A DNA stretch of 64,000 bases, from assembly GCA_900095095.1 (NCBI GenBank), contig FMBT01000370.1, positions 1 to 64,000 of the forward strand, given 5' to 3'. The position numbers and the translations under genes are program-made. The DNA comes from Fragilariopsis cylindrus CCMP1102 (taxonomy: Eukaryota; Bacillariophyta; Bacillariophyceae; Bacillariales; Bacillariaceae). The notes below the pieces were generated by a model, which was given only the letters and a program-made list of their open reading frames with translations, was not told where the DNA came from and ran no database searches. Positions 1 to 64,000 of the stretch are shown piece by piece (the first letter of the stretch is position 1; every line of letters begins with the position of its first letter).

Positions 1-280
1 GTGCAACGTTGCTAATATCCAACTCGTAGATAGTTGTAGAAGAGTCCTTGCAGATACCCTGCAAAGACGTCCCCTTATCAATCACAATGTCAAGAGCCGC
101 TTCTTTAGCAGCAGCGTCTTGAGCCCGGAAGAAATGAAAATCAACTTGTTCTTCATGGCTTACCCGAGCGGCAGTTGCCGCGGATTTAGAAGCTCTATCC
201 TTTGCAATCTTCGCCTTAATTCCGATGCGATGGACAGCAGCAGGAGTACTAGGAGACTTAGGATTCTTAAAAGGAGACAT
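1..280 (-). CDS. unrecognised protein, N-terminal fragment cut by the window edge
   Basis: An open reading frame starts at the ATG on 280-278 and runs leftwards off the window for 93 codons without a stop. The product begins MSPFKNPKSPSTPAAVHRIG and continues with a basic Ala/Lys/Arg-rich stretch, then a mixed segment containing EEQVDFHFFRAQDAAAKEAA. No signal peptide or membrane segment is visible in the part that can be read. I do not recognise the family. It borders the repeat region to its right, so it could belong to a repetitive or transposon-related family, but nothing here proves that. Codon use and the clean open frame favour a real gene. Confidence 0.5.
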   Translation of the reverse strand, partial: MSPFKNPKSPSTPAAVHRIGIKAKIAKDRASKSAATAARVSHEEQVDFHFFRAQDAAAKEAALDIVIDKGTSLQGICKDSSTTIYELDISNVA

Positions 281-707
281 GGCAAAAGTAATAAAAGAAT
301 AAGATTATAATAATAATAAGCGTATATGGTTTCAACAAGTTCAGAAAACAGTTTTATGAGCTATTGTAAAGAAAAAAAGAAAAAAAGGATTTCGTATATC
401 ACGCTATAACAGCGTATCAACACAAAACTTGAATTAAAAATATTTATTGTTACAAATCGTGGAAGAACACGATATGATAAAATTTTTTAACGGTTACTCC
501 TATTCCGATCACGCGACAAGTTAGTCACACATCGAAATTTGACACCGAATCAAAAATATTTTCAACCGTACAGCTGTTTTATTTTTTTTCTGTACATTGT
601 TTGTTCAGACAAATGAATGGTTTGGAGAGGATTTCATCCTGGTGGAACAGTGAACTATTCCACAGGGCATTTGTCATCGAACTGCACATCTGCGCCACCA
701 GGTATTT
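281..707. other. AT-rich spacer, no gene seen
   Basis: This stretch is AT-rich with poly-A and poly-T runs. The only open frames are short and low in complexity. It presumably contains the promoter of the minus-strand gene at the window edge. Confidence 0.4.
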
Positions 708-969
708 GGATGGACTTGGAGCCAGGAAGCAAGCCCAGAACCAATCAAGAATTGGAGTTCTGATCTGGCTAACCTGGACACACTAGTAGGTCCATAGTTT
801 TTGCATTCACTTATACTTTCTTATAGCTAGCATTTGTAGAATACAAATATATATTGGACCAGTGGATCAGTGTGCATTCAATGACCATTCTTCTTCTTCT
901 AACAATTCAACTGTCTAAACAACAGGGCGAGCTAAGTTAGTCCTCAAGATCCCACGGACAAGGGACTAG
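708..969. repeat. 262-bp perfect direct repeat, copy 1
   Basis: Bases 708-969 recur at 1185-1446 (offset 477) with no difference that I can find by reading both copies. They run from GGATGGACTTGGAGCC to ACAAGGGACTAG. The flanking bases differ immediately outside the copies on both sides. The 215 bases between the copies (970-1184) are unique in this window. Confidence 0.9.
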
Positions 970-1184
970 GTTGCATAAGACCTTTTTCCAACGACAGCCT
1001 GCCTGCCGACCATGGATTCCTATAGTATGAGCATAGGACGGCCAGATACCAATCAGATGTTCAAATCTTGTTTCACATCCTCTTCTCTCACTTTTCCTTT
1101 CTTCATCAACTTGAAACATCAAGATGACGAAGAACGTAGTTTGTAGTAGTAGATAAGCTTTGAGTCCCACCCACCCTAATTCCC

Positions 1185-1446
1185 GGATGGACTTGGAGCC
1201 AGGAAGCAAGCCCAGAACCAATCAAGAATTGGAGTTCTGATCTGGCTAACCTGGACACACTAGTAGGTCCATAGTTTTTGCATTCACTTATACTTTCTTA
1301 TAGCTAGCATTTGTAGAATACAAATATATATTGGACCAGTGGATCAGTGTGCATTCAATGACCATTCTTCTTCTTCTAACAATTCAACTGTCTAAACAAC
1401 AGGGCGAGCTAAGTTAGTCCTCAAGATCCCACGGACAAGGGACTAG
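1185..1446. repeat. 262-bp perfect direct repeat, copy 2
   Basis: This is the second copy of the repeat at 708-969. The copies plus their 215-bp spacer form a unit of 739 bp with a long-terminal-repeat-like layout, but the TG/CA ends, primer-binding site and clear target duplication of a retroelement are absent. A recent segmental duplication or an assembly duplication remains possible. Confidence 0.9.
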
Positions 1447-1594
1447 TATGATAAATCATTTCATCCTCGAAAACATACACTTCACACGCAATTCGAACAT
1501 TCGATTCTATATACAGATAGAAACCAGCCAAGACGATATAATATTACAATATAAATAAGACTTACGTACTAGTTGAGGACGCATTTTTACCATT

Positions 1595-1700
1595 GTAGAT
1601 TGATTTGATTGATTGATTTGATTGATTTGTAGTTGTAGTTGTAGATTGATTTGTAGATTGATTTGTAATTGCGTTTGATTTGTACTTGTTTTGAATTTGT
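1595..1700. repeat. GATTGATTT/GTAGTTGTA low-complexity tract
   Basis: The sequence is built from repeated GATTGATTT and GTAGTT/GTAGATT words, typical of a degenerating microsatellite. Confidence 0.7.
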
Positions 1701-1812
1701 GTTTGACTTGTACTCGTTTTTGAATTTATGAATTTACAACACGGGAAAGCACGTAGTACTAGTAATTGGTCGTGATAATATTTTTTTTCTTTTTTCTTCG
1801 GATTTTTTCATC

Positions 1813-1893
1813 CGTTAGATGCTATATCAATCCCATATTCGTTAGATGCCATATCAATCCCAGATACGTTAGATGCTATATCATTCCCAGATC
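1813..1893. repeat. 27-bp tandem repeat, three copies
   Basis: Three head-to-tail units start at 1813, 1840 and 1867, each beginning CGTTAGATGCTATATCA (or a one-base variant) followed by a TCCCAGAT-like end. Copies differ from each other at a few positions. Confidence 0.85.
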
Positions 1894-3322
1894 ATTCACA
1901 CGATTGTGATAGTATCAAAAAATTTGGAGTGGTATTGTCATTTTTATTCAGGAGAATTCAAAACGTAGTGTTGGTGACATTTTCTTCTTTACGTCTGATG
2001 TTGATGCTGTTGTTTAGGGTGTGATATGATATCATTTCAAAAAAAAAGGAGAACGTCGATTACATCACGGTCACAATTCTTGTTTTTTTTTTTGACTTGC
2101 CTAAACAGCTGCGACCATATTTTGTCGTAGTGACATATTTTACTTAACTAAAAAAATAAAATCACCTCATTTTTTCAAAAAGAATGTCTGTAAAATTTCA
2201 AATTCACTGACAGCAATCCCGTAAACAAATTATCTGCTAGCGTATACACAGTGAGTTTTACGTAGGATTTGTACTGATTTGTACGTCAGCATTGGTACTA
2301 TTATCAAAATTTTAATCACACGAGAGACAGCTTCAACAATCAGAGCATACTTACTTAGTATCAAAATTGTAATCGTATCACAAAGCATACTTACTTAGTT
2401 ATAAAATTTTTAATCACACGTAGAGAAAGCTTCCACCATTCGACTGTTGAAGTATACTTACTTTCTCCGTAAACCTATAACTTCTCACGTGCTATCGTCA
2501 AGAGTTTTGATGAGCGCTCAAACTCTAGCCAAAAAAATGCCAAATGTACAAAATAAATAACAATAAGCAAAGATTTTAAGGGTTCAAGGCGCTATTATCG
2601 TCTAATAATCCCTCACAATAGCACGCATGTATTTAGTGTTAGACGGAGGAAGGAGTTTAGGAAACAAAAATTTTAATCGTGACATGAAATGTCATGGTTA
2701 GAGCATACTTAGCTTTCTTTCAGTAGAAAGTGTACTAGTTCTACAGGAATGACGTACTGATGATCTCTACAAACAACTCCATTTTAAGCGTTTTCTACGT
2801 AGAAAGTGTACTGCATCCTACGGTAACTGACTGATATTTTAAAACATAAGATATTTCAATCATAAATTTTTTAAAACAAATCAAAAAAAGCAATCTAAAA
2901 AAAATATATATATCTCCACGATGGTGATATTATTACAACTACCGTAAGCTTTGTAACGTCTAGCCAGTACCAGGATCAGTCAATTCATACCATATCCACC
3001 ATGTCCACCAAGTTACTGGATCTAAAACTATTATATCATGTCATTAGCAAAAATAATAATGTACGCTTGTAAAATTTCGAAAATAATTTCAGTCGCCTTG
3101 CGCCATTAACACATTATAATAATATTCTTTGGACTTTGACCTGTGACCATGGACAAAAATTTCATTCCATTCAAACAAGCATGTCAATCTTATTAAAGTA
3201 AGTCAGTATCGCATTGCTATCTTTCCCTCGCTTTTGTTGTGTTGTGTTGTGTCGGTGTTGAATGTTGAATGTTGTTGTTCTTTCATCACGCACACAAAAA
3301 ATCAATTACACTAACATTCAAC

Positions 3323-4270
3323 ATGCCTACTTATTATCTCATACCGTACCGCAATGGTACAAAGATTGGAAAGGAAGAGGATATATATCCTTTGCTTCTA
3401 GATGATGATCGTGCTATCTATCCAGAAAAGCTTAAACAATGGACTGTCGAAATTCATTGTGGTAATACAAGAATGAAATGTGTTGCTTGTCAGAAATACA
3501 TACATGATAATGTCAAGTTTGCCAGCCTATCTTTGTATCTTATGTATGATGCTGATACACATATCCTATCTCACAATACAAACTATCATCCCTTTACTGG
3601 CTTATCCTATCGTAACAACGATGATGAAGATATGATATCTCTCCCTCGAGAATTTACACTCCCTCTTCATGAGGGTATGTTCTTATCATTCAATCTACCT
3701 GCTAATTCAAGACGATGGTGTTATTCAATGGATTTCTATGTTGGTGCATTTGAAGAAGAAGAAGAAGAAGGCTTCGATACTGATATCGATGTCGATGATG
3801 ACGATGATATGGTCGATAATGAGGAAGAATGTGAAGATAACAATCGATCTGTAGTTTTGTTGTCAGACGATGATGATGGTGATGATGCACCACCACAACT
3901 AATCAATCATATTGTATCGATGGCTGTAGCTGTACAGCCATCACTCAATCCAAGACCACCACCCACCGTCCCTGAAGCTGCTTTCATTACATCCATCGGT
4001 GTCGATGATAATGCAACACCACTCCGTCCGCCTGATCCTTCCGGTGGTACGCCTTTCAATTTTTCTTCTCCACCACCAACAAGGCTGGGCTCTCATCATA
4101 TGTTTAGTACTACGGATGATATTGCTACTGTTAGTACTACTGATGATATTGCTACTGTACGAGCTGAATTAGCAGCGACACACACACAACTACAAGCTGC
4201 TCTGGCTCGGAATGCATTATTATCCCCTTTCGCAAAGGGTTATCTACCACTGAACTCTCCGTCTCCGTAA
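3323..4270 (+). CDS. unrecognised acidic protein, about 315 residues
   Basis: I prefer the ATG at 3323 (MPTYYLIPYRNGTKIGKEED) to an in-frame ATG at 3269, because the extra 18 residues look like translated leader; the upstream choice cannot be excluded. The first 145 residues look globular, with four cysteines including a CVACQ motif. A strongly acidic Asp/Glu stretch follows, then a Pro-rich segment and a short alpha-helical tail. There is no signal peptide and no membrane segment. I do not recognise the family. The next gene downstream (4454) has the same style, with acidic or Ser-rich runs and a beta-rich core, so the two may be related neighbours, although I see no clear sequence match. 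The acidic tail could suit a nuclear or nucleic-acid-associated protein, but that is a guess. Confidence 0.6.
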   Translation: MPTYYLIPYRNGTKIGKEEDIYPLLLDDDRAIYPEKLKQWTVEIHCGNTRMKCVACQKYIHDNVKFASLSLYLMYDADTHILSHNTNYHPFTGLSYRNNDDEDMISLPREFTLPLHEGMFLSFNLPANSRRWCYSMDFYVGAFEEEEEEGFDTDIDVDDDDDMVDNEEECEDNNRSVVLLSDDDDGDDAPPQLINHIVSMAVAVQPSLNPRPPPTVPEAAFITSIGVDDNATPLRPPDPSGGTPFNFSSPPPTRLGSHHMFSTTDDIATVSTTDDIATVRAELAATHTQLQAALARNALLSPFAKGYLPLNSPSP

Positions 4271-4453
4271 CTCACGCCCAACGGAATGTCCACGCTGAGT
4301 ATACAGTAACAACAAAACAACCCACTTTCTATGTATTCTGTACAGTAACGTTACTGTTAATCGAAAAACAGTAATAATAATTTCATTCATTCATTCATTC
4401 ATAAAATATAAAACATAAAATATAAAACATAAAAAGAAAAAAAGATATTAACG

Positions 4454-5416
4454 ATGGCGAACACAAGCACTCCAATCGTTAAAGAGGAAGAAGAAGATCC
4501 CTTCAGTCTTCTTCCACACACGACAACATCATCATCCTTATCATCCTCATCGGAAGAAGATCCCTTATCCTCATCATCATCATGCAGGGCCTTCTGGAAT
4601 AACACGACAACATCATCATCATCATCCTTATCATCCTTATCATCCTCATCAGATGAAGATGAAGATGATGAAGCACTTTTTGTCGTTAATCTTCCTCCAC
4701 ACACGACAACATCATCATCATCCTCTTGGTCAGCACCTATTGTCCTCAATCTCCCTCCACACATGACATCATCATCATCATCAACATCTTCTTCTATTTC
4801 TTCCATTACAACACCCTTCATCGACCAACCCCTACTACTGATAGAAATCCTCGAAGACCGAAATATCTACACAGATGACATACAAGCCTACCAATATTTG
4901 GTCCACCATCAAGGGCCCGGATACAGCGCAACCTCTTATTCCTTTAATGTCGTCGTCCACTATCTTCTACCGAATGTACAAATTCAGCATACCGTAAATA
5001 TCAACCATCAAGACGACGATGTACACCTCTTGTTCTACAACAACACCCATCCTATGGGCATCAGCATCAACGACATCTTCGTCGACGACAATCTCGATGA
5101 CTTCATGAGCATTGGCAGCGCATCATCGATGTCTACTACTATGTTCGACCGTACAGACACTGATAGAATTGATCCATTCACATTGGCATCAATCAATCAA
5201 TTGTTCGACCGTAACGATGGTTTTGACACCCCTGCACCTACTGCAGCACCTACGTCTCTTCTACTGGACCCATCGGCATCAATCAATCAATTGTTCGACC
5301 GTACGTACAACCCCGATGATTTTGCCAGCACCCCTACTGCAGCCCCTACGTACGACCATCTTCTACTGGACCCTTCATACGTTTACGACCCCAATGACTT
5401 CATCATTGAGGTCTAA
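4454..5416 (+). CDS. unrecognised Ser/acid-rich protein with duplicated C-terminal segment
   Basis: The ATG at 4454 opens a 320-residue frame. Residues 1-115 are low complexity: poly-Ser blocks alternating with Glu/Asp and repeated PHTTTSSS-like words. A more normal segment follows, with LIEILEDRNIYTDDIQAYQY near residues 130-150, and it is probably folded. The C-terminus contains two tandem copies of a segment of about 30 residues, each beginning ASINQLFDR and ending LLLDPS. Nothing points to a signal peptide or membrane anchor. The family is unknown to me. The long CAT/TCA trinucleotide tract also opens frames on the other strand, but those lack the non-repetitive core and are shadows. Confidence 0.6.
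   Translation: MANTSTPIVKEEEEDPFSLLPHTTTSSSLSSSSEEDPLSSSSSCRAFWNNTTTSSSSSLSSLSSSSDEDEDDEALFVVNLPPHTTTSSSSSWSAPIVLNLPPHMTSSSSSTSSSISSITTPFIDQPLLLIEILEDRNIYTDDIQAYQYLVHHQGPGYSATSYSFNVVVHYLLPNVQIQHTVNINHQDDDVHLLFYNNTHPMGISINDIFVDDNLDDFMSIGSASSMSTTMFDRTDTDRIDPFTLASINQLFDRNDGFDTPAPTAAPTSLLLDPSASINQLFDRTYNPDDFASTPTAAPTYDHLLLDPSYVYDPNDFIIEV
5186..5373 (+). repeat. tandem duplication inside the 4454 gene
   Basis: The words GGCATCAATCAATCAATTG, TTCGACCGTA and CTTCTACTGGACCC each occur twice in the same order, about 90 bp apart. The duplication encodes the repeated ASINQLFDR...LLLDPS segment. Confidence 0.75.
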
Positions 5417-6116
5417 GTTTAAGCAGAAGAGAGAGAGCTATATTGACGTTCTTCCTCTATTATGATATGTCCTTCGTCTGCTACTATACTGTATTTATTT
5501 TGTAGTATTGACAAAGTACAGTATGTAGTGTTACAGTAATAACTAGTTAATAGTATTTAAATATATGATCATATGTTGTTTTGGGTACCTTCATGGCATT
5601 TTTTCTATGTATGAACATATTTAAATTATTCAAATCTGCCGTTGTGTTTATTTTTTTGTTTTTAATATATTTATTTAGGCTTTTTTCGTTTCCACGCGAT
5701 AATAGTGCCTTTGCACGTTTAGCGAAATGTAGAATCAATCACATTTGACACATTATGATCAGTAATAATAGTTGCGCTCACAGAACATTGAAAAAAGAAA
5801 ATGCAGATCTATGGTGAAAGAAGATAGGAGAAGGAATCAACTGACGAACTAAACAATCTACTGTATTACATCACAAAAACTGCGATAGTCGCATAACGTA
5901 CTAGTAGTGAACAAATAACTACAAAAGGATCAATCATCAAATATAGAATACATCTTCGTCGCTCTGACACTTCTTCAAGCACATCATAGTATCATATCGG
6001 CCACATATCAAAAAGATCATTATTGAACCTTAACAACTGCTGCGTCTCAAAAACTGATCAATTCGATTCATTTATCCATTTATTCCCCAACAATTAATTG
6101 TACAGCCTCCGCTATA
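5417..6116. other. spacer upstream of the monooxygenase gene
   Basis: About 700 bp of AT-rich DNA holds no convincing gene. It should contain the end of the preceding transcript and the promoter of the gene at 6117. Confidence 0.4.
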
Positions 6117-7724
6117 ATGAAGACAGTTTGTGTAATTGGATTAGGTCCATCAGGATTGGTTGCTGTAAAAGAATTGAAAAATGCTGGATTCGACGTATTG
6201 GGGTTTGATCGTTGTTCTTCTATTGGTGGTCGATGGTCATTAGATCAAGATCATAAAATGGGAGTCTGGAAGGAATTATGTGCTAATGTAAGTCGATATC
6301 ATATGGAGTATTCTGATTTTCCGTGGGATGCCGAAGACGAATATGATGGTCATGAAAAGGCATATGGAAATATATTTCCCCATTGTACGGAGATTAAAGC
6401 TTATATGGAAGCATATGCCAAATTTTTTGATCTACACAAAAATATGCAATTAGAAACTGAAGTGAAAAGTATTGAATACAATAACAACGGCAACGATGAC
6501 GGTGTCGATTCTTCTTCTTCATCATCATCGATTGGCTGGAAGGTCGTCACAACAAGCAAAGATGGAAGAAATACTACTCATGAGTTTGATGCAATTATTG
6601 TTTGCAATAGTGCCCAGAACAAGGCATATCATCCGTTAGAATCTAAATTAAAGGAATTCACTGGTGAAGTTATACATTCTAAGTACTTCATGTCTGAGAA
6701 AGATTATAGAAGTAAAAGAGTTTTAGTTATCGGTGGCAGTGTTTCCGGAAATGAAATTATCTCGATATTGGCAGAAAATGGAGAATGTGAAAATGTAGTT
6801 CACAGTGTACGGAAAATGCCCTATCAAGTACAGAAGTTCACGAAAAGTGATAACACTTCCTTTGATGACAAAGTGTTCATTCGTGCCTCTGTTTGGGCTA
6901 CCAAAATCGTACCAGATTCGCTTGCTGCAAAGGGATTGAAAATGAAAGTATTAGAAAATTGGCCTGAACAATGTACTTTAGATGTTGAGGGTTGCTCGGT
7001 GGGTGTAACACCGGATGTTCGAAAGTGCGGTCTAACGATATCTAAGTCTTATGTAGACGACGTTCAAAATGGGTTGTTTCAAGTAAAGCAAGAAGTGGCT
7101 AGCGTCAATGGGAAAATAGTTACATTCGCTGATAAAACAAAAGAAGAATTTGATGTTATTATTTGTGCTACAGGATATGAACTTGATATGTCTTTCTTGC
7201 CAGAATCGGTACAAGCAAAGATACAAGTTTCACATCCTGTATCTGGTAAGAAGGTTCTGACACTATACAAGAATACACTTGTCCCGGAACTTGACACTCT
7301 TGCCTTTTGTGGTGTTGTCAACAGCGTAGGTCCATACTTTCCACTAGCTGAAATGCAAGCACGATATATTTCAGCTATATGGTCAGCCAAAATCCCGCGT
7401 CCATCTGTTTCTGCACTCCAATCTGGTGCTGATGCTGCCACGGAAAAGCGTTTGGATGATAGTTCTGTCTTGAACCAGTTCGAAGTTGCCACCGTTATCA
7501 ATGAATATCTCGGTGATGAATTGGGTGTAACTCCAAGCTATGCAGCAGCTATGTGGGAACCTAAAAAGTATTTACTCGGACCAGTATATTCATGTTTTTA
7601 TCGTATCAATGGTAAGGCCCCAGATGGAGATGAAGCCGTTGCAGAAATGTGTCGTAAGCGATTTGAGAAGCTTATTGCTAGTAGTTCCCAAGGTTTAAAA
7701 GATGAAGAAAAAGTAACTGGTTGA
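6117..7724 (+). CDS. flavin-containing monooxygenase (FMO)
   Basis: This intact single-exon gene encodes 535 residues. The N-terminal FAD-binding Rossmann motif GLGPSG lies at residues 8-13, followed by the FMO-type SIGGRW at 35-40. The FMO fingerprint FxGxxxHxxxF is present as FTGEVIHSKYF at 181-191. The NADPH-binding motif is GGSVSG at 206-211, and the ATGY motif is at 351-354. These identify a class B flavoprotein monooxygenase that uses NADPH and O2 to oxygenate soft nucleophiles (N or S atoms) or, in some relatives, ketones. The length fits eukaryotic FMOs. There is no N-terminal signal and no C-terminal membrane anchor, so it is probably cytosolic. A Ser-rich insertion at residues 131-138 is unusual but sits in a loop region. 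The physiological substrate cannot be told from sequence. Confidence 0.9.
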   Translation: MKTVCVIGLGPSGLVAVKELKNAGFDVLGFDRCSSIGGRWSLDQDHKMGVWKELCANVSRYHMEYSDFPWDAEDEYDGHEKAYGNIFPHCTEIKAYMEAYAKFFDLHKNMQLETEVKSIEYNNNGNDDGVDSSSSSSSIGWKVVTTSKDGRNTTHEFDAIIVCNSAQNKAYHPLESKLKEFTGEVIHSKYFMSEKDYRSKRVLVIGGSVSGNEIISILAENGECENVVHSVRKMPYQVQKFTKSDNTSFDDKVFIRASVWATKIVPDSLAAKGLKMKVLENWPEQCTLDVEGCSVGVTPDVRKCGLTISKSYVDDVQNGLFQVKQEVASVNGKIVTFADKTKEEFDVIICATGYELDMSFLPESVQAKIQVSHPVSGKKVLTLYKNTLVPELDTLAFCGVVNSVGPYFPLAEMQARYISAIWSAKIPRPSVSALQSGADAATEKRLDDSSVLNQFEVATVINEYLGDELGVTPSYAAAMWEPKKYLLGPVYSCFYRINGKAPDGDEAVAEMCRKRFEKLIASSSQGLKDEEKVTG

Positions 7725-7860
7725 TATCGCTAACTGCCCGCATGTACTGTAGGTCTATTATTTGGGAACATTTCTAGTCAAGTCCTAGACTTTGCAAGGT
7801 TAAAAATAGTTATCTATGATGTATCTATTATTTTTCAAATTCTTTTGCTAGATCAGTCGC

Positions 7861-10800
7861 TCACTTATCCTTGAGACTGAAAATGAATTTCTTCATATCA
7901 TTGTCACAATATGTAACCTCTACTCGCTTTTCTGATTTCCAACTTCGTTCCATTGCATTCTTCACAAGATTGGGGGTAGCAAAAGAGGGCACAAATTCTC
8001 CATTGATTGAATCGACAGATAAGTGGTTGTAGGTATCGATCTGAGGATCCCGCAGCCTTTGAGTAGATAGCTGAAATGGACCTGCTATGGCCTGCAAATC
8101 TTTAACTACAATATCACTGTAGGCCTTGAGTTCCAGGTCTAAACCCAACTGTTCGTAGAAATCTGCTGCAACGCAGGTAGTTTCGGAAGTTTCCATTGAT
8201 ATTGCCTGTTCGGGAGCTGAACCAAGCAAAGTACTGGTCCAATCCCGACCCAGTTGTTTATCTTGTCGTTGAGGGCGAGCGAAGGTCAACCCAATTGGGT
8301 ATTTGGATTTGTCTCGTAACATTTCTTCTACTTGAACCAGTGAGGGAGCCGAGCGCTCTCCCATCCAACGGCATCCAGCCCCAACAGAAACACCATTAAC
8401 AAATACCAAATAATCACCCAACAGAACGCCAGCTTTTTCTGATACACTATCGACTTCTTTGAAACCATCCAGTAGAATTCGCTTAGTTTCTTTATCTTCC
8501 TTCAGTAATACTTCAACAGGACCACCTATGACGAAAGGTAGACTTTGACTTTGCTCGTAAACAATGGGATGAAGGTATGGGTCTGCGAAGGTTAGTCTTA
8601 ATGGGCGCTGCTTTCCCTCAGCCTGTAACAGCTTCAAGGCTAATATCTTCCCACTTCCATTTTCTCCTACAACAAGCTTGCCATTTACATGAGTCAACAA
8701 GTCGCCTACGTGAATTTTACCCTTCTGGCGTTCTGCAGCCAATACCAAGCCATCGTTGCTTTCTAAGAATTTTCGTACCACCAAACCCGTATTATCACGA
8801 GCAATTGCAAATTCAATACCCAAGTCCATGTCATCCATAAAATTGACATCGCGTGTAGAAATGTCACGATCATCTGCCATAACTGTTGGCTTATTGGTCT
8901 TGGGATTATCTTGACTTTCTTCGACAAACTTTCTGATCCGTTCGGCGTCCTCCGATTCTGCTAGCTCAAATTGAATAGTCTTTGGACGGCTGGGATCTCG
9001 CAATGCCTCAAATAAATCATCCTCAGTCTGGTATCGGATCCCATTGACAGCTATAACAGCAGCTCCCTTGAAATCATTTGGATCTAAATTTCTACCTTCG
9101 CAGACCGTTCGTGCCTGACTGCCTCTAGGAAAGTCCACGACTTTCAATTGACCACCCTCATCATTCAGTAACAAGTTCATACCAAGAGGTAGACGCTCCC
9201 GCCACACTAATTCGATCAACGCATTATCTGGTACAGGAGTGGCTTCTACAATATCTTTTTGCGTCGCGACTTCCAAATCCTCTAATCCAAGCTTAGCAGT
9301 TCGTAAGAGGACATCCCAGAATGGGCTTAACCCTTGGTTTAATTTGGACACTTCATTCGTTTAAATACAGAGTTAAATGAAGTAGAGCGAAATAAAAAAG
9401 AATGAAGCAATTGAGTAAAAAAAAGGACAGTGCAAGATGATAATATACATATATACAAAGGTGTAACTTACAGATCCAACCAGACTTATCTGTGAGAATT
9501 CGTATAATGGCCCGTACAACGTAATCACGTATCAGACCCTTGAACACAGATGCAACCTTATTAATAACCCACGCCATGCGAGTTCCACCTTGCATATTGA
9601 ATTCTACACCTTCAATAGAACACGAACGATCATGCAGACATAAGACTGGCTCCCATCGTACTTCGCCGTTGTCTTTATTTCCTTTTTGTCGCTTTCTAAG
9701 TTCAAATACAAGTCGAATAGCTCCTCCAGACATATTTACGTTAAACTCTCCATTTCCTTTTAGATATGGCATGTATGTCTGTTCGAACGACCACTTTACA
9801 CCATTCATGATGGCAGATATCTCGCTTACATCAATGATTAATAATTCAGCTGCCTTCACCACAACGTTTTCATTGATCGAGGTATCGTAGTCCATACCTT
9901 GACTATCAAAGCTACCTGTTGAATATATACCACTATCATCCATTGAGGAGGCGGACGTCGAACCGGGAGTTGATTCGTCGTCGATTTGTTCAATGATCGG
10001 GCTTTTTTTCTTAGCTTTCTTAGTCGCTCGCATTCCCGCAATTTCGACAATAATATTTTCCTTCTTTACTTTAAACCCTTCCAAGGAAAGATTTGATATG
10101 TGATATACCAGGCCATCTTTGACACCTTCAACGGGCGGTACGGGCATGGATGGGAGAACCTTCAGGATGAAATCTAAAGCGGTATCAGTTGCATCCGAAA
10201 GCAATTTAATTCGAGCTGTTTCATCTGTGATGGCGTTACCAGCACTATCTAATAATTCGTTAACATTGAGACTATCAATTCCTTCCATGACTTTGCTCTT
10301 CGTGATTCCTGCCTTTTCAGCAAATTTCATTGCATCGTCTACGACCTTGTTCGCATTGACTCCTTCGATGGCATCCAGGACTTGCTCACCGTGTTTCACT
10401 AAATTTTCACCGACGGCCACTACTTTATCATCGTTTAGAATATTCACCACCTCGTCGAGAACGGCAGTTACAGTCAATTCTCCACTAACGATTTTTCTCA
10501 CGTGTTGTAAGACTTCTTGTATGGTCGGATCTGAAACGGACGATTCTGCTACGTCTAATTGTTTTTCGATTTCTTTGGCGGCACGTTTGGCAATGGGATC
10601 AAATAACTTGGCAGTTCCTCCATCTCCCTGAGCAATAGCAGCAATGTCTTCGGGCGATAAGTCTTGACCAAACTGGGACTCCAGATCACACATGACTTGT
10701 TCAACCTTCAGGAGCGCAACGTCTCTGTATTTGCTTTGTCGCGCTAAGACAGATATAAGCGTTTCATTTGAGTTTACTGTAAAGGACGACGCACGTGACT

Positions 10801-12566
10801 GCAAGTCGGTTAACATTTTTTGCATGCGATCCCCTCCATCAGCACTATTAACGCGTTTTTGGACACCTCCCGCCACCTTATCAGCAACACCTCCTACGTT
10901 CTGGTTAACAACTGTTAATGCACCGGCAATAATTCCATCCAAACCTCCCAATGAATCCGATCTAACCTCAATTGCGGCCACCAATCGATTACGTACCGAA
11001 TCTCCAAGCTCGATCGATTTCAGTCTAGCCACAGCAGCATCACCCTCTGTGAATGCTTTTGTAAATTTCGATCCAATTTCTCCCGCCCATTGTAACTGAT
11101 CCTTACTGAACAAATTTTTTGCTCGTGCCTGTATTCGACTAGCACCGTCCAAAAATATACCAGCCGATCGTGTATTCATTAATCGTCCTGTTGCTCTTGC
11201 CATGCAGCTGTTTGTTCGTTGACAGTATCCAAAAGACCACTTAGAGTTCGATCAGTCTTAGCAGCCTCTGTCCAACTATCGAGCATACTCCCGAAATTGT
11301 CATTAAGAGACTGTCGTATGGCCTTAACATCGTCAGGATTTACCTTAGCTTGTTCGAGAACAGTTTGCATTGCAACCAGTGCAGCCTTTCGTGATTTAAT
11401 CATAGTTTTCTTGTACAAGTTTTTTTTGTTTCCATTTCCATTCCATTTTGGTCTTCTGCTATGCCGTTGTCGTCATCGTCATCGTCGACTATTCGTATTC
11501 CTGCATGTTCTAACGCTGTTCGTGTCTTCCGAGGAATTTCATCTTGCAACAATTGTTCTAACCGTTCCTTTCCTTTTTCCAATAGAACAGTTAAATCTTC
11601 CATTTTTAACATTTCCATCAGTTGTTGAGCCTCTGCAGTTTCAGCGGTTTTCTTTAGTTTTATTGCAATCTTGTCACTGGAATCAGATACAGCGTTTTTG
11701 AGTTTTTCCGCATGAGCTTCCGGATCGGTGGATGCCGCTGTCGTTGCTGTTGACTTTACCTTATCTAAGTCTAGGCCTATTTTTTGTGTCTGTTCTTTCA
11801 AATATGGTGTTGCCTGCTTTGCTACGTCAGTTACTTGCCTTTTTAATTGTTTAACTTCCTCACGGTTGTAGTTGTCACTTAGAAAAGTTTGAGTGGCTGA
11901 TGCTGCTTTATCGGCTCGTTGTATCAACTGCATTAAGAGAGGATAAAATTTGGCACAAGGTGCGACTTCTGATAACTCGTTCAAAGAAACCTCCTCGGGC
12001 ACTAATACTCTAGCTGATGTGGACGAAGATTCTTCATCTGTGGCAAGCGTCGTCGATACAATCGATAGTCGAGACAAACGTTTGATTTTTGTTGCGCCCA
12101 CCTCATCGATTTTGTCACTGTCACTGTCTTTCTGATTTTCTTTCTTGTTTTTGGCTCTGCTTTTCGACGACTCAACAGGAATAATTCGATAGACTTGTCG
12201 ATCGGAATAATATGCTTGCACCATATACTTTTGTTGTTGGTCCTCTTGTTCGTTATTGTTATTATTATCATCATCTTCGGTTCTCGTTTTCTGTATCCCT
12301 GTCTGTTTTTTGGTAGTTATCATTCCAGGCGCTGCTGGTAGTTTCCTCAGTAAGGTTTCAGGACGTAAACTAGCAACTGACGATGATCCAATTGATCGTC
12401 CTGGAACTCTCCACAACAATACTCGGTAGAACGCAGACGAAATGATACCAACATCGTCGTCGTCCCCTTTCGATGAGGGTCGGGCAACAACTACCCCAAC
12501 ACCGTATGTGGTCTGGACAACATCTCCCGGGGAAAACGAATGAAGCTCGGCGTTATTGTCGGTCAT
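7861..12566 (-). CDS. large multidomain protein with C-terminal PDZ-like repeats
   Basis: Read leftwards from the ATG at 12566 (MTDNNAELHSFSPGDVVQTT). One good intron, 9471-9351 (GTAAGT donor, 121 nt), joins ...DKSGWI to LSKLNQGLSPFW. The upstream part lies in three frames: 12566-11400, then 11418-11179, then 11203-9472. Each shift equals one missing base; the first falls at an A8 run. Restoring two bases makes the spliced CDS exactly 1,528 codons plus stop. Domains: an N-terminal GDVVQTTYGVGVVV segment of Tudor/KOW type; long helical regions; a mixed central domain with alternating beta-strand and helix (about residues 800-1030) that might be lipid-binding; then two or three PDZ-like repeats (around IAVNGIRYQTEDDLFEAL, DLLTHVNGKLVV and DYLVFVNGVSVG). 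This suggests a scaffold acting at membranes. I do not recognise a named family. Alternatively the three frames are separate exons with unseen introns. Confidence 0.7.
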
Positions 12567-13173
12567 CTTTCAAAAAAATGAAATGGTATCAATAACAGTA
12601 TCCAGTTACATGTATAGGAATCGCAGAGCGCACACAGATGCTACTGCTCTAATTAATGTACTACCAGAGCTGCTAGTTTGTAATGATGAAGAGGAGAGGT
12701 ACGCTATGATGTTCGTTGTTAATAAAATTTAATATTTCACCTACTACAGTATTTGGAAAAGTTCTCATCGATGATCGATTTGGGGGAGTATCAATTTTAC
12801 ATGGGAAGAACAATCAATTACTTCACCCTTTATTGTAAAATGACCACAACAATCAATACGGGGGCCCTCCCCCAAATTCAAAATCAAAAAAGATCTTATC
12901 AATTATTATTATTGAGGTGATCGAGTGATTGATGATGATGGATGAGTGAAAATTATAATAAAAATAAGTAAAAAAAAGCTCCTGACTCTTGACACATACC
13001 TCTCATAACACCCACAATAAACACACCACTTACAGAAGACATAAGGCTTTTATTAGAAGTTGCCAGTGCAGTGCCGTCTGTCAGCTTTCTCAATTAACCG
13101 ATCACTCATTCTACATTACAAATTAATACTAAACAGCTGAAATGTACTGCGTCTCACCACTGAGAAGAGATAA
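12567..13173. other. divergent intergenic region
   Basis: About 600 bp separate the diverging PDZ-protein gene (minus) and the deformylase gene (plus). There are poly-A and poly-T tracts and no coding frame, so it presumably holds both promoters. Confidence 0.45.
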
Positions 13174-14304
13174 ATGAAGGACGACGTTCCCTTCACGGCG
13201 ACGATGATAACGATGAGAAGATTTCGTTCACGGATTGCTGTTGCTTTATTACGTCTTAATTCGATGGCAATATCGATGTCTGTTATAGTACTACTACTAC
13301 TATTGCAACAACAAATGATATGGTGCTATGGATTACTACAACCTACGATAACTACTACTACTAATACGAGACGAGAAATTTTTCGTTCATTACTCGGTAC
13401 TACAATTGGTGCTATCAGTACTACTGCGACCATTATAACACCGATATCATCATCATCTGCTGCAACAATGATACCTAACGATCATCCATACGTCTATTCG
13501 AACACATGGACTGGGACAAATTTGAAAATTCAATCTTTGAATGATGCTGTACAAAAAGTAACTACTTCAAATAGTAATTCTGATGATACAAATAATGCAT
13601 CATCGTATAATTACTGGACTATGGGAAAATGGCCAGATCAAATATTACGTCGTCCTGCAAATCCAGTTGATCCTAAGATGTGGTTATTAGGATCATCATC
13701 ATCAACCAACAACCAAGAACAACAACAACAACAACGATTAATACTACAGAAAGCGGCGACGATACTACGAAATACAGCTCGACGTGAAGGGGCAGTTGGT
13801 CTTGCTGCACAACAATGTGGTGTAGATGCAAAAATGGTTTATTTATCTTCATCATCAGGTACTACTGATACTGGTAATAATAACAACGAATTAGTATTTA
13901 TAAATCCTCGAATTGTTAATCGTAGTATAGAAACAAATATGAATGTATGGACGGAGGAATGTTTAGTTTTACCTCCTACCTTTCGAGCAACCGTTTTAAG
14001 AGATGATTGGATTGATATCGAATATGATTTCTCATATGAGTTTCGTCGATCATCATCAACAATAACGGGGGAAATGGTTGTGATACCAACACAAGGACGA
14101 GGAGGAACATCGTCGTCGTTAATGCCTATGAAACGACGTTTCTTTGGAGAACAAAGTCGTTGTCTTCAACATGAACTTGATCATGATCGTGGAATTTTAA
14201 TAACCGATCATGTTGGTCTAGAGGAACTGGAGAATGACGTGATGAGACAAATTGAGACCAACGGGCATACCCAACGGATGGAGCTGGCATATTCTAGAGA
14301 ATAA
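13174..14304 (+). CDS. peptide deformylase, probably plastid-targeted
   Basis: Peptide deformylase removes the formyl group from the starting methionine of organelle-made proteins, using a metal held by one cysteine and two histidines. All three motifs are visible: AVGLAAQQ at residues 207-214, EECLVLP at 261-267 (metal ligand Cys263) and QHELDHDRG at 332-340 (His333, His337, catalytic Glu334). Two motif positions differ from the textbook forms: the first motif has Ala for the leading Gly, and the second has EECL instead of EGCL. The first 55 residues hold basic residues and then a hydrophobic core (SVIVLLLLL), followed by a Thr/Ser-rich transit-like segment. That is the bipartite layout of diatom plastid proteins. 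Several in-frame ATGs (13174, 13204, 13213) could serve as start. Gln- and Ser-rich insertions enlarge the protein to 376 residues. The gene is intact and apparently intronless. Confidence 0.88.
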   Translation: MKDDVPFTATMITMRRFRSRIAVALLRLNSMAISMSVIVLLLLLQQQMIWCYGLLQPTITTTTNTRREIFRSLLGTTIGAISTTATIITPISSSSAATMIPNDHPYVYSNTWTGTNLKIQSLNDAVQKVTTSNSNSDDTNNASSYNYWTMGKWPDQILRRPANPVDPKMWLLGSSSSTNNQEQQQQQRLILQKAATILRNTARREGAVGLAAQQCGVDAKMVYLSSSSGTTDTGNNNNELVFINPRIVNRSIETNMNVWTEECLVLPPTFRATVLRDDWIDIEYDFSYEFRRSSSTITGEMVVIPTQGRGGTSSSLMPMKRRFFGEQSRCLQHELDHDRGILITDHVGLEELENDVMRQIETNGHTQRMELAYSRE

Positions 14305-14475
14305 AAATAAACAATAGTGTTAAAAATAATGCTAAAGCGTTAATTTGATAGGTGGATACTAAATTAGTTCAAGTAACTAAAAGATATCAAAATAAATAAG
14401 AGTTGTTTTTCTTTTCTGTTTCTATTCACAAACAATATCGGAATGAATGAATCCCCCTTTTCTTTTTCCGATGAA

Positions 14476-16944
14476 TTATACGATTGTTTTTGTTCCATCG
14501 GGGAACAAGATAATTTTTACACCATCAGCACAATGTCTTTCTACTTGTCCACTGGAGTATTCGTACAAGACACTGCCATCGTTTTGTGTTATCTGAAGTA
14601 CTTTCTCCTTGGAATGATAGTACGCCACTACACACGACGATGAAGGAGACGAACAAGTTACGTTCTTGGTTGCACCAAATCTTGTCTCTACATCCCCATT
14701 TCTAAAACGCGTTACTGTTGTACCGTCTGGATGAACTTCCTTAGAAGTTCCATTTCCGTAATCGATTAAGTGCCCACCACTCGGCGTCGTCCTTTTAGTA
14801 CGATGACTGGCATGAGATGAGATAGCAGAAGTTTCGGAGTGACTAGCATTGAGAGGTAATGCAATTCTATTGCTTTTGGGAGTCTTGTGTACAATGCTTT
14901 GTGTCTCGTCCTTATTGTATCTGCTGTTGCTGGCTTTATAATCCGATTGATTAGTAGGATCGGCATCTCTTTGACTCCTCAAGGTTGTACGCTTCACTAC
15001 TCCACCCTCCTTCACAATACACGCCAATTGTTCCTTCATGACGATCATCTGATTTGACAATTCTCGAATTTGTTCGTCCTGTTTCGTCATCAGCATATGA
15101 AGTTGATTTTCAGTTTCTGATCGTGATGAAATCTTATGGTTGATTTCGTGGCGCAAATCATTAATTGAAGCTTCGATAGCTTGATGATGCTGTTGTAAGA
15201 ATTCGGTTGAGACGGGACTATCGCCGGATACCGAAGCCGATTGTGATTCGGTACGAATTAATTGTCGTTGTTCTACCACCCATTGATTGACAGAGTCCTT
15301 TATGTCTTTGGCCCATTGTCGTGCCGATTCTCTTTCCTGACGGGCATCTTTCAAGGCATCAACAGCCGTTTGAAGAAGTTTCTTTGCACTTTCAGGACTG
15401 GTCAGCACTAGTTTGCTAGATTGTTCGTTTTGTTGTTGTTTTGGTATTGGAGTTTCAAGATTCGTACCTTGGATGTTATTATTATCGTTGTCGTTGTCGT
15501 TATCATTATCATTGCTGCCATAATCTCGACGACGAATAGGAAAAGGAGTTGCTTTTCGGTTAAGGTAGGTAGCATTAGTTGTAGAATCCATTTCCAATTC
15601 ACAATTATCATGGTCGCCACTTGTAGTAATCGGAGTCGTCATGGTCTTGTATTCGTTTTCTTCCACCACGGGAGTGCCAACTATGGAAACAGGAAGAAAG
15701 GAAATCGCTCTTCGAGCAGGAGTTGTTTGAAGCTGAATGGAAGACTCGCATTTGTTGTTTCCGATCCGGTCTTTTTCATTGTCTTCTGCTACTTTTTCGT
15801 CGATCCGGATACGACGATAATGAGGATAAGGTGTACCCTTTCTGATATCGAATTTTCTTACTTCGTCATCGTTAGTTGCTGAATTGTTTCCTTCTTTCGA
15901 CTTGGATGGCGTAGCATCCTTAGAGACAGTCTGAAAAGAGATTGTTTTGGCTCTATCAGGTGACGAAACAATTATACCGTTCTTTTGGAAGGTGGACAAG
16001 AGTCTAGGGGTTGATGATGATGATGATGATGTTGGTCCCATCATATCTTCTTGAACAATCTCATCATCCCCATCCTCGCTTTTGGACAAAGATAAAATTA
16101 AAGAAAGAGATTCGTCGTGGAAATACAACGAGGCTTCCCGACTGGGTGGACTCCCCGCAGGTTCATCTCGAGTAGGTGGACTTCCTGAAGGGTCTAAGAT
16201 TTTGGAGTATTGTTGTCCTGCCTGGAGCTGGAGCACATTTTGTGGTGTATTATTTTTCTTGTCTTTATTATCTTCCGCACCACTGAATCGATTCGTACGA
16301 TCTCGGAAGACATCATCTTTAGATTTGCGATTGCTGTAAATGTTAACACGCTCGTCATTACTACTAATGCTACCAAAATGATGTGTATCTGTAGTAGAAA
16401 AAAGTTGCTTGTTCGTGGACGGAGGAGTCGCCGTTGTTGTCGCCGCCATTTGCATGGTTCCTTCCGTCATCTTGTCAAATGCCAAACCGTCAATGTAACC
16501 AATCAATTCCTCTAGGTCGGTCTTCATAGCTTGTGTGACACTATCCGTGGGAGAAGGAGGGAGATGTTTATTGTCAGGACTACAATCACCGCCAGTATTC
16601 ATGTTGTTCGAAAATTCGTTCATCGTTGTGGGCATGTTATGACTACCCGAAGACGATACCATCGTAAGTATTTGTTTCGTCAACGATGGAGTGGATGGAG
16701 GAGGGGGTGGACGAGAACGAAGAGGACTCCTCTTATCTGTGTCATGAACGAACGAAGAAGTAGAAGTCGCCATCATGGAAACAATTACTGTTGAAATATC
16801 AGGAGGTAGGCAGCGCAAAATAGTTGATGTTGTCTGGTTGTTGTAGTAAGGTATATTTGCTTGTTTTCCCTGTTCTGTTGTTGTTGTTATTGCTGTTGTC
16901 ATTTTATGCGTTTTCGATAGCAGTTGCGTCGTGTTACAACGCAT
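14476..16944 (-). CDS. CPAP/SAS-4-like protein with C-terminal G-box (TCP10_C) domain
   Basis: The frame opens at a GTG, but the first ATG is at 16944 (MRCNTTQLLSKTHK), giving 822 residues. The first 530 residues are Ser/Thr/Asp-rich and probably disordered. Residues about 540-690 form a coiled coil (KKLLQTAVDALKDARQERES onward). The last 95 residues carry the repeated beta-hairpin words of the T-complex-protein-10 C-terminal domain, or G-box: NGTSKEVHPDGTTVTRFRNG, then NDGSVLYEYSSGQVERH, and FPDGTKTIV at the end. In animals this domain belongs to CPAP/SAS-4 (CENPJ), which binds STIL/Ana2 and builds centriolar microtubule walls. The identification rests on the G-box plus coiled coil; the tubulin-binding part of CPAP is not obvious. 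The gene is divergently transcribed from the ASPM homologue 207 bp away. It is uninterrupted, with no intron seen. Confidence 0.75.
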   Translation of the reverse strand: MRCNTTQLLSKTHKMTTAITTTTEQGKQANIPYYNNQTTSTILRCLPPDISTVIVSMMATSTSSFVHDTDKRSPLRSRPPPPPSTPSLTKQILTMVSSSGSHNMPTTMNEFSNNMNTGGDCSPDNKHLPPSPTDSVTQAMKTDLEELIGYIDGLAFDKMTEGTMQMAATTTATPPSTNKQLFSTTDTHHFGSISSNDERVNIYSNRKSKDDVFRDRTNRFSGAEDNKDKKNNTPQNVLQLQAGQQYSKILDPSGSPPTRDEPAGSPPSREASLYFHDESLSLILSLSKSEDGDDEIVQEDMMGPTSSSSSSTPRLLSTFQKNGIIVSSPDRAKTISFQTVSKDATPSKSKEGNNSATNDDEVRKFDIRKGTPYPHYRRIRIDEKVAEDNEKDRIGNNKCESSIQLQTTPARRAISFLPVSIVGTPVVEENEYKTMTTPITTSGDHDNCELEMDSTTNATYLNRKATPFPIRRRDYGSNDNDNDNDNDNNNIQGTNLETPIPKQQQNEQSSKLVLTSPESAKKLLQTAVDALKDARQERESARQWAKDIKDSVNQWVVEQRQLIRTESQSASVSGDSPVSTEFLQQHHQAIEASINDLRHEINHKISSRSETENQLHMLMTKQDEQIRELSNQMIVMKEQLACIVKEGGVVKRTTLRSQRDADPTNQSDYKASNSRYNKDETQSIVHKTPKSNRIALPLNASHSETSAISSHASHRTKRTTPSGGHLIDYGNGTSKEVHPDGTTVTRFRNGDVETRFGATKNVTCSSPSSSCVVAYYHSKEKVLQITQNDGSVLYEYSSGQVERHCADGVKIILFPDGTKTIV

Positions 16945-17151
16945 TCGCGCCACTTAAAATTTGAATTTTGGTCGCGCGCGCCCGTCAAACATGCTGAAAG
17001 AGGTCAACACAAAAACTCAAATTCAAAACGAGTAAGAAAGATGTGACACAAACAACAACAAACTGCCAACAAACGCAGCGCACAGAGTCGTATAGATTTT
17101 ATTCTTCCATCCTTCTGTCCATCATTCTTCTCTAACTGAGAACGGGAAAAG
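16945..17151. promoter_or_regulatory. shared 207-bp divergent promoter region (CPAP-like / ASPM)
   Basis: This spacer lies between the two start codons of a head-to-head pair and must contain both 5' leaders and promoters. It holds an unusually GC-rich core, GTCGCGCGCGCCCG at 16971-16984, inside AT-rich DNA. A TTTGAA word (16960-16965), the form of the animal cell-cycle CHR element, sits just beside it. Assigning a function to either motif is inference. Confidence 0.5.
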
Positions 17152-20100
17152 ATGCTGAAGATCCATCAAGACCATCGAGATGGAGGTGGAGTGGCCGCAA
17201 CTACCACATCTCGCAGCAAAGCTGTTTCCTTTGGTGTAGACGAAAAACAACCTACTCGACACAATGGTAGAAAAGCATTAACACCACTTCGAACAAGAAA
17301 TCGGAAACCGATCAATTCTCCGTATCCTAATGATAAAAAACACTCATCGACGCTGTTCAAATCACCATCATCAAAAACGACCACGACGAGTAATTCGTTT
17401 CGACAAGGTCTTAAAAAGGGATGTACGCCATCATCGACTAAAAGTAAGATACGAAATAATGATAGACGTGGTGAGGAGAACGAGACGATGACAGCTACTA
17501 CTACCATTACTATTAGTCAACCGTTACAAAATCGATCGCAGCAACAACAACAGACGAAGCAACTACCCAAAACACCCAATAGCGCTAGCGCTTTGAGACG
17601 AGTTCTTCGTGGTACTACGATTCAATCGGAAGAAATGCAGCAGCAGCGACAACAACAACAACAACATAATCGTCCTTCGGAAGAAATAGGGAAAAGTCGT
17701 ATGAATAAAATTGATCCGGTAGATAGTCAAAAACCAACTCTAGTCAATGCTAGTAGGTTGCGTTTATCTTCAGGGAACAACCAACAATCACTTCTTTCTC
17801 GATCGACAGTGACAGTATCAACCTCATCGTCACTTGTAGCGGAACGTTCACGACTAATTGGCAAAAGTGGAGTGGCTGCTACCGGAAGATCATCACTTAT
17901 GGGTTGCCTCGGTCCTCCTAAGCGGGTTGAACCAAAAACACCTAATTCCTTGTTACGGACCGAATTGGAAGACGAGGACGATGATTTTGATGAATCCTTG
18001 CTCATGTCTCCTCCTCCAGGGGCCTTATGGAATGCCTTGAATATTTCGAGTGGTGGTAGTGGTGGTGGTAAAAATCGACACAGCAGTAGTCCTATGGTTA
18101 CGACAGGTTTAATCATTGTATCGCCCCAAGCTGCAGAACAGATCCACACTTGGTCTTCTACCAAAAAGAAGTTATCATCGTCGCCTCTATCTTCACATAT
18201 CTCACCATCGTCCAGAGCAAATAATAGTACAAGTACAACGTCTCCAACGGTACCTAGGGCTCTAATGCAGACTCCACATGCCGCGGCAAAGATGATGATG
18301 ACAACTAATTCTCCTTCGAACAGTTCAAAAGTCAAACAAGCTCCTATCGTGGAAGAAGTCATTCACACAACAGAGGAGGGCTTATATTGTGCAATAGATG
18401 AACCTTCGAATGACAAAAAGTACACAAAAAATTGACCGTTTCTCCATCGTGTAAGACATCAAATGAGAATGCTGGTGTAGATGACGATACTTGTAAATCA
18501 GAACAGGTGGTTGAAAAGACAACTAAAGGCGGGATTGCGATGGATTTAACTGACCTATTCTCTCCTAAAAGCAATGATAACAAATCACAACAGCAAAATC
18601 AACCGGAGAAGAAAAAGATTTTTACGGAGAGTACACCCTTGTCGTCGTCGATACCCGCGGCATTGCTATCTAGATTGTCTACAAACAAGCAAAAATCTTC
18701 CTCACGGCAGACCCAAAAGAAAGACACCCGTATATTGCCGTCGATTCCAAAAGCGTCAGTAAAGTCGAGTAAGATTATTAAAGATAAGAAAATATCAACC
18801 CTAAACAAGACCAAGAGTTCGAATAAAATCTCGACCAAACCTAGCAGAAAGAACAAGGCAACGGAGATGGTGAAACCATGGAAGACCTCAGTTTCCAAAT
18901 CTTCCAGGATAAATGAATACGGAGCGTCGAAGAATCTTGTAAAGCAATCGTCTATCGAAGAGAAATTAATAGTAACAGATGTAAAACGAGGCAAAATGTT
19001 CACCGAAAGTACATCTGACGAGAAAGAGCTCTCAAAGTTAGAAGATACGATTACTTGTGAACGACAATCGGAGGCGAGTCATCGAGGAGGCTTCGCGTTT
19101 AATGTTGGCTTTAATGATACAGCAGAAAAATCCATGACGCCACTACCATCGTCAAGGAATAAAACTATATTGGCAACGAATCCATCGAAAACAACTACGA
19201 TCACCAAAGATTCCAATCGAAATGACGTCTGGGCTGAGAGGCAATGCGAATCCTTTGTTGGATGGCTAAATTATACGTTCAACCCAGAGGAAATGGATAT
19301 CATTAACGAGGGTAGTGATGTTGCGGGTCTACGGGCACTTTTGATTCATCGTCGCCTTGCTGCTAGTCGAGCAAAGGCTTTTGATTTGTTTCGAGACGAC
19401 TCCATGCACCAGATTCGAACCATAATTGTGAAAGAAATTGCACGTGGAAAGCTTTCCATTCGTTCCGATCGTGATGTGACCGCAGACATTCAGCTTAGAA
19501 AGAAATTGGTGTCTCTCCTTCTTTCGTATACAACCCCTTGGCTTCGAATGGGATTAGAAGTTATGTTTGGGGAATGTATTGAGCCAGTGCCTATCTCACA
19601 AAAAAGTCCTAAGGTACGTACTTTTCCCTCTTCTTTTTGTATATCCACCAAGCTGAGCATGTGTAGAATTCTCGAATGCTCTCTTACCCGCTTATTTTCT
19701 AATCTTATTTGAAATAACCAAAATTCGTGGAATAGACATATTTGGGCCGAATGAAGCTTTCTCTGGAGATTTTTATGAAAAAGTGTTTCCTATCTGATGA
19801 ATTCACATTAGAAAAGTTTACGAAAGGTCGCTGTAATGTTCCGTCAGGTAAATTTGAAACGCGATATAAAGCACAAATGAGAAATCTAGTGTTATCAAGA
19901 ATCATGACTTTGGTATTCTTTCTAGATCGAGCGAAGACGGCAAACGTGTTAGACAAAATACCAAGATTATTCACCGTATCGTCTGAAGTGAAATCATCAC
20001 GTGATGTTCTCGTCACCATTTGCAGAGAATGCTTGTCTTCGGAGGGAGACGTTGTCAAACATCTTTCTCGAATCGGCCTTAAAATATCTTACGTTCAGGA

Positions 20101-23100
20101 CCCAGTCGACGAAGTTAGCTTCAAAGTCAGTAATTTGGCTACTGATCTACGCGATGGAGTCCTCCTGACAAGACTTGCTGAACTTATTACGGGTACATCG
20201 TTCAAAACGCTTATGGCGTCGCTCCGCCTTCCAGTTGTGTCAAGATTGCAAAAGAAATTCAATGTAAATCTAGCACTTTCTAAGATCAAGGATTCTGGAA
20301 TAACCATAGCAGCAGGGATCAACGCCCATCATATAATGGATGGTCACAGAGAGAAGGTTCTGGTTCTGATGTGGTGTATTATTGCACATTGTTGTATGGA
20401 AAAACTGATACAGGGTAACCAAGTCGAGGATGAAATCCAAAATGTCGTCCGATCATCACAAGCTAGAAAGAAAATTGAAGGTATATCCTGTACGGAACTC
20501 AAGCATGCATCAGTTCAACACAAATGTATCGTCGCTAAAGATTCCTCTCCAGAAAAAATCCTGAAAGATCTTTTGCTTCGCTGGAGTCAGGCTGTTTGCT
20601 CATCATTCGGTCTGGCAATCAGTGACTTGAGCGACTCTTTTGCGAATGGCAGGGCACTATGCTTATTGATACACTACTACCATCCTTCGTTAATTCGTGT
20701 CGATGACATCTTACCTACGTCTCTTGAATCGGACTCTTCTCACGGCGACCTGAATCTAAACGAAGACGAATTTTCAGAAAACGAACGAGCTAATTGGAAG
20801 AAAGCTTCCAAATCAATGCAAGAGCTTGGAGGAATTCCTGATATGATCCCTATATGTGATTCGAGAAACCCTCCGGACGAAAAATCGATGCTCCTGTGTC
20901 TATCTTATTTATGTTCTCGTTTGATGGAGTCTAGTCGAGAAATTTTTGCAACTATATTGATTCAGGCGTGCTATCGCAAGTATCGTAGCAAGATTTTAAT
21001 GGAAAAGAAAAATGCTGCTGCTGCATTCATTTTCCGTACATGGGCTCTGAACAAAGATAATTACTTCCGAAAACAAAAGCAACGATATACGGTTGCTGTT
21101 GCTACGTTAGAAGATTTTATTCTTTCCCATAAATATGCTCTGAAGCAAATGAAGAGAACAAGGTTAAAGAAGGAACTCATGATGCATTCAGCAATCAATA
21201 TTCAGAGGATGTTTCGAGGAAAACTTGGTCGGGATCGGTATTCTAAAACGTTTGAACTAGAGAATGCCGTCATTCTTATTCAGAGCATCTTCAGGCAGCA
21301 ACTAGCAATGCGATCGTTGAATAGTAAAATTGCATCAGAAAACGCAGCCATCACTGTACAATGTGCCTTTCGTCGTTATGTCGCACAGGAAGTGTTCCTT
21401 GACTACCGGTTTTACATTATTCAGTTGCAACGTACTTTAAGGGGATATTTAGTACGAAAGGAAATGAAGGGAAGGGAATATGCAGCTAGTTTGATCCAAC
21501 AAGCATGGTGGTCTTATGTACTACATACTGAAACTGAATTGGCAGCAACATGCTTGCAAAAGACCTGGCGAGGTACTCTAGGGAGACGTAAATACATTGA
21601 ATGTTCCAACCGTCGTAATGCGGCATGTTCTATCCAAAAAATATGGAGAGGATACTACCAATCTTTGATGTATTTCATCGCTGTGGAATCATCGATTGTG
21701 TTACAGAAGATGACGCGAGGTTTTCTAGCAAGAAAAGTCAATTCAATACGTATATACCGCCAATCCGCGACCTCAATCCAAAAAGTATGGAGAGGATTTT
21801 CAGTTCAAGTTCAGTATCAGGTTGATCTCCTAGATATATGTGCGGTACAGAGCTTGGCACGGAGATATCTTGCACGAAGGGTTTATTCAAAGAGGGTATT
21901 TGCTCTCTCAGTTCTACAGTGTGCATACCGCTGTTCTCTAGCACGACGCAAAGTGACATTCAAAATTGAAGCTATAATTGAAGAGACACACTATAGACTT
22001 TTGACATCATCAGCTACAAAGATTCAGTCAGCTTATCGCGTAAAGAAACTTCGATCTATGTTTGTACGATCGAAAAATGCTGTGGTGGATATACAGAAAT
22101 ATTGGAGAGGATATAAAAGCCGTCGAACCCTTAAAACTCAATCATTTGCAGCAACTATGATACAGTCCATCTGGCGACAATATTGGGTATATAGCGACTA
22201 CAAAATGTTTATAAAAGAAAAAGAAGCGGCAGTTCTAATCCAAGCCTATGCTCGTCGAATGGTTACCAGGCAGATGATAGATGTCCAAAGTTTTTCAGCA
22301 CGCATGATTCAGCGTCAATGGCATCGGCATTCGTTGTTTACATTAGAGACGTACCACGTCACGATGATTCAAGCAGTTCTGCGTTCTTATTTGGCTAGAA
22401 CGCATTTTCTTAAGCTGAAGAAATCAGCAATTGTCGTGCAGAAAATAGCAAGAGTCCATCATGCAAGAAAGGTGTTTGCGCTTGAACAGAATACGCGGCA
22501 ATGCGAAGATGCTGCTATTTCTATACAGAGAATTTGGAGAGGATTTTCAGACCAAGTTCAGTTTCAAATGGATATTTTTGATATTGTCTGTATTCAAAGT
22601 GTTTCCCGGAAATTTCTTGCTTCGAGAGCTTATCAGAGAACTATCACATCTGTATCTACCATACAACGTGCATCAAGATGCGCTGCTGCAAGGCGCGAAA
22701 GATCATTGAGAAAGCTTGTTCTGGATACTATAGTTACGAATTCGGTCATCACGATTCAGACAATGTTCCGATCACATACGATGAGATCCAAATTTTCGAC
22801 CATGAAAGATGCTTCAGTGGTTATTCAGAGGTGTTGGCAAGGACATGCTACTCGCAAATGCCTCGGCAAAATGCGACGATGTGCAACTTCTATCCAAAGC
22901 AGCTGGCGTATGTATCAACTCCGTTCCAGTTATCTGTCGCTTTTAGAATCTGCTACAAAGATCCAGTCTTCCTGTCGTTTGTATTCCACAAGATCAAGAT
23001 ATTTGGCACTAAAAGATGCAGTAATCGTCATCCAACGTCGTAGGAGAGGATTTGCTGTAAGAGATAGTTTGACCAAACAATCTCGTGCCGCTACCATGAT

Positions 23101-24370
23101 CCAAGGGAATTGGCGACGAACTATCGCTCAAAACAATTACCTTCTGGACTTACTAGAAATGAGATCTGCGACAATAGTACAAGCCTCTTTCAGAATGTAT
23201 ATGTGTCGTATGGATTATATGGTGATCAAGTTCGCAGCCCAAACTATTCAAAAATATACAAGAGGTCTTCTTTCAAGGGTAGATCTTGCGGTCAAGCACT
23301 TTGCGGCTTCGGAGATTCAGCGAATTTGGCGTGGTTACTGTACCTACTCTTTTAAAATAATACGCCGTTCTACAATTAAAGTCCAGTCTGTAATAAGAAT
23401 GGTTTCTGCGAAGAAAAAGGTTGATGAATTGAAGATTCTATACTGGGCAGAGAAGTGTTACAGAAATAGAAATGCTGTTATTATTCAAACTTCGTACAGA
23501 AAATACGTACAACGAAGAAGAAGGAACACGGCCGCTACAGCGATTCAGAGAACGTTTCGGTTTTATTCACAATTAAAACGGATTCAAAGAGCTTCTCGCG
23601 GTATTATTGCACTGCAATCGTTGTTCAGAGCAACTCGAATTCGCAACAAACGAAGTAGAAAAGTTGCACAACTCGCACGCCGCATTCAAGAGGAAACCCA
23701 ACGAGCAGTACAAAATCCAACTATGCAGCTAGGATGGAGGACATCTCGAGCTTTAGAAATCTTACAGACCAGCCAAAGTCTTACAAAAATTATGGATGCT
23801 GTGAAAGAGTTAGAGGCTTCTACTCGTCTATCAGTTGTTTGCTGTCAGGTATTTACTTCCGTAAATGCGTCAGATATTTTACTTCATCTCATTCAAAGTT
23901 GCAATAGAAGTGTCCCACATATGGAACTTAAGGAGCATATCTTGCTCACACTGGAAAATGTTGCACAGTATCCATCGCTGGTTGGCTCTTTTGCGCATTA
24001 CAAATATGCGGGGGTATTCTTAGATAACATCCAAGTATTCAGAGACAAGGAAGGTATTTTTTGCCTTGCCGTGCTGTTGTTGGATCGCATCGCAAAGGCT
24101 AATCAGACTGACGTACATCAGTTCTGTGCTAAGTACGAGAACCTCAAACGGCTTAAAGAGGTAGTACGGGTGGTTGGTAATACAAGATCACGTTCTAGGA
24201 ATGAGACCGAGAAATCAAAAAGACTTCGAAAGTATGGTTTAGCAAAGCGAAACGACTACAATAGAGAAAAATCGACGAGGATCCTTAAAGTTATGATATC
24301 TAACTTCTCGAAGATCGAAATTCCTCGTCCTTCCACACCAAAATGCGTCAAACAGTTCACCTTCGATTAA
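17152..24370 (+). CDS. ASPM: ASPM / abnormal spindle homologue
   Basis: ASPM binds calmodulin through IQ motifs and focuses microtubule minus ends at spindle poles. Exon 1 is 17152-19613 and exon 2 is 19736-24370, with a 122-nt intron (GTACGT donor, TAG acceptor). Exon 1 contains one frame break at about 18427-18432, an A6 run before TTGACC; restoring one base gives 2,365 residues. Residues 1-690 are Ser/Thr/Lys-rich. An ASPM-specific region starts near 692 (WAERQCESFVGWLNYTF). Two calponin-homology domains follow, near 943-1040 (DLRDGVLLTRLAELITG) and 1099-1220 (FANGRALCLLIHYYHP). Then come about 35 IQ or IQ-like units (such as SIQKIWRGYY and TIQKYTRGLLSRV) to about residue 2135, and an armadillo-like C-terminus (LSVVCCQVFTSVNASDILLH). 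Domain order and length match ASPM closely. It is divergent from the CPAP-like gene. Confidence 0.93.
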
Positions 24371-24535
24371 TTTTCAACTTCTGTTAAAATAAGATATTAT
24401 CAAAGTAACAGAATAAATTTAATTCAATTCTTAGAAATTTCTATCGTATATAGGATTTTTTCTTGCGGCTCGTTATCACACGGTTGTTTCTCTTGAAAAG
24501 AGGTCTTGACTTTAAAGAAGATTACATAGTCAAAA

Positions 24536-27500
24536 TCATTCCTCGTAGTCTTCTTCTTCGTCGTCATCATCATCATCTCCTTCATGTTCTTCTAAATCAA
24601 GGAGTTCCAGTGATGCTATATTACCTTCGTTCATATCAGTCACAACTCCACCGACTCCCCGTTGTGGGAGCAACAATTCGCATAACTCAGTGGAAGAATT
24701 TTCTGAAACAATTCGATCTATGAAAAGAGCAGTTAGTTATTAATGATTTTTTTTTAAGGAGTGAGTGAGTGAGACACGACAGAAACCATAGATTATTAAC
24801 TTTTAATAACAATTTGCAAGAAGCTTAACTTACTGTGAGCAACGAGAACTTCCTCCTCGTCATAATCCCTTGCTAACGAAATCGGCAAGATATTTCGACA
24901 ACAGGTACTATCGACCTGTGAAGCATTCAGTAACATAGAATCAAAAGGAACAGCTTGCCATAGGAGTGAATCGTAAACAGTAGTCCACAGCTCTGTTACG
25001 GAGGACGACGATGAATTCCGGTAGATAAATCCAATCTTTTGTTTCCCTTCCATCCCACTTCCACTATCCATTCCAGATGAGAGGGAACTCTTCCCATCAT
25101 CTCCGTAAAAGCCTATCTGAAGAACGCGTCCTTCAACCGGCAATATCAGCTTTGCGGTCAAATAATATGGGATATCGTCCCTATCGATGTCTTCATCTTC
25201 GATGTCATTGTCATCGGGATCTTTTTGCGTCCAACCGAGTGGGAGGCAAAATATTTGTATAATATTTTGTGACGCTTGGGCAATTAAAAACCACTGACGA
25301 CAGTTCTCCAAACCAGATTCAGGAGAAAGATTGGCATAACGGTTACTTTTGTAGGAAATTTTTGGTAGAAAGTGTGTCATTTCTTCTCCCTCCTCCTTGT
25401 CGTCGTCCCAGAAGACACTGCACGATGCTGAGTCACGACCAATACGACTATGGGTGGCAATTATGCATTTCTCAATGCTCGACGACGTACGAGGCAAAAA
25501 AATGTCTGAAGAGATTGAAGGAGATGTAAGAAAAGATTAGATAGGGTTTAAAAACTAGCTGCTTCGAAGTAGTTACTGGTGCAAAATTATGCAAAACTTT
25601 ACCTTTCGAGCAAATCTGGTTCGGCACATTCGATAATGGGTTAGAAAATAAAGATTTAGTAGCGGCAAATGCTTGCTGAACTGACGGACAAACACTGGGG
25701 ATCGGATACAAGATACCTCTCACTGAAGACGGACTTTGCGGACGGGTAGATGATGGTATTTCGGTGGCCTCTGTGAGCATTTCCTGGGGTATTTTGAGAT
25801 TTTCATTTTAAATATGCATAATAGAGAGAAAGAATAGCTCATTTTAGTAAATCAACTAGCAGCAACAACAGCAACAATTCTCTGGATAACCAATCATTCG
25901 TTGGAATTCTGATACCCAGTGTAAAAGAATGGTAAACTTACTGTCACTGTGAGATTCAAAAGAGTCTCTGATAAGCCAGTTTGGGTTTTTTGGTCTTTTC
26001 CCATTGTCGATGACGATAACAAAGAATCTTTCTGGCTTTTGTTAAGGACAGTTACAAGTCGCTCTAGGATGGCTTGTGACACTCGCCGTTTCTTAGCGTT
26101 TTCCCGTTGGACCGAATTTGGAGCAGTACCCCTTGCCTTGACCTGAGACCCAGCATGTCTCAACCAGCCGCAAAAGTCTCTCACCAACATCCGACCTGAC
26201 ACAATAGATGTAATCACATTTTCTGTACTTATCCACATTTGTTGACTTGCTTCAATCAATTCCTGAACCAATTGACTCTTGCTGCTTATGGTTTCCTCGC
26301 CCCCAACAGTATCTGCGTCGTCGTCGTAAGTTGTATCGAAAAATTGTACAAGGCCCCCCAATTCTTGAATCTGCCACCCCAACGCCTGCGTCGGTCGTAA
26401 TAAACAACCGATGGCTGTCGATTCAACGTTACCCATCGAAGCCAACAGAGATCGTTCCATTCGTTGCAGAAGTTGATCGTTCATTTGCACCCCAGTAAAG
26501 AATTGATCCATAGCGTTAGCAATGGACGACGAATGAGTTACGTGTCCCATCATAATGTATTCCTTCATGACAGTCGATAGTGTCGTCATGGTGATTGAAG
26601 TATTCCCCGTGACTTCATTATTCACATTTTCGTCGACTTCCACACCGTAATTACGTAGTAGGTTGGTCAAGGTAACAACTTTTGATCTAGTGGTTTTAGA
26701 CTAGTCTGCCAGCTGCCTGCTACAATTGATACTGATCGTTTGATCATCTGGAGATGCGCGGTTATAGACGTGTGGAGAGCAGCAATTTGTTGAAGAGCGT
26801 ATCGATCTCGTTTCAAAAAGGGTGTGTGATATAATGTCAAAGAATTGTTGGTAGAAAGTTCTGTGGTCGATGAGGCAGCGTCGTTGGCAATTGGAGTCGC
26901 AGTGAGCCAATATGCCTTATAAAGTGAAGAAGTAAGAGAGAGATTTAATAATTTTGTTGTGAGCGAAAAAGTTTTGTAATTTCACGGGAGAGGGAAACGA
27001 AACATGTTGTGTACGTACCAAGTCGTTACTTGCGACCACCAAAGGCGACTTCATCGAACTCGCCGACGAGGTGGTATTAACGAAACCGTTATTACATTTC
27101 GGCAAAGTCAAAAGCGGATATCTACCGTGTAGATAAAGTCGATGTTCCATATCGTTCGTAGAGACACAAAGAACGCTTAATGGCGTTCGACATTCAGGCA
27201 ATGATCCACGCGATGACACCGACGATTCAGCATCAACTGACATACCCATTGATCCTCCTCCACCTTCCATTCCATCGTTGCAGTAATATGCACTGGGGGG
27301 CAAAAACTTAGTAGATTGATCGATGTAATGGGATTGATATCTAAAAATGGAATCAGTTGAGATGGACCATGCAACGTATGATGAACATTAAATAAAATGA
27401 AAACATATAACAATAAAAATCTACAGCATGCTGTAACATAAAGCTCACCTCCACGAAATTTCACGTTCTTCTTCCTCCATCGAAGGGGCAGCGGCGGTGG

Positions 27501-28095
27501 GATGATTTTTACCCACGTGGGCCCAATGCAAAGCTATGACGTCGACACTTTTACTGCTGCTGCTACTACTGCCACCAACAACATTTTCCGAATTAAAGTC
27601 GACGATGGTGATCGTCCAGTCGGCAGAGCCACTGTTACTACCACTCATCGCGCCGTTACGTCCTGCAGCTGTTATAAGGTTTTCGACTCCGTACAAAGAT
27701 ACACTAGAGTCTTGTGCAACAGCGACGCATTGTCCGCTAGGACTCCAACAATAGGATAACGAGCCGCTGTCACTGTCACTGCCACTGCTACCAGCGCTAT
27801 CACCAACATTGGAATATTCACGCAATGGTATCCCAGCCACTTTTTGCCAGGACAAGCTTCGATAAATTACTAACGATGACGACGACGATGAAAATATTCT
27901 CACGAGAATCAAATCCATCGAGGGACAGAGCTTGGCCAAGCGGCATATGGTGCTTTTCCTATTATCATAATTGTCGTCGGCATCAGTATCGATATCCCCG
28001 CTCTTCGAACTGGGTACAATAAATTTGCGTGATTGAAGGAGGCTAAAGGATTGCCTCGTAGCAGTATCTGGTGCTTCTTCAGAAGAAGATGCCAT
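24536..28095 (-). CDS. APC4: anaphase-promoting complex subunit 4 (APC4)
   Basis: APC4 is a scaffold subunit of the APC/C ubiquitin ligase that triggers anaphase and mitotic exit. Six exons read leftwards: 28095-27449, 27292-27019, 26915-25942, 25783-25603, 25505-24834 and 24702-24536. All introns are GT-AG and 97-158 nt long. The N-terminal WD40-like region has CPSMDLILV near residue 55 and SYCWSPSGQCVAVAQ. The middle matches the APC4 long helical domain (SLTLYHTPFLKRDRYALQQI, then VRDFCGWLRHAGSQVKARG). The C-terminus is acidic. Exon 3 carries one frame break at about 26668-26675, between ...KPLDQKLLP and LTNLLRNYGVEVD. Adding one base gives 971 residues with every exon phase consistent. The 3' end converges with the ASPM gene, 165 bp away. 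Confidence 0.88.
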
Positions 28096-28420
28096 CTTTG
28101 CTTGCTCTTTGATGCTTGCTTCTAATAAGGTATGATACGATAGACTATTGACTTAATGTCATCGTGACAATAAAAGAAAATGAAAAATTGTTGTGAATTT
28201 AAATAAATCAAAAATTGAGCGAAAAAACATATTTTCTCTGCTCCCCCCATTTAAAAATTAAGTCTGATAGCAAATAATCAAAAAGCTAATGAAAAATATA
28301 TTGTGGTTAATAGTTGATGTAGTAGTTTAGTTGTTGTTAGATCTATAGAAGTAGTTATGGTGTCAACCTCTTTGGAACATTCACATTAATAATCAAGATT
28401 ACTGCACGACGTTAAGGTTT
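28096..28420. other. spacer between APC4 and UDP-sugar pyrophosphorylase
   Basis: About 325 bp of AT-rich DNA with no gene. It holds the APC4 promoter and the 3' end of the next minus-strand gene. Confidence 0.4.
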
Positions 28421-30576
28421 TTATTTCACTCCAAAATTCACACCAGAAGAATCGTCTTCCACTTCATAAGGTGCATTTTCATCTATTGAGGTATCATCAT
28501 CTATATCATTTTGACCAGATTTGTTCTGAGCCTCAACATGCTCAGTCTCCTTACGATCAATAATGAAACCTCTCATGCGTATAACTTCAGTATCGGAGTC
28601 ACTGACAGGAACCTGGATCCACCCATCATTTTTCACTACTTTATCTCGGATGGTTATTTGCTCACCAGGGCCCGCATCCACAACAAGACAGCCGTCTAAA
28701 TTTAAACTCTCAATAACTACACCCGATCCTTTCACAACCAAAGTCGATCGAGAAGTGATCATGACCTTTTCTGGGCATGGAAATTTTGTTTTAAGATCAC
28801 CCGGACAACACACGAAATCTGGATCCAACACGATTGCTGGACCTGGTACAACCTCGATACCACTATACGATGTCGGATCGGCCTCTGTCACCTGACAACC
28901 GTGACTTCGTAAAAATATACGTTGTGCGGTGTACTGATCTGATTCTCCTGTGGCAGCTGTACCTGCAGGAGTACCCTTGGCTTGCAAAGCAACACCATCG
29001 ACCACTGCGTTCTTAACTGGGCTGAAGCATATACTTGATTCAGCTTGGGTAAAACCAACGTGTTTCGATTCGTCACTGCTTAAAACTGTTGGAAATTCTT
29101 GCATCATGCATTCCAATCGTGTTGGCTTTTTAAAGACGGTCTTGGTTGCATCTTTATATTTTGGATTGACAAAGTCAGGCATGACACCCTTTGTACGTTC
29201 TAATACTTTATTGTAGCCATCCAATTGGAATACAAGTTGATTGATATTTCCGGGGAAAGGAGAGTATCCAGTGGTTTCGTTATTCACGTCACCCTCCTTG
29301 AATTCTTCTGTTGATCGTAAAAGGGGTTCCAGTTGATTGTATTCTACATTTACCGTTCTATGATGTGTTCATTATTTCATTCGGCGTGTGTATTAGTTCA
29401 AAAGAAAGAGAAATAGTAGAAAAAACCCAACAGAATGAGAGATTCGAACACTGAATGATATAATTACTCGACAGAAGTTATCTAGATTTTTTTCCCTTTT
29501 AGAGATACGTACCGTTCTTTTCCTGTCGATGCGTTCTGAAGTTTAGCGATACCTCCGATAGCTTGCTTCGCTTTTCTTGGAACGCACAATGAATTCATGA
29601 TAAATCCATGCTGTTGGGAGACGCCCAACAACAGCGGCAGAGTATGAAATGCTAGACCATTCGTGTCTTGAAACAAGACCATATACTTGATTCCTAACTT
29701 GTCTTGCCATTCTTTCGTAACTTTGTTCTTGTACAACAACGAATGGATGTCACCATGACCGTGTGGTTTAGTAATAATCTTGTATGGATCCTTTGGATCA
29801 ATAGCAAAATGGGCCTCATTGTCAATCAATGCGGGCACACCATCACCCTGCTGTACGATATAGATCTGTCGTCTCTGCAAACCGAAACATTTGTTTTCTT
29901 TCAACAATTGAAGGGTTGGTTCTTTCGTATCGTTCGAAACCATAATAGCGAGCGGTAATCTAACTCGGGGCGTCGCCCTGTTCTCTACTGCCATTATATA
30001 CGAGGCATAGTATTCCAAGTAAAGCGTACCCGTTGTGGACTCAGTGGGCAACCCGATCTACAGTATGATTTTTTTTTCACAAAAATAGGTTATCATTTTG
30101 AGTATATACATTCACTTCACGTCATTATACTGATTTTTTTTTAAAAGACATACCTTGGCTCCATTATAACCCAATCGTTCTCCCAAACCACCGGCAACTA
30201 AGACGAATCCCACCCTATTCAATAACTCCATGCCCATCTTTTCTGTGTCATCGTATTTGACCGTACCGAGTTCAAACGATTCTCCTTGTGGAATCGAGGG
30301 CGACCATCCATCGAGGGGGTTGACACTATCCTGACTATCTTGTAATAGTTTCTTTGCTTTTTCGATGTATGATCGTAAACCACCAGGATACCCTCCATTT
30401 AATTTCAATAATTGTGAACAGAGACCTCGAAGTTTGTCATCATCGGCATCGCCCTGACAGTATGCATCTAGCAGATGAGATTGACCAAGTTCTTCTGAAC
30501 ATAAGTCTTCCAGTAGAGCTCGCTGCGTATCATCCGTAACGATTTCTTTCAAGTTTGAGGGCAATGAAGAAATCAT
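28421..30576 (-). CDS. UDP-sugar pyrophosphorylase (UTP-monosaccharide-1-phosphate uridylyltransferase)
   Basis: This enzyme makes UDP-sugars (UDP-glucose, -galactose, -glucuronate and others) from sugar-1-phosphates and UTP in the cytosol. Exons are 30576-30154, 30057-29513 and 29357-28421, with introns of 96 and 155 nt. The spliced CDS is 634 residues with no frame break, close to plant and protist USPs. The nucleotide-binding motif VLVAGGLGERLGYNGAK ends exon 1 and continues across the junction as IGLPTESTTG, exactly where USP homology requires. YIVQQGDGVPALIDN and TKPHGHGDIHSLLY follow in exon 2, and VMVLFQDTNG-type strands precede the active-site region. The C-terminal third resembles the left-handed beta-helix end of the family, with an acidic tail. 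It is divergent from the orphan plastid gene at 31310. UDP-glucose-specific UGPase is the main alternative, but the motif spacing favours USP. Confidence 0.85.
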
Positions 30577-31309
30577 TGTGGTGGTATTTGGCTTGGTGAG
30601 GGTTTTCGATCAGAGTCAAGATACTAGTGCTAGTAATACGAGACAAGCAAGGAAGCAGATTGTCACCGATGTAAGAACATCAAACAACATCAATGAATGT
30701 TTATGTGTCGTGTGTCTCGTGATAGTGTTATTAGTTGTTTAAATAAAGAAAGAGAAAGACATAAGGATCTTTTTTCCTTGTTACAGAAATAGTCCTGTAA
30801 TCCGTGATTCAAATCCAGTCCTGTATATTCAGTCCCATTTCCCTCATTTGTTACGTCGCGTCATGCATGACGAGCTCATTTTTGGGTTGATTTCAGGTTC
30901 AGCACGTATTGCGGATTCTTTCATGGCCATCTTTGCTAAAGATAAAAGTCCGCATCGAAGACAGATTAGATTCGATTCGATTCGAATCATGCTGCCTAAC
31001 GTCGTTATACTTGCCACAGTGAGTATGGCATACCGTATGTAAAAGTGACTAGCTAGCATAGCTTGCAGCGACGATTCATTCGTGCTAATTCTTGTAACGG
31101 CTAGATTCACAGCAATTGATGATGTCGACTGCTTACCATGATAATCCCGTTCTGACAAATCTTCGCCTTGTATAAAAGATCGCAGTCCGAAGCATTTGTA
31201 GCATAGTACATATTAGTTCCACAAACACACACAAATAAAACTTTGAGGAATCAAAACGAGTACAATAATTGAAACAGAACTAGAAGAAGCGAATACACAA
31301 ACAGCGAGC
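30577..31309. other. divergent intergenic region
   Basis: About 730 bp lie between the diverging pyrophosphorylase and orphan plastid genes. One minus-strand frame (31158-30844) is open but lacks recognisable features, so I treat it as chance. A GATTCGATTCGATTCGAAT tract lies near 30971. Confidence 0.4.
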
Positions 31310-31792
31310 ATGATGATGACGAATAAAACATTCACCAAAACATCTAACCAACCCATCATGGTATTGGTTCTCCTTATCATTTCTCTTTTCTCCGTCGACG
31401 ATAATGGATGTCTTGGTTTCGTACAGCAACAGCAGACTATGAAATCGTTTCTTTCGACGAACCACGCAGCGGCAGCGATAAACAAACCAACGACTAATAC
31501 TCTTCTGTCGATGATTCCTGATCCTGATATGGAAGCAGAAATGTTGACTACGATGGCACATTTCACCATGGACTTTGCAGGATTAGTAGCTAGTCCATCC
31601 AAAAGTTTACTCCGTTCATTTGCGATCGTGGGAAGGATATGTGTTGTTTCAGCAGATTACATCACCGATCATTCGATCCATCCCGAAGAACTAATGATTC
31701 AACTATTTTTTCTGAGTATTGCTATCAAAGAAATGGTCGTTGATAATAATAAGAATAAGCCATCTTCTTCGTCGAAATATCGGATCAAGTAG
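31310..31792 (+). CDS. orphan protein with plastid-type bipartite signal
   Basis: This intact 160-residue frame starts at the ATG on 31310. Residues 16-28 form a hydrophobic core (PIMVLVLLIISLFSV) of a signal peptide. It is followed by CLGFVQQQ, where the phenylalanine after a small residue fits the diatom ASAFAP-like cleavage rule for plastid import. The mature part holds a helix-rich segment (RSFAIVGRICVVSADYITDH, then PEELMIQLFFLSIAIKEMV) and a basic Ser/Lys tail. No known enzyme motif is visible. It may be a small stramenopile-specific plastid protein. A matching minus-strand frame is a shadow without a signal peptide. Confidence 0.6.
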   Translation: MMMTNKTFTKTSNQPIMVLVLLIISLFSVDDNGCLGFVQQQQTMKSFLSTNHAAAAINKPTTNTLLSMIPDPDMEAEMLTTMAHFTMDFAGLVASPSKSLLRSFAIVGRICVVSADYITDHSIHPEELMIQLFFLSIAIKEMVVDNNKNKPSSSSKYRIK

Positions 31793-32066
31793 AAATGCAG
31801 ACGAAGATAATATATATGCGTATACACGATTTCTTTCAGTTGAACCGATCCGCCAGGTATAGATAGATATAGATGCTGGTGGATTTACATCCACACCATA
31901 GATTACTACAATAGATGATACATATAATAAAGTTAGATATATACAGTTATAGTAAAATCTCATTTATTTTTAAAGACTATTTATAGTTGTTGCGAAGTAC
32001 GAATCAAATTTACTGACTAGGATTCTTATAATCGTATTGTATTTTAATTGATGACTATTACTGCTT

Positions 32067-32789
32067 TTATTGTTGTTGTCTTAAGAAACGAGTACGAGTA
32101 TTATCGTTGATTCCTGGAATATCAGTACAGTTCGTATGATCTACATCGAATAGGACGGATGTAGAAAATCCCTTTTGTTGAGCAATGGTACGTACTTCTT
32201 GCAGAATATCGTTACTGGGAGTTGGTTGACGTGTTAAAATCCACAGTCCAGAATTGTTAACCCCATCACCAGTCTTACAACATGCAGCGGTGCCATTCTC
32301 GCCACAAGTACTTTCATTAGGAACTAAGTTTCTTGGTTGACCACCCGATACGAGTGCATATCCATCATTATTATCTGTTTCCTCTTGATAAGCCACGATC
32401 CAATATGGACCCGCAAAGATTTTTGGTAAAAAACATGGTGCTACTTTCAATTGACTGGGAATATCCTTGTTATAATCGGCGCAGAGGTCACCCCCAGTTG
32501 ATTGACCTCCATCAGATTTTACTCCGTAGTTGAATACATCAATAGTATAACCCCAAAAATTTGAATGTTCTTTCAGACTGTATTGAGCTGTAACACACCG
32601 ATTAAGATCGAGTGGTGTATATGTATTAACAGCCTGCTGTTGGACAAACCACGGTGCCGATGCGTACTGAGTTAAATTAAAATTATCGACCGTAGTAACC
32701 GTCAAACATGTATCTGGAGATGATTGGGCAATACTACCGGTGATAGATGTTGAGATGAGGAAAAGAGCGGCGTAGGTTGTCTTCATCAT
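32067..32789 (-). CDS. secreted lipocalin, apolipoprotein-D type
   Basis: Lipocalins are beta-barrels that carry small hydrophobic ligands. The ATG at 32789 (or the next codon) opens an intact 240-residue frame. A signal peptide occupies the first 21 residues (MMKTTYAALFLISTSITGSI). The three conserved regions are recognisable: NFNLTQYASAPWFVQQQ (equivalent to the N-terminal GxW motif), GPYWIVAYQEE in the middle, and SGLWILTRQP with the closing Arg. About eight cysteines and several N-glycosylation sequons (NLT, NES, NGT, NNS, NCT) fit an extracellular or endomembrane location. No intron was seen. In algae such lipocalins are often linked to oxidative or photoprotective stress, but the ligand here is unknown. 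Confidence 0.8.
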   Translation of the reverse strand: MMKTTYAALFLISTSITGSIAQSSPDTCLTVTTVDNFNLTQYASAPWFVQQQAVNTYTPLDLNRCVTAQYSLKEHSNFWGYTIDVFNYGVKSDGGQSTGGDLCADYNKDIPSQLKVAPCFLPKIFAGPYWIVAYQEETDNNDGYALVSGGQPRNLVPNESTCGENGTAACCKTGDGVNNSGLWILTRQPTPSNDILQEVRTIAQQKGFSTSVLFDVDHTNCTDIPGINDNTRTRFLRQQQ

Positions 32790-33362
32790 TTTTCAATTTA
32801 ATTTGTTGTGCGTTATTAGAGAGTAGTTGTTCTGGTAAAGCTGTTTGCTTGTTGCTGTCTTTAATTTTATGAAGACTATCTAGCCAGTGCCCAAAGGTCC
32901 AATCGACACGACTCTTAAGCATTGCTTTGGTTGTTGAGATTTTGTTGAACGAAGATGTCGTGAGAACAATAAGCGGTTTCTCAACATACGACGAGTAATG
33001 CACGATTGATTTGATTCACACTATCATCAATCTTGCAACATTTCATTCATTGGCGCTTTTCATGCATTTTAGTTCACCTGTAAATGTGCGTCAGGACACG
33101 TCATCAAGTAAAGCTTAGTCGTGGATGTTTACAATCCAAAACTTAAAAAAAGAGGGGAGGAAACTATTATTTTTTGGATCCAGAAAATTTAGTAAGGACA
33201 AAAAGGTAGTCAGTAATCTACAGTATATTATTATCTACAATATACCAAGAAATAGGCAAACATTTTTGATTGTACTTCATACTGAATTTTTATATCTTAC
33301 TGTCATTCATCATTGGTATACCTATATAGATTTTTAAATGTTTGAAATATATTTGAATCGAA
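32790..33362. other. spacer, no gene seen
   Basis: About 570 bp between two minus-strand genes. A small plus-strand frame near 33125 has no features and is probably chance. Confidence 0.4.
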
Positions 33363-34575
33363 TCATACCTTCGATAGACTTATTCTTGTTGGATTTGTTG
33401 CTTTTTCTTGTTGAGTTGAAACTGATATTCTTTCGAATATGGCTAACTTTGCTACCTGTGTTTCCGGTGTATCAATTCCTTGTAAATCAAGTAATGATAT
33501 GAATAGTAAATCATTATCGTTATTATTACTATTACTATTGTTATTGCTATTGTTATCATCATGACGACGATGATAATATGCCATCGATGAATCACGACCG
33601 AATCCTTGTTTACCTTCTGCAATTACATTTATATATAAGTCATTTGATTTTGTTGTTGTCGCTTTTGTCACTTCGTTTCTGTTGTTATTGACACTTTTGC
33701 TTTCAACGGCGGCATTCTCTTTGGTATGCGTATTTGTTGTTATTTCTGTTTCTGCTGCTGCTGTTGGTATTAATTCAAGTAGTTTTAATTGACCAGTACT
33801 TTCAGCATTATTATTATTAAAGTATGCTTCTAATATCGTTGGTTGTGACTGTACTGCTCCATCGTCATCATCTAGTATATTATACGTCGATGGGAAACCA
33901 CCACCACCATAATTAGCTAGTGTACGATCACCAATATTACTATCAATAATGTATGGTTCCATGCATTGTTGTTGTATTTCATTACATTGTACCATATACA
34001 TTTTGCCTAATATTAAATCATAAAATGTTAACCATAACACGCCATCACTTCTTTCTTGTTGCTGTGGTTGTCGTAATATTTTAACAAATGAACCAGGATT
34101 ACTTGTGTTGGTTGTATTTGACATAACAATAACATCTTTACGTTGCTGTTGCTCTCTTCCTTTTTGCGATGATAATGCATTAAATATCATAACTAATTGT
34201 CGATTTACAACATCCCAATATGCAATATGAACGTCATTGCCACCATTCTTATCTTTTTCATCAATATTATTGTTACTTTCAATAATTGCAGGAAATTCAA
34301 GTCCAGCAGTAAATATTCCTTCTGTTACATTAACACCAAATGGTATTGACGACGTAGCAATATCTATCATAGAAACAATTTTAATTTCAACATCGTCATC
34401 GTCGTCGATATTATTGGTGTTGGTATTTATATTCGGTGCTGGTACAATACTACTACTAGTACTTGAAGTAGTAATTTGTATTTGAGCTAGAATTAATTTA
34501 CATCCATCAATTGGATTTGATATACCAAATACAACAGCAGCAAGACTATCTTTCTGGTCCTTCTTCTGAGTGTTC

Positions 34576-34610
<35 letters not shown>

Positions 34611-35222
34611 GCTACGTAAAAAAACAATATCATTCGTTCGTACAGTAATCTTATTATGTTGTTCTTGTTCTAGTCCGTATAATATAATTGATTTAGTTCC
34701 GGTACATTCAACACTTAAACATACTGTTAATTTCATTTGTGTGCCACCTTCGGCACTATATACTAATGTTGGTAATGATGATGATTCCAATGATAATTCC
34801 ATACGAATATATCTTGGATTAGGATCAGTATTATGAATAGTCCGTGGAATAGTAAGGTTATTACATTCAGCATCCTCACATGAAACTAATTGTATACCAT
34901 CAGCATTCATTACATTGTATACAATAATAGCTTTACTATTATTAGGAATAATACGAATTTGTGTATATTTTCCACCGGGTGACGTATCAATTTGACGTAT
35001 CGAACGTAATTTCCATCCTATCGTCGTCGACGACGATGGAGGAAGAGGAGCATCATCGTCATGTTTTACGTGTAGTAGAGGATCAACGATAAGACCATCA
35101 TTATTACTATTACTATTACTATTACCAAAAGATGGCCCTCTTAAAGATGAAGTGGCTGCAAAAACAGAGCGTGTTGTAATAGTAAGAGCAAGAATGATGA
35201 TTTGATTAATACACGATTTCAT
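33363..35222 (-). CDS. secreted repeat protein of unknown function
   Basis: The frame is open upstream from a TTG, but the first ATG is at 35222, where a signal peptide begins (MKSCINQIIILALTITTRSV, cleavage near FAA). The product is 619 residues and intact. Its core consists of diverged units with an alternating strand pattern, each ending in two nearby cysteines: LVSCEDAECN, LTVCLSVECTG and MVQCNEIQQQCME. Between units are phrases such as PTLVYSAEGGTQMKLTV and VHIAYWDVVNRQLVMIF. The layout resembles secreted beta-propeller repeats in which each blade ends in CxxxxC. Several Asn homopolymer loops are inserted. It is probably extracellular or cell-surface. No catalytic motif is apparent, and I know no named family for it. 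Confidence 0.7.
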
Positions 35223-35991
35223 ATTGATTGTTTCTTGATTATTTTTTTTTAAATGAGACAAATTCAGATCGCTTTGCTCCTCCTACATTTTGCAGTTCAT
35301 TCCTTTATGGAGCATAATTCCTGCTTAATTGATACAATTCCACCCGATGTCGACCCTTTCCAGTAGCTACGGTAATTGAAGGTTCTCGTTACGTTAGAGA
35401 ACACTCATTGTCAAGAAAGTCAGAGAAGAAATGATAAATGAGTTCGAGAGTAACAACGTTCGAACGTTAGCAAAAATAAATTTCTTTTTGTTTGTAATGA
35501 AATCAGCAAAGGCCTATAATAGTCTTTGTTGAATGTTTCTATTTTGAAGCATTTTCAATGCTACTACTATTAGTCGGCTAGAGTCTAGAAGAAAGTTGGA
35601 GATAGAGATAGAATTAATTTATCGATAAAAAGCACTCGGATTAAGGAATAGTCGTTGAACTGTAGCAACCAATAAAATGAGCATTGCTTTTAGTATACTT
35701 TGCTTGTCAGGAACCGAACATGATTTGGCCAGGAAGAATTGCAACATAAAAGTAGTATTAAGCTCAATTAAAAAGAACTAAATTCCAGTGCTACCCCACA
35801 AATGATAGGATGATAAGGTGGGAGTAAATCTATATCTCATCTTCCGAGAAGATGATTTGTGGTGGAATAAAGTGTTTCTTACTAAACTACAATGCTCAAT
35901 GTACTGTCAAAAGTATCCATGCACAATTCAAAATACATACTATACTGTAGTAAAAGTTACTGTATGTGATGCTATATTTTAATTTTGTTAT
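35223..35991. other. spacer, no gene seen
   Basis: About 770 bp of AT-rich DNA. It contains the promoter of the secreted-protein gene and the downstream end of the next minus-strand gene; no coding frame is visible. Confidence 0.4.
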
Positions 35992-36978
35992 TTATTTACG
36001 ACAAGTTTCGTAATTAGCAACGAACCAATCAACTGATTTTTGGATACCATCTGGCATCGATGTAAATTTGTAATCGGGACGGTACTTACGAAGTTTCATG
36101 TTACATGCAGTCTTCTTATATTGACCATCACTTTTACTAGTATCGAATTCAATTTTTCCTTCAAAGTTATGTGCCTTCGCAACAGCTAATGCAACATCCT
36201 TAATAGTAACTTCATCGTCCTCATCGACACTAAGAATGATTGGATCTGCTTCATTGTATTCTCTTGTTACCCATACAGTAAGTTCTGCTAAGTCACGACT
36301 ATAAACGAATTGACGTAGGGGAGTACCACTACCCCAAATACAGAATGGTGTACCATCCTGTTTGGCCTTGTAACATTTATGGATCAAACCGGGAATAACA
36401 TGTCCCGTTTCAATGGAAAAGTTATCGGATTTGCCATAAATATTCGTGGGAATGATGGAGGTGAAGTTACAATTATATTCTTCATTGTAGGCACGATTCA
36501 TTGTATCGATCATACGTTTCGCGTATGCATATCCTTCATTCGAATGATGGGGTGGCCCATTATGGATCATAGTCTCATCGATAGGGTATGTTGTCTTATC
36601 AGGGAAAATACATGTACTCAACATGCCAACTAATTTTTGGACCTTGTAAATCCTTGAACATTCCATAATGTTATCATTCATAAGAATATTTTCACGATAG
36701 AATTCAACCTTTTCTGCCATGTTAGCGAATAGTCCACCAACCTTAGCAGCTAAATGAATGACATGTGTTGGTTTGAATTTCTCAAATACAGCCTCAGTAG
36801 CTTTTCGATCTCTCAAATCACCATCTTTGCTTGAAAGAAATATCCATGTCTCTCCCGACAATGTATTTTCATTGTCATTTTCTGTCACGTATTCTTTTAT
36901 GGCCTGACCGACCAAGCCAGAACCACCGGTGACCATCACCACATTTGGTGCTGCTGTTTTCGTATCGCTATCCGCCAT
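35992..36978 (-). CDS. GDP-L-fucose synthase (GDP-4-keto-6-deoxymannose epimerase/reductase)
   Basis: This cytosolic enzyme performs the last step of de novo GDP-L-fucose synthesis: 3,5-epimerisation and NADPH-dependent reduction of GDP-4-keto-6-deoxy-D-mannose. The intact, intronless 328-residue frame fits the family length. The short-chain-dehydrogenase Rossmann motif TGGSGLVG is at 17-24, the catalytic STC at 121-123 and YxxxK at Tyr150/Lys154. PTNIYGKSDNF and the downstream HVIPGLIHKCYKA are family hallmarks, as is GSGTPLRQFVYSRDLA, where the substrate binds. Diatom polysaccharides contain fucose, so the product probably feeds Golgi glycan synthesis, as may the UDP-sugars made by the enzyme at 28421. 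Confidence 0.93.
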   Translation of the reverse strand: MADSDTKTAAPNVVMVTGGSGLVGQAIKEYVTENDNENTLSGETWIFLSSKDGDLRDRKATEAVFEKFKPTHVIHLAAKVGGLFANMAEKVEFYRENILMNDNIMECSRIYKVQKLVGMLSTCIFPDKTTYPIDETMIHNGPPHHSNEGYAYAKRMIDTMNRAYNEEYNCNFTSIIPTNIYGKSDNFSIETGHVIPGLIHKCYKAKQDGTPFCIWGSGTPLRQFVYSRDLAELTVWVTREYNEADPIILSVDEDDEVTIKDVALAVAKAHNFEGKIEFDTSKSDGQYKKTACNMKLRKYRPDYKFTSMPDGIQKSVDWFVANYETCRK

Positions 36979-37573
36979 GACTAATTCTAAACAAATTTTC
37001 CTTTCGATGTATATGTTGAAGAAATAATATAATTATGTCTTTCTCAAATTGATTGGCATTTGCATTTTTTTTTTGTCGGTTGCAAGTCGTGATAGTTAGA
37101 CCCGAAGGTATTGAGTATGAGCATAAAAATGTCATACCAGTATTGAGTATAGGACTATTGTACATATTGTACATATCTATCTTACATACAATTATAAAAG
37201 TCATACTTTGCCTGACACACGACAGACGACCGCATGAATACCTTGTTTTTTCTTGCTGCGTTAAAAACGGTGGACAATGGCGACAAAAAAAAGCTACGAA
37301 ATCACATATCACATCGGATGAGGAGAGGCGACAATAAGAGAGCGTACAGTTAAATAAATACAGTAGCAAGCAAATAAGATATTTTCTGGGACTTCTCGAC
37401 GTTGATCGGATAATAAAAACTATTGTGATTCTTCATTTATTTCGTCTGCTAAGCTTTGGAGAATCAAGAACAGTGAAAGATCCTATCGAACCACGGGTAT
37501 ACTTATCGACCACAAAACATATTTTTATTGACCAAATAACTTCTGCAAAAGATACGTAATTTTAGAAAATAAA
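36979..37573. other. divergent intergenic region
   Basis: About 595 bp between the diverging GDP-fucose synthase and cleavage-factor genes. A minus-strand frame (37369-36968) lacks features and crosses the other gene's start, so I treat it as chance. Confidence 0.4.
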
Positions 37574-40500
37574 ATGGTAGGTGATCCTAGAAGACGGACT
37601 CGTTCCTCTATTGTCGAGACAAGTACGAACGATGAAAATGCAATGGATACTACAACCGCTGCCGATACCGTCGCTTCCACCGACGCTGTCACCGCCGACA
37701 CCAATAACAGTAACAATAGCAACAGCGAATCTATATTATTTGCGGGTGATGATGCAATGGATGAAGACGAAGACCTATTCGATTCGGATGAACCACTCCA
37801 GGATGAACCACTCCAGGATGAGCCCCTTCAGGATGAACCGACGCAACAAACGTCGTCCGCCGATGGGGATAATGCTTCTTCATCTTATTTTTCATCTGCG
37901 TCATTATTGAATGGTGGAAAAACCAGTAACGTAGTTCCTCATCGTGATATTGATTTGATTTCGATTGTTATTTCACCATCACCATTTGCTCATCATTCGG
38001 TTGGAGGTTCTGGTAGTAGCCGGTATCGGAATGCACTTACAAGGATCGGTGCCGATCCAAGATCGGATGTTGAAGCATGGGGTGCATTACTAGCGGAAGC
38101 TCTTCTTGTTGGAAATCCTTATACACACATTCTAATAATGCTTCATCAACAACTGGTGGTGGCGATGGTATTGGTGGCGCTCCAGGAGGTGCGGCATTAC
38201 AAGTTGTTCACGTGAACATCGCTGCACGGAATAGTGCAGAAACACAATTACAATTGGATTGGATCGAATCATGTTACGGTTCATTCCTAAAGTATTTTCC
38301 ATATTCGTGTAGTCATATTCGTTCTATTGGAGAAATTCTTTTTGTTCAATCGGCACGAGTTGGAGAGGAAGGTGGACCCGTAACCGATTACGGACAAGAG
38401 ACACCGGGAACGATGTCACGATCTCAACAGGCCCAATGGAAATTGGAAACGATTTTAAGAAAGTCATTAGGTGTAGATCTGGAAGGAAATAACACAGTAT
38501 CGATGACAACAACGACAACAACGATGGAAAACCCCACTGACCACAACACCATCAATACCACTGCTACAGCGGCATCACTTGTTGGAGGTATGTGCACGCC
38601 TTCCGTAGAATTGTGGCTACTATATATCAAAACTCGTATTCGACATGTTAAACGAAAACACAGTCTCAAAAGCAAAAGTAATAACACTATGGAAGCTGCC
38701 AAAGCCGTATTGGAAGATTCGAAGAAAGCATACGAATTGGCCTTGGAATTTTCTGGCTTTACCTGTCACGACAACAACCTACTGTGGAAAGAGTATTTAA
38801 GTTTTTGCAAGGCTTCCGTCCCACCCGTTGTTAGCGAACGAGAACAAAACGCTGCGTTGTTGATCATGACGCCACAACAGCATATGATGTGGTTGCGAGA
38901 AGTTTACCAAAAACTAATTGGTCACCCCATGACTGGACTTGATCAGTTATGGCAAGAGTACGAAAGTTTCGAAAAGAATCAGAGTGAGGCGTTGGCAGCA
39001 GCGTTGATCGCTGAATGGCAACCAAAATATCAACACGCGAGGAATGTTTACCTCGAACGGAACAAGGTATTTAGTATCCAAGATCTAAATTGGAAAACAT
39101 CATTGGCCGTACCGCCCATTTCGACGGCATGGGTAGAACGGTTAGATGCAATACGTACCGGAGTCGGCGGTGCTGGTGGAAAAAAAGGTACTGGAGTCGG
39201 CGGTGTGGGTGGCGACAAAAAGAAAAAATTAGACGATGACGCTACTATCAGCGAGGAAGACTTGCAAGAATATCATAAGAAATTACGGAACGAATTCGAT
39301 TATCTAAATTTATGGAAGAAACGATGTGCTTACGAACGTACCAATCCCGAGCGACTCACTAATCCTCAAGAACTAGCACATAGGATCCGACAGGCGTACA
39401 AGGAGATGGTGTGTGTTTTGACCTTATATCCGGAGGTATGGCATATGTGGAGTACGTGGGAGGACACATTGGCAACTTCGACCGCCGTCCCCACCACAAC
39501 ACCCTCTTCGGCGTCTTCGGAAACTACTGTTGCAGACAATCGATCCATTGCGGTGTTGCAAATAGGACAAGGACACATTCCAGATTCGACTTTACTCGTA
39601 CAAGCGCACGTACAATTGGTGGAAGTTCATGCTTTGCACCTTACCAATGGAAAAGCATCAAATGTACTTGAAGTCTTGGAGAATTATCTCGAACGAGCAC
39701 CCACCTCACTCGGGTTTTGTCTCTACCAGCGACTCGTACGACGCTACAAAGGAATAGATGCAGCACGGGTGATATTTGCTAAGGCACGTCGAGTTCTGTT
39801 CCAAGGATTCGATCAGAGTGGAGGAAATCTAGGAAATTCTTCCACCGTTCAAACGGGAGTGGGAGGAGCAAATGTTGTTGCGACTTCCGCTGCAAAATCC
39901 GCGGGAACAGATTCTGGTATGACAGAAGATTCTAACACATCGGGTACCATAATCAACGGAAATCGATGGATGGTAACCAATCGCTTGGATCCATCAATCG
40001 GAAAAGGGGCACCAATGGGGCCGAAATCAATGACAGCCCCCGAGAAAAGTCAGGACAATCTCAACACTTCGATAATCAAAATCGCACCAGGACAAATTAC
40101 GTGGCATTTATATGCATGTCACGCTACAATAGAACATCGTCTTAATAAATCACCTGAGATTGCCGCACGTGTTTATGAGCTTGGTTTGAGAAAGCATTCT
40201 AGTTTTTTGACCAAGCCGCCGTACGTTCTAAAATATGCGAAGTTACTGTTGGAGCTGCAAGACACAGTCAATCTTCGGGCATTACTAACGCGAGCCTTAG
40301 CAGCATGCGGAGATTCCAAGAACAGTGGACAAGTAGAAGCTTTATGGGATATGACCCTACAATGCGAAGAGATGTGGAGTATATCTGAACCCTCAAATAT
40401 TGAAGCGGCAATCGCTATCGAACGGAAACGACGTGTAGCATTGCTGGGTCCAGATGTAGAAGATGTTTCTACAGGCTCACGCGTGGGTTTGACTGATAGC

Positions 40501-41205
40501 CGAGCCACCGTTGGCTCAACGAAATCCAGCCTTGCTGAACAATTGATTCGAGTCGATGGATACAATACAAGCTCGCTTATTGTAAACGGTCTCGGTAGAA
40601 CCGTCGATGTCTTGGATATCATGGGACTTTGGGGGGACGGATCAGGTGGGAAGAAATATTTGAACAGATCAAATTTCGATGAAAATGATGAGCTAATTCC
40701 CGGTGGAAAAAGTGACAGATCATACCAAGACCGATTGCAATTTGCCGAAAAACTTGCGGCTGGAGTGAATGTGACTGGTATCATAAGTGGTCTAGAACCC
40801 GGTTCAAAACTCTCATCGGCTCGTGAACGTCTTCAACAAGGTGGTGGTCCAGTATTTCAAAACACACCAATTCAACTAGCAATCCAACAAAATCCAGAGT
40901 GGCTTCGAAATATGTTGCTCTTATTACCTGCCTCACGCTTGCGTAGTCCAATTGTGCCGAAAGCACCCCCGCATATGGTCGTGCAAGCGCTGACGACATT
41001 ACGCCAAAATAAATTACCAGAAGAAAGACCGAAGGATGATAAGAGCAAAGAGTTACTATCTGGTAAGAAGCGAGCGATGGGTGATAACAATACAGGCGGC
41101 GGCGGCGATTCTTCAGACGAAGAGGGTCCTAGTGGAAGTGGGGGGTACGGAACGCAATTTAGATCTCGTCAAGCAGCCAGGATGGCGAACGGCACAAATG
41201 AATAA
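37574..41205 (+). CDS. CSTF3: cleavage stimulation factor subunit 3 (CSTF3 / CstF-77 / Rna14)
   Basis: CstF-77 is a HAT-repeat scaffold of the mRNA 3'-end cleavage and polyadenylation machinery in the nucleus. The ATG at 37574 starts an acidic N-terminus with four tandem DEPLQ-type pentapeptides. HAT repeats follow (DVEAWGALLAEA; LWLLYIKTRIRHVKR; IRQAYKEMVCVLTLYPEVWH; AARVYELGLRKHSSFLTKP), then the Suf-domain segment (ALLTRALAACGDSKNSGQVE). The reading frame shifts by the equivalent of one missing base at about 38090-38110, just after ...GALLAEA. Restoring it gives 1,210 residues. The protein is longer than animal CstF-77 (about 717) because of Gly/Thr/Ser-rich insertions. No intron seen. It converges with the prolyl hydroxylase gene. 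Confidence 0.87.
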
Positions 41206-41499
41206 ATCCTCTACTTTTGGGAAGTAGTCTAATCATTACTATTAATACGAATTTTCAACTGAAGTTACTCTAGCGTAGGAGGAGAACTTTTAATAAAAAC
41301 AGATATGAAATATTCTACTGCTCATGTCTTTACACCCGGCCATATTGAATAGAGCCGGACTGCCAAACAAAGAGCATTTACCTGTTAAACTCCTCATGTA
41401 AAAAAATGATAGCTGAATAGTTGGTATGACTCACACCTGCGTTAGCATTTGTCAATTGTTATATATTCATATGTGTATATATGTATGTGTGTGTATATG

Positions 41500-41530
41500 T
41501 AGGACCTATATGTATATCATATAGGTCCTA
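41500..41530. terminator. perfect 13-bp inverted repeat between convergent genes
   Basis: TAGGACCTATATG (41500-41512) and CATATAGGTCCTA (41518-41530) are exact reverse complements around a 5-base loop. They lie in the 361-bp gap between the ends of CSTF3 (plus) and the prolyl hydroxylase (minus), beside a TATATGT-rich tract. A hairpin at the shared 3' ends is possible; a terminator role is inference. Confidence 0.45.
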
Positions 41531-41566
41531 GTGCTAGTGCTAATAAGAACAATGTAGTAGAATGAA

Positions 41567-43455
41567 TTAAGAAAAGGATCCAGTACAACCCCACAAGTTT
41601 GGAGTTTCATAATCGTACATATGGATCCAATGATTTGCGGCTCTCTTTTCGCCACGAATTACGTCCCGTGCTTCGTGATACATACGAGAGTCCCACTTCA
41701 GCGGATTGTCATTTAGCACAGATGGCCATATCAATGCTTTTCCCTTGCGAGGTTTCACATCTAATCCTAATTTGGTAAACCTCGTTTCTCCTCCCTCTTC
41801 TACATCCGACAAGTACAGGAAGAAGGTTAGTATACGATGACCAGCCATCGATTCGTCCTTTCCTGATGAAGAATCATGATGCATCCTATAGAATTGATTT
41901 GGTTGATATTCCAATACCTGGAATGATTCGTAATTCATGCGTGGTATTCCCGTTACAGATTCGATTTTAGTCGTAGCACTTTGTACACCCGGTTGTCGTT
42001 CGCATTTGTCGGTACACCACGCGTTTGACGACGTTCTAGTTTTGCTTATAATTTGCTCTTGCTCTCCAAATTCATTGCTTTTTCCTTGATCGGTTGATCG
42101 ATCAAATCCAGCCAATTGACCACCTTCCCAGATCTGATCCGATTCGTAATCTGTTAAGAAGGTATCAAAGGTGATAATCCACGGTCCATCAACTCCGCCA
42201 TGTTTCGCATCTGGGGAAGAAATTACAACCGGAGAATATTGTTTGAATTGATCATCGGTAACCCAATCCGCAAATAATTTATCAAGATCCCCTGGTTGCC
42301 ACGCAGGTCCTGTCATGTTGAGTTGTTCTCGTGTACATCGTACCTCAGCATCCAATAACTCTGACGCATTCAATTCCTCATCACAGCTATCACAGCAATG
42401 AACGATCATCCATCCAGGCGCCGATTTGCATGCTCCTCTTGCGGCTTCAAAAAAGATAGATTTTACGTAAGATGGGAAGAAATCCAGTGGTATTATTGTA
42501 AGATAATGAAAATTGGTGTCGTTCGTATTTAACATGCATCCATTTTGGAATGACATTTCTGGAATATACCGGTATTTACTTCTCATTTCATTTACTTCGC
42601 GTATTACAAAAGATAAAATACATACTACGTACCTTCCTTCTTGCACATTCCATACCGGTCAACACATTTATTTTTCTTTAACCGTTCACCAGAAAGTGGA
42701 GCTGCGTCCTTAGGAATTATTAAACGTTGATTGGGTTTTTGAGCAACGAATCGTATCTGTGAATCTATACCGTCCTTTCCACCATCCTTTACTTCTGCTG
42801 CATGTAAATTTTCTCGTACACCATGTCGTGTTACAAAAAAATTATGTCCTTGATTGGTATTCACATTAATTTTCCCACCACGGGGTTCAGCTATAGCACC
42901 AATATTAACACCATACTTATCATCATCCCAATATAAGTCAGCACGAAACTTACTAAGATTTTCGATCGTGACAGAAAATTGTTGATTTGGATTGAATGAT
43001 TTGATTTCGCCCGTTTCGTCATCGACGTAATCTTGTAAAGGCTCCTGTTCGTCTGTTGTTGAAGATTTAGGGGGGGGTGTTATTTTGGGCGGCATTGCAT
43101 AATCGTCGTCGTCGTCGTCGTCATCATCATCGTCGTCGTCGTCATGGTCGTCCTCTATTCCGTCGACTCTATCATCATCGTCTATGTCGTCGTAAATGCC
43201 GTCATCGTCGTCATCATCATCATCATCAACAACATCGACATTGTCGTCATCCTCATCGTATTCGTTGGCTAGCGTTGATTCTGACGCGGATACCGTTCCG
43301 ATTAGCATGCAAACAATACACGTCAATACCATCATAACCATTAACAACGACGTGTTCTTTGAACGACAAAGTTGTCGATGACGATGACGATTACGGCGGT
43401 CATGCCGAGGATAATAACATGGCATCGTCATCTTCTTATCTTGTAAAATATTCAT
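41567..43455 (-). CDS. prolyl 4-hydroxylase with ShKT domain and acidic N-terminus
   Basis: Exon 1 is 43455-42633 and exon 2 is 42444-41567, joined over a 188-nt GT-AG intron; the spliced product is 566 residues. An N-terminal hydrophobic segment (residues 36-55, LLMVMMVLTCIVCMLIGTVS) acts as a signal or anchor. A very acidic Asp tract follows. Residues 264-299 have the six-cysteine spacing of a ShKT domain (CVDRYGMC, then GACKSAPGWMIVHCCDSC); the intron cuts it. The catalytic 2-oxoglutarate/Fe(II) domain shows HxD as HHD (His463, Asp465), the distal His531 and the 2-oxoglutarate-binding Lys541 in GEKRAANHWIHMY. It should hydroxylate proline in secreted proteins in the ER or Golgi. An in-frame intron read-through would add unrelated residues, which supports the splice. 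Confidence 0.88.
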
Positions 43456-44207
43456 CGGTCTTCTTATCTATACTACGAACCCTTACGAGCTATCTGGTAT
43501 TTCTTTGAATTGCGCTTTTCTTATTGTGTGTAATGGAAGAGATATCATCCACATTAGGGTGGAGGACGGACAGATTGGTGGGCTAAACACAATTGACAAT
43601 GTCTTCTAGCTATTACAATGTGTGTTCGTGTTGAGACATTACTATCTCGATGAATTCACGAAGTCGAGAACATGGGTCGAGAAGTGAAGAGTTCACAATT
43701 TTTTGAAAAGAGAGTGAATACAAGCTTGAACATCTGATTAGTATCTGGCATTTCTATGTTCATACCATGGATTCATGGGTGGGTCTAGTTTCAAGTTTAG
43801 GGGTCAAATTCAATTTTTTTTCGGGGGGTACAGATCTGTCATATTTCATATATTGAATATTGATGGATACGATTTTTTGAAATTTGAATTACTTCTTATT
43901 TTTTTTCTTGGTTGTTATCGACGTCGTTGAGATTACTTTTAGTCTACTGTATATTCATTGTACGGACCGGTCTGACTTTGGGAACTTTCACAATCGTTTT
44001 TGTTTACAATATCTATAAGCGTCCATCATTTGTGAGGCAGCTCAGTCAGCACTTTTTTCAAGTTCCTAGAAGCAGTTGTAGCAGTAGCATTGGTGTCGTC
44101 GTTTACGTAATCGCTTATGCATATAGTTGTCGCCGTTGTATTAGTCGCTTCGACCAACGTATAATATAAATCAGCTTGATTTCATTTCAATTTAGCTGGT
44201 ATATATC
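43456..44207. other. divergent intergenic region
   Basis: About 750 bp between the diverging prolyl hydroxylase and OPA3 genes. A plus-strand frame at 43912-44169 is open by chance (hydrophobic and low in information). No RNA gene recognised. Confidence 0.4.
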
Positions 44208-45349
44208 ATGGCTGCGGCTCTACCGTAAGTAAATTAAATCATCAATGATGGGTTTCTGAATAATTTTATGTTGTTGTTGTTGCTGTGATGTATGAGGGTT
44301 TGTTTTTGTTTAAAATAAAAATAAAAGTAATCCAATGTACTGTAAACGCCTCTAAACAATGTACATACTGCATACAACCTCATGAACAGAGTAACCAAAC
44401 TGGCAGGACTTTTTGTCAAAACATTAGCCAAGGTAAGAGCAATATGTTGTCCATCGTAACGAAAAGTCCGCGTATATCGTAATTTTTATTCTTCGAAAAA
44501 AAAACAAAGCGAAAATGATCATAACATATTAACTCACAGAACATTCATCATATCATTATTATTCCACAGCCATTGTCAAAACGCATAAAGCACGACTTTG
44601 CACGATTCGATACCACTAAAAGTTTACTGATTAGTATAGGACAAATAAATCATACAGTTACCAGTTATATGACAATATGGTCATCAGGGTATAAAGTAAA
44701 AAGTATCAAATCTATCGATGCAGACAAGGCCATGAAAGACGGAGCTGAATTCGTTGGAGAAGGATTTGTTCTCGCAGTTAGTATGAGGTAAAGAATGATC
44801 ATGATTTTCATCCATAATGATGCACATCACTCTATGAACGGTTTTGTCATCATCGCCTTCTTTCGTATCTAAGTTTTGTTTTGATTTTCCTTTCCTTTCA
44901 TTTCCATTGTTTTTAGTATTGTCATTTTTGAATATAATCGTAGCGCCCAGAAACTAATCGAAAAGAACGAAATGAAAAGGGAACGAATCAAAGCGACTCA
45001 GGCTGTGTTGCAAGCAAAATTAAATACATTGGATATCAGAATCAAGGCAGTAGAGAACCTTATTAAGGAGCAACAATATTTAGATGATAAAGGTCTGTTA
45101 GGACGAGTAGCAACCGTAACCGTTTCAAAGAAACCAAAATATGTCGAACCTCCGAAGGAACAGTTAGTACCGATTATTGACGACCCCATCGATGATCACA
45201 ATGAGGGTGTTACAATCGCTGTCTCTACAACCGAAAAAGAGACAAATGAGACGGCAGAAAATGGAATAAAAAATAGAATCACAGCAGATTCAAATTCGAT
45301 TGAATCGTTGGAACCATCGTCGGTATCATCGTGGTGGAAATTCTGGTAG
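44208..45349 (+). CDS. OPA3: OPA3-like mitochondrial protein
   Basis: OPA3 is a small inner/outer-membrane-associated mitochondrial protein. Four exons were rebuilt: 44208-44224 (only 17 nt), 44390-44432, 44570-44787 and 44917-45349. Introns are 165, 137 and 129 nt, all GT-AG. The product has 236 residues. The spliced N-terminus reads MAALP...: exon 1 gives MAAALP, followed by VTKLAGLFVKTLAKPLSKRI, which matches the OPA3 start. The conserved core continues with FVGEGFVLAVSMSIVIFEYN across the third junction. A coiled coil follows (QAVLQAKLNTLDIRIKAVEN), then an acidic or Ser-rich tail ending SSWWKFW. All exon phases agree and there is no frame break. The tiny first exon would be missed by frame-based calling. 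Confidence 0.85.
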
Positions 45350-45670
45350 ATGACGCGAATAGACGCAGCAAGCACAACAACAACTACCACTACTACTGGC
45401 AATCATTATTTATGGATAGCTTTCCGTCATATTCAAATATCTTTGAGCTAAAATTCACTTAAGGAGATTGTCTTGCTGAGACAGAAAGTGCATAATAACT
45501 GCTTGTTAATAATCGTAGTGCAATTGTTATTTCGATTTCCATGACATACCATGAAAAAAAGGACCTCAATTCTTTCTATCGACTATAGAATTTAACATCA
45601 TTTATTGTTACTACTACCGTAAACACTCTGATTTTATAGGAGGAGAAATCAGGTTTTCAATTCCTTTTGG
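45350..45670. other. spacer between convergent genes
   Basis: About 320 bp between the 3' ends of OPA3 (plus) and the cyclophilin gene (minus); nothing further seen. Confidence 0.4.
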
Positions 45671-47020
45671 TTACTTTCTTTCGACCACGAGATAGGTATA
45701 GAACAAAATTGCCATCAGTGCCAAGATCGCTACAACAATAAGGCCAAAACTGCTATTCGTGGCATTGCTACTAACATGCTTTAGCCTTGATTTCATTATT
45801 CCAAGCTTATCTTGAGGCACAGCAAAGAAATCTTCTTTTCCCTTTCCAACTCCTTGACCTACTCGACGCCTTCGTCGTAATGCCTCACCAACATTCGAAT
45901 TATCTGCTTCTTTATTGGAAATATCTTGTTTATCTGTTGGCGATTCGGTTTGTTCGTCGTCATTCGTCTCATCGTCTGTCATCGCAACCGCGTCGTCGTT
46001 TTCTTCTTCGTCATCACCAGTGCCACTAGTTGTACGCTTCACAGTACAAAGTAAAAATTTATCTGTGAGGGGGAATCCTTCGTCAATATATTCGGGATGA
46101 CCGTGAATTTTACCTTGTACAGGTCCTTTACCCCAGGCTATTTAAAAAAACCCAAATACAAATGCACAATGAATAATATTTGAGGTAAGTTTTTTGCTTG
46201 TTTCGTTATCTCTTTTCTCTCTGTACAATATATGATTTAGATCTTTGATTCTTTGATGATTTCTATTTACAGTAAGTACTTACGGGGCATATCTCCATAA
46301 CTATAAAATTCTTCTGCATGATTCAATCCTGAGATTACTTTCCCTATTGGAGTCTCCCAAAGCTGTGTGCCCAAAGATGCAGCGCTACCATAGCTAATGA
46401 ATAATTGCGAGTTTCGTGAATTTGGACCACTTCCTGCATAACTTATAGTTCCTGGTTCGAATGGAATATGAGGTTCGTATTTGGGATCATCTTTGATCTG
46501 TTTTCTCGCTAAAGATTGCAGTTCCTTGTCCTTCGAATACGATATACCAAACTGAACCTAAAAATTGGTTGCACGAACGTGGTCATGAAGAAAAAATAGA
46601 AGACACAAATTAGACATGATTATTCTGCCGAAAATAATTATATTGAATATTGAATATTGAATATTGGATACTGGATATTGGATACTGGATATTGAATAGA
46701 GAGCCTTGATCGTTTCTATATTAACCTACCAAAAATTTCGGTACGACCCTAAAGAAATGTGATCCGTCATAATATTGGCGTTCAAAAAGTTCCACAGCTT
46801 TATCAAAACCATTCGGACTCCATTTCTACAAAAAATAATAAAGAAGAAAGATAAAAATGGATATGTACAGTACGCTGTAAGTAAGTATCATCGATTTTTT
46901 GATTTGGTCAGGCAGCTTTACTAGCCCCTGCAAAGCATTTTTTGGACTTACGCGAATGAGATGCAGCGTGATCTCCCCTTTCGTCGTGCCACATCGAATA
47001 ATAGCTTCCTCGTCGGACAT
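45671..47020 (-). CDS. divergent cyclophilin-type peptidyl-prolyl isomerase with C-terminal membrane anchor
   Basis: Four exons read leftwards: 47020-46952, 46825-46730, 46557-46284 and 46137-45671, with introns of 126, 172 and 146 nt. The spliced product has 301 residues and all phases agree. The cyclophilin fold is recognisable: TTKGEITLHLIRKW, FERQYYDGSHFFRVVPKFLV, QFGISYSKD, and NSRNSQLFISYGSA where canonical cyclophilins have GxxxSQFFI. PIGKVISGLNHAEEFYSYGD and WGKGPVQGKI follow. The catalytic Arg is kept in FFRVVP; several other active-site positions differ, so isomerase activity is uncertain. After the domain come an acidic linker, a polybasic patch (RRRRR) and a single transmembrane helix (FGLIVVAILALMAILFYTYL) three residues from the end. 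This predicts a tail-anchored protein facing the cytosol or an ER type-II arrangement. Confidence 0.82.
46641..46697. repeat. ATTGAAT / ATTGGATACTGGAT tandem repeat within an intron
   Basis: A run of TATTGAATATTGAATATTG and then GGATACTGGATATT units lies wholly inside the second intron of the cyclophilin gene. Confidence 0.8.
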
Positions 47021-47254
47021 CTTGACCTTTCAAAGTAGTATCTTTGCGATTGTAAATTGTAAAAGTTGCTCGCCTAAAGATTGATGTCATAAAATGAGAA
47101 AAAATGCTGGTGAGAACAATGTCTTTTCAATGTGAGACTAAATCATGTCTCTTGTAGAATGGCTCTGCTTGTGAGAATAGAACAGTCAAGAAACCCTTAT
47201 CCTTATCAACCGACTGCCCGGCGATCGATGATTCTCATTTCAATTTAACCGAAC

Positions 47255-48427
47255 ATGTTAAATTTCAAATTACAAAAAAGAGTTTTGAATATAGAAGACG
47301 TCATTATCTTATATTTTACCGTTTTGTGTGTAGCGTTTCAGTTTGTCCGAAGCCATAAAAAAGAAGTAAACATACGAAGATATGGAGCCATGGACGAAAA
47401 AATTGATATCGAAGAGGATCATCAGCAGCAAGCTGCAACTAAACGACGTCATCTTACAATAAGTTCGGTCCTTGAATTGAGGGAAGAATTTCCTTTACGT
47501 AACAGAACAAACATTGATGAACATCCATGATATGCTTTGTGAAAGTAATGTTAGGAATTATCGGGGTTTAGACAGCGATCGTGATACATAAGAGGAAGTT
47601 GAAACCGCTATACAGTTCTTCCCTGAAGTCCTTTCAAGAAAAGAAGGAAAACGCAATAACTATCCTATCCAATATTTGGCAGTATTATTTCGCGATGATT
47701 TCCACTGGGAGAGCAACTTGAGGCTGCTACTTTTATCCCTCTTTTAGCTAGGCTAGCAATAGAGCTCGGCTTATTTGAGAAAGAAGAGCGTGGAGGTTTT
47801 CTATGTGAAGATACTTAAACCGATGCAAATGTTTCGAAAGGCCTCATGTATAGTGACACGACCAGCTGCCACAATCGGGAACATCGTGAATATATCGATG
47901 ATGAATATCTACGAGTTTTGATACAATAGAGACAAATGGATCTCCTGAAGAAAGAAGACATCCAAGCGTATGACCTATTGAACAAATTGTGTTGGCAAGA
48001 TAATTATTTTGCAGAAAAGCGATTTCGATTCTTGGTCGAATGGGATCCAAATTCACTGACACATACCAGTAGATATGGATGTTTACCACTTTCTTTTTGT
48101 GCAGGAAGTCCTGCAAAGTTGGAATCAAATACTTTCCAAATAAGAAAGGAACTGATCTTCTATTCCATAGAAACAATAATGGCAAAACACCCTTCCAACT
48201 TGCTGGTGAAAGATTCGGACACGATGAAGTGATGGAGGTCATAGAAGACACTCTTATTATTCGTTATTCGGGACACACTAATCATTATTGCAGAGGCATT
48301 GGTAATGTCAACTATCGATGAACGTATTGATTTAGATGGTGTACATTTCCTGTTACGGAGAGAACCAGATGTTATACAAAAATTACTATCATCCGACGCA
48401 TGTGGCGGTGGGGAAGACGATGAATAG
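47255..48427 (+). pseudogene. decayed copy of a diatom-specific ankyrin-like repeat family
   Basis: Translations in different frames form one protein in order. First comes MDEKIDIEEDHQQQAATKRR (from 47390), then AIQFFPEVLSRKEGKRNNYP (about 47610). After these come FIPLLARLAIELGLFEKEE (about 47730), DPNSLTHTSRYGCLPLSFCA (about 48050), NNNGKTPFQLAGERFGHDEV (about 48170) and IDERIDLDGVHFLLRREPDV ending at the TAG on 48427. The phrases match, from memory, a large family of repeat proteins in pennate diatoms. There are at least four frame changes plus in-frame stops (such as after ...FLCEDT and after ...YLRVLIQ). This is far more damage than the single breaks in neighbouring genes, so I call it a pseudogene rather than sequencing error. 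Function of the intact family is unknown. Confidence 0.7.
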
Positions 48428-48846
48428 TTCTACTAATAAAGCCAACCGTTGTAATTCACAAAAGAGAAAAAGGAAGAGAGGAACTTAAAAAACCATGAAT
48501 TGCGACAACAACTATGAAGTATAAAGATGTAATTGTCTGCTATTCCTTTTCCATCGAAAAGAGCTATGCCATATTCCTTTAATTGATTGACGATACATAG
48601 TATGATATATAGTACGATGTGGAATTGAATAGACATCTGAATCGAGAGTAGATGGAATATTTTTTGTTGAAATGGGATACCTTTTTATTTTATACGCGAA
48701 GTAGTAAGGGATGAGAATTTTCCTATTACAGGTACAATGTATTATTCCGACGAGAACTAACTTACTCCGCATTCATTGGAAAGAAAGAGATCAGATTGAA
48801 AACCAACTGGCGGCAAATTTCTCTCTCTCTCTCTCTCTCTTGTCAA
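48428..48846. other. spacer with a (CT)10 microsatellite
   Basis: About 420 bp between the pseudogene and the 3' end of the ribosomal protein gene. A perfect CT dinucleotide run of ten units occupies 48821-48840. No gene recognised. Confidence 0.5.
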
Positions 48847-49482
48847 CTAAGACATAGTTTCATCGGCAGCAATGTCATTAGTTGTTGCCGTTGTTGTTTG
48901 TCGTAGTTTCCGTTCTTTGTATTTCAACGAATTGACGATACGTTTTTTTGTTGTAAGACCTTCTCCAGACGTTATGTGTTTACTCGTTAAGATATAGTTG
49001 TCCAATCCACCCAATTTGTCAATAGTTCGTAACGTCGATGTGGTTAAATGGAATCGTACCATTTCATCAAGGATCTCAGAATATACTCTTTTGATAAATA
49101 CATTTGGTTTGAAGGTTCTTTTAGTATGTTTCATCGAGAAGGAAAGATTATTTCCGGTTCGGATGTCTTTTCCATTGTACAAACCACGACGGGATCTATT
49201 CGAACGGAATCGACGTTGTTCGTCGACAATGTCGTTGCTCGTGTGTTGTTGTAGTTGCAGTTGCAGTTGATTTCGATTGGTATTGCTGTCATTATTCGCA
49301 TTGGATTGCGGAAATTTAATATCTCGGACGCATAAAAAAGAGGATCTAGTTGCGATCGAGGAATAACAAGCGTGCGATGCGTTCGCGATCGGTAACGTAA
49401 CAGCAGGGGCAGTGTGACGAGTGGCGATGGTTCCTATCGCACGTTGAGCAACGTTCGTCAAGAATCGAGTATAATTCATCAT
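48847..49482 (-). CDS. mitochondrial ribosomal protein bL28m
   Basis: A bL28-type protein of the mitochondrial large ribosomal subunit. The frame is intact and intronless, 211 residues. The first 40 residues are Arg/Thr/Ser/Ala-rich with few acids, as expected for a mitochondrial pre-sequence (MMNYTRFLTNVAQRAIGTIA). A Gln/Asn-rich linker follows. The bL28 core begins at about residue 98 with RRGLYNGKDIRTGNNLSFSM, continues with KHTKRTFKPNVFIKRVYSEI, and ends with TIDKLGGLDNYIL. This last segment is typical of mitochondrial L28 rather than plastid or bacterial forms. The C-terminal tail is Lys/Thr-rich. Confidence 0.87.
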   Translation of the reverse strand: MMNYTRFLTNVAQRAIGTIATRHTAPAVTLPIANASHACYSSIATRSSFLCVRDIKFPQSNANNDSNTNRNQLQLQLQQHTSNDIVDEQRRFRSNRSRRGLYNGKDIRTGNNLSFSMKHTKRTFKPNVFIKRVYSEILDEMVRFHLTTSTLRTIDKLGGLDNYILTSKHITSGEGLTTKKRIVNSLKYKERKLRQTTTATTNDIAADETMS

Positions 49483-49935
49483 CGTTCGTTCGTTCGTTTG
49501 TTCTTAGAATTCTTTGTCTGTTGTTCTTGGTAAACAATAGAAGTGTCAGAGAGGCGAGCGCTAATTGTCTCTACTATTAGCTTGCAAAGAGGTTCTGATG
49601 CGTAGATGTCGATTGCCCGTTGCTTCGTCGTTGCTTCAAAAAAACTGTGTGGATGGATGATGAATGAGATTTGAGCGAGATATAGAAAACGCGCGGATCA
49701 AGAATTGAGCGGAAATACCAATTTTCTCTGATCCCCCTCATGCATGATGTAAACAAAATATAAAAATTATTATCCTACGGCGGTAACGTCACCAATAAAT
49801 CTGCGATTACGCCATTACCACAATCCTCTTCAATTGTATTTACAGTACATCACAAAATACTCCTCGTTCTGCATGTTGAGAAACGAAACAATTTGAAACT
49901 GTACTACTGCATATATGAGGATCTGATAAAATATC
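49483..49935. other. divergent intergenic region
   Basis: About 450 bp separate the ribosomal protein gene (minus) and the MYND gene (plus). Short GTTCGTTCGTTC-like runs lie near the ribosomal-protein start; no gene seen. Confidence 0.4.
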
Positions 49936-50670
49936 ATGGCAGAAAAGACTCGACAGGGAAACAATGCCACCAAAGCGGATACCAACCAGAATGATACATC
50001 GGCGGCGCTTTCATGCCACCATGGAAGTTCTGAACAGGAATTTAATAATGGTGGTGGTGAATACTTAAAGGCCGTAGAAGAATACATCCATCGTGCTCAA
50101 ATATTGGCACGAAAACAACAAAGACCAGAGGATGCGGCTAACTTAAGTAAGAAATTTGCAGACGATTATAGTACTTTAATGAAAGACACAGAATTCGGAA
50201 AATTTCTTTTTGCATACTGTACGCGAGAATATTTTAATAGCAATACATTAAAAAAGCCCGTCCAACGAACTAATATAAGAATTCTTCTTGCCTTAGGATT
50301 TTTGATCCGATATCATTATATTCCATTAAATGAGGGAAAGAATGTTGGCTGTGGTTCTGAATACATGGAGGACTTAAGCAAGTACAATCGTGACATTTAC
50401 ACCGATCGTGGCATAATCAATTGTTTGGCCAGAGAAACGCCGTGTAAATGTATGAAAGATGGGAAAAAAGAAGCAAAGACAATGGATAAAATCGGTTACT
50501 GCTTTGGTTGTAAGCAAGAATTTCCAAAAGATAATCTACTGGTGTGTTCTGGATGTAATGATGTTAAATATCATTCCCGTGATTGTCAGCTTAAGTATTG
50601 GTCAGATCACAAGATACAGTGTCGACTAAAGCAACAAATAACAAAGCGAAATGATGAGATAGAAGCATAA
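49936..50670 (+). CDS. MYND-type zinc finger protein
   Basis: The ATG at 49936 opens an intact 244-residue frame. The C-terminal quarter is a MYND finger with the expected cysteine/histidine ladder: CFGCKQEF, CSGCNDVKYHSRDC and YWSDHKIQC. Just before it lies RETPCKCMKDGKKEAKTM, a Cys-containing stretch that I associate with an enlarged MYND family in diatoms. The N-terminal half is helical (YLKAVEEYIHRAQILARKQQ; FADDYSTLMKDTEFGKFLF) and carries no SET domain, so it is not a SMYD methyltransferase. MYND fingers usually bind short proline-containing peptides, so it probably serves as a protein-protein adaptor. The partner is unknown. Confidence 0.8.
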   Translation: MAEKTRQGNNATKADTNQNDTSAALSCHHGSSEQEFNNGGGEYLKAVEEYIHRAQILARKQQRPEDAANLSKKFADDYSTLMKDTEFGKFLFAYCTREYFNSNTLKKPVQRTNIRILLALGFLIRYHYIPLNEGKNVGCGSEYMEDLSKYNRDIYTDRGIINCLARETPCKCMKDGKKEAKTMDKIGYCFGCKQEFPKDNLLVCSGCNDVKYHSRDCQLKYWSDHKIQCRLKQQITKRNDEIEA

Positions 50671-51621
50671 GTCGACGGATTAAAAAGAGTACCAGAATGA
50701 AGGAAGAAGCATCGTAGTGCGTCATGGAATATTCTGATGCATAAAAATCGACCCTTTTTTCATCTTAAGCACATCTTACGATTACTCCTTTAAAAAAAGA
50801 ATTATATTTAAGTTTGGTTTTGGGGAGAAACATTGATAATTTAAATTAATTAGAACATTCTTATTAGAGATATAAACATTATATCATATGTGTGCAAAAC
50901 GTGAGTATTGCGATGAACACAATTAGTAGATAAAACGAAACGAATCAGTAACAATGACGATGAACTGCTAATACGCACGTAGAGGACAATATCCCAAAGA
51001 AACCAGCAGCCTCCTGTAGCAATAACTCTGAGACCGTAAAAGCCGAATATAGTCGATAAGTTCAATCTTTTAGTAGCAGCGGCATGAAGGGCACATTTTC
51101 ACATCACCAAAAAGTTAGTCCAGGAAGATTGTCTATCTCTCCCTGAAGACATCATGCGAAAACCAAACATCACTTTCATACATACATTCCCTTATTACGA
51201 GCGAGGTATGTTTGTCAAGGTAAATTCAACTGATTCAATGATACTTTTCGCAATTGAATTTCATATAATGAGAAAGAATCGCAATGATGATTGCATGATT
51301 GATTAAAAGATTCCTTTCTTATTCGCTCGTGTATATATGAACGATCATTATAATTATAGAGCTAAATAATACTTTGTAGTCCCGCGTGATTAACTCATTT
51401 GGAGATCTTTAAAAGTTGCTTGTTCATTATTTTCAACTTTCGAACTTGACATTTTCCATTTCGAGAGACCATGATTCATCATCATCATTATCTTTAGATT
51501 CTTCTAATTCTAATGCATTACGTATTTTCCAGTATACTTCACTGAATAATCATTTGACAATAGAAATAATAACATACAGTAGTACTGTAGGTCTAGAAAA
51601 GAATAGAACCACCCAACAACG
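50671..51621. other. spacer upstream of the AIM24 gene
   Basis: About 950 bp of AT-rich DNA. A frame at 51416-51625 ends exactly at the next start codon and is best read as 5' leader. No RNA gene or mobile element recognised. Confidence 0.4.
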
Positions 51622-52763
51622 ATGACGATCAAAGGTAGTAGTAAGAAGAAGAATGAAACGGATGATGATGTTTATTCCCCTTCAATTTGAGCAACACGCC
51701 AGATTTTGCAGCAGCAGAGGCGGTACCATTAACAGCAGAAAATGAAGAAATATTTGATCCATTGAAAACTGATTTTATTTGGTACACACCACCATTAGCA
51801 TCCGAAGTTTCACATACTACCGGTGGTCAGAATTGGTGTATTGCGGGTGATGATATGCAGGTATTAACTATGACAGTCCCACCCTCCTCTGAAGTTGTAA
51901 CTGAGGTCGGATCGTTTATGTATATGAATTCTGGTATGGAAACAAAAGTCGAACTGACGTTGTGTAGCAGAGTGGGATGCAGTGAAGGTTGGAATCGTAT
52001 TTGTGGTGGTGAATCATGTGTTAAGGTATTGCTAACAAATGATACAAACGAACAGGGATACGTTGGATTGACACCCAATTTTCCTGCTAAGGTACGAACT
52101 ATACGATTGATTTTTGATTAGTTGATTGGTATGCTATGATATGGTTTGATGTAATATGATAAACCAAGATCGGACCCATCTGCTAACTTCAACTCTCGCT
52201 TCGTTCGCTTTTTCCCTTCTTTTCTGTTTTAATTTTTAAAATCTTATTATGTATATCGATCAACTAAGATTATTCCAATTAAATTCGGTACGCATGTGGG
52301 GTCAGGCAGAAGTTTAATCGCTCAACCTGGTGTTTACATGACGGAATTAGGTGATGTAGATGTTGGTTGTAGTCTCGATTGTAGTTTAAGAACGTGCTGT
52401 TGTGCCGGTTTAGGAATTTGTCGACAAAAACTTTCCGGTTCAGATGGTAGTATTGCGTTTCTTAACGCTGGTGGAACTATCGTCTATAAGAATTTGAAGG
52501 ATGGTGAAATAATAACAGTTGATTCTGGGAGTGTTGTTGGCTTCGAAGATAGCGTCCGATTAGGTATCCGTTTTAATGGGAAAATAGGTACATGTTGCTG
52601 TGGAGGGGAAGGTTGCTTCTCAACAACTTTAAAAGGTCCAGGTCGTGTATATCTACAAAGTATGAGCTTTAAACGTTTCAAAGCGGCTGTAACTCAAACG
52701 ATAACGGAAGAAGAGAGAGGTGGTACGAATCCTGCACTACAATTGGGTCAAGAAGCATTGTAA
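51622..52763 (+). CDS. AIM24-family protein
   Basis: AIM24/TIGR00266-type proteins form a beta-sandwich; the yeast member is mitochondrial, but many relatives are cytosolic and of unknown activity. Exon 1 is 51622-52091 and exon 2 is 52269-52763, with a 177-nt GT-AG intron; junction text is ...NFPAK/IIPIKFGTHVGSG. The frame from the ATG at 51622 breaks once at a T3 run at about 51684-51688. One restored base gives 321 residues, with exon lengths exactly divisible. Alternatively translation begins further in. Family features include VLTMTVPPSSEVVTEVGSFM near the N-terminus and LIAQPGVYMTELGDVDV in exon 2. A cysteine-rich middle (CSLDCSLRTCCCAGLGICRQ) is followed by IAFLNAGGTIVYKNLKDGE and GPGRVYLQSMSFKRF. 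No clear mitochondrial pre-sequence is seen. Confidence 0.78.
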
Positions 52764-52976
52764 TTTGTTTAGATTATTAAAGAGGTGTGAGAAGAAGAAA
52801 GGAGGTAGAATTTGCTTTAAAAGTGCAGTAAAATCAATTAGTGAATTGCGCAAATAACATAATATATATTCATGTACTTTGTATACTAAAATATAGGTAC
52901 AATATAATATCGAAATAATCTTGTTGGCTTTAATATTATTGAAGTTGGAGTTTTTAAGTGGTGCACGTAATTTTTC

Positions 52977-55252
52977 TTAGACCAATTTATCATAGTAGAT
53001 ATGAACAAGAATCAAACACCCTATAGCCAGCACAAGCACAGGTAAAAACGTTGCATTCACAAAGTCAACGAAGATATGGATATCAAGTACAGCAGAAAAT
53101 GTTATCATACTATCCGAGAGGACACGTCCGATCGTCCCAATTAGCGTTGCTATAGGAAGATGAGTGATTAGCGTTGAAGAGGACAACACATGAGTCAAAA
53201 GTATAAGATGCAGGTAGATACGTGGTTACAAGAGCACATAAAATACATACATACATACTATACATACATAAATAGACAGAACTAAATAATAAACTTACCT
53301 AGTAGTCCAGAGTTATAAGCACGCGTTGAGCTTTGAAGGAGTGACTTGAGCCATGGTCGACGTCACCACACCTATATAGAGAATTTGAAATTTGTTGGTT
53401 AGATTCTTTACGGTTTTTTTTAATTTTGTGTATGAAAGAGATTTCATTAGAACCACCTAGACGCAGATACGTACCTTCCAAAACAATTGTTCCACTAAAA
53501 ATTACACTTAAAAAGATAATGTAGACGATTTCGCCACTATCCCAATCGTAGGGAAATTCCTTATTTTTTATAAGTAAGTACCCTACTTCCTCTCCAGAGA
53601 TTTCCAATTCTTTCAAGTGTTTGACATCGTGTGGATCGAAACTCCCATAAGTCGAGATACCGAGAATGTCATAATATAACCCTTGATAATTAAAGATACC
53701 CAAACAGCCTAAAATAATGAAGCAAATCGATATCTGTGATATTTAAAAAACGCAAAGTATAACATCGATCAGTATCATACACTTCGCCTTAGCCTTCAAG
53801 ATGACATACAGAAGAAAAAGATGGACGCAGGTCAAGAAAAAGGAACTTACTTTCATGATTCGTCGTTCGGAAACTCGGCGAGAAAAAATCTCAACCGCAA
53901 AATTTGCTAATGATTATATCAAAATAATAGCACGGCATCGTCAGATACACACACACACACACACACACACACAATGAGCACACGATTACTCGAACACTGC
54001 GCAACAAAAGTAAAGATAGACAACATACCTGGGAGTATTAATGCACCCAAACTGTAATGTTTTATTGCGAAATAGATATCGACAAATAGAGTCAGTATAT
54101 GTGGTTGTAATAGTGGGAGTTTTCAGGTCAGGAAAAGAGAGAGAAATCTTGATCTTACCTAGCAACTAAAAATCCAGCTGTGGAAGCATTCCAACCAAAA
54201 TAACGACGAACGACCATCGAGCAGGATGAAATCAAGACTTCGTCTGCAAGTTCTATATAACAGAACAATAAAAGAGTAATAGGAAGACCTGGGTTTACCA
54301 ATATAAGGGAAAATGTTGCAACTATTTCACCCCAGAAGCCTGGTGCTTTGTATTCGCTTTCGGGGCTTAAAGAAACACTACCAGCATCTTGTATGCTACT
54401 ATTCAACGAATTATTCGAGTCTCTCCTTCCTTTGGAGTAATCATAGTCAATTTTCATCAAAGGCGTCGCCTCTGAATCCATGCTATATCGGTCGTCATCA
54501 CCTGTCGTCGTCGTTCCGTTGATTCGATCTGGTTCGGAAAAGAAATAGAATAGAGCCAATAGCTGTATGAACCATAAGGTCGCCATAACGAAACCAGGGC
54601 TGGTGATTGAATTGAAAATGATCCCACCAGCAGGAGTGAACGGTAGGCGTAAGTCGACTCGCAAGTCACGCCCGGTTGTATCATCCAAAATTCCCGCGAT
54701 CAGAGGTCCGATTGACATTCCCATTGCTCCAGCCGCTACGAAGAAAGCGCTTGCTCGTGTTATTTGTTTAAATGACACGCACGTCGAAATCATTTGACGA
54801 TTGACTACCTCGGCGGATCCAAAACCGCAAAGAAAGCGGCCAAAGATGGCCATAGGTAGACTACGATAACTAATTGCCAAGGCGTAAACCAAATTTCCCA
54901 CAAGGGGACATATAGCAGAAAATATCAGGACGGATTTGAAGGAGGATTTTGTGTACCAAAACGAATACAATAAAGCAGCAATAATCGCTGAAAAGGATGA
55001 TGTACCAATCAGTGTCGCTCCCAAAGCACCGTCACTACCGAGGACGATGGCGTAATGATTAGCGGTCGGGGCGACGATGTAGTAATTTATCGTGTACAGC
55101 AGAATCGATAATAGATTGAGAATCATGCTTGGCATATCTGCACCACCCCATGCCTTTTCTTCGAGCCCACATCCTTTGGCCTTCGTCCCGTATATAAGAG
55201 CTCTTTGACTGAGTATGTGCCAGTCTATTTCTTCTTCCTCGAGCACTTCCAT
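52977..55252 (-). CDS. MFS transporter related to vacuolar phosphate transporters (PHT5/VPT type), without an SPX domain
   Basis: I rebuilt six exons: 55252-54159, 54051-54029 (23 nt), 53906-53851, 53708-53475, 53371-53299 and 53149-52977. Introns are 103-149 nt, all GT-AG. The ATG at 55252 gives MEVLEEEEIDWHILSQRALI. About ten hydrophobic helices follow; IFGRFLCGFGSAEVVNRQMI and RASAFFVAAGAMGMSIGPLI match the plant SPX-MFS (VPT1/PHT5) transporters, as does EGVVTSTMAQVTPSKLNAC in exon 5. Plant members carry an N-terminal SPX phosphate sensor; none is visible here. Two joints do not agree in frame: before LGIFNYQG at exon 4 (one base short) and at the TTATAA in exon 5 (about 53315). Sequence error, unseen splice choices or decay could explain this. 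Vacuolar phosphate transport is inferred from the family. Confidence 0.72.
53947..53973. repeat. (AC)n microsatellite
   Basis: A perfect AC dinucleotide run lies inside an intron of the MFS transporter gene. Confidence 0.9.
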
Positions 55253-55318
55253 GGTATACTTGGTAGCTTCTTGAATCTTGAAGACGCGAAAAATTATCCT
55301 GATCTCCGAGCTGCTCAC

Positions 55319-56979
55319 TCTTCCATTGGGCGTACTAGTATTGAGGAATCCATTCGACCCACATATCGTCGAGTTGATCCAAGTCTAAGAAATCAATATA
55401 CATGCTGGAAGTAATTGGTTCATACAAATAATGTTCTGAGTACTGGTACTTGAAGTACCATAAAGGATGTCATGTAGTTAGGTACGGTACTGGAACTAAG
55501 ACCAACATCACACGCCGATGAGCGAGGCTGTAAATTAGGCCCTTCTTGTAGCCTAAGATTGACACGTGAAAACACGTGCTGTTTCTAATATTTTTATGAT
55601 TTTCCAATTTTTTTAATGAATCTACCGGCACTTCGCCCAATTCACGTGCGCCATCTCGGCTGGTCTGCGCCTACGGTATGCATGGCATGTGCTGATCTAG
55701 GACCTACGTACAGTATCTTATGCTTCGTTGGTACGGCGCGAATCTTCGAGGCGTTGGATCGGGTAAACGGACGGACTGTGACCTGTCGCTGAGTCTTTTT
55801 TAGTTCAGCGCGAGAAAGTAGGTAAATTAAAATCTGGCGAGTCAAATCGATGTACATCTCTTGTACTACTGTAGCGATGACATGTTCTCCTACTAATAGT
55901 ACGAAGTACTAAACAAAATCTAAGATAGAAAGGACTCACTCGGCAATGCTACTAGTATGATATTGATTTGAATTGACTTGGAAATAAGATGGTAATTTGT
56001 AGAATTAATCAGTACTGTAGCATAATTAATAAAGAATTCAGTTGAATAAAGATATATTTTTTGTAGTGTTGTTGTTGTTCGTTGTTGTTGTTGTTGTTGT
56101 TGTTGAATAGATAGAACAAAGTTGATAATTATTGATGGAAAAATCAACTACTAGTCATAGTCGATGAGAGAGAGCATCGTGTGGTCTGATATGGTGTGGT
56201 ATGGTGTGGTGTGTTCACTTGCGAAAATGAAGAATGATTGTGTCAACTATGGTAACGTGAAACTAAACGGTATTGAAGCGAAAATATTATGTAGCAGCAG
56301 AATAAGAAGAAAGAGATATACAAAGTGCTCATTATTTCAACAAAAAAAGCATCATTCTTACTGTATACTATTTTTAAGCGCTGTTCTGTATTTATACTTT
56401 GTTAGTTAATTAACTACTGAAGTACTAGAATTCTACCAGTTTGCGAAAAAAAAATGTCTTCAATATTATGAGGGATTTAATTAAGTAAACCTTACTACCT
56501 AAATAAACTTAAGTTACTTATTGTAATTGGTTGAGTTGAGCTATTTTCGTCTTCATTGGAATGTACGCGTTTCGGATAATTTCGCTGTTTGATCGGAAAG
56601 CAAAACATTCTTTTTGGTTTAATTAGCATAAAAAATCTACCCACTTATGACACGCGACTGATCTTTAACGGCACACTACATAATAGGAATACAATCACAT
56701 ACATGATTACGGTATGTAAAGAATAGGTCCTACGTGTTGTACTCTACAATAAGGGTACAATACAATACTCAAAACTGGCTTCATCTCATTTTACATCCGC
56801 TCTTTTCTACTCATCACAAAGTCAAAAGTGAAAAATTTGAGTATCGAAATTGTACACAAATCGTTTATTCTTCTCCACTTTTAAACTTTTTCATTGCATC
56901 TATCTTTTGCTTTTTCTTCTGACACAATAATACAATTGCTACTTCCACTACCTGCAATTGATACAATACACGATAATTT
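55319..56979. other. 1.7-kb divergent intergenic region
   Basis: The region separates the MFS transporter (minus) and heat-shock-factor (plus) genes. It contains three CACGTG palindromes on the transporter side, a GTT trinucleotide run at about 56068-56105 and a GGTGTGGTATGGTGTGGTG tract near 56190. Small frames here lack features. Confidence 0.45.
55563..55648. promoter_or_regulatory. three CACGTG (bHLH-type) motifs upstream of the MFS transporter
   Basis: CACGTG occurs at 55563-55568, 55573-55578 and 55643-55648, about 310-400 bp upstream of the transporter start. The first two lie exactly 10 bp apart, one helical turn. CACGTG is the core site of bHLH factors, including the yeast phosphate regulator Pho4. 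The regulatory role here is inference. Confidence 0.4.
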
Positions 56980-58559
56980 ATGATGACGAAATCGTTAACG
57001 AAGACGACAAAGAAAAAGAATATCAGTAATCGTAACAGTCAAAATGTAACGGTGGGGACATTAGCTGATGCACAACAACAAGATGGTGATAAAAATAATG
57101 GTGGGGAAAGTAATGGATCATCGTCTTCAAGTAATAATGGCATTGGCATTGGCAAAGGTAGTGGCGAAAACAAAAATCAAAAGGGTCGATATATGTATTG
57201 TGATTTTGCTCAAATTGAAGAAGAAGAATACGATGTTGATTATGAGATAGATCAAGAGGGACTACTACAAGCATTAGATGAAGCAACTACAATGGCAGCA
57301 GCACAAACTGTTCAGCATCAAACCATTTCGTATCTACAACAACCTGTAAGTTTAGTTTCACAATTAAAACCTTTCCTCCCTCTCTCTCTCTTTTTCCTTC
57401 TTTTTCTCTTTAATATAGAACAATTAATTCTCATATTTTATTTATCTTCTACAACACACACCACACGCATATTATCTTAGCCACCAGTCTTACGAGCTTC
57501 TGGTTGGGTTAGATCACAAAGATTTCCAACGAAATTGTACGCACTTTTATCACAACCACAACTATCTCATATCATCGCATGGATGCCTCATGGTCGTAGT
57601 TGGAAAGTTCTTAAACCAAGAGTCTTTGAGACATCTGTATTACCAGTTTTCTTTGAAAGTGATAACTATCATTCATTCAATCGTGTAATCAACGCCTGGA
57701 GTTTCCGACGTAAGTCAACAGGTCCAGATCGTGGATCGTATTTCCATGAACTTTTCTTACGTGGGAAACCGCATTTACAAAAGTACATGAGACGTTTACC
57801 AAGAACTCATAAGAAATTGACCATGAGTAAAAGTGAGGAACCTGATTTCTTCGAGCTTGAAAATACAAGCCCTCTACCTTCTCTTGAAGAAGCGCGAGTA
57901 AATTTAGAGTCTAGAAAGCTTTTACGACTTCGGGAACACTATGAAAAGGAGAGCATCGTTCAACATGATAATGATCATAATAATAATGATAATGGCACAG
58001 TGCACGAACAGATCGTACAAAGCGTTCAGACGAAACAACGACAGGAGTATTTGAAACACGTCGATGCATGGCATAATGAGGGTGGTGGTGGTGCTAGTAG
58101 ACAACAAGGTAATAAAGACATGGGAACGAGTATTCATGCAAATGATATAATGGGCACGGTATTCAAGGTATTCATCGCACGACAAAAAGCTTTCAGGTTC
58201 CCGGTATGTTATTTCAAATGCAACAGAATGAAAATGACGTCAAACTCGAAGAACCACGTCATCTTCGTAACACTCTAGTAGGAGGAGGAAAATCATCGCA
58301 AGCTAATGCAGTAAGACGCATAGAGGCAGAAGCTGTCATGATGCGTCAAATCGAACAGGAGCAGTATCTTCGAGCTCGTGGTATGCGTCAACAATTGGCC
58401 CTTCACCAGCATCAGCACAGCAGCCAACAACAACAACAGAGTCATATGATACGTCAAGCAGATTATTCGTCAAATGGATATTTTGCAGGCATCATCATCA
58501 CAAGCACAACAAAACGGATACTAAAAAGCAAACAAATACTGCACAGATCGACCACTTGA
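56980..58559 (+). CDS. heat-shock-factor-type transcription factor
   Basis: Exon 1 is 56980-57345 and exon 2 begins at 57481 after a 135-nt intron (GTAAGT donor, TTAG acceptor). The HSF DNA-binding domain opens exon 2: FPTKLYALLSQPQLSHIIAW, then MPHGRSWKVLKPRVFETSVL, PVFFESDNYHSFNRVINAWS and SYFHELFLRGKPHLQKYMRR. This is the winged-helix recognition region with the diatom-style insertion. Exon 1 encodes a Lys/Ser/Gly-rich disordered head. A frame break equal to one missing base lies at about 58198-58204, between ...KAFRFP and MLFQMQQNENDV. Restoring it gives 481 residues. After the DNA-binding domain there is no clear leucine-zipper array, only Gln/His-rich text. HSF genes are strongly multiplied in diatoms and many are not heat-responsive, so the regulated process is open. 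Confidence 0.85.
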
Positions 58560-58750
58560 CAAAAAGGATGACGAAGGGGCGGGACATTTGGTTTTCTTTC
58601 TCGATAATCACTGCAATCCATAATTTATTAAATCCATTCATATATATATAGTAACAATAATCAATTCATATCAATCTATACACTACGCATACACATAGTA
58701 ACTACTGTAGTTCATTAAACAATTTACTTTATTAAAACAAAATTATTTCT

Positions 58751-61645
58751 TTAGATAGAGTTGGTTTCCAATAAATGTAGTAAGATGAGATGCATACCTG
58801 CTCGCCGTTGGACCATAGATGATTCCATGATGACATTGGCAGGACTTGGTGAGCAACATGTACAACAAATACGGGCGACTTTAGCTGCCGTTAATCCATT
58901 ACTTTCCTTGTAGAGTAAAACTTCTCGGAAAAAGGACATGATATATACCAATACATTATAATGTACGGGAGATAAAACTTCCAGGAACTTTCGGGACATT
59001 GACTGGATGTTTTCTGAATTGATTTCGACTATTGGGAACAAATTGGACGGTATTACCGGAGTGGATAGTGACCTTAAGAACTTTGTAAAACATTCAACAT
59101 ACGAATGAGCAGAGGAAGGTGAAGTAAACGGAGAGCCGGTGTCAAGTGCTTCACGGATCTGTGAAACTTCGACAGGATTTCCAGGAGCCGAGAAAAGTTC
59201 GTGATTTTGCAATCCTTTTTCGTATATAGCATCAACGATTCGCCACAATTCTTTGGGTATACAAAGTGCATTACTGGGACTGATTTCAGATTCATTTGGA
59301 AAATGCACAGCACGTTCGATGGCGTCGAGTGGGATTGTGCGGATTGGATCTTTATATAGGACCAACTCATCGAGGCTCATTCCGAAGCATGATCTAGCAT
59401 ATGTTCCCTTGACAGTGATGTAATAGTCTCGTCCGTTTTCTAATCTAAGAATAAGAATGTCGTCCACAACTTCTCGTCCTCCATTCAAAAGTTGAGCAGT
59501 TTTATTATCAATTGTTACTGTCACGTTGATGATAGCGGCCGCTTCACCTGGAATCAACATCCCGTATGTAGGTGTTACGGTCATCCAAGATTTACACAAG
59601 TAATTCTCATCGAGTTTGGGAACAAATCGGAATTGGGCGCAAACATTTCCTGTGTTTGTGACCTGAATGGGTAAAGTAACGGATTGATCATACCGAACGG
59701 GACCGAAGTCTAACTCGACCGTATCTAATCCAACCATTGGAAGAGATTGATTCTCAAATCGATCCAGTAAACTTAACAGTTCCTTGTAGATTGCCTCGCG
59801 TCGTTCCAAGATAACATCCTTGACGGTGACGCGCATGGTTGAGTAGACAGGTTTATGATCAGAACAATTCGGCGTCTCACTTCGATTGTAGGTAAGTTGT
59901 TGGACGTGTTGGGGGTCACTTTGTGCCATCCATAAAATTCGATCGCACCATGCTGGAGCACGCAACTTCTTTTCAGGACGTTGTTCGTAAATGTCAGTTC
60001 CCGGTTGATACTTGTAGGTGGGAACGAATTTAAAGCACCCTCCTCGAAACCCTGGAAGGACGTCCCTCTCGCCGTTCTATATTTAGTTGATCAAGGGGCC
60101 GTAATGGATCTAATCGATTTGACACTGCTAGTTCTAGTACCTTTTCGGTTGGCATGCTTTCGTCAATACGATAATTCAAATCTCCCAACCAAAAGATAAC
60201 ATCATGATCAGCGATGCTTACACTGGCACTACCGAGCGCCCATTGACTCATCGATCCGTTGCGAATGGTTTCCCTGACGATGTCCTCTCCAATTTCAAAG
60301 GAGGTCTTTTGGTAGACGTTAAGATAATCGGCGTTCCGTCCAGCGATATTTTCTCGATGGGCTGCCAAGTGACAGCAAACGAAGCAGATAGTTGAATCGT
60401 AAAATTGTAATCTGACGCTGACCCCACCCTTGTTACCCATCATCCCCATAACACCTACCCCGACCGAATCACTAGCGACGGCCTTGCATCGTTGACGATG
60501 TTGGACCTTAACGAATAAACAAACGAGTAATCCGACTAAACTACGTTGCATAACAAGTGCGTATTGCGGTTCTTGTGGTTGACCTTGTTGATTATGGGAC
60601 GGATTTAAGGTTTGTAATAGTTGATCTGACCAATACTGAGTTCGTTGTTCTGTCTTATTACCAACAGCAACATTCACAGCATTCAAATCTACGATTTCTT
60701 GAAACCCAACTGCAACGATGTCCGGTTGGAGGTTATGTCGATGCCAATCACCGCAAATCCATTCATGTAACGATTCTTCTTTGCCCTTAGCATTAACGTT
60801 CCATGTACCGACAAAAATTGAGGACTATAATAATTTGCATAGCATTAAGTTTGTTGTTAGATTTGTGATAGGGTATAGTAAAAATGGATAATTCCGTTGT
60901 AAGAAGATTTCAAAGTAGGGCAAATCGAATATTGTGGGATGAACGAAAAAATGACGACGAACGAGATTGATTCGATTCGATTCGATTCGATTCAAATCGT
61001 ATCCTATTCTATTTAATATGAATTTTTCAGATCTTATTATGATATGATTTGAATTAAATCAAATGGAAAATATATGGTTTCACTACTTCTACTTACCTGT
61101 TTATATTCGGTAAATTCTCGTACCCGTTCTCGGACCTGTTTGTATACCCAAGCATCACGAATCTTTGCCATCGCCTCACGATTTCGGATACGACCATCTT
61201 CAGTTTCTTCATCAGCCGTACGAGTAACTAACACCTTATTGGTAGCCTCATCTCTTCGTCTAATATTATTATTATTATTATTCGGTGGCACCACTGCTGC
61301 CATCATTCCTCCCGATGACGGAGGTGGTGTTATCGTGGGAGTACCAGGCATTGGTGAACGGTTGGCTGGTGGTATTGGTTGCTGCTGCTGCTGCTGCTGT
61401 TGAGGAGGAGGAGGAGCCATTGTACCATGAGGAGTCGATTGTTGCTGCTGTGCTGGAAATCGTTGTTGTTGTTGCTGCTGTTGCTGCTGCTGAAGCTGCC
61501 ATTGTTGTGCGGATCGTTGTTGCTGTAGGTGAGGATTAATATGCTGTTGCGGTGGCTGCTGCTGCTGCTGCTGCTGTTGCGGTTGTTGTTGAGAGGGCGA
61601 AACTGCCCAATCGGGAACTCCACCGGTATTAGGATTATTTGACAT
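58751..61645 (-). CDS. OCRL/INPP5B-type inositol polyphosphate 5-phosphatase with ASH and RhoGAP-like domains
   Basis: Exon 1 is 61645-61097 and exon 2 is 60824-58751, with a 272-nt GT-AG intron; the joint reads ...EFTEYKQ/SSIFVGTWNVNAKGK. The enzyme removes the 5-phosphate of phosphoinositides such as PI(4,5)P2. Catalytic motifs appear in order: FVGTWNVN, PDIVAVGFQEIVDLN, GNKGGVSVRL, HDVIFWLGDLNYRI, then PTYKYQPGT, APAWCDRILW and NCSDHKPV. A beta-sandwich ASH segment and a C-terminal RhoGAP-like helical domain follow (LSRSLSTPVIPSNLF-type text and LTAAKVARICCTC), as in human OCRL and INPP5B. The N-terminus is Gln/Pro-rich. Two one-base breaks flank the FQGFEEG motif, at about 60055-60062 and 60026-60034. 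Restoring both gives 874 residues. Confidence 0.88.
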
Positions 61646-63023
61646 GTTCGATTCGGTTTTTCTCAGTATAACTTATAGGCTGGTGTTATTATTGACGGCA
61701 AGTTGTGAAAGTATGAAGTTATGAAGAAGTAGATACGTATTCCAATACCGGTTAGCAGCACAAATTCAGCATTCAATTCAGAAAAAATGTTGAAATCGGT
61801 TGAAAATGGACATTCTTGAACATCGAGCATCGAGACACAAGCGTTGGTTTTAATTAACGTCCGATTCAAATTCAGTAGAAGAGATTTTGATACAGTACGC
61901 GCGGTATGTTAGAAATGTACCTAAATACACCTCTAAAAAAGTAACTTAATTAGAACATGGTGTATTACATTCATTGTACCTGGTAGAGATATGGCTGTTG
62001 CTGCCACATTGATTGGTATTTTCTTGAGAAGAGTACACAAGGAAAGTCTTGTCTCAGCGTTTAGTGTGTCCATGTAATATCTTTTTAGTTCAGAGGAGAG
62101 TTGTAGAAGGAATAGAGCACATGATGCATCATGTCATGTAAAATAATAAACCATGGATACCCCCCCCCCCCCCCCTCCTACTATTGTTGATGGTTTTCAA
62201 AAAGGGTGTTGGAAGATCAGGGCATATATAAATAGGAAGAAATTAAAATATGTAACAATTTAATTTCCTTGTTACTCTTCCCCCTTTTTGTTGTTGTATG
62301 AGGTATACATAGTATAGTATGATGAGGTGATGCAATGTGGCATGGTGTCTAGTATAGTACTCGCTCCTCATCATGTAGTAGTAGAGATGTATTTTGTCAC
62401 CACAGTTAAATAGTGTAGTTTGGTGCTGATAACAACTCCTTTTCCTCATTAATATTGTGTATTTTGTTGGCTGATGCCTATTACTCCTACTCAAACATTC
62501 AACATGCTGATGTACTGTACTACTAGCCGTATCTGTGTGTTAGGTTAATACACGTTCACTCAACGGTCAAATGCTATGTACATGCTATCGGCGCGCGCAA
62601 ACCATTCGTACGTAAGTTCGTAATTCATTTTGATTTTTTTTGTGACTTTTCCAAGGAGTGATAAAAAAAATGGACAAAGATTCGAAGATAGGAAAAACAA
62701 ACTAACAGCTTCCAAACTCGACAAAGGAACGGTCCTTGTGAACTAGGGAAAATTTAGGACATCAAGTTAAAGTGTTATTAAACGAGAGAATATAGGAAAT
62801 ATTCTCAAGAAGCCTCGTCGTCGCTGCCATTATTTTCCATTCTTATTATTCGAAGCTTTAGTTTTGGCGTACAATATCAAAGTCATCGTTATCTCTTTAA
62901 CGATTCATTCGTGCTAAAGCAAAATAGTTTGTAGACGACAATCAAATCGAACGAAGCATAAAATAATTAGATAGTGCCGAAATAATAATAGATAGTCTAC
63001 GATCTTAGGCCTGACATTTAATT
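61646..63023. other. 1.4-kb divergent intergenic region with a poly-C run
   Basis: The spacer between the OCRL-like gene (minus) and the poly-Q gene (plus) holds no convincing coding frame. A run of about 15 cytosines begins at 62161. GTAGTA/GTATAGTAT repeats lie near 62300-62360. Confidence 0.45.
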
Positions 63024-64000
63024 ATGAATCCCCCGCAAGACCCTTTCGATCTCGGTGGTATGATGACCGGCTTGAATACTGGCAATGACAACAACAATAA
63101 CGCAAATATTGCACCGCAATACCAACAACAACAGCAGCAACAACCCCAGTACCATCAGCAGCAGCAGCAGCAGCAACAACCGCCACAATCTTTTGTTGGT
63201 GGGCAAAATCAATTAGTCTTGGCAACGCAGCAGTCAAATCCATACGGTATGGATGGTGTTGGTGGTGGTGCTCCTCCTCATCATCATCATCCTGGTTCAA
63301 CTCAATTAAACTCATCTTACGTCGCTCCTCCTCCTACACGGTCTTCAACGGCATCAGCTGCAACCTTTGATCCGTTCGCTGCCCCGCCACCACCACAACC
63401 GCAACAACAGCAAATGGCTGTTCAAGATCCATGGGGGGCACATCCACCATCGCAAGATATTTCCGCACATCACCAACAGCAACAACAGCAACAACAATAC
63501 CAGGCTCAAACACCACCCATGTCGCAAGAGGTTTCGGTAACTCGTCCTCCTCAGCAGCAACAACAATACCAGGCGCCACCACCGCAATTTTCGCAAGAAT
63601 TTTTGGCTCCTCTTCCTGCAAATGAAACACAAGTCGTTCCGGCGCAGGCTCAGCAGCAGCAGCAGTATCATCATCAGCAGGATCAACGAACGTCGTACTC
63701 GAACAACTACGGCAGCGACAATCGTGCATTGGTGTCTGCTCCTCCTACTACCGTCGTGGTTCGTGATGATGATGACGATGATGATCATAGTAACAGTACA
63801 GGTACTAGTAATAATCAACAGAATGGGGCAAGTCCTCGAACCCATACAGTGGGCGCTTGCAGTACAGGTACAGGGATCAAATTGTTCTAGTCTACCTAAG
63901 GCCGAACTTATCGGTAAACGTGGATTTGTTTTGTCAAGAATTTCCTTCCGGACTATCGTTATGAAAAAATGGAAACAATCCTTTGGGTCCAATATGGTGG
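63024..64000 (+). CDS. poly-Q protein, N-terminal part of a gene cut by the window end
   Basis: The ATG at 63024 (MNPPQDPFDLGGMMTGLNTG) starts a Gln/Pro/His-rich, probably disordered region of about 280 residues. It contains DPF- and DPW-type words (PQDPFDLGG, ATFDPFAAP, AVQDPWGAH) resembling endocytic adaptor-binding motifs. The first frame stops at 63890, but the frame one base on continues with an ordered segment: SSLPKAELIGKRGFVLSRIS, then FRTIVMKKWKQSF, to the window end. A further shift of one missing base at the T3 run 63982-63984 would change GSNMV to WVQYG, which reads better as protein. I recall similar KKWKQ(T/S)FW segments in diatom proteins, possibly a PH-like domain, but cannot confirm it. 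Confidence 0.6.

Follow-up and report, generated by a model that had tools for sequence, protein, structure and literature searches.

A CPAP/SAS-4-like gene and an ASPM-like gene lie head to head in the genome of the diatom Fragilariopsis cylindrus

The window, a stretch of 64,000 nucleotides from Fragilariopsis cylindrus CCMP1102 that forms the start of contig C221 in a 67.9-Mb assembly of 818 contigs, carries two adjacent genes that are transcribed away from one another. The gene on the minus strand (14476..16944) is a single ORF for a protein of 822 aa that is CPAP/SAS-4-like, as judged from a Tcp10_C domain and from matches to CPAP/Sas-4 entries in the PDB. The gene on the plus strand (17152-24370) is ASPM-like and is interrupted by two reading-frame junctions, and hence is not one ORF. 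Between them is a spacer of 207 bp (16945..17151), which is a candidate shared promoter and the sequence of which occurs only once in the genome. Human relatives of both genes build spindle poles and centrosomes.

The product of the minus-strand gene had been described, from the letters alone, as a coiled-coil protein with a G-box, and a profile search placed it in the TCP10_C family. Its C-terminus matches Pfam Tcp10_C with 45.9 bits, above the curated cut-off of 36 (E 4.3e-12), and the G-box, at aa 714-821 (14482..14805, minus strand), was delimited by the Pfam match, a PDB match and an alignment. When the whole assembly was searched in six frames, Tcp10_C was found in this one place only (32.4 bits). 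A PDB sequence search with E values up to 1 returned seven matches, the best five of which are CPAP or Sas-4: zebrafish CPAP 4bxp (1.1e-11, phmmer), the related entry 4ld1 (1.3e-11), the mutant form 4bxq (1e-10), the Ana2-SAS-4 entry 4by2 (3.7e-4) and fly Sas-4 4mpz (6.4e-4). The other two are unrelated chains with E values of 0.24 and 0.56, and CPAP/Sas-4 are thus the only matches with E < 0.1. N-terminal to the G-box, at about aa 592-654 (14983..15171, minus strand), the heptad score exceeds that of all 200 shuffled sequences, which gives the order coiled coil, then G-box and agrees with the earlier description.

The G-box shares 35 of 90 aligned residues with that of zebrafish CPAP. Using the list of STIL-contact residues given in Cottee et al. 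2013 (PMC3776556), five of the eight (F978, Y994, T1005, Q1019 and E1021 in the zebrafish numbering) are identical in the diatom protein, and three are altered (F1015 to Y, Y996 to H and H1003 to Q); this level of identity is not significantly higher than that of the domain itself (hypergeometric P 0.15). One of the conserved residues, E802 in the diatom, aligns with zebrafish E1021 and human E1235, the last of which, according to the same paper, is mutated in some MCPH (MCPH6) patients. No PRxxPxP (STIL-type) motif was present in either the CPAP-like or the ASPM-like protein. An N-terminal tubulin-binding (PN2-3) region is a feature of CPAP/SAS-4, and a PDB search with the first 641 aa at E values up to 10, which can miss short motifs, returned two unrelated matches and no tubulin-binding chain of CPAP.

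The coding region of the plus-strand gene begins with a part of low complexity (17152..18419), which is followed by a zone in which the reading frame changes (18420..18571), a second coding part (18572..19613), a GT..AG intron of 122 nt (19614..19735) and a last coding part (19736..24370) that encodes the CH domains, the IQ array and the C-terminal end. The frame is restored either by removing the zone as a candidate 152-nt GT..AG intron or by a one-base slip in a run of A. The zone has a G+C content of 0.395, higher than the 122-nt intron (0.361) and lower than the flanking coding parts (0.437 and 0.407), and composition therefore leaves the choice between intron and slip undecided.

The predicted layout of the plus-strand product is that of ASPM, namely a pair of CH domains and, after them, a long IQ array. 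Pfam CH was matched in two stretches (63.2 bits) and CAMSAP_CH with 31.1 bits. The first CH domain (20117..20401) matches alpha-actinin and related CH domains and the second (20561..20920) is the best Pfam CH stretch; the sequence QDPVDEVSFKVSNLATDLRDGV is one that we take to resemble the CH domains of ASPM. The IQ array (20957..23644) was recognized by Pfam in 18 stretches (215.1 bits). Though about 35 IQ motifs had been reported in the preliminary description, only a loose pattern, some hits of which are doubtful or overlap, gives that number; with a stricter pattern there are 20, whereas 300 shuffled sequences gave 0.66 on average and never more than 4. For the ARM-like C-terminal end that had also been proposed, no Pfam match to ARM/HEAT-like repeats was above the cut-off. 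An ASH domain was likewise not matched by Pfam in the two N-terminal coding parts, where the frame-change zone is partly covered and a 5' exon is possibly missing. There was no solved ASPM chain among the PDB matches listed for the protein and hence the name ASPM rests on architecture.

The CH region of the ASPM-like gene was found in one place in the 67.9-Mb assembly and had no relative in IMG/VR or GTDB. The G-box gave one match in each of these collections. Both were rejected when their ORFs were read by eye: one (L031) lies in a phage baseplate-spike-like ORF containing GTSKEVHPDGT, and the other (L032) in a bacterial UvrD/RecB-like helicase.

The distance of 207 bp between the start codons stands as first described, with the minus-strand ORF at 14476-16944 and the first plus-strand ATG at 17152; it increases to 249 bp if the minus-strand gene starts at its second Met (Met15, at 16902). 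A pair of genes is regarded as sharing a bidirectional promoter when the genes are head to head with starts less than 1 kb apart, and this pair lies well inside that distance. Neighbouring ORFs were also compared in the window and in 20 regions that surround kinesin genes, together 261 kb with 106 ORFs and 85 neighbour pairs, using a crude ORF caller that does not model introns, dropped the IQ-rich ORF 19751-24370 and makes other gaps too large where the 5' exon is short. About a quarter of the neighbour pairs (21 of 85) are divergent and, among these 21 gaps, that of 207 bp is the smallest, followed by one of 430 bp; the median is 1168 bp. The number of head-to-head pairs of spindle-pole genes expected by chance is 0.008-0.16, assuming 30-100 spindle-pole genes in a total of 15,000-27,000, for a pair that was chosen post hoc. 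The neighbours of the pair that could be named using Pfam (peptide deformylase, PDZ and FMO) are unrelated to it, and Rfam gave no match in 13000-26000.

Two elements were noted in or at the edge of the spacer. An E2F-like octamer, ATTCGCGC (16943..16950, plus strand), lies over the upstream ATG of the minus-strand gene; 0.054 are expected per 221 bp, and it was sought post hoc. A GC-rich imperfect palindrome (16970..16983) includes a GCGCGCG run that was present in none of 73 other upstream regions. These 73 regions, of which 19 are upstream of kinesin genes and 54 of other genes, were searched for six patterns. The E2F-like octamer recurs in 3/54 other and 1/19 kinesin regions, the same counts as for the pattern WTTSSCGS, and the remaining counts (other, then kinesin) were 6/54 and 3/19 for WTTSSCSS, 9/54 and 1/19 for CGCGC, 0/54 and 0/19 for GCGCGCG, 2/54 and 0/19 for TTTGAATTT, and 10/54 and 4/19 for AACGG. 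None of the six patterns is clearly enriched upstream of the kinesin genes, and as a sign of shared mitotic control the spacer motifs are weak and would be suggestive at most.

The gene content of the host was also examined. The assembly contains 27 matches to Silic_transp, as expected of a diatom, and 33 kinesin matches, indicating that eukaryotic families are detectable in an assembly search. A preliminary result of 'no dynein', obtained when DHC_N2, AAA_6 and a P-loop pattern were all negative, was dropped when PF03028 identified a single dynein heavy chain, of which only the C-terminal part was detected. This chain is cytoplasmic dynein 1-like (PDB match 3e-127; axonemal chains reach about 1e-56 at best), and no axonemal heavy chain was found in the assembly using DHC_N2, AAA_6 and PF03028. 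Two further weak PF03028 matches look, by eye, like midasin. Because the only dynein heavy chain found is cytoplasmic, flagella are probably absent. A distance of 3.6 kb separates the dynein match from the start of its contig (C554), too little to hold the N-terminal end of the gene, which was found nowhere else in the assembly. Hence the assembly lacks some sequence or the search overlooked that part, and either possibility weakens all the absences, including those of axonemal dyneins and SAS-6. SAS-6_N had no match in the assembly, a weak result since 14 control genomes were also negative, and a search of the assembly for the IQ family gave no matches despite the IQ motifs in the window and is therefore uninformative.

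Published work on other diatoms bears on the same question. Genes for IFT-B are reported to be partly detected in centric diatoms and lost in pennate ones, and flagella never to have been observed in pennates (PMC10328945, a paper on Parmales). For the centric Thalassiosira, Wickstead and Gull (PMC2239267) report DYNC1H1 and outer-arm dyneins; Phaeodactylum is in their list of species with a heavy chain. With these published losses in pennates and no axonemal chain found here, the host is likely to be a pennate diatom that does not form flagella.

The explanation that we favour, with a probability of roughly 50 %, is that two genes of spindle-pole type share one promoter region, are expressed jointly around mitosis and have products that cooperate at an acentriolar microtubule centre. 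As the two genes diverge from a single short intergenic stretch, one open-chromatin promoter probably serves both and would give joint expression around mitosis; the small distance between the starts is a hint of coordinated expression. That a shared promoter leads to mitotic co-expression is plausible on the basis of this one genome. We infer that the two proteins most likely cooperate at the microtubule centre, in a cell that would have no centrioles. The CH domains of the ASPM-like protein may bind and focus the minus ends of microtubules, with calmodulin on the IQ array, and the CPAP-like protein would be a scaffold that binds a proline-rich partner via its G-box and self-associates via its coiled coil. 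In animals, ASPM and WDR62 are reported to interact with CEP63 and CENPJ/CPAP/Sas-4 (review PMC10047693), and a pairing of ASPM with CPAP is therefore functionally sensible. According to the same review, microtubules are bound and bundled by the CH domains of Asp/ASPM, and calmodulin is bound by the IQ motifs. In favour of this explanation stand the family matches, the single place found for each gene, the retained G-box residues, the coiled coil, the short gap and the two spacer motifs. Against it are the recurrence of the octamer in few kinesin regions and the absence of the GC run from all of them, the unrelated neighbours, STIL contacts kept no better than the rest of the G-box, and the undetected PRxxPxP motif, tubulin-binding chain and ASH domain.

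The main rival, to which we assign a substantial probability that is nevertheless short of an even chance, accepts the names of both genes and ascribes their proximity to chance in a compact genome, with a separate core promoter for each in the spacer and no co-regulation. Divergent order is common in the sample of 85 pairs, the other named neighbours are unrelated, kinesin upstream regions share no motif with the spacer, and a single genome was examined, all of which are as this explanation would have them. It does not, however, account readily for a gap that is the smallest of 21 or for a pair of which at most 0.16 were expected, and 207 bp would be scant space for two independent promoters. 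It is improbable, in our estimation, that the minus-strand protein is instead a lineage-specific G-box scaffold that uses its beta-sheet domain to bind another partner, is not a working SAS-4 and is unrelated to spindle poles. Though such a protein would fit with the unmatched tubulin-binding region, a matched G-box that is shorter than the solved domain, STIL contacts conserved no better than background and, weakly, the undetected SAS-6_N, it is the sole G-box protein located in this genome, has CPAP/Sas-4 as its only PDB matches below 0.1, has the CPAP-like order of coiled coil then G-box, and retains the equivalent of E1235.

A broader form of the shared-promoter explanation, which we consider possible but rather unlikely, is that diatoms that have lost flagella and centrioles retain SAS-4/CPAP and ASPM as two co-regulated genes, forming a module for building the acentriolar spindle pole. 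If this were true, the CPAP G-box would have a conserved role apart from centriole assembly, and the ASPM-CPAP partnership of animals would be ancient. The locus provides two named candidates for the microtubule centre of diatoms, the make-up of which is largely unknown. CPAP is a core centriole-assembly factor and its presence in a seemingly flagellum-less genome makes a centriole-free job for it testable, as is now the question of whether the link between ASPM and CPAP is older than animals. A literature search, in which subscription journals were thinly covered, found no report of a divergent ASPM and CPAP/SAS-4 pair, nor did searches on diatom promoters and on E2F in diatoms (PMC4392632). 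GCPs, Aurora A and centrins were identified in a 2023 survey of the components of diatom microtubule centres (PMC10454807), the main text of which yielded no CPAP, SAS or ASPM on a term search.

Compared with CPAP/CENPJ of vertebrates and DSas-4 of Drosophila, the diatom protein is alike in having a C-terminal G-box, the glutamate equivalent to human E1235 and a preceding coiled coil. It differs in that the match extends over approximately 105 residues, fewer than the solved domain has (chain of 192 aa), no tubulin-binding chain was matched, and its host is probably without flagella. The plus-strand protein resembles ASPM and Drosophila Asp in having two CH domains and then a long IQ array, and in that one copy was found, and differs in that no ASH domain was detected and no ARM/HEAT end was recognized by Pfam. 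It has about 20-35 IQ motifs, compared to 24 in the fly protein and 81 in the human one (PMC10047693). As to the arrangement of the two genes, the order, the short spacer and the related products are all features that this pair shares with known bidirectional-promoter pairs. Such divergent pairs are head to head, are separated by a short spacer and encode functionally related products.

The head-to-head pair formed by the ASPM-like and CPAP-like genes was detected at a single place in the F. cylindrus assembly. Some kinesin matches in this assembly score identically across pairs of contigs (for example, C410/C651, C508/C577 and C29/C608), a pattern suggesting that the haplotypes are partly unmerged. 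A single dynein heavy chain was detected in the same genome (L028, C554:3651–3980); it is of the cytoplasmic dynein 1 type and incomplete, the contig start being too close to accommodate the whole gene.

The CPAP-like gene (14476–16944, minus strand) lies tail to tail with a peptide deformylase gene (13174–14304, plus strand), with 171 bp between their 3′ ends. Elsewhere in the window, an ORF at 58751–59929 (minus strand) combines a RhoGAP domain with an ASH domain like that of OCRL (131.7 bits), which identifies it as the C-terminal portion of a 5-phosphatase of the OCRL type.

Where the CPAP-like protein is of low complexity, KGTPYPHYRR (aa 369–378) resembles KATPFPIRRR (aa 464–473), and the two are possibly copies of one short binding motif. 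A phage baseplate-spike-like ORF from IMG/VR (L031:4315–5451) includes GTSKEVHPDGTEV, which is near-identical in its letters to one G-box repeat in the CPAP-like protein; the phage and CPAP-like sequences are probably independent beta-hairpin repeats.
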